A stretch of DNA of 41,513 nt from a bacterium (GTDB taxonomy: Bacteria; JAUVQV01; DATDCY01), in NCBI GenBank assembly GCA_036524115.1, contig DATDCY010000077.1, forward strand, positions 1-41,513. The letters run 5' to 3'. Position numbers and translations under genes: made by a program. Shown one piece after another: positions 1-41,513 of this stretch (the first letter of the stretch is position 1; the number at the start of each line of letters is the position of its first letter). The notes under the pieces are model-generated. The model was not told the DNA's origin. It saw only the letters and a list, made by a program, of their open reading frames with translations, and made no database searches.

Positions 1-54
1 CGCGGCCAACGCGGCCGCCACGAGGACCGCGGCCCGCAGCCGCGCGCGCGTCAT
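1..54 (-). CDS. N-terminus of a secreted or membrane subunit of the bc complex (partial)
   Basis: Only the first 18 codons are present; the gene runs off the left edge. It reads [18 protein letters not shown], a basic start followed by an Ala/Leu/Val-rich stretch typical of a signal peptide or membrane anchor. Its ATG overlaps the TGA of the cytochrome b gene (ATGA), so the two are translationally coupled. By position after Rieske and cytochrome b it is probably the cytochrome c subunit of the complex. No haem motif is visible in the fragment, so this is inference from gene order. Confidence 0.5.
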
Positions 55-1229
55 GGCGTCCCCCCGGGCAGCGGCCGCGCCCGCTCGAAACGGGGCAGCA
101 GCGGCAGCGCGGCGAAGTACAGGAAATAGACGGCCGTCGAGATCCGCTCCAGCGTGAGCACGGCGCCGACCGGCAGCTGCGACCCGAGGTAGCCGAGGAT
201 GAGGAAGTTCGCGAAGAACGCCAGCGTCAGCGCGCGCTTGAGGGGCCGATAGCGCGCGCTGCGGACGGGGGAGCGGTCGAGCCAGGGCAGCGCCGGCACC
301 AGGAAGATCGCGGCCGCCATCGCAACCGCCCCGCCGAGCTTGCTCGGGATGGAGCGCAGGATCGCGTAGAAGGGGACGAAATACCACTCGGGCACCAGGT
401 GCGCGGGCGTGGCGAGCGGGTTGGCCGGCTCCCAGTTGGCGGGCTCGAGCAGGAGCGTCGGCGCGAAGAACACCACGGCCGCAAATGGCAGCAGCGCCAG
501 CGCGTCGAACCAGAGGTCGCGGGTGACGTAGTACGGCCAGAAGGGGATGCGCCGCGGGTCCCCCTCGTCGAGGTCGACACCGTCCGGGTTGCCGCTGCCG
601 ACGCGATGCAGCGCCATCACGTGCAGCAGGACCAGCCCGCCGATGAGCGCGACCGGCAGCACCGCAGTGTGCAACGCGAAGAACCTCCCGAGCGTCGCAT
701 CCCCGACGGCGAAGTCCCCGCGCAGCCAGACCACGAGGCCGGGGCCGACGAGGGGAATCGTCCCGAAGATGTTGGTGATGACGGTGGCGCTCCAGAAGGA
801 CATCTGTCCCCACGGCAGCAGATATCCCATGAAGGCCTCGGCCATGAGGCAGAGGAAGATGGCGAAGCCGACCAGCCAGACCAGCTCGCGCGGCGACTTG
901 TACGAGCCGTAGTAGAGGGCGCGCCCGACGTGCAGGTAGACCGCGAGGAAGAAGCCGCTGGCCCCGAGCGCGTGCAGGTAGCGCAGCAGCCAGCCGTAGT
1001 TCACCTCGCGCATGATGTGCTGCACGCTGTCGAAGGCGAGGCCGGTGTCCGGCTTGTAGTGCATGGCGAGGAAGACCCCGGTCACGATCTGCAGGACGAG
1101 GAAGAGACCGGCGAGCGAGCCGAAGTTCCACCACGAGTTCAGGTTGGGCGGCTCGAGGTGCCGCGTGACGTGCCGCTCGAGCGCCTCGGTCAGCGGCAGG
1201 CGCCGCTCGATCCAGGCCGGGATCGCCAT
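51..1229 (-). CDS. petB: Cytochrome b of a bc-type quinol oxidase complex
   Basis: A 392-residue integral membrane protein that would carry two b haems and the quinol-oxidising site of a cytochrome bc complex. Visible family signatures are the helix-2 His pair ([18 protein letters not shown]), a second His pair in helix 4 (FALHTAVLP...[11 protein letters not shown]) and the Qo-site PEWY motif ([19 protein letters not shown]). The length and the C-terminal hydrophobic helices fit a full-length eight-helix cytochrome b rather than a split b6/subunit IV. The ATG overlaps the TGA of the Rieske gene (ATGA), and its own stop overlaps the next ATG, so three genes form one tightly coupled operon. The product should pass electrons from menaquinol to the Rieske protein and a cytochrome c. 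Family assignment is firm; the quinone type is inferred. Confidence 0.95.
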
Positions 1230-1831
1230 CAGGCCGGACCCGCGGGGAGGTCGGCGAGCTTGCGGACCCCGGCGTCGAAGCCGCTGAAGCTCCCCGAGCC
1301 GATCCTCAGCGTGCTCGCGCCGGTGAACTCGTAGGGCAGCAGGTGCAGGTTCTCCGGCGGCGGGCCGTCGAGGCGCCGGCCGAGCGTGTCGTACTTGCCG
1401 CCGTGGCAGGGACAGAAGAAGCCCGGCTGGTCGAGGCCCGGGACGCGCCCCGGCTCGAGCATCGGGATGCACCCGAGGTGCGTGCACACGCCGAGGCAGA
1501 CCAGCCACTCGGGGCGCTTGACGCGCTCGGCGGGCGACGCCGGGTCGCGCAGGGACGCGCCGTCGATCCGGCCGGCGGCCTCGATCATGGCCGGCGTTCG
1601 CCGCAGGATGAAGACCGGCTGGCGGCGCCAGAGGACGACCTCCAGGGCGCCCGCGGCGATCTTCGACACGTCGACCTCGACGACGCCGGCCGCGATGACG
1701 TCGCTCGAGGGGCTCATCGAGCGCACGAAGGGGATCGCCGCCAGGCCGGCGCCGCACGCCCCGACCGCGGACGCGGCGATCGTGAGGAAGCTCCGCCGCG
1801 TGAGCCCCCGATCCGCCTGGCCTGCCGCCAT
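1229..1831 (-). CDS. petA: Rieske [2Fe-2S] iron-sulfur protein of the bc complex
   Basis: A 200-residue Rieske protein. A twin-arginine motif ([11 protein letters not shown]) and a hydrophobic segment at the N-terminus form an uncleaved or cleaved Tat anchor. The cluster-binding motifs CTHLGC and CPCHGG give two Cys and two His ligands, plus the disulfide Cys pair typical of high-potential Rieske proteins. The start was set at position 1831 because GGAGGG lies just upstream and the Tat motif follows; an upstream in-frame ATG at 1867 would add 12 residues without a better ribosome site. It is the first gene of the operon with cytochrome b and has a good sigma-70 promoter upstream. It transfers electrons from quinol bound at cytochrome b to the c-type cytochrome on the periplasmic side. 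Confidence 0.95.
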
Positions 1832-1902
1832 TGACCCTCCTGCGATGCATCCGGACCTGCGGGACACGGGTTGCCGCCTGCAACCCGCAGCGCGATATCC
1901 AA

Positions 1903-1931
1903 AAGATAGGCGGGCACCCCGGAGCCGTCAA
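1903..1931 (-). promoter_or_regulatory. Sigma-70 promoter for the bc complex operon
   Basis: On the minus strand TTGACG (1926-1931) and TATCTT (1903-1908) are separated by 17 bp. Transcription would start near 1896, giving a leader of about 65 nt before the Rieske start. Predicted from sequence only. Confidence 0.6.
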
Positions 1932-1966
1932 GGCGGGCGGAAACGACGTGCGCACTTCGAGCCGTG

Positions 1967-1995
1967 TTGACACCGCGCAGAGGCGCGCTTAGCTT
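1967..1995 (+). promoter_or_regulatory. Sigma-70 promoter for eboD-eboE
   Basis: A consensus TTGACA (1967-1972) is followed after 17 bp by TAGCTT (1990-1995). This would start transcription near 2002, about 75 nt before eboD. It lies back to back with the bc promoter; their -35 boxes are about 35 bp apart. Confidence 0.5.
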
Positions 1996-2075
1996 GCCGG
2001 GTGAAGCCGGTCTCCGCAGGCTCCACGGGGCGCCGGGGGCGGCCGGCGGCAACGTAACCCCTGGAGATCACAGCC

Positions 2076-3350
2076 ATGCGCAGTCCTGCCGGGCAGCCGG
2101 GCCGGCCCGCCGCCCGAGGCGCGGGGCGAGGTGCCGGGCGCGTGCTGCGCCGCAGCTGCACCCTGACGTGGGAGCTGCAGGTGCACTTCACCCGCGAGAC
2201 GTTCGCCGCCGGCAACACCGTGCTCGCGCGGGTCCTCGACGGCGCCGGGGAGCGGCGCCACCGCGTGCTCGCGGTCATCGACGCGGGCGTGCTCGCCTGC
2301 ACGCCGCGGCTCCCGGGTCACATCGCCCGCTACGCGCAGCGCCACCGCGGCCGGATGCAGCTGGTCGCGCCCCCGTTCGTCGTCCCCGGCGGGGAGGCCT
2401 GCAAGAGCGATCCGCGCGCCGTCGAGGCCGTCTGCGCGCAGATCGAGCGGCACGGGCTCTGTCGCCAGTCGTTCCTGCTCGCCATCGGCGGAGGGGCGGT
2501 CCTCGATGCCGCGGGACTCGCGGCCGCGCTCGCGCACCGGGGCGTGCGGCTGATCAGGATGCCCACGACGGTGCTTGCCCAGAACGACGCCGGCGTCGGC
2601 GTGAAGAACGGCATCAACGCCTTCGGCCGCAAGAACTTCCTCGGCACGTTCGCGCCGCCCTTTGCGGTGGTCAACGACCTGGAGTTCCTCAGGACCCTCG
2701 ACGCGCGCGATCGCCGCGCCGGCCTCGCCGAGGCGGTGAAGGTGGCGCTCGTGCGGGACCGGGAATTCTTCGATCTGCTCTGGCGCGAGCGACGGCGGCT
2801 GGCGGCGGGCGCAACCGGGCCGCTGGAGGAGACGGTCGTGCGCTGCGCCGAGCTGCACCTCGACCACATCGTCTCGCGCGGCGACCCCTTCGAGCGCGGC
2901 TCCTCGCGCCCGCTGGACTTCGGCCACTGGTCGGCGCACGCCCTCGAGGAGCTCAGCGCCGGCGCGCTGCGCCACGGCGAGGCCGTGGCGATCGGCATCG
3001 CCCTCGACGCGCTGTATTCCGTGCGCAGCGGCCTGCTCGGCGAGCCCGACGGCCATCGCGTCCTCGCGCTGCTGGAGGACCTCGGCTTCGCGCTCTTCGA
3101 CTGGGCGCTCGAGTCGCTGGACGTCCAGGCCGCGCTCGCGCGGTTCCAGGAGCACCTCGGCGGCGAGCGCGCCATCCCGCTGTTGCGCCGGCCCGGCGAA
3201 GTCCTGGACGTGCGGGCGATCGACGCGCGGCGCATGCGCGGCTGCGTCGCCGAGCTGGCGCGCCGGCACGGGGCGGCCGCCGCCCGCGCGCCAGCGGCGG
3301 CGCGGCCGGGCGACGGCGCAGCGCAGCGCGACGCACTCCGCGCGCGATGA
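2076..3350 (+). CDS. eboD: EboD-type 3-dehydroquinate synthase homolog
   Basis: A 424-residue protein of the dehydroquinate-synthase-like fold. Recognisable blocks are the NAD-binding GGGAVLDAAGLAAALAHRG, then MPTTVLAQNDAGVGVKNGIN, then AEAVKVALV, and the metal-ligand segments DFGHWSAH and RHGEAVAIGIALD. These blocks, especially AQNDAGVGVKNGINAFGRKNFLGTF, match the EboD branch rather than the shikimate enzyme AroB. The ebo genes were first described beside cyanobacterial scytonemin genes, where they help export a precursor, and they occur in other bacteria and algae; the EboD reaction is not established. The stop overlaps the ATG of eboE (ATGA), so the two are made together. The ATG at 2076 is preceded by a modest GGAG. 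The first 35 residues are Arg/Ala-rich, so the true start could be slightly downstream. Confidence 0.85.
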   Translation: MRSPAGQPGRPAARGAGRGAGRVLRRSCTLTWELQVHFTRETFAAGNTVLARVLDGAGERRHRVLAVIDAGVLACTPRLPGHIARYAQRHRGRMQLVAPPFVVPGGEACKSDPRAVEAVCAQIERHGLCRQSFLLAIGGGAVLDAAGLAAALAHRGVRLIRMPTTVLAQNDAGVGVKNGINAFGRKNFLGTFAPPFAVVNDLEFLRTLDARDRRAGLAEAVKVALVRDREFFDLLWRERRRLAAGATGPLEETVVRCAELHLDHIVSRGDPFERGSSRPLDFGHWSAHALEELSAGALRHGEAVAIGIALDALYSVRSGLLGEPDGHRVLALLEDLGFALFDWALESLDVQAALARFQEHLGGERAIPLLRRPGEVLDVRAIDARRMRGCVAELARRHGAAAARAPAAARPGDGAAQRDALRAR

Positions 3351-4477
3351 CCCTCACCTACTGCACGAACATCCACCCCGGCGAGAGCTGGGCCGAGATC
3401 TTCGCACACGTGCGGGAGTACGTGCCGGCGGTGCGGGGCCGGTTCGCCCCCGGCGGGACGTTTCCGGTCGCCCTGAGGCTCTCGGGGCGCGCCGCGATGG
3501 AGATCGACGGACCCGAAGCCGCGCGCTTCGCCGAATGGTGCCGCCGCGAGCGGTGCCGCGTCGTGACGCTCAACGGCTTCCCGCACGGCCGCTTCCACGG
3601 CGTCCCCGTCAAGGAACAGGTCTACCTCCCCGACTGGCGGGACCCCGAGCGGCTGCGGTACACGTCGCGGCTCGCGGACCTGCTCGCATCCTGGCTCCCC
3701 GAAGACGGCCGTGGCTCGATCTCCAGTGTGCCCATCGGCTTCCGCCGTTCCCTGACGCCGGAGGCGGTGGCGGCGGCGCGCAGGAACCTCCGCGGCGCGC
3801 TCGAGCACCTCGAGCGGCTCGCCGGCGAGACGGGGCGGGAGATCCTGCTCGCACTGGAGCCCGAGCCCGGCTGCCTGATCGAGACGACGGAGGACGTGGT
3901 GCGCATCTTCGAGCGCCTGGAATCGCCTCCGCGCCTCTCGCGGCACCTGGGCGTCTGCTACGACTGCTGCCACCAGGCCCTCCAGTTCGAGGACCCCGCC
4001 ACCTCGCTCGAAACGCTGCGCCGTGCCGGAATCCCCATCGCGCACGTCCAGGTCTCGTCCGCGCTGCGGGTCGAGGGCCCGGACCTCGCGCCGGTCGCCT
4101 CCTTCGCGGAGCCGACCTACCTGCACCAGTGCGTCGGGCGTCGGCCGGACGGCTCGCTGGTCCGCTTCGACGATCTGCCCGAGGCGCTGGCCGCGGCACC
4201 GTCCACCGGCTGCGCCGAGTGGCGCGTGCACTTTCACGTGCCGGTCTTCCACGAGGGCTCGGGCACGTTCCGGACGACGAACGACTTTCTCGCGGGGATC
4301 CTGCCGCTGCTCGAACCGGCGACGCCCCTGGAGGTCGAGACCTACACCTGGGGCGTCCTGCCGCCCCGGATGCGGACGCCGACGGTCACGGAGTCGATCG
4401 TCCGCGAGCTCGAGTGGGTCGCCCGCCGCGTTGCGGCTCCTGCGGCTGCCCGCCCGGAGCCTCTTCCGGATAGGTGA
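3347..4477 (+). CDS. eboE: EboE-type TIM-barrel protein (xylose-isomerase-like)
   Basis: A 376-residue protein that begins MTLTYCTNIHPGESW and contains LNGFPHGRFHGVPVKEQVY, LALEPEPGCLIETTEDV, GVCYDCCHQALQFED and HFHVPVFHEG. This pattern of Glu, Asp and His residues is that of the metal-binding xylose isomerase-like TIM barrel found as EboE. The substrate is unknown. It overlaps eboD by 4 bp and is its only ebo partner here; eboA, eboB, eboC (UbiA-type prenyltransferase) and eboF are not in the window. The last 92 bp overlap the 3' end of the convergent DUF488 gene. The Pro/Ala/Arg tail beyond residue 360 is probably not part of the fold. Confidence 0.85.
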   Translation: MTLTYCTNIHPGESWAEIFAHVREYVPAVRGRFAPGGTFPVALRLSGRAAMEIDGPEAARFAEWCRRERCRVVTLNGFPHGRFHGVPVKEQVYLPDWRDPERLRYTSRLADLLASWLPEDGRGSISSVPIGFRRSLTPEAVAAARRNLRGALEHLERLAGETGREILLALEPEPGCLIETTEDVVRIFERLESPPRLSRHLGVCYDCCHQALQFEDPATSLETLRRAGIPIAHVQVSSALRVEGPDLAPVASFAEPTYLHQCVGRRPDGSLVRFDDLPEALAAAPSTGCAEWRVHFHVPVFHEGSGTFRTTNDFLAGILPLLEPATPLEVETYTWGVLPPRMRTPTVTESIVRELEWVARRVAAPAAARPEPLPDR

Positions 4478-4970
4478 CCTGCGTACCGCGCACCCGGGCA
4501 AACGGCGTCAGGGAGTGCTCCCGCGGCGACGCGCCGCTCATGATGTGGGCCACCGGGACGCCGTGCGCAAGCAGCGCGTCCGCGATCAGCGAGCGGTGGC
4601 AGCGCCACGGCAGCGCCTCGGCGCAGAGCAGCGCCGTCCTCGTCTCCCGGGCGATCCCGATCAGCTCCGCGAGCGCGGCATCGAAGGCGGGCGTCTGCAT
4701 GTAGTCCGCGAAGCCGCGGAACGACTCGTTGCGCCAGCCCGCGTTCGGAGAATCGGCGCGGGGATGGCGCAGCCCCCCGAGGGCCGCGAGGTGGCGGTAC
4801 CCGATGCCGGCCGCCGCGAGGCTGCCCGGCAGCGTCTCGCGGTTGAACTGCGGGTTGTGCCGCGAGCGCGGCACGGTGCGGACGTCCGCGACCAGCGCGA
4901 CGGCGTGGACCCGCAGCAGCTCGAGGAACACCTCGAGGGGGCGGTTGGAGTGGCCGATCGTCAGGATCAC
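4386..4970 (-). CDS. DUF488 family protein
   Basis: A 194-residue cytosolic protein. The opening ILTIGHSNRPLEVFLELL, then VADVRTVPRSRHNPQFNRE, and later LLCAEALPWRCHRSLIADAL are the conserved blocks of DUF488, a widespread small family of unknown biochemical function. The Cys and CHR in the last block are conserved in the family and could be functional. The GTG start overlaps the TGA of the methyltransferase gene (GTGA), so it is the third gene of an operon with ubiE/menG. Its last 30 codons run through the end of eboE on the other strand. The Pro/Gln/Gly/Arg-rich tail after VTYPEEA is probably disordered. Confidence 0.85.
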   Translation of the reverse strand: MILTIGHSNRPLEVFLELLRVHAVALVADVRTVPRSRHNPQFNRETLPGSLAAAGIGYRHLAALGGLRHPRADSPNAGWRNESFRGFADYMQTPAFDAALAELIGIARETRTALLCAEALPWRCHRSLIADALLAHGVPVAHIMSGASPREHSLTPFARVRGTQVTYPEEAPGGQPQEPQRGGRPTRARGRSTP

Positions 4971-5569
4971 GCCGCGGCCGCCCTGAGCGAGACGCCGAGG
5001 ATGCCGATCCGGGGAAGCTCGAGGGAGCGGCTCAGCCGCAGGCCCGCCCGCCGCAGCCCCTCGCGCAGCTCCGCGCTCCGGAAGCGGTCGTGCGCCGGGT
5101 GCAGGAGGATGTGCCGGGTGATGACGTTCTGGTAGAGCGAGGGGTACAGCTCCTCGAAGTAGAAAGCCCCGCCGGGCCGCAGGACCCGCGCGGTCTCGGC
5201 GAGCGCACGGCGCCAATCCGGCACGTGGTGCAGCGCGCCGAAGTCGAAGACGGCGTCCAGGCTCGCGTCGGCGAAGGGCAACTCGGCCGCGTCGGCCGCG
5301 AGCAGCCTGATTCTCGAGCGGCCCCTCCCGCCGAGATAGCGCCCGGCACGCTCGAGCATGGCCGGGTCGTAGTCCGAGGCGAGGAGCGTCGCGGGCCGGA
5401 ACGCCGCCTCGATGAGCGCGGCCCCGGCGGCCCGGCCGCAGCCGATCTCGAGGATTTCGCCGCCGGGGGCCAGGCCATGTCCGCGCCGCAGCCATGCGAT
5501 TTCCAGGCGCTGCTCGAGCACCCGCAGCGGGTTGTTCACCACCCAGCGCTCGGCCCAGTTGAGCTTCAC
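4967..5569 (-). CDS. Class I SAM-dependent methyltransferase
   Basis: A 200-residue Rossmann-fold methyltransferase. Motif I is ILEIGCGRAAGA, motif II the acidic ASDYDPAML, then LLAADAAELPFADASLDAVFDFGALHHV and the post-motif ARVLRPGGAFYFEELYP, all typical of the UbiE/Methyltransf_11 group. The substrate cannot be read from sequence. The GTG start has a strong GGGAGGAGG site and overlaps the ubiE/menG stop. Its position next to a quinone methyltransferase hints at a small lipophilic substrate, but this is only context. Confidence 0.85.
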   Translation of the reverse strand: MKLNWAERWVVNNPLRVLEQRLEIAWLRRGHGLAPGGEILEIGCGRAAGAALIEAAFRPATLLASDYDPAMLERAGRYLGGRGRSRIRLLAADAAELPFADASLDAVFDFGALHHVPDWRRALAETARVLRPGGAFYFEELYPSLYQNVITRHILLHPAHDRFRSAELREGLRRAGLRLSRSLELPRIGILGVSLRAAAA

Positions 5570-6348
5570 GGCCTCCTCCCCGTGTGGATGACCGCGATGC
5601 CGTTGGAGAGCCGCCGGTAGGCGATGTCGCGGAAGCCGATCGCCGCAAGCTGCGCGGAGAGCTCATCGGGGGTCGGGAACATCCGGATCGACTCCGAGAG
5701 GTAGCGGTAGCCGTTCGGCGACCGCGCGAGGACCCGGCCGACGGCCGGCATGACCGAGAACGAGTACCAATCGTAGAGGCTGCGGAACAGCGGGTTGACC
5801 GGCTGGGAGAACTCCAGGCACAGGAACCTGCCGCCGGGCCTCAGGACCCGGTGCATCTCGCCGAAGGCCCGGTGCATGTGCGTCACGTTGCGGATGCCGA
5901 AGCCGACCATGGCGGCGTCGAACGCGCCGCTCGCGGCGGCGATGCACTCGGCGTCCCCCTCGACGAGGTCGATCGCCGCCCCGCGCGCCGCGGTGAGCTT
6001 CCGGCGGCCGGCGGCCAGCATGTCGCGGTTGATGTCGTAGACCACCACCCGTCCGGCGGGGCCGACCGCACGCGCGGCGAGCAGCGCGAGGTCCCCGGTG
6101 CCGCCGCAGACGTCGATGACCCGCTCGCCGGGCTTCAGGGCCAGCAGGCGCACCGCCGTGCGCTTCCAGGGGTGGTGGAGGCCGAGGCTCAGGACCGTGT
6201 TCGTCAGGTCGTAGCGTCGCGCGATCGTCGAGAAGTGCCGGTGCACCAGCCGCGCCTTCTCCGCCTCGCCGACCGGCTGGTAGCCGAAGTAGTGCCGGGC
6301 GGGATCGGTTCCGCCGGGGGTTGGTACGGGTGGGGCGGGGCTTTTCAT
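5566..6348 (-). CDS. ubiE: Demethylmenaquinone/ubiquinone C-methyltransferase (UbiE/MenG)
   Basis: A 260-residue SAM-dependent methyltransferase that performs the C-methylation in menaquinone or ubiquinone synthesis. Signatures are FSTIARRYDLTNTVLSLGLHHPWKR, VIDVCGGTGDLALL (SAM site), FDAAMVGFGIRNV, and the C-terminal NGYRYLSESIRMFPTPDEL with GGIAVIH-like ending (NGIAVIHTG). These are the two UbiE signature regions. I start at 6348; an upstream ATG at 6402 lies inside a TATA-like sequence and lacks a ribosome site. First gene of a three-gene operon, each overlapping the next by 4 bp. With an anaerobic gene set around it, menaquinone is the likelier product. Confidence 0.92.
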   Translation of the reverse strand: MKSPAPPVPTPGGTDPARHYFGYQPVGEAEKARLVHRHFSTIARRYDLTNTVLSLGLHHPWKRTAVRLLALKPGERVIDVCGGTGDLALLAARAVGPAGRVVVYDINRDMLAAGRRKLTAARGAAIDLVEGDAECIAAASGAFDAAMVGFGIRNVTHMHRAFGEMHRVLRPGGRFLCLEFSQPVNPLFRSLYDWYSFSVMPAVGRVLARSPNGYRYLSESIRMFPTPDELSAQLAAIGFRDIAYRRLSNGIAVIHTGRRP

Positions 6349-6400
6349 ACGTCCGTCCGTTCGCCTGCCGCGGGTTGGAAGGTCCGGGCCTCCGATCGCC

Positions 6401-8428
6401 ATGAAATATACCGGCCCGGCGTTCGAAATCCCATCGGTCTATCGCGAAATGGGGCGACAACCCCATGGCAGCCGGCTGTCCCGGAGCGACATATTTCGTT
6501 CCAGGTTCGCAGGGATAGGCCCGCGTCGGGCGGGACGGCGGCCTTTGGGGGGGGATCGGCTCTTGGCGCGATCACGCGACGAGGCGGCGGGGTCGGGCGG
6601 ACGCCCGGCGGACCTGACGGCCATCGACTTCTCTTCGCCCGCGTACAACCGGATCGATGAGCTCCAGGATTGCGCCGGGAACTACCGTTCCTTCGAGACC
6701 CTCGAGGGTATCGTCACCGCGGACATGCGCCATCGATTCGAGCGGGAGCGTCGGGGCCGGCGCGGGTCCGGCGGCGAACCCGCGGGTGCGAGCGCGGTTG
6801 CGGTGGCGGACGCCATCGGGGACCGGGAGCAGGGGCCCGCGCCGCCGGCGCCGGTGACCATCGTCTCGCGCGGTCGGGTCCTCGTGCTCGACACGGACGC
6901 CGTCCGCGCCGGCGCGTTGGCGCGGGTTCTCGGCCGGCATGGGTTGACGTGCACCGAGATCGTGACGGGCGAAGGGCGATCCGTGAAGGTGCGGGGGGGC
7001 TTCGGCGGCTTTTCCGCCGCGAGAGAGCCCGCGGTCGACGCCGGCCGGCCCGTCGTTGAGCCCGGTCCCGTGCCCACGGCCGCCTTCGACTGCGTGCTCG
7101 ACCTGCAGCCGGCGCCCTCGTACGCGGGGCCATTGCTGCCCCCCGGCTACTACGCGCCGGGCGGCGACGCGGGCCGGCTCGCGCAGGCGCTGGCCGAGCT
7201 GCCGGAGATGCGCGGCCGTTTCGAGAAGCCCCAGTTCACGCTGTTCCTCGCGGAGCGCTGCCTTCGGGGCCGCGGCCGGGAAGCGGCCTGCGACCGCTGC
7301 GCCGGGATCTGTCCTTTCGGGGCGATCGCAGCCGCGGACCGCGGCGTCGCCGTCGACCACACCCTGTGCGAGGGCTGCGGCGCCTGTGCGCTCGTCTGTC
7401 CGGCGGACGCCATGCGGATGGTCGTCCCCTCCTCGGCCGGGACCATCGCGCGGTTGCGGGGCGCACTCGAGCGCGCCGCGCGGGACGGCGTCGCTCCGAA
7501 GCTGACGATCTGCGAGGCCGACGCCGCGGGTCCCGCCCCCGGTGCGGCCCTGGCGCCGGACGCCGGGACCGCGCCCGGCGCACCGCGCGTCGTCTTCGCG
7601 CTCGAGCAGATCGGGCTCGTGCGGCTCGAGACGCTGCTGGCCGCCGTCCGCCACGGCGCGCGCTCGGTGGCCGTCGTCTGCCCGGGGACGGCACCGGCGA
7701 TCGCGGCGGCGGTGCGCCGCCAGGTGGAGCTGGCCTCGGCCATCGTCGGCGGGCTGGGCCTGCGGCCGGACACCGTGACCTTCGCGATTGCACCGGAGTG
7801 CCCGCCGGCCGGGCAGGTGGCGGGGACGGCCGCCGCCCCGGAGACCTCGGAGATGTCGGGGGCCGAGGCGCCGGACGCACCGGACGCGCGCGATCCCTGG
7901 CCGCCGCAGGACTCGGCGTCCCTCGTCCGCGCGGCGGCACACGTGCTCCACGAGCGCTCGGGCGCCCGCGATCCCGCCCTGCCGCTGCCCGAGGGGGCGC
8001 CGTTCGGCACGCTCGGGATCGCGGCTGAGCGGTGCACGCTGTGCATGGCCTGCGCGGCGGCCTGTCCCGCCGGCGCCCTGGCGGGGTCCGGCGACGCGCC
8101 GCGGCTCGAGTTCCGCGAAGCGCGATGCCACCAGTGCGGCCTGTGCGCGCAGGTCTGCCCCGAGCAGGCGCTGCACCTGCAGCCGCGGCTGCTCTGCGAT
8201 CCCGAGGGCGCGGCGCGGCCGGTGGTGCTGCACGAGCAGGAGGCGGCCCGGTGCGTCTCCTGCGGCGCGCCGTTCGCTTCCCGGGCGATGGTCGACCGCA
8301 TGACCGCCAGGCTGAAGGGCCACTGGATGTTCGTCGAGGAGCGGCAGCTGCGGCGCCTCCGGCAGTGCGGCACCTGCCGGGCCCGGGACGTCCTTCTCTC
8401 CGAGGACGCAGCGCGATGGGCCCGGTAG
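6401..8428 (+). CDS. Multi-cluster 4Fe-4S protein of the formate dehydrogenase locus
   Basis: A soluble protein of up to 675 residues with two pairs of ferredoxin motifs. CDRCAGICPFGAI and CEGCGACALVCPADAM lie near residues 295-340; CTLCMACAAACPAGAL and CHQCGLCAQVCPEQAL lie near 545-592. Two CxxC pairs at the C-terminus (CVSCGAPF, CGTCRARD) look like a zinc or rubredoxin-type site. Before the first cluster, LLPPGYYAPGG and ALAELPEMRGRFEKP match the large ferredoxin-like protein commonly encoded beside FDH genes in proteobacteria. It probably handles electrons for, or helps build, the enzyme. The start is uncertain: the ATG at 6401 and the one at 6449 both lack a ribosome site, but the frame is clearly coding from about 6610. 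The 3' end overlaps the TorD-like gene by 13 bp. Confidence 0.75.
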   Translation: MKYTGPAFEIPSVYREMGRQPHGSRLSRSDIFRSRFAGIGPRRAGRRPLGGDRLLARSRDEAAGSGGRPADLTAIDFSSPAYNRIDELQDCAGNYRSFETLEGIVTADMRHRFERERRGRRGSGGEPAGASAVAVADAIGDREQGPAPPAPVTIVSRGRVLVLDTDAVRAGALARVLGRHGLTCTEIVTGEGRSVKVRGGFGGFSAAREPAVDAGRPVVEPGPVPTAAFDCVLDLQPAPSYAGPLLPPGYYAPGGDAGRLAQALAELPEMRGRFEKPQFTLFLAERCLRGRGREAACDRCAGICPFGAIAAADRGVAVDHTLCEGCGACALVCPADAMRMVVPSSAGTIARLRGALERAARDGVAPKLTICEADAAGPAPGAALAPDAGTAPGAPRVVFALEQIGLVRLETLLAAVRHGARSVAVVCPGTAPAIAAAVRRQVELASAIVGGLGLRPDTVTFAIAPECPPAGQVAGTAAAPETSEMSGAEAPDAPDARDPWPPQDSASLVRAAAHVLHERSGARDPALPLPEGAPFGTLGIAAERCTLCMACAAACPAGALAGSGDAPRLEFREARCHQCGLCAQVCPEQALHLQPRLLCDPEGAARPVVLHEQEAARCVSCGAPFASRAMVDRMTARLKGHWMFVEERQLRRLRQCGTCRARDVLLSEDAARWAR

Positions 8429-9063
8429 CGACCGGCCGCACGATCCCGGGCTGGTGCCCGACCTTCGGGGACCTGCGCTCGGACGCCTACGTGCTCCTCG
8501 CCGCGCTCCTCGGGCCGCCGCCCACGGAGGGGCTCCTGCACATCGTGCGGAACCTCGCGTGGGACGGCCCGCTCCCCGGAACACTCGAGCGTTCGCTGGC
8601 GGGCCTGCGGCGCGCCGGCGCCGAGCATCCCCTCCCCGTGGTCGAGGACGAGCACCGCGTGCTCTTCGTCGGCCTCGGGAGCGGCGAGGTGGTCCCCTAC
8701 GCCTCCTGGTACCGGGAGCGGACGCTCCAGTCCCTCCCACTCGCGGCGCTGCGCTCCGACCTCCTGCGGCTCGGCCTCGTGCGGCAGGCCGGCTGTCCCG
8801 AGCCGGAGGACCACGCCGGCGCCCTCTGCGAGATCATGGCGCTGCTCTCCGGGCCCTCGTCCGAGGTCCCGCTTGCGCACCAGGCTCAGGTGTTCGGGGA
8901 CCACCTCGCCCCCTGGATGGGTGCGTTCTTCGGCGACCTCCATGGCGCCCGCGGTGCCAGCTTCTACCGCGCCGTGGGCGACTTCGGGGCCCGCTTTCTC
9001 GAGGCCGAGAGCCGCTATTTCGCCTTCGCACCTGAATGGGAGCCCTTCACGGAAGGAGCATAG
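8416..9063 (+). CDS. TorD-family molybdoenzyme maturation chaperone
   Basis: A 215-residue, mostly helical cytosolic protein with the TorD/DmsD-type pattern. This includes the central VVEDEHRVLFVGLGSGEVVPYASWY, then QVFGDHLAPWMGAFFGDL and a C-terminal YRAVGDFGARFLEAE. Such proteins bind the Tat signal of a molybdenum or tungsten oxidoreductase and hold it for cofactor insertion before export. The client is presumably the formate dehydrogenase two genes downstream, which carries a twin-arginine motif. The ATG overlaps the end of the Fe-S protein gene, and a GGAG for the next gene lies in its last codons. Confidence 0.85.
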   Translation: MGPVATGRTIPGWCPTFGDLRSDAYVLLAALLGPPPTEGLLHIVRNLAWDGPLPGTLERSLAGLRRAGAEHPLPVVEDEHRVLFVGLGSGEVVPYASWYRERTLQSLPLAALRSDLLRLGLVRQAGCPEPEDHAGALCEIMALLSGPSSEVPLAHQAQVFGDHLAPWMGAFFGDLHGARGASFYRAVGDFGARFLEAESRYFAFAPEWEPFTEGA

Positions 9064-9067
9064 CGCC

Positions 9068-9265
9068 ATGGTCAGACCGTTCTCCGCCAGCCGTCGTTCG
9101 TTCTTCAGGAGCGCCGCGGCGCTCGGGGGGGCCGCGGCCGCGCTCGCCCTCGGAGGCGACAGGAAGACCGCGAAAAGCGCGCCTGCGCCGCCACGCAGCG
9201 GCGGCACCAGCGGCTACCGCCTCACGGAGCACATCGCGAAGTACTACGAGAAGGCGCGAGGCTGA
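9068..9265 (+). CDS. Formate dehydrogenase region Tat-target small protein
   Basis: A 65-residue protein with a twin-arginine signal (ASRRSFFRSAAALGGAAAALAL) followed by a short tail ending GYRLTEHIAKYYEKARG. Tat motif plus a YRxTEHxxxYYxxAR ending is the hallmark of the small protein family found only beside FDH genes (formate dehydrogenase region TAT target). Its role is not established; it may accompany the enzyme through the Tat system. Good ribosome site (AAGGAG) 10 nt upstream. It sits between the chaperone and catalytic subunit genes. Confidence 0.88.
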   Translation: MVRPFSASRRSFFRSAAALGGAAAALALGGDRKTAKSAPAPPRSGGTSGYRLTEHIAKYYEKARG

Positions 9266-9296
9266 GCCCCGCAGCCGACGACAGAGGGAAACGGAG

Positions 9297-12185
9297 ATGA
9301 GGCAGATCGGCAGGAAGTGGCTGCGGCGCACGGCAACGGAGGCACCTTGCCCCGCCGGGATGGACCGGCGGACCTTTCTCGAACGCGGCGCGGTGGCGCT
9401 GGGCGGCGGCGCTCTCCTGGGCCTGCTGCCGCTGTCGGTGGTGCGCAAGGCCACGGCGCAGGAGAAGACGAACTTCCCGCACCCGGGGACAAAGAGCGAG
9501 ACACGGCGCTCGATCTGCACGAACTGCTCCGTGGGGTGCGGCATCATCGCCGAGATCCAGAACGGCGTCTGGGTCGGGCAGGAGCCGGACTTCGACTCGC
9601 CGATCAACCTCGGGGCGAACTGCCCGAAGGGCGCCGCGGAGCGCAACATCGTCTTCGGTCACAAGCGCACGAAATACCCGATGAAGCTCGAGAACGGCAC
9701 CTGGAAGCGCCTCTCCTGGGACCAGGCGATCAACGAGATCGGCGACAGGCTCCTGAAGATCCGCGAGGAGTCGGGGCCGGACGCCCTGTTCTTCTGCGGC
9801 TCGTCCAAGGCCAGCAACGAGGGCGCGCACCTGCAGGCCAAGTTCGCGGCCCTCTGGGGCACGAACAACGCCGACAACCAGGCCCGCATCTGCCACTCCA
9901 CGACCGTCAACGGGGTGGCGAGCACCTGGGGCTACGGCGCGATGACCAACTCCTACAACGACATGCACAACTCCAAGGCAATGCTGTTCATCGGCTCGAA
10001 CGCGGCCGAGGCGCACCCCGTGGCGATGCAGCACATCCTGCGGGGCAAGGAGAACGGCGCCAAGATGATCGTGGTCGACCCGCGCCACACGCGCACGGCC
10101 GCGCACGCCGACATCTACGCCCGGATCCGCTCGGGCACCGACATCCCCTTCATCTACGGGCTGCTCTGGCACATTTTCAAGAACGGCTGGGAGGACAAGG
10201 AGTACATCGCCCGCCGCGTCTGGGCGATGGACGACGTGCGCAAGGAGGCCGAGCACTGGCCTCCCGAGGTCGTCGCGGACGTGACGGGCGTCCCCAAGGA
10301 GAAGGTCTACGAGATCGCCAGGACCATGGCGGAAAACCGCCCCGGGACGGTCGTCTGGTGCATGGGGATCACGCAGCACCACGTCGGCAACAACAACACG
10401 CGCCTCTGCTGCATCCTGCAGCTGGCGCTCGGAAACGTTGGCGTGGCCGGCGGCGGGACGAACATCTTCCGCGGCCACGACAATGTGCAGGGCGCGACCG
10501 ACATCGGACCGAACGCCCACACCCTCCCCGCCTACTACGGCCTTGCCGAAGGCGCCTGGAAGCACTGGTGCCGCGTCTGGGATCTGGACTACGAGTGGCT
10601 CAAGACCCGCTTCGACATGACCCAGAAATACGATGCCGGCGGCGGGAACATGGCCTTCACGATGAACATGCCCGGCATCCCCGTCTCGCGCTGGATCGAC
10701 GCCGTGCTCGAGGACAAGGCCAACCTCTCGCAGCGCACGAACGTGCGCGCCGTCATCTTCCAGGGGCACGCCTGCAACAGCCAGACGCGCGGCCCGGAGA
10801 TGAAGAAGGCGCTCGAGAAGCTCGACCTGCTCGTCATCTCCGACCCCTACCCGACGCACATGGCGGTGTTGAGCGACCGCAGGAACGACACCTATCTGCT
10901 GCCGAGCTGCACGCAGCTGGAGACCTCCGGCTCCTGCACCGCCTCGAACCGCTCGCTCCAGTGGCGCGAGAAGCTCGTCGACCCGTACTTCGAGTCGCTG
11001 CCGGACCACGTCATCCTCTACCGGTTGGCGACGAAGCTCGGCTTTGGCAAGGAACTGGTCAAGCGCATCCAGGTCGTCAACGGCGAGCCGCTCACCGAGG
11101 ACATCCTGCGCGAGATCAACCGCGGCTCGTGGACGATCGGCTACACCGGCCAGAGCCCCGAGCGGCTCAAGCTCCACGCCCAGCACCGGCGCGCCTTCGA
11201 CACGACCACGCTGCGGGCGCGCGGCGGGCCCTGCGACGGCGACTACTACGGCCTGCCCTGGCCGTGCTGGGGGACCCCCGCGATGAAGCACCCGGGGACC
11301 CCGCTGCTCTACGATCCGAGCAAGTCCGTCGCCGAAGGCGGGCTGGTCTTCCGCGCCAACTTCGGCACGGAGCGCAACGGGCAGAGCCTGCTGGCGGACA
11401 AGGTCTTCTCGAAGGATTCGGAGATCAAGGACGGGTACCCCGAGTTCACGGCGGACCTGCTCAAGCAGCTCGGCTGGTGGGGCGACCTGACGGCGGAGGA
11501 GCAGAAAGAGGCCGAGGGCAGGAACTGGAAGACCGACCTCTCCGGCGGCATCCAGCGCGTCGCGATCAAGCACGGCTGCGCGCCGTTTGGAAACGCGCGG
11601 GCCCGCTGCCAGGTCTGGGAGTACCCCGACCCGATCCCGATCCACCGCGAGCCGCTCTACACGCCGCGCTTCGATCTGGTGAAGAAGTACCCGACCTATG
11701 CCGACCGCAAGGCCTTCATGCGGCTCCCCACCCGCTACCAGTCGATCCAGTCCGTGGACCACAGCGCGAAGTATCCCCTCGTGTTCACCAGCGGGCGCCT
11801 CGTCGAGTACCAGGGCGGTGGCGAGAAGTCGCGCTCCAACGCCTGGCTCGCGAAGCTGCGGCCCGAGATGTTCGCCGAGGTCAACCCGAAGGACGCCAAC
11901 AACGCCGGCATCACCAACGGGATGTACATGTGGCTCGAGGGCGCGGAGGGCGGACGCATCAAGGTCCGCGCGCTCGTCACCGAGCGTGTCGGCCCCGGGA
12001 CCGTGTGGACGCCCTTCCACTTCGGCGGCTGGTTCGAGGGCAAGGACCTGCACGACAAGTACCCGGAGGGGACCGCTCCCTTCGTCAGGGGCGAGGCCTG
12101 CAACACCGCCACGACGTACGGCTACGACTCGGTGACGATGATGCAGGAAACGAAGGCCACGCTCTGCCGGATCACCCCGGCGTAG
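9297..12185 (+). CDS. fdhA: Formate dehydrogenase catalytic subunit (Mo/W-bisMGD, Cys type)
   Basis: A 962-residue molybdopterin oxidoreductase. A Tat motif (MDRRTFLERGAV, residues 22-33) indicates export to the periplasm. The [4Fe-4S] site is C74, C77, C81 and C109. The active-site segment ARICHSTTV places Cys199-His200 where selenocysteine occurs in other FDHs, so this is the Cys form and needs no Sec insertion. Further bisMGD-binding blocks include GSNAAEAHPVA, VVDPRHTRTAAHAD, GNVGVAGGGTNIFRGHDNVQGATD and the C-terminal domain with VFTSGRLVEYQGGGEKSR. It oxidises formate to CO2 and passes electrons to the Fe-S subunit encoded 15 bp downstream. The ATG at 9297 has GAGGG and GGAG upstream; longer in-frame extension would overlap the small Tat protein. 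Confidence 0.96.
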   Translation: MRQIGRKWLRRTATEAPCPAGMDRRTFLERGAVALGGGALLGLLPLSVVRKATAQEKTNFPHPGTKSETRRSICTNCSVGCGIIAEIQNGVWVGQEPDFDSPINLGANCPKGAAERNIVFGHKRTKYPMKLENGTWKRLSWDQAINEIGDRLLKIREESGPDALFFCGSSKASNEGAHLQAKFAALWGTNNADNQARICHSTTVNGVASTWGYGAMTNSYNDMHNSKAMLFIGSNAAEAHPVAMQHILRGKENGAKMIVVDPRHTRTAAHADIYARIRSGTDIPFIYGLLWHIFKNGWEDKEYIARRVWAMDDVRKEAEHWPPEVVADVTGVPKEKVYEIARTMAENRPGTVVWCMGITQHHVGNNNTRLCCILQLALGNVGVAGGGTNIFRGHDNVQGATDIGPNAHTLPAYYGLAEGAWKHWCRVWDLDYEWLKTRFDMTQKYDAGGGNMAFTMNMPGIPVSRWIDAVLEDKANLSQRTNVRAVIFQGHACNSQTRGPEMKKALEKLDLLVISDPYPTHMAVLSDRRNDTYLLPSCTQLETSGSCTASNRSLQWREKLVDPYFESLPDHVILYRLATKLGFGKELVKRIQVVNGEPLTEDILREINRGSWTIGYTGQSPERLKLHAQHRRAFDTTTLRARGGPCDGDYYGLPWPCWGTPAMKHPGTPLLYDPSKSVAEGGLVFRANFGTERNGQSLLADKVFSKDSEIKDGYPEFTADLLKQLGWWGDLTAEEQKEAEGRNWKTDLSGGIQRVAIKHGCAPFGNARARCQVWEYPDPIPIHREPLYTPRFDLVKKYPTYADRKAFMRLPTRYQSIQSVDHSAKYPLVFTSGRLVEYQGGGEKSRSNAWLAKLRPEMFAEVNPKDANNAGITNGMYMWLEGAEGGRIKVRALVTERVGPGTVWTPFHFGGWFEGKDLHDKYPEGTAPFVRGEACNTATTYGYDSVTMMQETKATLCRITPA

Positions 12186-12199
12186 GGAGGAGGGGATCC

Positions 12200-12799
12200 A
12201 TGGCGCGGATGAAGTTCCTCTGCGACGCCGAGCGCTGCATCGGCTGCAACGCCTGCGTCGTCGCCTGCAACAACGCGCACGACGTGCCGTACGGGATCAA
12301 CCGGCGGCACGTCATCACCCTCAAGGACGGCGAGGAGGGCGAGAAGTCGATCTCGGTGGCCTGCATGCACTGCACGGACGCGCCGTGCGCGGCGGTCTGC
12401 CCGGTGGACTGCTTCTACACCACGCCCGACGGGATCGTCCTCCACGACAAGGACCTGTGCATCGGCTGCGGCTACTGCTTCTACGCGTGCCCCTTCGGCG
12501 CGCCGCAGTTCCCGGAGCAGGGGATGTTCGCCGCCCGCAGCAAGATGGACAAGTGCACCTTCTGCGCGGGCGGGCCGCCGGCGGACGGGTCGGTGGAGGA
12601 GTACCAGAAGTACGGGAGCAACCGGATCGCGCAGGGCAAGCTGCCGCTGTGCGCGGAGATGTGCGCGACCAAGGCGCTGCTCGGCGGCGACGGGGATGCC
12701 GTCTCGAAGATCTACATCGAGCGCGTGACGAAGCGGGGGGGCCGGCCCGTCACCTGGGGCTGGGAGACCGCCTACGCCTTCAAGGGAAGAAAGGACTGA
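12200..12799 (+). CDS. fdhB: Formate dehydrogenase Fe-S (beta) subunit
   Basis: A 199-residue ferredoxin-like subunit with four Cys groups for four [4Fe-4S] clusters. These include CIGCNACVVACNNAHD, CMHCTDAPCAAVCPVDC, CIGCGYCFYACPFGAP and the split CTFC...CAEMCATKAL. This is the DMSO-reductase-type beta subunit that wires the catalytic subunit to the membrane cytochrome b. No signal peptide or C-terminal anchor is seen, so it would be co-exported with FdhA. Strong ribosome site (GGGAGGAGGGG) before the ATG. It lies between fdhA and a small lipoprotein gene. Confidence 0.95.
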   Translation: MARMKFLCDAERCIGCNACVVACNNAHDVPYGINRRHVITLKDGEEGEKSISVACMHCTDAPCAAVCPVDCFYTTPDGIVLHDKDLCIGCGYCFYACPFGAPQFPEQGMFAARSKMDKCTFCAGGPPADGSVEEYQKYGSNRIAQGKLPLCAEMCATKALLGGDGDAVSKIYIERVTKRGGRPVTWGWETAYAFKGRKD

Positions 12800-12800
12800 C

Positions 12801-12814
12801 GCCGACGCGTCGGC
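12801..12814. repeat. Perfect 14-bp palindrome between fdhB and the lipoprotein gene
   Basis: GCCGACGCGTCGGC is a perfect palindrome starting 2 bp after the fdhB stop. It could be an operator, an RNA-stabilising hairpin with almost no loop, or chance in GC-rich DNA. No T tract follows, so it is not a convincing terminator. Confidence 0.4.
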
Positions 12815-12836
12815 GGCCTTGGGGAGGAGTGCGACC

Positions 12837-13025
12837 ATGCGACAGACGGCACGTGCGGTGACGGTCCTCGTCTTCCTGGCAGTCGGGCTGGGGTGCCGGC
12901 CCGAGCCACGTTCCACGACCATGCACGAGCCGGGGGTCTACAAAGGCGCGAAGGATCCCCTGCTCGCGCAGCAGAAGCAGCAGGAGCTGGTCGACCGGCT
13001 GAACCTGGCGCAGCGGGACCGCTGA
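12837..13025 (+). CDS. Small lipoprotein of the formate dehydrogenase operon
   Basis: A 62-residue protein with a lipoprotein signal ending in VGLGC (Cys20 would be acylated). The mature part is about 43 residues and contains MHEPGVYKGAKDPLL and a charged helix rich in Gln, Leu and Arg. A strong GGGGAGGAG site precedes the ATG. It lies between the Fe-S and cytochrome b subunit genes with only 10 bp to the latter, so it is probably an accessory or structural part of the enzyme at the membrane. I do not recognise a named family. The alternative, a purely chance ORF, is unlikely given lipobox, ribosome site and operon position. Confidence 0.75.
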   Translation: MRQTARAVTVLVFLAVGLGCRPEPRSTTMHEPGVYKGAKDPLLAQQKQQELVDRLNLAQRDR

Positions 13026-13035
13026 GGAGGGCGCC

Positions 13036-14022
13036 GTGAAGACGCATTCGCGAAGCCTGGCCGGGCGCACCCTGGCGGGCGGACTGCTGCTGCTGGCCCT
13101 CGCGGGCCTGCTCACCGGATGGCCGGCGGGGGCCAAAGAGGATCTCTCCAACCCCCACGCGAACCTCTGGCGCGCCGTGCGGCAGGGGATCGCGGGCTTC
13201 ATGACCGCCCCCGCCGAGGGTCACCGCGTCCTGATCCAGAACAGCGGGGAGAACTGGCGCGAGCTGCGCAACGGCGTGCTCATCCGCCTCTCCCCCTGGG
13301 TCCTCGCGGCGGCGCTGGCGGGCGCGGGCCTCTTCTACGCCGTCGTCGGCAAGGACAAACTCGAGCGGCCCCGCTCCGGCGTGCTGCTCGAGCGCTACAC
13401 GAAGGGCGAGCGCGCGCTGCACTGGTACACGGCGACGCTCTTCGTCGTGATGGCCCTTACCGGGCTGAGCCTGCTGCTCGGCCGCGTTGCGCTGATCCCC
13501 GTGCTCGGCCACCGCGCCGTCGCCGCGTACCTCCTGGGCGCGAAGGCCGTGCACAACTACTGCGGGCCGTTGCTGCTCGTCGGGATTGTGCTGGAGTTCC
13601 TGCGCTGGGTGCGCTTCAACATCCCGACGCGGATGGACGTCGAGTGGCTCAAGACGCTGGGCGGAATGTTCGGCAGGGGCCCGCGGCCGCACGCCGGCAA
13701 GATCAACGGCGGCGAAAAGGGCTGGTTCTGGCTCGTCGCGATCTGCGGCGCCGCGGTCGGCGTGACGGGCGTCCTCCTGGACTTCCCGGTCTGGGGGCAG
13801 ACCAGATTCGTGATGCAGTTTGCGCACGTGGTGCACGTCGCCTTCGCCGTGATCTTCGTGACCGCCTCGTTCGGCCATATCTACATGGGCACCCTCGGCG
13901 CGGAGGGAACCTTCGAGGGGATGTGGCGTGGCACGGTCGACTCGGTCTGGGCGAAGCAGCACCAGGACCTCTGGTACGAGGAGCAGGTGCGCGCGCGGGG
14001 CATCCCCGCGGAAGACCCGTGA
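13036..14022 (+). CDS. Formate dehydrogenase cytochrome b (gamma) subunit
   Basis: A 328-residue membrane protein. An N-terminal hydrophobic segment (residues 10-32) is followed by a periplasmic-type stretch (HANLWRAVRQG...TAPAEGHRVLIQNSGENWRELRNG) and then four to five membrane helices of the FdnI/FdoI diheme cytochrome b family. Likely haem ligands are the His residues in GERALHWYTATLF, AKAVHNYCGPLL, AHVVHVAFAVIF and ASFGHIYMGT. It takes electrons from the Fe-S subunit and reduces menaquinone. The N-terminal periplasmic segment before the core is typical of the long gamma subunits of proteobacterial FDHs. Strong ribosome site (GAGGAGG) before a GTG start. Its TGA overlaps the GTG of the transaldolase gene. 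Confidence 0.92.
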   Translation: MKTHSRSLAGRTLAGGLLLLALAGLLTGWPAGAKEDLSNPHANLWRAVRQGIAGFMTAPAEGHRVLIQNSGENWRELRNGVLIRLSPWVLAAALAGAGLFYAVVGKDKLERPRSGVLLERYTKGERALHWYTATLFVVMALTGLSLLLGRVALIPVLGHRAVAAYLLGAKAVHNYCGPLLLVGIVLEFLRWVRFNIPTRMDVEWLKTLGGMFGRGPRPHAGKINGGEKGWFWLVAICGAAVGVTGVLLDFPVWGQTRFVMQFAHVVHVAFAVIFVTASFGHIYMGTLGAEGTFEGMWRGTVDSVWAKQHQDLWYEEQVRARGIPAEDP

Positions 14023-14867
14023 AGACCCGCATCTTCCTCGACGGGGGCGACCCGGCGGAGACGCGCGATCTGCTCGGCCGCCTCGGCTTCCTTGACGGCC
14101 AGACGACCAACCCGACGCTGATCGCCAGGAACCCTGCGGCGCGCGCACGCCTCGATCGCGGCGAGCGGCTGCCGGAGGCCGAGGTGCTCGCGTTCTACCG
14201 GGGCGTCGTCCACGAGATCTCGGGACTGCTGCCGGCGGGGTCGGTCTCGGTCGAGGTCTACGCCGACCCGGCGACCGGGCCCGAGCGCATGCTCGAGCAG
14301 GCGGCCGAGATGTACCCCTGGATCCCAAACGCGCACATCAAGTTCCCGTCGAATGCGGCGGGCCTCGCGGCCGCCGAGACGGCCGCCGCCGCCGGCATGC
14401 GCGTCAACATGACCCTGTGCTTCAGCCAGGAGCAGGCCGCCGCGACCTACGCCGCGACGCGAGGGGCCGCGCGCGGCCAGGTCTTCGTCTCGCCGTTCGT
14501 CGGCCGCCTCGACGACCGCGGCGAGGACGGCATGGACCTGATCGCCAACATCCTGCGCATGTACCGGGCCGGCGACGGCCATGTGGAGGTGCTCACGGCA
14601 AGCGTGCGGACGCTGGACCATCTGCTCTTCGCGCTCGCCCTCGGCTCGGACATCGTGACGGCCCCGTACAAGATCCTCAGGGAGTGGGCCGACAGGGGAG
14701 TGCCGCAGCCGGGGGCCGACTACCGCTACCCGCGGGGCACGCTCCGGCCGATCCCGTACAAGGAACTGGACCTGGCGCTCCCGTGGCGGCAGTTTGACGT
14801 CGCGCACGACCTGACGGCCCAGGGCATGGAGAAGTTCTCCGCGGACTGGAACGCGCTCATCCGCTGA
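14019..14867 (+). CDS. tal: Transaldolase-family protein
   Basis: A 282-residue class I aldolase of the transaldolase family. Key blocks are GQTTNPTLI near the N-terminus, the Schiff-base segment HIKFPSNAAGL with Lys108, NMTLCFSQEQAAA, VSPFVGRLDD and ASVRTLDHLLFALALGSDIVTAP. Together they fit the bacterial Tal/TalC group, which transfers dihydroxyacetone units in the non-oxidative pentose phosphate pathway or cleaves fructose 6-phosphate. Which substrates apply cannot be read directly. The GTG overlaps the stop of the FDH cytochrome b gene (GTGA), so it appears to be the last gene of that operon, an unexpected partner. A hairpin follows the stop. Confidence 0.88.
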   Translation: MKTRIFLDGGDPAETRDLLGRLGFLDGQTTNPTLIARNPAARARLDRGERLPEAEVLAFYRGVVHEISGLLPAGSVSVEVYADPATGPERMLEQAAEMYPWIPNAHIKFPSNAAGLAAAETAAAAGMRVNMTLCFSQEQAAATYAATRGAARGQVFVSPFVGRLDDRGEDGMDLIANILRMYRAGDGHVEVLTASVRTLDHLLFALALGSDIVTAPYKILREWADRGVPQPGADYRYPRGTLRPIPYKELDLALPWRQFDVAHDLTAQGMEKFSADWNALIR

Positions 14868-14868
14868 A

Positions 14869-14896
14869 GCCACGCGCGCGGGGCGCGGCGCGTGGC
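14869..14896. terminator. GC-rich hairpin between convergent genes
   Basis: Arms GCCACGCGC and GCGCGTGGC form a perfect 9-bp stem around a 10-nt loop, 1 bp after the transaldolase stop and 18 bp from the stop of the convergent cytochrome gene. There is no U tract, but the position suits a terminator for the FDH operon. Confidence 0.55.
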
Positions 14897-14914
14897 CTCG
14901 CGAAGGGAGGCGCA

Positions 14915-16210
14915 TTACCTGACGGGCTGCTGCGCCTTCCCGTACGTCGGGAGATATGTCACGTGCGGGTTGTCCCCCTCCAGCTTGCGGGTGTGGCAGA
15001 TGCTGCACCTTCCGAGCGACGTGCCCGCGCCCTGCAGCCGCGCCGGCTGCAGGTTGTCCGCCGCACGCTTCGAGGGGTACCAGGCGTGCGGGCTGTTGTG
15101 GCAGAACGCACAGGCGAGCCCGCCGTGGCCGGTCGAGCGCCGGTAGAGGGCGCCGCCCGTCGTGTAGTTCTTCCCGTGGCACTGCTCGCAGGTCGGCTCC
15201 GTGGCCCACGGTTCCCTCGTTGGGTCGCCCATGCCCGCGATGCCGCCATGGCAGGCGCCGTCCTGGCAGGCCGGGACGTCGCCCTCGTAGCCCATGCCGC
15301 CGATCCGCGTCCTGAGGCACCGCGTGTCCGCGCCGGGGTGGCAGGAGTAGCAGGTCCCGTCCGCCGCTCGGTCCACGCCGTTGTGCCAGCCGTGCATCGC
15401 CAGGGAAACGGACTTGACGCCGGGGACGCCCGGCGCCTGGAGGGCATTGCTGGAGTGGCACTTCGCGCAGAGCACGGGCTCCGCCCCGACCAGATTCTGG
15501 CCGATCCCCGCGACCCCGCTCTGTCCCTGGTAATAGTCGTGGGTCATCAGGATGTTCAGGTCGACGTCCATCGTGCCGGTAAGGCCGTTCATCGGGTCAA
15601 CCGGAAGGTGCGTCGTCCCGTCGCCGCCCTGCATGTGGCACATCTCGCAGTGGATCTCGTCGGAGACGGGGAGGACCACCTTCGTCCAACGGGTCGCGCC
15701 GTCCGCGGCGGCAAGCTTGACGAGCGCGCTCTGGTAGGGGTTCCACGTCATGTCGTCGTTGCGCGGCAGCACCGGGATCCCGGTGGCCTCGAAGTGGTCG
15801 CCCACGAGCTTCATCTCTCCCGAGAGACCGTTTCCGGTGAGCCCGATGCCCTCGGGCAGGTTCACACCGAAGAGTTGTGGCGCATACTGCCAGAAGTCGC
15901 TCTTGCCCTTCACCGTGGTGTTGTTCGCGATCGAGTAGGTGAGCGTGACGCCGCTTGTCACCAGTTGCGGGGGCTCTCCCCGCTTGACGACCTGGACCCA
16001 GAGGTTGTTGAACGGCGGCAGCAGCGCAAGTGTCTTGTAGCTGGGGTTGATGCAGTGCATCCCGAGGTCGTTCCAGCCGACGACGACGTATTCGTCGCCG
16101 GTGTCGGATCCCGACGCTGCCGCGCCGGCGGCTGCTCCCGGACGCGGAAGCACCAGCAGCGAAGCGATCGCCAGCGCGCTGGCCAGAGCCTTCAATTGCA
16201 CGTGCGCCAT
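14915..16210 (-). CDS. Periplasmic multihaem cytochrome c (seven haem motifs)
   Basis: A 431-residue exported protein with a signal peptide (residues 1 to about 28). The N-terminal part (about 40-185) is haem-free and opens with VVVGWNDLGMHCINPSYKTLALLPPFNNL, a conserved domain seen in deltaproteobacterial cytochromes. Then come haem motifs CEMCH (188), CAKCH (248), CYSCH (287), CEQCH (341), CAFCH (367) and CSICH (402), plus one CX4CH motif (C315 to H321). It would carry electrons in the periplasm or at the cell surface; the partner is unknown. The start at 16210 is chosen for its GAGGAG site and clean signal peptide; an ATG at 16234 would add eight residues. It is a single gene, convergent to the FDH operon and divergent from the oxidoreductase gene. 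Confidence 0.88.
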   Translation of the reverse strand: MAHVQLKALASALAIASLLVLPRPGAAAGAAASGSDTGDEYVVVGWNDLGMHCINPSYKTLALLPPFNNLWVQVVKRGEPPQLVTSGVTLTYSIANNTTVKGKSDFWQYAPQLFGVNLPEGIGLTGNGLSGEMKLVGDHFEATGIPVLPRNDDMTWNPYQSALVKLAAADGATRWTKVVLPVSDEIHCEMCHMQGGDGTTHLPVDPMNGLTGTMDVDLNILMTHDYYQGQSGVAGIGQNLVGAEPVLCAKCHSSNALQAPGVPGVKSVSLAMHGWHNGVDRAADGTCYSCHPGADTRCLRTRIGGMGYEGDVPACQDGACHGGIAGMGDPTREPWATEPTCEQCHGKNYTTGGALYRRSTGHGGLACAFCHNSPHAWYPSKRAADNLQPARLQGAGTSLGRCSICHTRKLEGDNPHVTYLPTYGKAQQPVR

Positions 16211-16430
16211 GGCCTGTCTCCTCTCTTGTTTCACCCGGTCTCTTCGCCGCTCTCCTTACGTGCTGCCACCTCGCTGCTCGGAAGCAGCGCAGCCGCTGCT
16301 GGAAATGTAACGGCCGGCCGAATGCGGGCAATGCAGGGATGACCTCAATTCCGCGCCGGATCGCCTCCTTGACACCCCGGGGATCAGCCCTGGATTCCGT
16401 CAGGAGGCGACGGCTTGAAAGGGCGCGTGG

Positions 16431-16458
16431 TTGCCGGCGGGCGGACGGAGCCTATATT
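16431..16458 (+). promoter_or_regulatory. Promoter for the oxidoreductase/peptide/radical SAM genes
   Basis: TTGCCG (16431-16436) and TATATT (16453-16458) are 16 bp apart, placing the start near 16465 and a leader of about 30 nt before the GTG at 16494. A second candidate, TTGACA at 16369-16374 with TGGATT 16 bp later, lies upstream. Confidence 0.45.
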
Positions 16459-16493
16459 GCCACCAGGGTTCGAATCCGCTGCGAAGGAGGATC

Positions 16494-17858
16494 GTGAAGA
16501 CCTACGACGCCGTGGTCATCGGCGCGGGCGACGTCGGCTGCGCGGTTGCGTTCAAGGCCGCCGGCGCCGGTCTTTCGGTTGCGCTGGTCGAGAAGGGCGC
16601 AATCGGGGGGACGTGCCTGAACAACGGCTGCGTCCCCTCGAAGACGCTCATCCACGTGGCGGACCGGGTCCTGGAGATCGCGGAGGCGCCGGCGCTCGGC
16701 ATCCGCGTCGAGCTGGCGGGCGCCGACTTCGAGGGGATCATGGCGCGGATGCGGGAGACGGTCGCGAACGGCCGCAGTGCCCTGCACCGCGCCGTCGAGC
16801 AGACGGCGAACATCGAGCTGATCCCCGGCGCGTGTCGCTTCCTCGCACCGCGCACGCTCGAAGTCGCGGGGACGAGGCTCGCCGGGAAGAAGGTGTTCGT
16901 CGCCTCGGGCTCCCGGCCCGCCATGCCGCCGATCCCCGGGCTCGACGCGACGCCGCACCTCACGAACGAGACGCTGCTCGCGCTCCGGCGCCGGCCGGAG
17001 AGCCTCATCATCCTCGGGGGAGGGTACATCGGGCTGGAGTACGGCCACTTCTTCGCGGCGCTCGGCACGAAGGTCACGATCGTCGAGCGCGGCGAGCGCC
17101 TCCTGCCGTTCGAGGAGCCGGAGGTCTCCGAGCTCCTCCGCGCGCGGCTCGCACAGCGGGTGCAGCTGCACCTCGGCACGACCGTCACCGAGGTCAGGCC
17201 GGCGGCCGGGGGCTGCGCCGTCGTCGTGCGGGGAGCGGGCGACAGCACGGCGGAGCTGGCGGCCGAGCAGGTCCTCGTCGCCGCGGGCCGCCGTTCCAAC
17301 GCGGACGAGCTTCGCGCTCAGGCGGCCGGGTTTGATCTCGACGAGCGCGGCTACTTCCGCGTCGACGACCGCCTGCGGACGAACAAGCCCGGCGTCTGGG
17401 CGCTCGGCGACGCCATCGGCCGGGCGATGTTCACGCACGCCGGCGACCGGGAGGCCGAGGTGGCCTGGCACAACGCGTCGCACCGCCGGCAGATCGCCAT
17501 GGACTTCGCCGCCGTCCCGCACGCGGTCTTCACCTCGCCGCAGATCGCCTCGGTGGGGCTCACCGAGGCGCAGGCCGCGGCCGGGGGGCGCACGCCGCTC
17601 GTGGGCAGGGCCCGCTACATGGACACCGTCCTCGGCAGGGCGATGGGGGAGCGCGACGGCTTCGCGAAGGCGATCGTCGATCGGGAGACCCGGCGCATCC
17701 TCGGCTTCCACGTGATCGGACCGCAGGCGTCGCTGCTGATCGCCGAGGTCGCCACCGCGGTCGCCAACCGCCAGCAGGTCGACACCATCACGGGGAGCAT
17801 GCACGTCTTTCCGGCGCTCTCGGACCTCGTGACCGAGGCGTTCGCGAATCTCGCGTAG
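16494..17858 (+). CDS. Lpd/MerA-like pyridine nucleotide-disulfide oxidoreductase lacking the C-terminal His
   Basis: A 454-residue FAD-dependent oxidoreductase. The FAD site is DAVVIGAGDVG, the redox disulfide is in GGTCLNNGCVPSK (Cys41 and Cys46), the NAD(P) site is LIILGGGYIGLEYG and the second FAD motif is GVWALGDAIG. Overall it resembles dihydrolipoamide dehydrogenase. However, the C-terminal block reads MHVFPALSD, where dihydrolipoamide dehydrogenases have H-x-H-P; the usual catalytic His is Phe439 here. It is therefore probably not a lipoamide dehydrogenase, and no 2-oxoacid dehydrogenase genes are nearby. It may act on another disulfide, metal or quinone. The GTG start has an excellent GGAGGATC site. 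A 34-residue peptide gene begins 47 bp after the stop, so the two may be co-transcribed. Confidence 0.85.
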   Translation: MKTYDAVVIGAGDVGCAVAFKAAGAGLSVALVEKGAIGGTCLNNGCVPSKTLIHVADRVLEIAEAPALGIRVELAGADFEGIMARMRETVANGRSALHRAVEQTANIELIPGACRFLAPRTLEVAGTRLAGKKVFVASGSRPAMPPIPGLDATPHLTNETLLALRRRPESLIILGGGYIGLEYGHFFAALGTKVTIVERGERLLPFEEPEVSELLRARLAQRVQLHLGTTVTEVRPAAGGCAVVVRGAGDSTAELAAEQVLVAAGRRSNADELRAQAAGFDLDERGYFRVDDRLRTNKPGVWALGDAIGRAMFTHAGDREAEVAWHNASHRRQIAMDFAAVPHAVFTSPQIASVGLTEAQAAAGGRTPLVGRARYMDTVLGRAMGERDGFAKAIVDRETRRILGFHVIGPQASLLIAEVATAVANRQQVDTITGSMHVFPALSDLVTEAFANLA

Positions 17859-17860
17859 CA

Positions 17861-17874
17861 CGGGCGGGTGCCCG
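17861..17874 (+). other. Small hairpin between the oxidoreductase and peptide genes
   Basis: CGGGC and GCCCG pair around a GGGT loop, 2 bp after the oxidoreductase stop. It has no U tract and is too short to be a strong terminator; it may only mark an mRNA end or processing site. Confidence 0.3.
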
Positions 17875-17889
17875 GAGCCACCACACGGG

Positions 17890-17899
17890 AAGGAGGTGA
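17890..17899 (+). promoter_or_regulatory. Ideal extended ribosome binding site for the 34-residue peptide
   Basis: AAGGAGGTGA is fully complementary to the canonical 3' end of 16S rRNA, and the GGAGG core is 9 nt from the ATG. This is the longest Shine-Dalgarno match I found in the window and implies very efficient translation of a very short gene. Confidence 0.85.
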
Positions 17900-17905
17900 C
17901 AACGG

Positions 17906-18010
17906 ATGAAGAAATCTCTCACCCCCGCGGCGAGGGAACTCGAGGCGGCGCACTGGACGGCCCTGAAGAAGGCCCTGACCGAGAAGACCGTCAAGGTCTG
18001 CCGCAAGTGA
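17906..18010 (+). CDS. 34-residue peptide, candidate radical SAM-modified precursor
   Basis: A short gene encoding a 34-residue peptide that starts MKKSLTPAA, has a central Glu/Ala/Lys-rich amphipathic stretch with a single Trp (EAAHW), and ends TEKTVKVCRK with the only Cys three residues from the C-terminus. It has the best ribosome binding site in the window. It lies directly upstream of a radical SAM/SPASM gene, separated by two hairpins. Abundant tiny peptide plus SPASM enzyme is the usual architecture of ribosomally made, post-translationally modified peptides. A single Cys near the end would suit a thioether link or a carbon-carbon crosslink to the Trp or Lys, but no modification can be read from sequence. 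I do not recognise the peptide family. It has no signal peptide and no obvious protease site. Confidence 0.7.
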   Translation: MKKSLTPAARELEAAHWTALKKALTEKTVKVCRK

Positions 18011-18028
18011 AGCAGCTGAAAGTCGTGA

Positions 18029-18046
18029 CGTCGCCGGTCGGCGACG
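18029..18046 (+). terminator. Hairpin 1 between peptide and radical SAM genes
   Basis: CGTCGCC and GGCGACG form a perfect 7-bp stem around the loop GGTC, followed by CAAAAAT rather than a U tract. With the next hairpin it would reduce read-through or stabilise the peptide mRNA, making more peptide than enzyme. Confidence 0.5.
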
Positions 18047-18066
18047 CAAAAATCCGGGCGCGACCG

Positions 18067-18089
18067 CCCTCGCGTGCGAAGCGCGAGGG
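18067..18089 (+). terminator. Hairpin 2 (attenuator-like) between peptide and radical SAM genes
   Basis: CCCTCGCG and CGCGAGGG form a perfect 8-bp stem around a 7-nt loop (TGCGAAG), 42 bp before the radical SAM ATG. No U tract follows, so partial termination or mRNA stabilisation is more likely than full stop. Confidence 0.5.
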
Positions 18090-18131
18090 GGCCGCGCCCG
18101 GGCACCTTCACCCCCGGGAGGCGGCACCCGC

Positions 18132-19175
18132 ATGGCCCTGACCGATCCGCTCTCGTTCTTCGTGCAGCTCCACCTCACGGCGCGCTGCAATCTGCGCTGC
18201 CGCCATTGCTACCAGTCGCAGGCGGCGGGCGGCGGCGAGCTCGCGACCGCCGAGGTCCTCGACCTGCTCGAGGAGTGCCGCGAGACCCTCGCCGCCTGGG
18301 CTGCCGGCTACGGCCTGTCCTTCCAGCCCGCCGTCAGCCTCACGGGGGGGGAGCCCCTCCTGCGGCCGGACCTCTTCGACATCGCCGCCGCCTTCCGCGA
18401 CGCCGGGTTCGCCGTGTCGGTGCTGACCAACGGGACGCTCGTGGCCCGCGAGGAGGCGCGGCGGTTCGCGGACCTCGGCGTGCGCGCCGTGCAGGTGAGT
18501 CTCGAAGGGCTCGGTGACGTGCACGACGGGATCCGGGGACCGGGGAGCTTCGCGGCCGCGCTGCGCGGCGTCGATGCGCTCGTCGCGGCCGGTCTCCCGG
18601 TCACGGCGAACATGACGCTCTCGCGCCTCAACGTCTCGCAGGTGCTGCCCCTGGCCCGGTTCGTCGCGGCGCGCGGCGTGCCGCGTCTCGGCTTTGCGCG
18701 GATCGTCCCCGCCGGCCGCGGGTGCGAGCTGCGCGAGGCGGCGCTCACCGCCGAAGAGACCGGGACGCTCTACCGCGAGATCGCCGCGACCACCGTTCCC
18801 GGCCTGGAGTTCGTGACGGGCGACCCGGTCGCCTCCTGCCTGCTGTGGCCGCCCGCCGTCGACCCCGCGCTGGCCGTGCCCGCCGGCGGGTGCGCGGCCG
18901 GGCTCGCCGGCATCACCGTGCTCGAGGACGGGACGCTGCTGCCCTGCCGCCGGCTTCCCGTGCCGATTGGCAACATCCGCGCCGACTCGCTCCGCGAGGT
19001 GTGGGCCGCCTCTCCGGTGCTCGCGCGCCTGCGCGACCGGGCCGCCTACCGGGGGCGGTGCGGCGCCTGCCCCCGCTGGGCTGCCTGTCGCGGCTGCCGC
19101 GCGATCGCCTGGGCGGCCTCCCAGGCGGCCGGCGCCGCGGACCTCTGCGCCGACGATCCCCAGTGCTTCCTGTGA
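18132..19175 (+). CDS. Radical SAM/SPASM domain peptide-modifying enzyme (candidate)
   Basis: A 347-residue protein. The radical SAM cluster motif CNLRCRHCY (Cys19, Cys23, Cys26) is followed by SLTGGEPLLRPDLF, a typical SAM-binding GGEP, then VLTNGTLV and VQVSLEGLGDVHDGIRG. The C-terminal SPASM domain has GGCAAGLAGITVLEDGTLLPCRRLP, CGACPRWAACRGC and a final CADDPQC, enough Cys for two extra [4Fe-4S] clusters. This architecture is that of PqqE and the sactipeptide and ranthipeptide maturases. The 34-residue peptide just upstream is the natural candidate substrate. There is no PqqD/RRE-like recognition domain in this protein or in the adjacent genes, so recognition would have to be direct. The ATG at 18132 has GGGAGG 11 nt upstream. 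An anaerobic sulfatase-maturase role is unlikely as no sulfatase is nearby. Confidence 0.88.
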   Translation: MALTDPLSFFVQLHLTARCNLRCRHCYQSQAAGGGELATAEVLDLLEECRETLAAWAAGYGLSFQPAVSLTGGEPLLRPDLFDIAAAFRDAGFAVSVLTNGTLVAREEARRFADLGVRAVQVSLEGLGDVHDGIRGPGSFAAALRGVDALVAAGLPVTANMTLSRLNVSQVLPLARFVAARGVPRLGFARIVPAGRGCELREAALTAEETGTLYREIAATTVPGLEFVTGDPVASCLLWPPAVDPALAVPAGGCAAGLAGITVLEDGTLLPCRRLPVPIGNIRADSLREVWAASPVLARLRDRAAYRGRCGACPRWAACRGCRAIAWAASQAAGAADLCADDPQCFL

Positions 19176-19184
19176 GGTCGCGGC

Positions 19185-21074
19185 TCAGGGTCCGCGCCGG
19201 GGGTCCGGCGCGAACTGCCGTGTGAATCTCGCGTGCACCTGCATCGCCCGCTCGAGTTCCTCGGCCGGCTCATATGCCTCGCACCTGTCGCCCGAAAGCA
19301 CGGGCTCGACGCACTCGAGGGTGAGAACGTCGTCCCTCCAGATCGCCTGATAGGCGACCGGAGACCAATCGCCACGGTAACCGATGAAGAGACCGCCCCA
19401 GACGAGCGACAGTACCGTCACCCGCCTGATTCTCGACTTGACCGCAAGCCACCAGGCCAGAGACATCGCCGGTATCAGGAGGAACCCAAACTCGGCGTAC
19501 CGCGACGTCTTGGGGCCGACGCAGAGCGCCGGATTCGCCGTCCGACCCAGTGCGATCATGGCCAGCACGGCGAGGATTCCGATGGTCAGCGTCATGACAA
19601 GCCACGTCGAAGACCGCCAGCGCGTCTCGCGTCTCGCAACCAACAGCAGCACCGGCAGCAGAGCCGCGGCCAACCAGACAGCGCCTGGCAACGGGTCTTC
19701 GACTCTTGCGCCGAAACCGAGGCCGACGACGTTCAGGAAGAAGTCCCAGAAGGCGGTGCCAAAGAGGCTGCTGGCAGAGATCGGTGCTTCCCCCCCGGAA
19801 AATCCACGGAACCACAGCACAAGAGCCACGCCAATGATGGTGCCATCCATCACCAGGAGGCCTGACGTTCGCCTGCGCGGCATGCGGCCGTGGACGATGC
19901 CGGCAACCGCGTAGATGATCTTGCCGCTGACGAACACGAGGGACAGCCCGATCCCCGCCGACATGGTGAACATGGACAGAACACACAGGCCGCTGAAGAT
20001 CAGTTCCGTTCCCAGGGTCATGTCGTCCTGGTACGAGGCCAGGAGCGCAAGGAGCGAGAACAGAAGTACCAAGTGGATCTGGGACTGGTAAGACCAGAGG
20101 TGGTTCTCACTGGCGATGCTTGACACCAGGAAGATCAGGAACGCCGGAAAGAGAGGAAACGCGCCCCCAGCCCCGGTGATCCGACGTTTGAACGCGACGA
20201 TGGCGACAAGCAGGCCGCCGAAAAAGACGTGATTCAGAAGCTTCTGCAGGGCAAAGTCCAGTCCGAAGAGCTTCAGATTCAACCAGGCCATCAGGTGTGT
20301 CGGCACGATCCTGTGCCCGTTGCGAAAACTGAACAACCACTCCAGGGTGAGGCCACTCGGCAGGCCGCTCGCCTGGAAGTAGTCCCACTCTTCGTAGCAG
20401 GGGACATCGACGGCATACCGCAGGATGAGCGAGAGCTGGTACGCATAGAGCGCCGCGACCGCCAGCCAGATCAGCCTCGCTGAGACGACCACTGCGCCCC
20501 CGTTCGAGGGAGCCAGCAGCCACGCAGCGCACACGAGCACACCGAGAGCGACGCACAAACCGGCGGCAAGCCTCGTGCCGATGCCGTACCGCGTCCCGGC
20601 ATCCGGGATGGACGAAATGAGCACCGAGCCGTCCGCGGCCACCGCCAACCCGGGAGATCCGGGCCCGCACGGCTCCGTCCGCGCCCGTCCCTGGTTCCAG
20701 TATCTCTGCCGGCAGGCACCGGAATCGTCCCACGCGTAGCGGCGGGTGCCGTTCAGGAGCACCAGCGAGTCGATGCCGTAGCTTCCCGTGCCCGCCAGCG
20801 GCGCGATCCTCAGGGACTTCAGGGCAACCGCCGGCAGCTGGATCACCGAGGTCGCTGCCGCCCCGCGCGAATCCGGCACCGCAAGAGTGATGGTCGAATT
20901 GTCGTGCGGCCCGGCACCTTCGACGAGAACGCGCGCCGCGCCCCCCTGCAACGTCCTGGTCCTCAGGACCAGCGCCGAAGGATGACGCAGCGCCAGGGAA
21001 GCGGCAAGGACCGCGCACAGCAGCGAGAGAACGGCCGGCGCTGGAGAAGACGGCAGCCAGCTGGGCTTGTTCAC
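19185..21074 (-). CDS. Large polytopic membrane protein of a polysaccharide locus
   Basis: A 629-residue protein with an N-terminal membrane segment, an extracytoplasmic domain of about 140 residues with a LRIAPLAGTGSYGIDSLVLLNG-type beta-rich pattern, then roughly ten membrane helices. It includes VDVPCYEEWDYFQ and FRNGHRIVPTHLMAWLNLKLFG, where the paired acids and RxxP/H residues recall GT-C type sugar transferases or O-antigen-unit membrane proteins. No exact family is recognised. Base composition is clearly lower in GC and codon use more mixed than in the flanking genes. It is downstream of an epimerase and a GT2 gene on the same strand (43 bp gap), which suggests surface glycan work. The start is a GTG with no strong ribosome site. 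Confidence 0.75.
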   Translation of the reverse strand: MNKPSWLPSSPAPAVLSLLCAVLAASLALRHPSALVLRTRTLQGGAARVLVEGAGPHDNSTITLAVPDSRGAAATSVIQLPAVALKSLRIAPLAGTGSYGIDSLVLLNGTRRYAWDDSGACRQRYWNQGRARTEPCGPGSPGLAVAADGSVLISSIPDAGTRYGIGTRLAAGLCVALGVLVCAAWLLAPSNGGAVVVSARLIWLAVAALYAYQLSLILRYAVDVPCYEEWDYFQASGLPSGLTLEWLFSFRNGHRIVPTHLMAWLNLKLFGLDFALQKLLNHVFFGGLLVAIVAFKRRITGAGGAFPLFPAFLIFLVSSIASENHLWSYQSQIHLVLLFSLLALLASYQDDMTLGTELIFSGLCVLSMFTMSAGIGLSLVFVSGKIIYAVAGIVHGRMPRRRTSGLLVMDGTIIGVALVLWFRGFSGGEAPISASSLFGTAFWDFFLNVVGLGFGARVEDPLPGAVWLAAALLPVLLLVARRETRWRSSTWLVMTLTIGILAVLAMIALGRTANPALCVGPKTSRYAEFGFLLIPAMSLAWWLAVKSRIRRVTVLSLVWGGLFIGYRGDWSPVAYQAIWRDDVLTLECVEPVLSGDRCEAYEPAEELERAMQVHARFTRQFAPDPRRGP

Positions 21075-21117
21075 GGCAGGAACCGGAGACCCGGCACGCG
21101 CGAGCGAACGGTGATGA

Positions 21118-22173
21118 TCACACCGCCCGCGCGGCCTCCGTCAACTCTGCGAGGATCCGGTCGAGGTCGTATGCGTGGGCCCAATCCGGGTAATCCTTCC
21201 GAAACCTCCGCACGTCGCTGATATACCAGACGTGGTCGCCCGCGCGCGCCTCGCCGAGGGCCGTCTGAACGCGTCGCCCGCACAGTGCCTCGATCTTGCC
21301 GATCGCTTCGAGAATCGAGCAGTTGCTGTGCCGCGAGCCTCCCATGTTGTATACCGCGGCGGACCGCGGCGCCAGAAAGAACTGCCAGAGCGCCCGAACG
21401 AGGTCGCGGGCATGGATGTTATCGCGCACCTGCTTGCCCTTGTGACCGAATATGGTGTAGGTCCGCCCGGACAAGGCGCACTTGACGAGGTACGCGAGAA
21501 ACCCGTGCTGCTCGACCGCGGCATGCGCCGGCCCGGTCACGCATCCGCACCGGAAGGTCCCGGTGCGCATGCCGAAGTAGCGCCCGTACTCCTGGGTGAG
21601 AATGTCCGCCGACAGCTTGCTCGCCCCGAAGAGACTGTGCATCGAGCAGTCGATGCTCATGCTCTCGTCGATGCCGTGCGGGGAGAAGGGGTGTGCGACG
21701 TCCAGCTCCCAGCGCAACTGCTGCTCCACGAGGGGCAGACGATTGGGGGTGTCGCCGTACACCTTGTTCGTGGACAGGAGGACGAACACCGCCTCCGGAC
21801 AATGCCGGCGCGCCGCATCGAGCAGCACCAGGGTCCCGTCCGCGTTCACGGAAAAGTCCGTCAGCGGCTCGCGGGCCGCCCAATCGTGGCTGGGCTGAGC
21901 CGCGGCATGGACGACGAGCGACGTCGCGCGCCCCAGACGTCCGAAGAGGCCGGAGATGCGGCATTCGTCGCGTATGTCGAGGTCGTGGTGGGTGAACCCT
22001 CTGAGCGTCCGCTGAAGCTCGCCGGTCCGCCGTTCGGTCGACCCATCCGGGCCGAAGAAATAGCGGCGCAGGTTGTTGTCGATGCCGACAACTTCGAGTC
22101 CCTGCTCGGCCAGGAACTTCACCGTCTCGCTGCCGACAAGTCCCGAGGATCCCGTTACCACCGCGAGAGACAC
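21118..22173 (-). CDS. CDP-paratose 2-epimerase-like NAD-dependent epimerase
   Basis: A 351-residue short-chain dehydrogenase/epimerase. The NAD site is VTGSSGLVG (residues 6-14). Other blocks are VVHAAAQPSHDWA, LSTNKVYGDTPN, GIDESMSIDCSMHSLFGASKLSADILTQEYGRYFGM, FRCGCVTGP and GHKGKQVRDNIHARDLVRAL. These match the CDP-paratose/tyvelose 2-epimerase branch. The usual catalytic Tyr of YxxxK appears as FGASK, as in that subgroup. It would make a nucleotide sugar for a surface polysaccharide; the exact sugar is uncertain. The GTG at 22173 has a GAGGAG site. A 17-bp gap separates it from the GT2 gene upstream. Confidence 0.85.
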   Translation of the reverse strand: MSLAVVTGSSGLVGSETVKFLAEQGLEVVGIDNNLRRYFFGPDGSTERRTGELQRTLRGFTHHDLDIRDECRISGLFGRLGRATSLVVHAAAQPSHDWAAREPLTDFSVNADGTLVLLDAARRHCPEAVFVLLSTNKVYGDTPNRLPLVEQQLRWELDVAHPFSPHGIDESMSIDCSMHSLFGASKLSADILTQEYGRYFGMRTGTFRCGCVTGPAHAAVEQHGFLAYLVKCALSGRTYTIFGHKGKQVRDNIHARDLVRALWQFFLAPRSAAVYNMGGSRHSNCSILEAIGKIEALCGRRVQTALGEARAGDHVWYISDVRRFRKDYPDWAHAYDLDRILAELTEAARAV

Positions 22174-22190
22174 CGCACGCTCCTCGCCTG

Positions 22191-22964
22191 TCACGCGCAC
22201 CCGGGTGCGCGGCGAGTCCGAAGCCTCTCCACCCACACGGAGAGCACGCGCGCGGCATACCGGCAGGCGACGTTCCTGAGCTTCAGCTTCGGGACGCCGT
22301 GGCGCCGATTCCGCCAGGAGACCGGCACCACCGTCCAGGAGTACCCGCGGACGATGGCCTTGAGGGGCAGTTCCACGGTGAGCTCGAAGCCGGACGAGAC
22401 GAGCGGTTCGCAGCCGCTGATCACCGACCGACGGTAGCCCTTGAAGGCGTTGGTGGTATCGTCGAGTGGAATTCCGAAGAGGAACGCGATCGCGGCATTG
22501 GCCACGCGGTTGAGCACCAGCTTGGCGCGGGGATAATCCGCCAGGGAAGCGCCTTCGACGAAGCGACTGCCGAACACACACTCCCAGCCCGCGCCCAGCG
22601 CCCGCCAGTACCGTGCCACGTCCCGGGCATCGTCAGAGCCGTCGGCCATCACGATCACAACAGCGTCGCCCCTGGAATGCCGGAGCCCGTGCCTGACCGC
22701 CCGCCCAAAACCGTGCTCCGCGCGGTTCTGCACCGGCCGCAGCGCAGGAATGCGATCCCGGATGCTCTGGAGCGCCGCCCAGGTACCGTCACTGCTGCCG
22801 TCGTCCACCACCACGATCTCGTGCGGGATCTGCGCCGCCTGCAGCTCTGCGCCGAGGTGCTCAAGGGTGCTCGGCAACGATTCCTCCTCGTCGCGCGCAG
22901 GGATGACGACGCTCAGCAGCGTGAGCGGCGGCAGGGCTGGCGAAGCGGGAGCCCACGCGGTCAA
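22191..22964 (-). CDS. Family 2 glycosyltransferase (dolichol-phosphate-mannose-synthase-like)
   Basis: A 257-residue GT2 enzyme. It has SVVIPARDEEESLPSTLEHL, the nucleotide-binding VVVDDGSSDGTWAAL, the metal-site MADGSDD and DTTNAFKGYRRSVI, which resembles DPM1/GtrB-type polyprenyl-phosphate glycosyltransferases. It lacks the two C-terminal membrane helices of GtrB, so it is the soluble form. The product would be a lipid-linked sugar or glycan. The start is taken as a TTG with GAGGG 8 nt upstream; no ATG or GTG fits before the conserved VVIPARDEE. First gene of the minus-strand polysaccharide block. Confidence 0.85.
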   Translation of the reverse strand: MTAWAPASPALPPLTLLSVVIPARDEEESLPSTLEHLGAELQAAQIPHEIVVVDDGSSDGTWAALQSIRDRIPALRPVQNRAEHGFGRAVRHGLRHSRGDAVVIVMADGSDDARDVARYWRALGAGWECVFGSRFVEGASLADYPRAKLVLNRVANAAIAFLFGIPLDDTTNAFKGYRRSVISGCEPLVSSGFELTVELPLKAIVRGYSWTVVPVSWRNRRHGVPKLKLRNVACRYAARVLSVWVERLRTRRAPGCA

Positions 22965-23066
22965 ACCGACCCTCGGTCCGGCACATCATCAGGATAGCAG
23001 CCACTCCAACCGGAGTCCAAGAGGAAAGGACAGCCGCGGACCAGGGGCCTGTGGTATATCGGCGGC

Positions 23067-23696
23067 GTGGCCGGGGACAAGAGAGTGATCCGCGTGGGAA
23101 TCAGCTCGTGCCTGCTGGGAAACCCCGTCCGCTATGACGGCGGGCACAAGCTGGACCGGGTCCTGTGCGACGCGCTCGGACGCCTCGTGCGATGGGTGCC
23201 GGTGTGCCCGGAGGTCGAGTGCGGCCTGCCCGTCCCGCGCGAGTCGCTGCATCTGATCGGCGCCCCGGCCTCCCCGCGCCTGCTCACCGTGCGCACCGGC
23301 ATCGACCACACCGACCGCATCGGCGCCTGGGCGGCACGGCGGCTGGAGGAACTGGCGGAGCAGGACCTCTGCGGCTTCGTGTTCAAGAGCCGCTCGCCCA
23401 GCTGCGGGCTGCGCCGGATCGCCATCCTCCCGCCCGGGGGAAGCCTTCCGCAGGCCGGCGCGGGCATCTTCGCCCGGGCAGTCATGGCGCGCTTCCCGCT
23501 GTTGCCGGTCGAGGACGAGATGCGGCTGGCCCATCCGCGCATCCGCGACGGCTTCGTCGAGCGGCTGCTGGCCTTCCAGCGCGGGCGCCGCTCGCGACCG
23601 AACGCCGTCGCAGGCGACGAGCTGCTGCAGCCGCCGGGTTCTAGTCGCGCGCGTCGGGGTGGACGGTCTCGATCCAGGCCGCGAACGCCGTCATGA
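23067..23696 (+). CDS. DUF523 family protein
   Basis: A protein of up to 209 residues with the DUF523 blocks GISSCLLGNPVRYDGGHK, PVCPEVECGLPVPRES and FVFKSRSPSCGL, whose Cys residues probably bind an Fe-S cluster or metal. The function is unknown; the family is linked with 2-thiouracil desulfidases and other Fe-S enzymes. The family core is about 150 residues, so the Arg/Ser-rich tail after LLAFQRG is extra. The last 56 bp overlap the end of the convergent FMN reductase gene. GTG starts at 23067 and 23085 are both possible; neither has a good ribosome site, and a TATATC sequence at about 23055 suggests a very short leader. Confidence 0.78.
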   Translation: MAGDKRVIRVGISSCLLGNPVRYDGGHKLDRVLCDALGRLVRWVPVCPEVECGLPVPRESLHLIGAPASPRLLTVRTGIDHTDRIGAWAARRLEELAEQDLCGFVFKSRSPSCGLRRIAILPPGGSLPQAGAGIFARAVMARFPLLPVEDEMRLAHPRIRDGFVERLLAFQRGRRSRPNAVAGDELLQPPGSSRARRGGRSRSRPRTPS

Positions 23697-24207
23697 ACCC
23701 GACGGCGAACTCGCGTGTCTCGTCGTTGACCAGCCGACCCGCGTCGTCGAAGAGGCCCGCGGCCCCGCCGATGTAGGCCTCGGGCTGCTGCAGCGCCGGC
23801 ATGTCCAGGAAGACGAGCGACTGGCGCAGGTGGTGATTCGCGCCGAAGCCGCCGATCGCGCCCGGCGACACGCTCACGACGGCGGCCGGCTTTCGCGCCC
23901 AGACACTCTTGCCGTACGGCCGCGAGCCGACGTCGATGGCGTTCTTGAGGACGCCCGGCATCGAGCGGTTGTACTCGGGCGTCACGAAAAGCACCGCGTC
24001 GAAGCTCCTGATGCGGGCGCGGAAGTCGGTCCACAGAGCCGGCGGGCGCTCCTCCAGGTCCTGGTTGTAGAGCGGGAGCTGGCCGATCTCGACGATCTCC
24101 GACGCCAGCGCGGCGGGCGCGAGCCCGATGAGCGCCCGCGCCATCTTTCGGTTGTACGAGCCCTCCCGCAGGCTCCCCACGATCACTGCAACCTTGCGCT
24201 GCGCCAT
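23641..24207 (-). CDS. NADPH-dependent FMN reductase-family protein
   Basis: A 188-residue flavodoxin-fold protein. It starts AVIVGSLREGSYNRKMARAL (the FMN phosphate loop) and has LPLYNQDLE, then FVTPEYNRSMPGVLKNAIDVGSRPYG, the family signature for FMN binding, and VSVSPGAIGGFGANHHLRQSL. Members reduce quinones, azo dyes, chromate or FMN with NAD(P)H, often as stress enzymes; the physiological substrate is unknown. The ATG at 24207 has AAAGGAACG upstream. A monocistronic gene, convergent with DUF523. Confidence 0.9.
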   Translation of the reverse strand: MAQRKVAVIVGSLREGSYNRKMARALIGLAPAALASEIVEIGQLPLYNQDLEERPPALWTDFRARIRSFDAVLFVTPEYNRSMPGVLKNAIDVGSRPYGKSVWARKPAAVVSVSPGAIGGFGANHHLRQSLVFLDMPALQQPEAYIGGAAGLFDDAGRLVNDETREFAVGFMTAFAAWIETVHPDARD

Positions 24208-24379
24208 GATCTCGTTCCTTTCGCTGGAGTGGACGCGCCCCGGCAACGCGAAGTGCGTCACACGCAGTTCCGGTTCCGTGGCCCGCGGCGCTCCGGCAAG
24301 CCATGGGCAGAATGTAGGACGTCGGCGCGAATTCGCAACCGCCGGCCCGTTGCGGCGGGCCATTTGTCCCGGCGGGGTC

Positions 24380-24385
24380 TATATT
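24380..24385 (+). promoter_or_regulatory. -10-like element before the envelope protein pair
   Basis: TATATT sits in an AT-rich patch 49 bp before the ATG at 24434. I see no good -35 box at 16-18 bp, so the promoter may depend on another sigma factor or an activator. Confidence 0.3.
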
Positions 24386-24433
24386 TTAGGAATGGAACGC
24401 AATGACTTGAAACGCTCCAAGGAGGTACCAGCG

Positions 24434-25069
24434 ATGAAGAGCAGCGTTACGTGGACGGTCGTCGCCCTCTTCGCGGCCGCCGGACTGCTGGCGCCGGCGG
24501 CGGTTCTCGGGCAATCGCGCGAGGGCGCACGGCACTTCGGGGGCTCGGGCAGGCACGGCGGCGGTTTCGGTCGGGGCCATTTCGGGGGCGACCACGACCG
24601 CCGGCACGTCGGCACCAGCTTCAGCTTCTGGGTCGGTCCCGGTTGGGACCCGTGGTGGTGGGGGCCGTTCGGGTATCCGTACTACTACCCTTATTCGTAT
24701 CGGTATTCATATCCCTACTATTACCCCTACTACGCCGAGCCCCCCGTCGTCGTGGAGCCGCCGGCCCAGGAGGAAGAGGCTCCGGCGCCGCAGCAGGAGA
24801 CGTACTCCTGGTACTACTGCCAGGACCCCGCGGGCTATTACCCGTACGTCCGGGAGTGCCCATCCGGCTGGACCAAGGTGGCTCCCAGCCCGCAGACCGA
24901 GTCTGCCCCTGCGGAAGGTTCGCAGACGCCGCCCGCATCGAGCCCGGGCAACCCGCCGCCGGAGTACTTCTGGTACTACTGCGAGGATCCCCCGGGCTAT
25001 TACCCCTACGTCCGCGACTGCCCCAGGGGCTGGCGGGAAGTCGCCCCCCAGCCGGCTCCGGCCCGGTGA
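24434..25069 (+). CDS. Secreted Tyr/Pro-rich protein with two GYYPYV repeats
   Basis: A 211-residue exported protein. It has a signal peptide (MKSSVTWTVVALFAAAGLLAPAAVLG), a Gly/His-rich stretch, a run of Tyr and Pro (YPYYYPYSYRYSYPYYY), then two copies of a 25-residue repeat of the type WYYCxDPxGYYPYVRxCPxGWxxVAP, near residues 130-157 and 178-205. This repeat occurs in many small proteobacterial envelope proteins; its function is not known, though the paired Cys may form a disulfide. Excellent AAGGAGGTACC ribosome site. Its TGA overlaps the GTG of the next gene, so both are expressed together. Confidence 0.85.
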   Translation: MKSSVTWTVVALFAAAGLLAPAAVLGQSREGARHFGGSGRHGGGFGRGHFGGDHDRRHVGTSFSFWVGPGWDPWWWGPFGYPYYYPYSYRYSYPYYYPYYAEPPVVVEPPAQEEEAPAPQQETYSWYYCQDPAGYYPYVRECPSGWTKVAPSPQTESAPAEGSQTPPASSPGNPPPEYFWYYCEDPPGYYPYVRDCPRGWREVAPQPAPAR

Positions 25070-25626
25070 ACGCCGTGAAGCGGGGATTGCGTGTCCTGAC
25101 TGCGGCGGCGCTGGCGTTGTCGCTCGGGGCGTGCGTGACGATGCCGGCGGGACCCAGCGTCATGGTGCTGCCGCCGCCGGGGAAACCGTTTGACCTCTTC
25201 CAGGCCGAGGACTTTGCGTGCAGGCAGTGGGCGCACCAGCAGATCGGCATGAGCCCGCAGGACGTGGCCAACCAGAACGCGGCGAACTCGGGAGTCGTCG
25301 GCGCGATCGTCGGCGCGACGACCGGCGCGGCCCTCGGCGCGGCGTCAGGCGATGCCGGCGAAGGGGCGGTCATCGGCGCCGGCGCCGGGATGCTGCTGGG
25401 GGCGGCCTCCGGGGCGGAGGCGGGAGCGGTCTACGGCGGGGAGGCGCAGCGGCGCTACGACATGGCCTACCAGCAGTGCATGTACGCCAAGGGGAACCTG
25501 CTGCCGGGGATGCGCCGGCGCGTCTGGGGCGCAATACCGCCGCCTCCGCCGGGGACCGCCTATCCGCCGCCGCCGGGGCGGCAGCCGCCGCCACCGCCGC
25601 CGGGCCAGCCGCCGCCACCGCGATAG
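25066..25626 (+). CDS. Glycine-zipper lipoprotein with a proline-rich tail
   Basis: A 186-residue lipoprotein: signal sequence ending LSLGAC (acylated Cys near residue 23), a short soluble part, then an Ala/Gly-rich glycine-zipper segment (VVGAIVGATTGAALGAASG and GAVIGAGAGMLLGAASG), a short CMYAKGN region and a tail of poly-Pro repeats. This is the pattern of outer-membrane glycine-zipper proteins. The GTG at 25066 overlaps the stop of the gene before it; an in-frame GTG at 25075 is equally possible. With its partner it makes a small envelope operon. Confidence 0.82.
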   Translation: MNAVKRGLRVLTAAALALSLGACVTMPAGPSVMVLPPPGKPFDLFQAEDFACRQWAHQQIGMSPQDVANQNAANSGVVGAIVGATTGAALGAASGDAGEGAVIGAGAGMLLGAASGAEAGAVYGGEAQRRYDMAYQQCMYAKGNLLPGMRRRVWGAIPPPPPGTAYPPPPGRQPPPPPPGQPPPPR

Positions 25627-25724
25627 GGACGCCTGACCGCACTGCGAGACGGCGACGGGTGAGAAGAAGGCGATGGCCGGCGATCAGAGGTTGAGCGCGG
25701 CAGGCGCTCTGGCCGGCCCCAGGT

Positions 25725-26555
25725 TCACTTCCCGCAGCTGCGCTCGGCCCACTCCCTGCCGTTAAGGGGTTTCACCTCGCGCACCTGCCATGCTTCCCGC
25801 GCGATGAGCCCTTCCAGTTCCTCGATGCGCTTGTGGTGCGCGGGATGGGTGGAGAACCAGGCGCCCGCCTCGCTCTGATGGCCCTCCGCCTCCAGCGACC
25901 GGAAGAAGTCCACGATCCCCCCGGCGTGCCCGTACTCCTCATTCACGAGGCGTGCTCCGGCCTGGTCCGCGGCCTCCTCCTGCGCGCGGCTGAAACGGTA
26001 GGAGGTGACGCCGACGACGTGTTGCAGGAAGGACGGGACCCCGTCGCCGCCCCCGAAGAGGGCCGTCGTGAGCGCGAGGAATACGAGGGTGCGCCCAAGC
26101 CCCTTGAGGTGATCCCTGGCCGCGAAGTGGCCGATCTCGTGTCCCAGCACCATCGCCAGTTCGTTCTCGCTGCGCATGCGTGAGAGCAGTCCGGAGAAGA
26201 CGACGATGGTCCCGCCCGGCAGTGCCAGGGCGTTCACCTGTTCCGAGCAGGCGACCGTGACCTGCAGCGGGTAGGCGGCGGGCTGTCGACGCGAGAGCCG
26301 ATCGAGCACCTGCTGCAGATCCTCCGCCCCCTTTGACTTCCCGCCCGGGTATCCGGGAACCCGAAGCATGTCGGCCAGGCGCTTCTCTCCCTGCGGCGAG
26401 AGCCGGCCGACGAGCCGGTCGGCCGCCCAGCCAAGAACGAGGAAGAGCCCGACGACGAGGAGGGTCAGCCCGCCGGCGAGGACGAACGCCTCCTTGAGGT
26501 GGCTCACCGGGGGGTTGTTGATCCCCTCGGGGGCCTCCCGGTACTCGTACTTCAC
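25725..26555 (-). CDS. M48-family membrane-anchored zinc metalloprotease
   Basis: A 276-residue protein with one N-terminal membrane helix (about 22-44) and an M48 peptidase domain. The zinc site is HEIGH (His139, Glu140, His143), and the third ligand Glu is in SRAQEEAADQAG. ALPGGTIVVFSGLLSRM, the core substrate-groove strand, precedes it. The short form with a C-terminal FFRSLEAEG...STHPAHHKRIEEL is that of LoiP/YcaL-type proteases, which degrade misfolded envelope proteins. The GTG overlaps the TGA of a YbjQ-family gene, so it ends a three-gene operon. Confidence 0.92.
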   Translation of the reverse strand: MKYEYREAPEGINNPPVSHLKEAFVLAGGLTLLVVGLFLVLGWAADRLVGRLSPQGEKRLADMLRVPGYPGGKSKGAEDLQQVLDRLSRRQPAAYPLQVTVACSEQVNALALPGGTIVVFSGLLSRMRSENELAMVLGHEIGHFAARDHLKGLGRTLVFLALTTALFGGGDGVPSFLQHVVGVTSYRFSRAQEEAADQAGARLVNEEYGHAGGIVDFFRSLEAEGHQSEAGAWFSTHPAHHKRIEELEGLIAREAWQVREVKPLNGREWAERSCGK

Positions 26556-27001
26556 TTGAGCTTCACTGCGGTGCCCGAGGCGAGGACCTCGACGCACGCG
26601 ATCTTGCTGCCCCCTTTCGCCCCGCTGATGGACGAGGTATCGATGCGGACGTTGACGATCGCGGCCGCGCCGAACCTGCGCGCCTCCTCCTTCATCCGCA
26701 GGACCGCCTCGCGGCGAGCGCGGTCGAGGAGGGTCTCGTAGGCGCTGACGCGGCCCCCGAAGAAGTTGCGCAGGCCGGCGGCCACGCGCTTGAAGTAGTC
26801 CACCGAGACGGCGGTGCTGCCGGTGACCAGCCGCGCGCCGGCGACGTCCCAGGCCGGATCGACGGTCTTGGCGCAATGGACGGCCATCCGCCGCGACGCG
26901 CGTTCGCGGTTGCGGATCGAGCGGTAGTGCGCGGCCTCGTTCACGCGGCCGAAGACATAGCCCGTGAGCACGAGGGTCAGGAAGACGATGAGATCGAACA
27001 C
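26552..27001 (-). CDS. YbjQ-family protein with N-terminal membrane helix
   Basis: A 149-residue protein of the YbjQ (UPF0145, putative heavy-metal-binding) family. The N-terminal helix MFDLIVFLTLVLTGYVFG anchors it. The domain shows VTGSTAVSVDYFKRVAAGLRNFFGGRVSAYETLLDRARREAVLRM, and AAIVNVRIDTSSI. Metal binding for the family is a prediction. The GTG start has TGGAGTAGG upstream, 3 bp after the preceding YbjQ stop. It is paired with a soluble paralog and a protease. Confidence 0.85.
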   Translation of the reverse strand: MFDLIVFLTLVLTGYVFGRVNEAAHYRSIRNRERASRRMAVHCAKTVDPAWDVAGARLVTGSTAVSVDYFKRVAAGLRNFFGGRVSAYETLLDRARREAVLRMKEEARRFGAAAIVNVRIDTSSISGAKGGSKIACVEVLASGTAVKLK

Positions 27002-27004
27002 GGC

Positions 27005-27319
27005 CTACTCCAGCCGCACGGCCGTGCCGTAGGCGTAGAGTTCCGCCGCGCCCGCCGCCACCGACGAGGTCGAGAAGCGGACGTTGACGACGGCGTTCGC
27101 CCCCAGCGCCTTTGCCATCTTGACCATCCGGTCCATCGCCTCCTTGCGCGACTCCTCGAGCAGCTCGGTGTACCCTTTGAGCTCGCCGCCGACGATGTTC
27201 TTCAGGCCCGCCATGAAGTCGCGGCCGAAGTGCTTGGAGCGCACCGTGCTGCCAGAGACCAGGCCGTAGTGTTCGACGATCTTCCTTCCGGGCACGCTTT
27301 CCACATTCGTCAGGATCAC
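27005..27319 (-). CDS. YbjQ-family protein, soluble paralog
   Basis: A 104-residue protein that is essentially the YbjQ domain alone. It contains LVSGSTVRSKHFGRDFMAGLKNIVGGELKGYTELLEESRKEAMDRM and GANAVVNVRFSTSSVAAGAAELYAYGTAVRL. YbjQ-like proteins assemble into pentamers; biological function is unclear. The GTG at 27319 has a near-perfect AAAGGAGG site. First gene of the operon with a second YbjQ gene and the M48 protease. Longer in-frame starts upstream are not supported by a ribosome site. Confidence 0.88.
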   Translation of the reverse strand: MILTNVESVPGRKIVEHYGLVSGSTVRSKHFGRDFMAGLKNIVGGELKGYTELLEESRKEAMDRMVKMAKALGANAVVNVRFSTSSVAAGAAELYAYGTAVRLE

Positions 27320-27624
27320 GCAGTCCTCCTTTGGCGAGAGAACCCCCGATGCCCACCGCTGGACCGACCCGCGCGGGACGCGCCCCCCCCCGTCGGTCTC
27401 GCGGAGCACTGCGCGCGATCATTTGCGTGACTCTCGGAAATGTCAATGCCTCGCTGTCACATGCTGCGGAATGTCTCGGCGACTGAGTTCGCTGCGTTGT
27501 CTTTGCGGAGCTCCGGGCATATGCTTACGTGCAGCGTCTTCGCGAGCATCAGCCGGTTCGTGCGTCACGGAGGTTGGGCGGCCTCGCCGCCCGAGGGTAA
27601 GGGGTCAACCGCAAGGAGGATGCC
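27320..27624. other. Intergenic region between YbjQ operon and beta-propeller gene
   Basis: 305 bp of divergent leader DNA. It is less GC-rich than the coding sequence. It holds the upstream region of both genes and a plausible plus-strand promoter (27497-27525). No ORF with ribosome site or RNA gene is visible. Confidence 0.5.
27497..27525 (+). promoter_or_regulatory. Candidate promoter of the beta-propeller gene
   Basis: TTGTCT (27497-27502) and TATGCT (27520-27525) are 17 bp apart, which would give a leader of about 93 nt. A moderate match only. Confidence 0.35.
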
Positions 27625-28971
27625 ATGAAGAGAGCTGTGTGCGCGTTGGTGATGGCCGCGGTCCTGGTTCTGCCGGCGATGGCCCCGGCCGCACCGTGGG
27701 CAATCGTCGCCGCGAACTTCAATCCGGCGGACGCCGCGGGCCCGTACTACGACGAACGGGAAGGGATCTTCACCGTCGACCTCGGGACGAGCCCCCCGCA
27801 CGTCTACGGCCCCTTCCTCCAGGGCGTGCTCACCGACACGGCGGGCTCGCAGGTCCTCGACGTTGCCATGCTGCCGAACGGCCGTGACGCCCTCCTCTCG
27901 AACTTCGGCGACCAGAAGATCTACAAGATCAGCTTCAGCGACCCGAAGAACCCGGCATACGGCGGCGAACTCCGGATGAGGTGGGACACGGGCACCGTCG
28001 ACCCGATCACCAGCGAGCCGATCATCTACTCGTTCTACGCCGAGGACATCGCCGTCGCGCGGGACGGCAGCTTCGCGATCGTCAGCGACGGCGGCTTCTC
28101 GCCGTACCTCGGCTTCGTCAACCCGACGACCTTCAGGCTCAAGAAGATCCAGAAGACCGTGTCCGGCGCGATCACGATCAACTCCAACGCGGTCGCGATC
28201 AGCCCCGACGGCAAGACGGTCCTCACGGTCGACTACTTCGCCGGCAAGGTCTACTCCGCCCGCGTGAACGCGACGAAGGACGGCCTCACCAACTTCCGCA
28301 GCCTGTTCCTCTGCGACAACGTCGACCCGATCGACCGTACCAAGTGCCTCGGCACCATGGGCCGACCCGTCAACGTCACCATCTCTCCCGACGGCATGAC
28401 GGCGCTTGTGGCGCTCGCCTCGGCCTCCAAGGACCCCACGGGCGTCAACACGCCGGTGTCGGGCCGGGTCGCGGTGCTGAGGATCGACCCCGCCACAGGG
28501 AGGATCTTCAAGGGTGCGCCCTTCTGGGTGGCCGGCATCCCGGCGAGGGACTCCCTCACGCCGCCCCTGCCGAGCGGCCCCGGGGGCAACCAGAGCGTCG
28601 CGATCACCCCCGACGGCGCGCGGGCCTTCGTGCTCACGCAGCCCATCGGCGAGGTCGACGACCCGAACTCGGACGACCCGCTCGTGAAGATCAACCGCAT
28701 CAACATGCTCGCCCAGCTCAGGGTCACGGGCCCCGGCCGGGCGGCGCTCGTGAGTGCCAAGTACAAGGCCCTCTCCTCGCGGGGCGCCTCGCAGCTCTTC
28801 GGCGTCGAGACCCTCGCCGTCGACGGCACGGGGAGGTGGGCGATCGTCGGCAATCCGACTTTTTCGGACGCGACGAACATCCTCACCGGCGTGAACCTCA
28901 TGACGGGGGCCAAGGTCTCCATCACCCTCCCCCACGAGGCGATTCCCATCGGGGTTGCGTTCACCAGGTAG
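27625..28971 (+). CDS. Secreted beta-propeller-like repeat protein
   Basis: A 448-residue exported protein. The signal peptide is MKRAVCALVMAAVLVLPAMAPAA. The mature part has recurrent SPDGKTVLTVD, SPDGMTALVAL and TPDGARAFVLTQP blades (consensus xSPDGxxAxV) typical of YVTN/NHL/lactonase-type seven-bladed propellers. No enzymatic residue pattern is evident, so it may be a binding or scaffold protein. AAGGAGGATGCC supplies a strong ribosome site for the ATG. It stands alone on its strand, ending at a strong hairpin shared with the convergent gene. Confidence 0.82.
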   Translation: MKRAVCALVMAAVLVLPAMAPAAPWAIVAANFNPADAAGPYYDEREGIFTVDLGTSPPHVYGPFLQGVLTDTAGSQVLDVAMLPNGRDALLSNFGDQKIYKISFSDPKNPAYGGELRMRWDTGTVDPITSEPIIYSFYAEDIAVARDGSFAIVSDGGFSPYLGFVNPTTFRLKKIQKTVSGAITINSNAVAISPDGKTVLTVDYFAGKVYSARVNATKDGLTNFRSLFLCDNVDPIDRTKCLGTMGRPVNVTISPDGMTALVALASASKDPTGVNTPVSGRVAVLRIDPATGRIFKGAPFWVAGIPARDSLTPPLPSGPGGNQSVAITPDGARAFVLTQPIGEVDDPNSDDPLVKINRINMLAQLRVTGPGRAALVSAKYKALSSRGASQLFGVETLAVDGTGRWAIVGNPTFSDATNILTGVNLMTGAKVSITLPHEAIPIGVAFTR

Positions 28972-28991
28972 CGGGAAACCCGGCGACAAGA

Positions 28992-29026
28992 GGGCGCCGG
29001 TCTCCCGACTTCCGGGACCGGCGCCC
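28992..29026. terminator. Strong hairpin between convergent genes
   Basis: GGGCGCCGGT and ACCGGCGCCC make a perfect 10-bp stem; an inner CCCG/CGGG pair extends it with a 2-nt bulge. It lies 20 bp after the beta-propeller stop and 56 bp before the stop of the convergent gene. A near copy is found at 32410-32444. Confidence 0.65.
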
Positions 29027-29082
29027 CGCCCCATGGCGCGGCTGGACCTGCCCGCGCTGCGGCGAGCGCGGTAAGTCCTCGG

Positions 29083-30705
29083 TCAGGCTGCAGGCCGCAA
29101 TGGAAACGGAGCCGCCGCGGGCGGCGGAATCGCCCGGGCGCGGCGGAACGCCTCGGCGGCCGCTTCCCGCTCGCCGGTCATCAGATACGAATCGCCCAGC
29201 AGCGTGAGCCCCGCCGCGTGGCGGGGGTTGAGCCTGGTCAGCGCCAGGAGGTACGGCCGGCCCCGGAGGGGCTGGCGCAACCGCTGCGTATAGATGAATC
29301 CGAGTTGGTACAGCGTGTCCTGGTCGCCGGGAAACAACATGTAGGAATGTTGGAGCGCTGCCAGCGCCTCGTCGACCTGCCCACGGTCCAGCAGGGCGGC
29401 GCCCAAACCCAGCCAGGCGAGACTGCAGTCGGGTTCCTTGACGGTCGCGTGCCGCCAGAGCGTGACCGTGTCCCGCCATACACCGACCTGCTGGAAACTG
29501 AGCGCCGCCAGGAGTGTCAAGGCAAGGCCCGAGCCGCCGAGCGCCGCTGTCCGCCAGCGCGGCCGGGCGGCGACCGCGATGGCCTGCAGGCCACCGCCGG
29601 CCAGCCCGGCGACACCGAGCATCGGGAAGTAGAGGTAGCGGTCGTTCATCAGGGTCACCAGCGGCACGAGCTGGGAAACTGGCGCCAGCCCGATGATAAC
29701 GACAAGCACCCAGAAGCCGAGGGCCCTCTGTCGGCGCAACAAGTGCAAGGCGGCGAGGGCCGTGGCCAGCAGCAGGGCGGCGGACAGGGCGACCTCGCCG
29801 TCGATGCCCTCCTTGAACCCCTGCGCATAGCCGGCGCTGAAGTGCAGCGGCCAGACAATCATGGTGGCATACCGGACCAGCACCGCCGCCATGGTCAGCA
29901 GCGTGCTGCCGAGCGAGCCGCCCCAGTACCCGGCGCGGCCGCCACCGAGCCCCGGCGACTGGCTGATCAGCGCCAGCACGGCGATCCCCGCTGCAGCCAG
30001 ACAGAAGGGCACCTTGTCCCCCACGCGCCGGCGCCAGCCGGCCCGGGTCGGAAAGCAGAAATCCAGCGCCACCAGCACCAATGGCAGCACCACGGTCACC
30101 GACTTGGTGAGCAGCGCGAGGATGAAGGCGGCCAGCGATGCGGCGTACCAGGCGCCGGCCCGCGACGCGTCACGCTCCCGGTACCGGACATAGGCGTGGA
30201 GGGCGGCCAGGAAGAGGAGCATGGCGAGGACGTTCTTGCGCTGCGAAACCCAGGCGACCGATTCCACCTGCACCGGATGGAGCGCAAACACCAGCGCACC
30301 GACCAGGGCCCCGGCGCGCCCGCCGTGCAGCCTGGCCAGCAGAAGATAGACGAGGACGGCGCTTGCCGCGTGGCAAAGCAGGTTGGTCAGAATGAAGCCG
30401 CCGGCCTGCAACCCCCACAGCTCGTAGTCGAGCATGTAGGAGACGATCTGGAGCGGGGCGTAGTTGCCGACGAACAGCGAGGTGAAGGCGCTGCGCACGT
30501 GGTCGAGGGTGATGCCGCGAACCGCCGGATTGCCCACGACGTAGGCGGTGTCATCCCAGTTGCTGAGGAAGCCGTGAGTGAGCGCCCGGGCGTACGCCAG
30601 CGCGACCGTCGTCACAACCAGAAGGATCGGCCAGAGGTGCTGACGCCAGGCCGCGGTGGCCGATCTTGGCGGGGCGCCCTCGACGGCGGCCTGTTCAGCA
30701 CCCAA
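29083..30705 (-). CDS. TMTC-like polytopic membrane protein with C-terminal TPRs
   Basis: A protein of about 540 residues. After an N-terminal cytoplasmic stretch come about ten membrane helices. The luminal/periplasmic-type HGFLSNWDDTAYVVGNPAV and FALHPVQVESVAWVSQRKNVLA match the TMTC/O-mannosyltransferase-like GT-C family, and the WDD motif holds the likely catalytic acids. The last 110 residues have about three TPRs (LAWLGLGAALLDRGQVDEALAALQ...). It would transfer a lipid-linked sugar to proteins or glycans. The start is unsure: a TTG at 30705 with GAGGAAG upstream is chosen; an in-frame TTG at 30816 would add 37 residues that look non-coding. Confidence 0.82.
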   Translation of the reverse strand: MGAEQAAVEGAPPRSATAAWRQHLWPILLVVTTVALAYARALTHGFLSNWDDTAYVVGNPAVRGITLDHVRSAFTSLFVGNYAPLQIVSYMLDYELWGLQAGGFILTNLLCHAASAVLVYLLLARLHGGRAGALVGALVFALHPVQVESVAWVSQRKNVLAMLLFLAALHAYVRYRERDASRAGAWYAASLAAFILALLTKSVTVVLPLVLVALDFCFPTRAGWRRRVGDKVPFCLAAAGIAVLALISQSPGLGGGRAGYWGGSLGSTLLTMAAVLVRYATMIVWPLHFSAGYAQGFKEGIDGEVALSAALLLATALAALHLLRRQRALGFWVLVVIIGLAPVSQLVPLVTLMNDRYLYFPMLGVAGLAGGGLQAIAVAARPRWRTAALGGSGLALTLLAALSFQQVGVWRDTVTLWRHATVKEPDCSLAWLGLGAALLDRGQVDEALAALQHSYMLFPGDQDTLYQLGFIYTQRLRQPLRGRPYLLALTRLNPRHAAGLTLLGDSYLMTGEREAAAEAFRRARAIPPPAAAPFPLRPAA

Positions 30706-30872
30706 CGGAATCTTCTTCCTCTGCTCGAGGCCGGATAACCGATTGCCAACCCTGTCGATGTCACGCCCCCCGGGCGTTGTCCGCGGATTGTGACGTCGGC
30801 GGGGGGACGGAGTCAATGTTCAGTGGGGCGCATCCGCGATGAGCAGGAGCGCCGACCCGCCGGGAGCAGGCT

Positions 30873-32279
30873 TCAGCCCCGGCATCCCCCTTGCCCGGGT
30901 CCCGCGGCGTCGCGCGCGAGGTACACGGCCAGGGCGCCGAGAAGCGAGAAGGCCGTCGTGACCAGCACCGCAACGTTCCAGCGGTTCATGAGCGCGGCAG
31001 CCCCGCCGGCAGGACCTGCCGGCGTGAGGATCTCCGTGACGATCGTGACCCCGACGGCGGCCCCGAGATAGCGGGCCGTATTGTTGGCGCCGCTCCCCAT
31101 CGCGGATCGGTCGGCAGGCACGCTGGCCACCGCCTGGCGGCCGAGGACCGCGTTGAGGACGCCGCCCGCGACGCCGGCCACGAAAAGACCCGGCAGCAGG
31201 CGCCCCATCGAGCTGCCGGGGTCGATCCAGCCCAGCGCGAGCTGGCCGGCGGCGCACCCCGTCAGTCCGGCGATCAGCAGCGCACGCGGCGGGACCCGAG
31301 CCGGGACCCAGCGCGCCGCGTACGCCGTCAGGACGGTCATCCCCGACCACGCGAGGAGCACGACCGCGGAAGCGAGCGCGCTCGCCCCCATGGCCCGCTC
31401 GAGCAACGTCGGCACAAGGGAGATGAGGGACAGGACACCCGACCCCGTCGCCAATGCCGCCGCCGTCGCTTCCACGAAGTCGCCCCGCCGGAACAGACCG
31501 AGGGCGAGCATCGGGTCCTGGATCCGGCATTGGACGGCGAAGAACCCCGTCAACAGGACCACTCCGGCGATCAGGAGCACGATGGTCGCCGGGCGAACCC
31601 AGCCCACCCGCCCCTCGGTCAACCCAGCCAGCATGGATGCGATCCCCAGCCCGAGCAGCACGGTGCCGGCGACGTCGATCCGCCGCGGCTCGGCCGCCCG
31701 CGACTCCGGCAGGGCACGGCCGACGACGGCGAGCACCGCCGCGCCGAGCGCCGTGACCAGATACGGCAGCCGCCAGCCCCCAAGCATTCCGAGCCAGGCG
31801 GAGAGGACCGGGCCAGCGGCGACGCCGGCGCCGAGCGCGGCCGCCCACACGCCGGTGGCCCGCGACCGCTCGGCGGCGGTCGGGAACGCGTGGCCGACCA
31901 TGCCAAGGGCGCAGGACACGATCGCCGCGGCGCCGAGGCCTTGCAGGAGCCGGGCGATCACGAGGAGCACCACTGTGGGCGCGAGCGCGCCGAGCACCGA
32001 GGAGCCGGCCAGCATGAGCATCCCGGCCAGAAACATCCGCCGCCGCCCGTAGTCGTCGCCGATCACGCCGCTGCCGAGCAACCCGGCCGCCGCCCCGACG
32101 CTCATCCCGCTCAGGATCCACGCCTGGCCGCCGGGGCCCGCGCCCAGATCGCCCGCCGTGCCGGGCAGTGTCACCAGCGGGACGGTGAACGTCGCCAGGA
32201 CGAGGAGCGTGCCCGCCGAAGCGACGGCCAGGGTGAGGCCTGGGTCGGGCCGCCGGGCGCTTCCCAGGACATCGGTCAC
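30873..32279 (-). CDS. MFS drug-exporter-like transporter (DHA2-type)
   Basis: A 468-residue membrane protein with about 14 helices. The MFS motif A is present as GDDYGRRRMFLAGM, followed by VIARLLQGLGAAAIVSCALGMV and motif C-like GAGVAAGPVLSAWLGMLGGWR. These fit the DHA2 group (EmrB/QacA-like) that exports drugs or metabolites with protons. The GTG at 32279 has AAGGAG at good spacing and yields a conventional N-terminus (MTDVLGSARRP); an ATG at 32342 lacks a ribosome site. No regulator is next to it. The substrate is unknown. Confidence 0.88.
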   Translation of the reverse strand: MTDVLGSARRPDPGLTLAVASAGTLLVLATFTVPLVTLPGTAGDLGAGPGGQAWILSGMSVGAAAGLLGSGVIGDDYGRRRMFLAGMLMLAGSSVLGALAPTVVLLVIARLLQGLGAAAIVSCALGMVGHAFPTAAERSRATGVWAAALGAGVAAGPVLSAWLGMLGGWRLPYLVTALGAAVLAVVGRALPESRAAEPRRIDVAGTVLLGLGIASMLAGLTEGRVGWVRPATIVLLIAGVVLLTGFFAVQCRIQDPMLALGLFRRGDFVEATAAALATGSGVLSLISLVPTLLERAMGASALASAVVLLAWSGMTVLTAYAARWVPARVPPRALLIAGLTGCAAGQLALGWIDPGSSMGRLLPGLFVAGVAGGVLNAVLGRQAVASVPADRSAMGSGANNTARYLGAAVGVTIVTEILTPAGPAGGAAALMNRWNVAVLVTTAFSLLGALAVYLARDAAGPGQGGCRG

Positions 32280-32409
32280 CAGAAGGCTCCTTTCCCGCCG
32301 CGATTCCGCGGAGGGACCCCGATTCGGAAGAGACACTGTCATGTCGGCAAAGTCGTACTGAACAAATATAGGTGAGGCGACTTGATCATGGCCGGTACAA
32401 GAACAGGAA

Positions 32410-32444
32410 GGCGCCGGCCCCCGACCTTTCCGGGAACCGGCGCC
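32410..32444 (-). terminator. Hairpin terminator of the glutamate synthase gene
   Basis: Arms GGCGCCGG and CCGGCGCC with an inner CCCG/CGGG pair. On the minus strand it is followed by CTTCCTGTTCTTG, a moderately U-rich tract, so it can act as an intrinsic terminator for the gene ending at 32496. It shares most of its sequence with the hairpin at 28992-29026. Confidence 0.65.
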
Positions 32445-32495
32445 CCGATGCACTGCGCGGGCGGGGACGACGCCCCGCCCGCGTCTCGTCCGCGG

Positions 32496-34085
32496 TTACT
32501 GCGCGAGGATCTTCTCGGCCTCCTTGCGGTAGGCGCGCATCACGTACGGGATGCCGGTGACCTTCTCGCACTCCTCGGTCAGGCTCATCAGGTCGTTGCG
32601 CGAGATCGTCGAGAGGTTGAAGTTGCGGCTGCCGGCCATCAGCTGCTGCAGCCCGGTGCGGATCTTCTGGGTGGCGGTGTAGATGCCGACCGCGCCCAGC
32701 GGGAGCTTCTCGACGTCCTTGCCGAACTTCGCCTTGAGCTCCTCGTAGGTCAGGAAGATCTCCTCGACCTTCGTGCCGTACTTGGAGACCGTCTTGGGCA
32801 GCTCGTTGTTCTTGATCCACTCGCCGATGTTCTTGCCGACCATGCCCGGGATCATCAGCGCGCGGCCCATGCACACCGCCTTGTAGTGCGGCGCACCCAG
32901 CGCGAGGGCCTTGAAGATGCCCGCCTCGTCCGAGAAGCCGCCGGCCATCGCCAGGTCCGGCACCCGGATCTTGCGCTTGGCGAGCTTCGCCACGAACTCG
33001 TTGACCAGCGACTGCATGTAGATCGTCGGGATGCCCCACTCGTTCATCATGTTCCAGGGGCTCATGCCGGTGCCGCCGGGGGCGCCGTCGGTCGTCAGCA
33101 GGTCGATCTTCGCCTCGGCGCCCCAGCGCAGCGCCATCGCCAGCTCCTGCATCGAGTAGGCGCCGGTCTTGAGCGTGATCCGCTTGAAGCCGACCTTGCG
33201 CAGGCGCGCCACTTCCTTGAGGAAGCCCTCGTGGTCCACGAAGCCCAGGCGCGAGTGGCGCTCGAACTCCTTGATTTCGCCCTTCTTGAAGGCCTCGATC
33301 GACTCCGGCAGCGTCGGGTCCGGCGTCACGATGTAGCCGCGGCGCTTGAGCTCCTGTGCGCGCGCCAGATCACCGACGCGGATCTCGCCGCCGATGCACT
33401 TGGCGCCCTGCCCCCACTTCAGCTCGATCGTGTCCAGCCCATGCTTGTTCAGCACGTACTCGGCCACGCCGAAGCGCGTGTCCTCGACGTTCATCTGCAC
33501 GAGGATCTCGCCGTAGCCCTGGTGGAAGCGCTTGTAGGTCTCGATGCGCCGGTCCATCTCCGGCGAGTTCTTCACCTTGCCGTTGGCGTCCAGCTCCAGC
33601 TTCGGGTCGATGCCGCAGACGTTCTCGCCGCAGACCAGCGTGATGCCCGAGATCGCCGTGCCGATCGCGAAGTGCTCCCAGTTCTTGCGGGCGATCTCGG
33701 TCGAGCCGAGCGCGCCGGTGAAGATCGGCACCTTCATCTTCACCTTCTTGGTCCAGCCGTACTCGGTCTCCGTGTCGACCGACGGGAACGTCGCCGTGTC
33801 GGGGCCGGGCTTCACGCCCTTGGGCATCCCCTTCGCGCCGCAGGCGTAGCCCTGGATGTTCAGGTGCGAGTAATCCAGCGGGTAGTTCTTGTCGGCGCCG
33901 GCCGTGATCTGCCCGAACGGCCCGGGGTAGATCACCTCGCGGCCGCGGAACGACGAGAGCCACAGCTCGCAGCCGCCCTTGCAGCCGTCGAGGCACTCGA
34001 CGCAGATCCCCGACATCGGGACCACGTTGCGCGAGCGGTTGAACGTGTCGGTCGCGGTGCTGGCGTTCGGCCTCCTCAGGTTCAT
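32496..34085 (-). CDS. gltB: Archaeal-type FMN-binding glutamate synthase family protein
   Basis: A 529-residue protein of the FMN-binding glutamate synthase (GltB2-like) family, which lacks the glutaminase domain of the bacterial large subunit. Signatures include LLTTDGAPGGTGMSPWNMMNEWGIP (FMN and 2-oxoglutarate side), IPDLAMAGGFSD-like VPDLAMAGGFSDE and a phosphate-binding VCMGRALMIPG. A CVECLDGCKGGC cluster at residues 28-39 (Cys28, 31, 35, 39) suggests an N-terminal Fe-S site, and ICPGxxG-like Cys occur later (CGENVCGID). It would make glutamate from 2-oxoglutarate with ammonia supplied by another subunit or by direct transfer. The ATG at 34085 has AAGGAGGAG. A strong promoter and an NrpR-type operator lie upstream. 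Confidence 0.9.
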   Translation of the reverse strand: MNLRRPNASTATDTFNRSRNVVPMSGICVECLDGCKGGCELWLSSFRGREVIYPGPFGQITAGADKNYPLDYSHLNIQGYACGAKGMPKGVKPGPDTATFPSVDTETEYGWTKKVKMKVPIFTGALGSTEIARKNWEHFAIGTAISGITLVCGENVCGIDPKLELDANGKVKNSPEMDRRIETYKRFHQGYGEILVQMNVEDTRFGVAEYVLNKHGLDTIELKWGQGAKCIGGEIRVGDLARAQELKRRGYIVTPDPTLPESIEAFKKGEIKEFERHSRLGFVDHEGFLKEVARLRKVGFKRITLKTGAYSMQELAMALRWGAEAKIDLLTTDGAPGGTGMSPWNMMNEWGIPTIYMQSLVNEFVAKLAKRKIRVPDLAMAGGFSDEAGIFKALALGAPHYKAVCMGRALMIPGMVGKNIGEWIKNNELPKTVSKYGTKVEEIFLTYEELKAKFGKDVEKLPLGAVGIYTATQKIRTGLQQLMAGSRNFNLSTISRNDLMSLTEECEKVTGIPYVMRAYRKEAEKILAQ

Positions 34086-34150
34086 TCCCTTCTCCTCCTT
34101 GTTGGTCCTCGACCCGGTAGCCACTTGCCGGAACCTAGCTCCGGCATCAT

Positions 34151-34166
34151 CGGCAATGTCTTGCCA
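34151..34166. promoter_or_regulatory. Putative NrpR operator 1 (overlaps the gltB promoter)
   Basis: CGGCAATGTCTTGCCA: arms CGGCAA and TTGCC separated by 4 bp. It starts at the last base of the -10 box of the gltB promoter and runs over the expected transcription start, so a bound repressor would block RNA polymerase. Inferred from position and similarity to the other two sites. Confidence 0.6.
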
Positions 34167-34195
34167 CTATAGGAAGCCGCAGGAGGCGAAGTCAA
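34166..34195 (-). promoter_or_regulatory. Sigma-70 promoter of gltB
   Basis: Minus-strand TTGACT (34190-34195) and TATAGT (34166-34171) with an 18-bp spacer. The start would be near 34159, inside operator 1, with a leader of about 75 nt to the ATG at 34085. Confidence 0.7.
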
Positions 34196-34247
34196 GAAGA
34201 ATGCGCGCTAAGTGCCCGTATTTATTGGCATTATACTGCACGGCTGG

Positions 34248-34261
34248 CGGCAATATTGCCG
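34248..34261. promoter_or_regulatory. Putative NrpR operator 2 (perfect palindrome)
   Basis: CGGCAATATTGCCG is a perfect 14-bp palindrome in the middle of the divergent region. It has the same CGGCAA/TTGCCG arms as operators 1 and 3. Confidence 0.6.
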
Positions 34262-34457
34262 GACTCGTGCGGCAACCAGGCCGTGCGAGCCTGCCGGATT
34301 GCCGGACGAAGTCGTGCGTTCCATTGTGCAGGCGGTCGGGCGCCACCGGCCGTTCAGCAGTTGAACTTCTTGTGTGGACCATGTTTTTGTCCTCGAATCC
34401 GGGGCGTCGCGATGGTCTCCGCCTCAGCGGCTGACACCGCCGAGACCGGCAACGATC

Positions 34458-34471
34458 CGGCAACATTGCCG
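34458..34471. promoter_or_regulatory. Putative NrpR operator 3 (near nrpR)
   Basis: CGGCAACATTGCCG: perfect arms around CA, 45 bp before the nrpR ATG, with an extra CGGCAA half-site at 34447. Its position suggests autoregulation. Confidence 0.55.
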
Positions 34472-34516
34472 ATGGTGGCGGCTGCTGCGGCATCTTTCTG
34501 GTAGAATCGCCGCGCG

Positions 34517-35524
34517 ATGCGCGACAAGGTCGAGAAGAAGCGGCTGGCGATCCTCAAGATCCTGCACGAGGACGGCCGGCCCCACGGCAGCGGCGACCTC
34601 ACCGCCCGGCTGATGGCCGCCGGCCATGACCTGAGCGAGCGCACGGTCCGCTTCCACCTGCAGGCGCTCGACGGCGACGGCCTCACGGAGAACCTCGGCA
34701 AGCAGGGCCGGCGCATCACGGAGCTGGGCGCCCGCGAGCTCTCCAGCGCGCGCGCCTTCGAGAAGGTCGGCTACCTCGCCGCGAAGATCGACCAGCTCAC
34801 CTACACGATGGACTTCGACCTCGAGCGGCGCGAGGGCCGTGTCGTCGTCAACGTCAGCCTGCTCGAGCGCGGCCAGATCGGCGAGGCGATCCCGAAGATG
34901 GCGAAGGTCTTCGCGGCGAAGCTCGGCGTCGGCCGCCTGGCGGCGCTGTTCGGACCCGGCGAGCGCGTCGGGGACGTCGCGGTCCCCGAGGGGAAGGTCG
35001 GCGTCGGCACCGTCTGCTCGATCACGTTCAACGGCGTGCTGCTCGCGCACGGCGTGCCGGTCACGTCGCGCTTCGGCGGCCTGCTCGAGCTGCGGGCGCT
35101 CAAGCCCACGCGTTTCGTCGAGCTGATCCACTACGAGGGCACGACGCTCGACCCGCTCGAGGTCTTCATCCGCAGCGGCATGACCGACTACAAGGGGGCG
35201 GTCGAGACGGGCAACGGCCTCGTCGGCGCCAGCTTCCGCGAGGTGCCCGGCAACAGCCGCGAGCGCGTGCTCGGCATCGCGCGCGCCATGGAGGAGGCGG
35301 GCCTCGGCGTCGTGATCGAGGTCGGCTGGCCGGGGCGCCCGCTCTTCGACATCCCGGTGAGCGAGGGGCGGCTCGGGGTCGTCGTCATGGGCGGCCTCAA
35401 CCCCGTCGCGATCCTCGAGGAGACGGGGATGCGCGTGCGCCAGACCGGCGCGCTCGCCGGCCTCGTCGACTACCGCGACCTCATCCCCTACGGCAGCCTG
35501 GCGGACCGCGCCGCGAGGCTGTAG
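34517..35524 (+). CDS. nrpR: NrpR-type nitrogen regulator (winged helix plus DUF128 domain)
   Basis: A 335-residue protein. Residues 1-75 form a winged helix-turn-helix (RLAILKILHEDGRP, LSERTVRFHLQALDGDGL). Residues about 80-315 form one nitrogen-regulatory (DUF128) domain with MDFDLERREGRVVVNVSLLE, VGVGTVCSITFNGVLLAHGVP, FGGLLEL and RPLFDIPVSEGRLGVVVMGGLNPVAI. In methanogens NrpR represses nitrogen fixation and assimilation genes and is released by 2-oxoglutarate. Archaeal proteins often have two such domains; this has one. It is divergent from a glutamate synthase gene with operator-like repeats between. There is no ribosome site and a TAGAAT lies 10 bp before the ATG, so the mRNA may be leaderless. 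Confidence 0.88.
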   Translation: MRDKVEKKRLAILKILHEDGRPHGSGDLTARLMAAGHDLSERTVRFHLQALDGDGLTENLGKQGRRITELGARELSSARAFEKVGYLAAKIDQLTYTMDFDLERREGRVVVNVSLLERGQIGEAIPKMAKVFAAKLGVGRLAALFGPGERVGDVAVPEGKVGVGTVCSITFNGVLLAHGVPVTSRFGGLLELRALKPTRFVELIHYEGTTLDPLEVFIRSGMTDYKGAVETGNGLVGASFREVPGNSRERVLGIARAMEEAGLGVVIEVGWPGRPLFDIPVSEGRLGVVVMGGLNPVAILEETGMRVRQTGALAGLVDYRDLIPYGSLADRAARL

Positions 35525-35548
35525 CCGCAGACGGGCCCTTATCGGCCC
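35524..35548. repeat. Direct repeat copy 1 (25 bp)
   Basis: A 25-bp sequence beginning GCCGCAGACGGG and ending TCGGCCC, starting at the last base of the nrpR stop. An identical copy lies at 35660-35684, where it is the right arm of a long palindrome. Copy 1 looks like a solo end of such an element. Confidence 0.75.
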
Positions 35549-35568
35549 GCCCCGGAACGAAGCTGGAG

Positions 35569-35685
35569 GGGGCCGAGAAGGGTCCGGATGCAAGCCGCGC
35601 GACGAGGCGAATGCCGAGACGGGCTAGCGCCCGTCGCAGGCAGGCGCGAGGAGCGCAACGCCGCAGACGGGCCCTTATCGGCCCC
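35569..35685. repeat. 117-bp imperfect palindromic intergenic element
   Basis: The outer arms (35569-35586 and 35668-35685) pair at 17 of 18 positions (one G-U, one mismatch). A central hairpin GACGGGC-TAGC-GCCCGTC (35618-35635) is centred at 35626.5, while the whole element is centred at 35627. This symmetry shows one designed or mobile-type hairpin element rather than separate repeats. It occupies the gap between the convergent nrpR and rubredoxin genes and may end transcription in both directions. No ORF is inside. Confidence 0.7.
35660..35684. repeat. Direct repeat copy 2 (25 bp)
   Basis: Identical to the copy at 35524-35548. Forms the right arm of the 117-bp palindrome next to the rubredoxin stop. 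Confidence 0.75.
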
Positions 35686-35688
35686 TGA

Positions 35689-35850
35689 CTACTTGGTGGG
35701 CGAGAATTCGTCCTTGCTGGCGCCGCAGACGGGGCAGACCCAGTCCGCCGGGAGGTTCTCGAAGGGGGTCTTCGGGGGGACGCCGCTCATCGGGTCGCCC
35801 TGGTTGGGGTCGTAGACGTAGCCGCAGACGTTGCACTTGTACTTCGTCAT
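35689..35850 (-). CDS. Rubredoxin
   Basis: A 53-residue one-electron carrier. The iron is bound by Cys6 and Cys9 (CNVCGY) and Cys39 and Cys42 (CPVCGA), with the usual DPxxGDPxxGVPPxTPFENLPxDWVCP between them. Cytosolic. The ATG at 35850 has GGGAGG upstream. It probably reduces rubrerythrin or a similar peroxide/oxygen reductase; a rubrerythrin gene lies 4.3 kb away. It is a single gene, tail to tail with the repeat element. Confidence 0.97.
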
Positions 35851-35871
35851 TCCAGCCTCCCTCGGTGATGG

Positions 35872-35899
35872 TTGGGACGAGCCCTTCACACGGTATATA
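35872..35899 (+). promoter_or_regulatory. Promoter of the GT-C/TPR gene
   Basis: TTGGGA (35872-35877) and TATATA (35894-35899) with a 16-bp spacer; start near 35906, about 25 nt before the ATG at 35931. It is 22 bp from the rubredoxin start on the other strand. Confidence 0.45.
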
Positions 35900-35930
35900 G
35901 TTGATGCGCGAACCCCGCGCAAGGTGCACG

Positions 35931-37628
35931 ATGACGACGCAGACGGTCGCGGCCCGGACCCACCACCGGGGCGGCGCCCTGCTCGCGGTCCTCGCGGGCG
36001 GGATCGCCCTGCGCGCCGTCTTCTTCCTGCAGGTCCGCCAAACCTTCCTCTTCCAGCGCCCGTTCCTCGACGCCGGCTACTACCATCGCTGGGCCCTCGA
36101 GATCGCCGGCGGCGACTGGGCGGGCGTGGCGCGCGGCGTCTTCACGATGAGCCCCGGCTATCCGTACTTCCTGGCGGTCCTCTACTCGCTCTTCGGCGCG
36201 CGCGTCGAGACGGCTGTCCTCGCGCAGTTCGCGCTCGGCCTGGTCTCCGGCTGGATGATCTACCTGCTCGGGACGCGGCACCTCTCGCGCACGGCGGGTC
36301 TCATCGGCGCGGCGGTCTACCTGGCGTACCCGCCGGCGCTCTTCTACGAGAGCACGCTGCTGAAGGCGGCGCTGATCAACGCCGTGAACCTCGCGACGCT
36401 GCTGGCCGCGTCGACTGCGGGACCGGCGGGGGCGTTGCTGGCCGGGCTGCTCACGGGCGTCTCCGCGCACCTGCGCCCCTCGGCCCTCCTGCTCGCGCCG
36501 GTCCTCGCCCTCTGGCTGTGGCGGCGCGCGCCACGGAAGGCGCCGGCGGCGGCGCTCTTCGCGTCGGGGCTGCTCGCGGCGCTCCTGCCCGTGGCCGCGC
36601 GCAACTACCGCGTCGGCGGCGAATGGATCTGGACGACCGCTCACGGCGGCATGAACTTCTACACGGGGAACGGGCCGGAGTGCCGCGGCCCCTACCAGAT
36701 GCTCCCGTTCGCCCGGACTGACGTTGCAGAGGAGCAGCAGGCCTTCCTCGAGGAGGCGCGCAGGCGGGCGGGGCGTGAGCTGACGCCGGCGCAGGCCTCC
36801 GACTTCTGGTACGCAGAAAGCTGGCGCTTCATCCGCGAACAGCCGCTGCGCGAGGCGGGGCTGCTGCTGAAGAAAGCCGTCGTCTTCGCCAACGGGTACG
36901 AGGCGCCGATCAACGTGGACTTCAACCTCTTCCGCTCGAAGTTCGGCTCGCTGCTGGCGCTGCCGCTGCCGTCGTTCGCGGCGCTGCTGCCCCTGGCCGT
37001 CCTCGGGGCCGCGCGCGCGGCGCCGAATGTCCTGCTGCTGGGCTACCTGGCGTCCGTCCTCGTCGCCAACGTGGTGTTCTTCAGCGCGTCGGAGTACCGC
37101 TTCCCCGCCGTGCCCATCCTGTGCCTGTACGCCGGCCACGCAGGCGTGGCCCTCGCCGGGGATCTCCGCGCGCGCTCATGGCGCAGCCTGGCAGTGTCCT
37201 GCACCATCCTGTTCGTACTTGGCGCGTTCACCTACACCGACGCCTACACGCACCTGCTCGGGCTGCCGCGCTACAAGCAGGAGATCGCCGCCAACTCGTT
37301 CTACAACCTGGGGGTCGACTATCAGAGAGCCGGGAGGGACGACGACGCCATCCTGGCCTACCGCGAGTCCGTCCGGCTGCGCCCCGACGACGCGGTCACC
37401 CAGAACAACCTCGGGGTGGCGCTCGCGCGCACCGGCCGCATCTCGGAGGCAACCCCGCACTTCGAGAAGGCCCTGTCGGGATTGCTGGACGCCTACTACA
37501 ATCTCGCCCGTGCGCTGGCGCTCCTGGGGCGCAACGCGGAGGCTCAGCAGCGCCTGCGACAGGCAGAGGAGATCGCCCGCAGCGGTCGCGTGCGGGAGGC
37601 GATCCCCCGCGTCGAGCCGGCCCGCTAG
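35931..37628 (+). CDS. GT-C glycosyltransferase-like membrane protein with C-terminal TPRs
   Basis: A 565-residue protein. About ten membrane helices form a PMT/ArnT-like GT-C core. The first loop has [18 protein letters not shown], where the Asp is the probable catalytic acid, and [17 protein letters not shown] follows. Roughly the last 120 residues carry two to three TPRs ([48 protein letters not shown]). It would glycosylate lipids or proteins on the outer face using a lipid-linked sugar. The ATG at 35931 has AAGGTG upstream; a TTG/ATG pair 30 bp earlier is weaker. Its stop overlaps the stop of the convergent korB gene by 4 bp. Confidence 0.82.
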
Positions 37629-38476
37629 CGCAGGTGCTCGATGATCGCCGCGAGCCGCTCGCGGTCCATCTCGCGCCCGACGAGCGGCCCGGCCGCGAGT
37701 GCCGGGACGTGCTCTTCGTACGCGGGGCGGCTGCCGCGCCAGATCACGCCGACCGGGATCTCATCGCCCCAGCGCGCCGCCGCCGCGAGCGCCGCCGTCC
37801 AGTCCGTCGGGTCGTGCCCGGCGGGCAGCTCGCGCACCCGCTGGCGGTACCAGGCGTAGGTGTTGATCTTGTTGAACGACACGCACGGCTGCAGCACGTC
37901 CACGAGCGCGAACCCCGGCGCGGCCAGCGCCTGGCCGATCAGCGCCGCGAGGTGCTCGGGCATCCCGGCGAAGCCGCGCGCGACGAAGTTGGCCTTGAGC
38001 GCGACGGCGGTCTCGACCGGGTTGAACGGCTCGGCGTGCACGCCCTCGGGCTGCGCCTTCGTGACGAAGCCGGCGTCGGAAGTGGGGCTCGCCTGCCCCT
38101 TGGTGAGCCCGTAGACCTGGTTGTCGTGCACGACGACGGTCAGGCCGATGTTGCGCCTCACGGCGGCGAGAAAGTGGTTGCCGCCCTCGCCGTAGGTGCA
38201 GCCGTCGCCGCTCTCGACGATCACCTTGAGGGCGGGGTTGGCGAGCTTGGCGCCGGTCGCCGCCGGCAGCGCGCGGCCGTGGAGGCCGTTGAAGACGTTG
38301 GCGTTGAGGTAGTGCGGCGCCTTCGCGGCCTGGCCGATCCCCGAGACGAAGAGGACCTGGTGCGGCGCCAGCCCGGCGGCGGCGAGGGCCGCCTTCATCG
38401 CCCCGAGGATCCCGAAGTTGCCGCACCCGGGGCACCACGCGGTTTCGTACTTGCCGTAGTCCGCGATCGTCACCAT
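37625..38476 (-). CDS. korB: 2-oxoacid:ferredoxin oxidoreductase beta subunit
   Basis: A 283-residue thiamine pyrophosphate-binding subunit. It starts with ETAWCPGCGNFGIL (Cys15 and Cys18 of CPGCG) and has the TPP motif SGDGCTYGEGGNHFLAAVRRN followed by VVVHDNQVYGLTKGQASPTS. It fits the 2-oxoglutarate or generic 2-oxoacid:ferredoxin oxidoreductase group that also includes pyruvate and indolepyruvate enzymes. The substrate is inferred, most likely 2-oxoglutarate. The ATG overlaps the korA stop (ATGA). No separate ferredoxin subunit lies in the operon. Confidence 0.9.
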   Translation of the reverse strand: MVTIADYGKYETAWCPGCGNFGILGAMKAALAAAGLAPHQVLFVSGIGQAAKAPHYLNANVFNGLHGRALPAATGAKLANPALKVIVESGDGCTYGEGGNHFLAAVRRNIGLTVVVHDNQVYGLTKGQASPTSDAGFVTKAQPEGVHAEPFNPVETAVALKANFVARGFAGMPEHLAALIGQALAAPGFALVDVLQPCVSFNKINTYAWYRQRVRELPAGHDPTDWTAALAAAARWGDEIPVGVIWRGSRPAYEEHVPALAAGPLVGREMDRERLAAIIEHLR

Positions 38477-40176
38477 CAGGCCATCCCCTGTGCGGCGAGC
38501 GCCCGCAATACGTACGCCGGCGTGATGGGCAGGCCGTCGCAGCGGCGCACGTGCCCGGTCGCCTCGAAGCCGGTCTCGCGGCGGACGAGGCGCTCGAACT
38601 GGCCGGTCGCGTTGCCCTCGACGAAGATCACGCGCCCCGCGGCGCGCAGGGTCGCGAGAAACTGCTGCGGATCGAGCGGCCAGAGCTGCGTGAAGTGCAG
38701 CGTGGCCGCCGCGACGCCGCGCGCGCGCAGTTCCGCCGCCGCCTCCGCCGCGGCGGCGCCCGCCGAGCCCCACGCGACCAGCAGCAGGGCGCCTTCCGCC
38801 GCGCCCTCGAGCCGCGGTGGCAGCACCTCCCAGCGCAGCACGTCCAGCTTTGCGAGCCGCTTGGCGACCATGCGGTCGCGCACGGCGAGGTCCTCGGTGA
38901 TGTGACCGTCCTCGGTGTGCTCGTCGCTGTCGGCGACGACCAGGTGCTGCGTCCGCCCCGGAAGCAGCCGCGGCGAGACGCCGCCCTCGACGAAGGCGTA
39001 GCGCCGGTACGGCGCGGCGACGTCGCCCTCGTGACCGGCGCGCACGGCCGGCAGCGCGCGCACCTCGAAAGGCTCGACCGCGCGGTAGGAGTCCGCGAGG
39101 AACTGGTCGGTCAGGATGAAGATGGGCCCCTGGGACATCTCCGCGAGAAAGAGCGCCTTGCGCGCGAGCAGGAAGCACTCCTCGGGGTTTCCGGGGGCGA
39201 GGAGCGCGCGGGGGAACTCGCCGTGGCCGGCGTGGAGCACGAACTCGAGGTCCGCCTGCTCGGTGCGCGTCGGCAGGCCGGTGGCCGGCCCGGGGCGCTG
39301 CGCGACCACCACGACGAGCGGCGTCTCGGTCATCGCGGCCAGGCTCACGCCCTCGACCATGAGCGCGAAGCCGCCGCCGGAAGTCGCGACCATCGCCGGG
39401 GCGCCCGCGAACGAGGCGCCGATCGCCATGTTCACGGCCGCGATCTCGTCCTCCGCCTGCTCGGCGACGACCCCGAGCGCGGCGGCATGCGCCGCCACCG
39501 TCAGCGAGACCGAGGTCGAAGGCGTCATCGGGTAGAAGGCGTAGAACCGCAACCCCGCCGAGAGCGCGCCGAGCGCGAGCGCCTCGTTGCCGTTGACCAT
39601 CGCCCGCGAGGCGCCGCCGGCGGCCGGACGTTCCGGCAGCGCGAACGAAGCGCCCGCCTCGGCCGTCCAGCGGCAGGCCTCGGCGAGCGCGCGCCGGTTC
39701 TCGGCCGCCGCATCCGGCGCCTTCTTGCCGAACATCTCCTCGACGCCGGCGGCCAGCAGCTCCTCGAGGAGGCCGAGGAGCGTCCCGGCGACCCCCAGCG
39801 CGGCGACGTTGGCCTGCCGGGCCGCCGCGAGCTTCGCGAACGGCACGCGCAGCCCCGCGGTTCCCTGCGGGTCGAGCCCCTCGTCGGCGATCAGCAACGC
39901 GCCGGCGGCCAGCTCGCCCCGGTGCAGCGCGATCGACTCCTGGTCCAGGGCGACGAGCAGGTCGATCGTCTCCGCCGGCGCGCCGATCTCCCCCGCGCCG
40001 AAGCGGATCGCCCAGGTGTTGTGCCCGCCGCGCACGCGCGAGTGGTACGTCTGCGTCACGCAGATGCGCCAGCCGGCGCGCACGAGCGCCTGCGAGAGCA
40101 GCTGGCCGACGGTGACCAGTCCCTGGCCGGCCTCGCCGCCGATCAGGACCGTCCTTGTATCTACCAGTTCTCGCAC
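38476..40176 (-). CDS. korA: 2-oxoacid:ferredoxin oxidoreductase, fused gamma-alpha subunit
   Basis: A 566-residue subunit: an N-terminal gamma domain (residues about 8-185, [20 protein letters not shown] and [13 protein letters not shown]) fused to an alpha domain (from about 195, [28 protein letters not shown], then [35 protein letters not shown]). This is the two-subunit architecture found in archaea and many anaerobic bacteria. With korB it would convert 2-oxoglutarate or another 2-oxoacid plus CoA to an acyl-CoA, CO2 and reduced ferredoxin, or the reverse. The GTG at 40176 lies 16 bp inside the rubrerythrin gene with GAGG before it, so the genes are coupled. Confidence 0.92.
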
Positions 40177-40733
40177 AGGGCCTCGTAGTACTCGCGGGGG
40201 TGCGCGCAGGCCGGACAGGTGTCGGGCGCCTCGGCCCCCTCGTGGATGTAGCCGCAGTTGCGGCAGACCCATTTCACGGGCTTCTCGCGCTTGAAAACCC
40301 GCTGCCCCTCGACGTTCGCCAGGAAACCGCGGTAGCGCCTCTCGTGCTGTTTCTCCGCGACCGCGATGGACTCGAAGATCTGCGCGATCTCCGGGAAGCC
40401 CTCCTCGCGGGCGACCTTCGCGAAGCCGGGGTACATCTGCGCCCACTCGAAGCGCTCCCCGCCGGCGGCCTCCGTCAGGTTCTGCGCGGTGGTGCCGATG
40501 ACGCCGGCCGGAAACTCCGCCTGCACGGTCACCATCCCACCCTGCAACAGCTTGAAGAGGCGCTTGGCGTGCTCCTTCTCCTGGCTGGCGGTCTCCTCGA
40601 AGATCGCCTGGATCTGCAGGAAACCCTCCTTCTTCGCCTGCGAGGCGAAGTAGGTGTAGCGGTTGCGCGCCTGCGACTCGCCGGCGAAGGCAGTGAGGAT
40701 GTTCTTCTCGGTCCGCGAACCCTTCAGCTCCAT
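40161..40733 (-). CDS. rbr: Rubrerythrin
   Basis: A 190-residue peroxidase. A diiron four-helix bundle carries [11 protein letters not shown] (Glu19), [29 protein letters not shown], and the C-terminal rubredoxin-like domain has [10 protein letters not shown] (Cys157, Cys160) and CPACAHP (Cys173, Cys176). It reduces hydrogen peroxide with electrons from rubredoxin or a reductase, protecting oxygen-sensitive enzymes. First gene of an operon with korA and korB, so it may protect the oxygen-labile oxidoreductase. The ATG at 40733 has AAGGGGGG upstream. Confidence 0.96.
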
Positions 40734-40790
40734 GGCGCCCCCCTTGTCGTGCGGATTCCCAACCCGGTCGATGAATGCAGTCGCGGAGAT

Positions 40791-40819
40791 ACTATCTGTC
40801 CCGCCTGCCGTTTTTGCAA
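40791..40819 (-). promoter_or_regulatory. Promoter of the rbr-korA-korB operon
   Basis: Minus-strand TTGCAA (40814-40819) and GATAGT (40791-40796) with a 17-bp spacer. The start would be near 40784, with a leader of about 50 nt to the ATG. Confidence 0.45.
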
Positions 40820-40878
40820 CCGGCCCGCCGTGGAGGCGTTCGCGGTACAATCCCCCCGCGAGGAGGTGCGAAAGGCCG

Positions 40879-41513
40879 ATGCGCGAGATCGTCACGATGT
40901 GGACCAACACCCGGATGGTCGTCCTGGTGGCGCTGACCGCGGCGCTCTACGCGGCGGTGCTCATCCCATTCAAGATCGCCACGATCATCCCCGGCTTCAC
41001 CGAGGTGCGGCCCGGAGCGGTGGTGCCGCTGGTCCTCGGCTACCTCTTCGGGCCGGCCGGCGCCTGGGGCAGCGGCATCGGCAATGTCATCGGCGACTTC
41101 CTCGGCGGCACGCTCTCGCTCGGGAGCGCCTTCGGCTTCGCGGGGAACTTCTTCTTCGCGCTCGTGCCCTGCAAGCTCCTCCGGACCGCGGCCGCCCCCC
41201 CGGGCGCAGCGCCCGCCTCGCCCTGGCGCGAGACGCTCCTGTTCGCCGCCGCCGTCGTCCCGGCGAGCGCCGCCTGCGCGGCGATCATCGCCTGGGGCGT
41301 GGACCTGCTCGGCTTCGTCCCCTTCAACGTCCTCGGCACGGCGATCTTCCTCAACAACATCCTGGTCGGCCTCGTGCTCGGACCGGTGCTCCTGCGCCTG
41401 CTCGCGCCCCGCGTCGGCGCGTGGCACCTGCTCTGGCGGGACGTGATGGACGCCCCGCCCCCGCCCGCTGGGCGCAGCCGCGTCGGCGCCGCGCTGATCT
41501 GGGCCGGCGCGGT
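40879..41513 (+). CDS. ECF-type transporter membrane (S-component-like) protein, partial
   Basis: The gene runs off the right edge; 211 residues are visible. The start ATG follows GAGGAGGTGCG. Several membrane helices are seen, with [47 protein letters not shown], a pattern of the QueT/ECF S-component-like family that brings vitamins or queuosine precursors into the cell with an ECF ATPase module. A long hydrophilic-Pro linker (DAPPPPAG) at the right end suggests a second part of the protein. A -10-like TACAAT (40846-40851) precedes it. The transported compound is not known. Confidence 0.75.

Follow-up and report, generated by a model that had tools for sequence, protein, structure and literature searches.

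The short open reading frame ahead of a radical SAM/SPASM enzyme gene raises the question of what peptide it encodes and whether the enzyme modifies it. In the 41,513-nt stretch of bacterial DNA analysed here (the window), a 34-codon ORF at 17906-18010 translates to MKKSLTPAARELEAAHWTALKKALTEKTVKVCRK, with one Trp, one Cys and the end TVKVCRK. A sequence-only reading had proposed a RiPP locus, with the 34-residue peptide as the substrate of the enzyme. The ORF and its composition are as described there; however, the gene does not end at the TGA at 18008, which we predict to be a selenocysteine (Sec) codon. The locus contains the following features.

17890..17899, plus strand: Shine-Dalgarno sequence AAGGAGGTGA, a 10/10 match 6 nt 5′ of the ATG at 17906.
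17906..18028, plus strand: predicted selenopeptide precursor gene, 40 residues and a TGA stop, from the family alignment and the coding constraint past the UGAs.
18008..18010, plus strand: UGA 1, predicted Sec35; TGA at 21/23 loci, TGC (Cys) at 2/23.
18017..18019, plus strand: UGA 2, predicted Sec38; TGA at 22/23 loci, TAA at 1/23.
18026..18028, plus strand: third TGA, taken as the real stop, aligned with or near the TAA, TAG or TGA of relatives.
18029..18046, plus strand: SECIS-like hairpin CGTCGCC-GGTC-GGCGACG, from its fold, compensatory changes and fdhF as a yardstick.
about 18054-18103, plus strand: strong GC-rich intergenic hairpin, from the predicted fold.
18132..19175, plus strand: radical SAM/SPASM maturase, 347 aa, with Pfam PF04055 and PF13186 over cut-off.

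The perfect 10-nt ribosome site reported earlier is indeed present, and no other start codon of the window, on either strand, is preceded by a 10/10 match. Similar sites lie 5′ of most peptide family members.

Two in-frame UGA codons in a family of short peptides

The closest relative of the window enzyme (54% identity) is encoded at locus L013 in a Desulfobacterales MAG, where a matching 34-codon ORF, MKKLPSKEALAKEAAFWTRMSEAAKDYPGGICHK, lies 5′ of the enzyme gene. Its codons continue CHK-TGA-AAG-GGA-TGA-AAA-TCC-GAT-TAA, with a second in-frame TGA two codons past the first, as in the window (CRK-TGA-AGC-AGC-TGA-AAG-TCG-TGA, the third TGA being the stop). A hairpin follows directly in both, GTCGCC-GGTC-GGCGAC in the window and GTTGCC-GGTC-GGCAAC in L013. 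The shared TGA pair and GGTC-loop hairpin led us to the hypothesis that these TGAs specify selenocysteine.

Adding members found by a profile search with the peptide model to the enzyme-linked loci gave a peptide family of 23 loci. The consensus, with U for selenocysteine, is MKKxLxKxxLxKEAxFWxxxKKxLxxxPGKxCxKUKxUKS, with the tail CxKUKxUK[S/T] and a precursor length of 36-42 residues. Glu13, Trp17 and Cys32 (window numbering) and the first Sec/Cys position are invariant, so that the invariance of Trp and Cys, which had been set as a check on the RiPP proposal, holds for the Trp and the first Cys. Read in this way, the window gene encodes MKKSLTPAARELEAAHWTALKKALTEKTVKVCRKUSSUKS, with SS between its two UGAs versus the usual Kx. 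Peptide-model matches at E values of 5e-4 to 0.01 were taken as chance, and the motif was absent from the four weak matches that we inspected (L107-L110). The peptide matched no family in NCBIfam (June 2026) or Pfam, in keeping with the earlier statement that its family was not recognised.

The default annotation makes both UGAs ordinary stops, with a 34-residue product and the hairpin as a terminator or attenuator, and several family members do have TGA as their final stop. However, the true stops of the family genes are mixed (8 TAA, 6 TAG and 9 TGA over the 23 loci), so that ordinary stop usage does not explain the uniformity of TGA at the two UGA sites, and in two members (L063 and L068) the first Sec is exchanged for Cys. 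The codons past UGA 1 and UGA 2 are under coding constraint: in frame, pS is 0.75 versus a pN of 0.28, and in the other frames of the same stretch the two are near equal (about 0.36 versus 0.33). The window genome contains tRNA-Sec, SelB and SelD, and SelD (G000:C336:2323-3240) has an in-frame TGA of its own (RTCGUAAKLSP). We detected SelB in 20 of the 22 peptide carriers; it was not found in the draft genomes G154 and G258, whose completeness is unknown, and G154 has a SelD with an in-frame TGA. Global recoding of UGA was also considered and ruled out, since the enzyme gene ends in TGA and SelB and tRNA-Sec exist. Together with a covarying GGU-loop hairpin at a fixed distance, these observations leave ordinary stops a very improbable reading, and the read-through evidence rules out the 34-residue peptide as the final gene product.

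The locus thus has what marks selenoprotein genes, namely in-frame UGA with Cys homologues, a SECIS-like hairpin and the Sec machinery. We predict that both UGA codons insert selenocysteine, and we infer that this incorporation takes place biochemically; the gene would therefore make a peptide ending Cys-x-Lys-Sec-x-x-Sec-Lys. The TGA at 18026-18028 was taken as the real stop because it is aligned with the stops of relatives and abuts the stem, which sets the product at 40 residues. The C-terminus is accordingly corrected from ...VCRK to CRKUSSUKS; selenium, the central feature of the peptide, had been missed. At L062 a TAA stands at UGA 2, and the same genome (G339) has a second cassette copy, L068, which is one of the two members with Cys for the first Sec. 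In genus g115 a TAG comes immediately after UGA 2, so that UGA 2 could be a stop there. Judged by their sequences, the precursors are almost certainly an undescribed family of Sec-containing peptides hidden by annotation of UGA as stop; the gene, moreover, is only about 120 nt long, and both properties explain why the family was missed.

Hairpins downstream of the UGA codons

Two hairpins had been described between the peptide and the enzyme. Both are present, but the first is SECIS-like rather than a plain hairpin or terminator. In the window its loop starts 16 nt past UGA 2 and 25 nt past UGA 1, and across loci these distances are 16-21 nt and 25-30 nt. The hairpin was present in every locus examined, with a GGU-type loop in most and loop variants at L051/L052, at L058 and in g115. 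In an alignment of 20 sequences (A3), 94% of the cells in the stem are paired, and in 6 of the 7 pairs both positions have changed. The stem covariation is 0.498 versus 0.222 +/- 0.029 in shuffled controls (0/500), and ≤0.155 when the stem is slid. The hairpin region had no match above chance in Rfam.

The SECIS of E. coli fdhF, whose sequence we confirmed in 5,388 genomes, served as the reference. A short stem capped by a GGU loop is common to both (e.g., GTTGCAGGTCTGCA in L057), and the fdhF loop lies 18 nt past its UGA as compared with 16-21 nt past UGA 2 here. Unlike the fdhF element, the hairpins in this family have no bulged U, are positioned at or past the stop codon and would each serve two UGAs.

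The second, GC-rich hairpin occurs in the window and at the majority of loci whose intergenic space can hold it, and at none of the loci without such space. We infer that it probably lowers expression of the enzyme relative to the peptide. A stem motif resembling GGCAGATA...TATCTGCC is common to L053, L054, L055, L057 and L066, and since it recurs at several Desulfobacterota loci, this hairpin may act as a conserved element in regulation or processing. In one clade (L062, L063 and L068) the stop codon of the peptide and the start codon of the enzyme share nucleotides (ATGA), and the SECIS-like hairpin falls within the opening codons of the enzyme gene (MIAGSAI); a single RNA element thus serves both frames.

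The window locus and most loci with sufficient space combine a SECIS-like hairpin with a strong intergenic one, and in the clade just described the stop and start codons overlap. Both facts could also fit a selenium-sensing leader, in which read-through by SelB sets hairpin folding and thereby enzyme expression and the peptide itself is unimportant. Such a sensor would have no need of the conserved residues that lie well away from the UGAs, in the N-terminal half of the peptide, and the second hairpin is missing where there is no intergenic space. In addition, the Sec-to-Cys exchange in L063 and L068 retains the chalcogen and not the UGA. We therefore regard a sensor as quite unlikely.

Pairing of the peptide with one enzyme clade

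The radical SAM/SPASM gene reported beside the peptide was confirmed by PF04055 and PF13186 matches in the ORF at 18132-19175. The CxxxCxxC motif (Cys19/23/26) is conserved, as is every one of the SPASM cysteines (254, 272, 310, 313, 319, 322 and 345). The AlphaFold model (pLDDT 89, pTM 0.88) has SkfB as its nearest fold, followed by others including PqqE, SuiB and, in fifth place, the sactipeptide thioether maturase 5why; by sequence, the nearest PDB entries are PqqE (best) and SkfB. The enzyme scored well below each NCBIfam equivalog cut-off shown, including those of PapB, SkfB and GeoRSP. Its N-terminus is without an RRE domain, as had been noted.

We searched the L013 enzyme against 395 Desulfobacterota genomes and found matches in 18 genomes at E ≤ 1e-60. 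With TGA read as U, 18 of 19 enzyme loci have the peptide 5′ of the enzyme gene and in the same orientation; the remaining locus, in G264, encodes a distant enzyme. Conversely, the peptide model had strong matches in 18 of the 395 genomes, 17 with the close enzyme and one at a contig edge. Altogether, 17 genomes contain both genes, 1 the enzyme only, 1 the peptide only (the contig-edge locus) and 376 neither (Fisher P ~1e-27). The enzymes with a peptide form one clade that excludes 12 peptide-less relatives (support 0.93, midpoint rooting). No peptide was found 5′ of the distant enzyme relatives (the Acidovorax-type L015-L028, the Chloroflexi L014, G002 and G264), several of which served as outgroup. 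Among 386 domain-wide genomes, strong peptide matches occurred only in the genome of the window and in genus g115, all four species of which carry the peptide between two tandem enzymes. Conservation of the peptide beside the enzyme, proposed earlier as a check, is thus seen both in Desulfobacterota and in g115.

The tandem enzymes of g115 (L088:8216-10438; also L134-L136) are both 38-39% identical to the window enzyme, and their position around the selenopeptide suggests a two-step or paired modification. In G002, a short Cys-rich ORF, MKKYKKRAYEKPILKKENTMNFPIEIINSSGKRIVCRQCSGCHGCR (L010:2773-2913), goes together with a related radical-SAM gene and possibly represents another RiPP precursor family.

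Clustering of the neighbourhoods (ORFs ≥70 aa) found the enzyme to be the sole gene common to the loci, which makes the cassette one of two genes only. No conserved transporter or exporter, protease or tailoring gene appeared in the clustered family neighbourhoods, extending to the family what had been said of transporters and proteases at the window. A link to the dihydrolipoyl dehydrogenase-like gene at 16431-17858 was considered and rejected: it is not conserved, with any related flavoprotein at only 4 of 21 loci, and in L070, L071 and L074 the related flavoprotein is on the opposite strand. Elsewhere in the window, a protein at 13119-14867 joins a transaldolase/fructose-6-phosphate aldolase domain to a ~300-residue N-terminal part that belongs to no known family. 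A multi-[4Fe-4S] ferredoxin-like protein is encoded at 6401-8428, and near it, at 9036-12185, a formate dehydrogenase-like molybdopterin oxidoreductase whose ORF has no internal stop.

The conserved position of the peptide beside the enzyme and its invariant Trp and Cys make a radical-SAM/SPASM-modified peptide a good reading. The RiPP proposal therefore stands in its pairing and its invariant residues; its peptide was truncated at a Sec codon and lacked the selenium. With no RRE, protease or exporter seen, the proposal rests on the pairing. The peptide could instead be a genuine di-selenopeptide that acts unmodified as a free redox or metal-binding peptide, the enzyme having another substrate. 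A CxxUxxU motif alone could bind metal or Fe-S, and dedicated export and proteolysis genes are absent. However, the pairing with a single enzyme clade is near one-to-one, the leader-like region is conserved with Glu and Trp invariant, and the SPASM fold is nearest to peptide maturases, which together render a free peptide unlikely.

Relation to known peptide maturation systems

The most similar system is SbtA/SbtM (TIGR04081/TIGR04082), a thio(seleno)oxazole RiPP that is common in Desulfobacterota, in which a short Sec precursor, usually with two Sec, is likewise encoded beside a SPASM radical-SAM maturase. SbtA was over cut-off in 37 of the 395 Desulfobacterota genomes. In SbtA (e.g., L126-L131) the leader is hydrophobic and about 20-25 residues separate the SGUG motifs, whereas the new family has a charged leader with KEAxFW, a CxKUKxUK core and one hairpin for both UGAs. 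None of 19 peptide family members matched TIGR04081. The enzyme scored 148.6 bits against TIGR04082, versus a cut-off of 350, aligned only to model positions 199-503, and is shorter than SbtM (347 versus 516 aa). Scores, leader and core thus rule out membership in SbtA/SbtM, and several genomes have both selenopeptide families, each at its own locus (e.g., C57 and C72 of G145). As far as sequence comparison can place it, the new cassette is like SbtA/SbtM in the kind of work it does and lies outside that family.

The enzyme shares the radical SAM and SPASM fold with the ranthipeptide and sactipeptide maturases PapB, CteB and SkfB, and SkfB is its best structural match. Unlike these, it has no RRE, its precursor has natural Sec and it scores below the PapB and SkfB cut-offs of NCBIfam. 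As in the cofactor peptides of PQQ and mycofactocin, the peptide is small and has no exporter, and PqqE is the best PDB sequence relative of the enzyme. The difference from those pathways is that neither a protease nor a PqqD-like chaperone nor any further pathway gene is conserved alongside.

These likenesses bear on a narrower version of the RiPP reading that treats the peptide as a scaffold, on whose C-terminus the enzyme would build a small selenium cofactor or metallophore; housekeeping proteases would later excise that product, as for PQQ and mycofactocin. The missing exporter, the high expected translation, the core at the extreme C-terminus and the sequence and structural similarity to PqqE agree with a scaffold, but no partner genes for release or tailoring are conserved. 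We consider it a doubtful though not negligible possibility.

Proposed mechanism

The computed gene family, its Sec decoding signals, the constraint past the UGAs, the covarying hairpin and the one-clade pairing point to a likely overall reading, a two-gene RiPP cassette in which the SPASM radical-SAM enzyme would modify a di-selenocysteine core. The strong ribosome site would drive translation of a 36-42 residue selenopeptide precursor, and SelB would decode two UGAs nine nucleotides apart as Sec by means of one GGU-loop SECIS hairpin. The N-terminal ~30 residues, with the KEAxFW region, would be a recognition leader bound by the enzyme, and the last ~9 residues, CxKUKxUK[S/T], the core. The intergenic hairpin may keep the enzyme below peptide levels.

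PapB binds a SeCys-substituted peptide at an auxiliary cluster and forms a selenoether (PMC10470005), and SbtM acts on Sec peptides with selenooxazole chemistry and a loss of four hydrogens (PMC11002830). In the new cassette, the Sec selenolate probably ligates an auxiliary Fe-S cluster of the SPASM enzyme, which would oxidise the core at a cost of 2 or 4 H per site. The outcome would most likely be a cross-link of the selenoether kind or a ring of the selenooxazole type. The product would most likely be an intracellular redox or metal-binding peptide or cofactor. An intracellular role is favoured because there is no conserved exporter or protease; as to its nature, our preferred guess is a cofactor for redox or metal binding, since the CxxUxxU motif is reminiscent of CxxCxxC sites for metal or Fe-S. 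In this reading the peptide would be the substrate of the enzyme.

In its most specific form, our proposal is a widely scattered new class of di-Sec peptides, with one SECIS at or past the stop and two close Sec residues, whose CxKUKxUK tail a dedicated SPASM enzyme would make into a new intracellular selenium cofactor or metal ligand through a selenoether or selenooxazole; this we put forward tentatively, at somewhat less than an even chance. In the literature and family libraries searched, including Table 1 of a 2026 review of prokaryotic selenoproteins, which names the selenobacteriocin TIGR04081 (PMC13188914), SbtA is the only other Sec RiPP precursor family, and the new one is unrelated to it in sequence. 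The cassette offers a compact substrate/enzyme pair for the selenium chemistry of radical-SAM enzymes; it is also well suited to testing how bacteria decode a pair of UGAs, spaced nine nucleotides apart, from a single hairpin. It occurs in Desulfobacterota, in the lineage of the window and in a separate phylum of a single genus, and has no antibiotic-type genes beside it, which speaks for a cellular function dependent on selenium and not for a bacteriocin.
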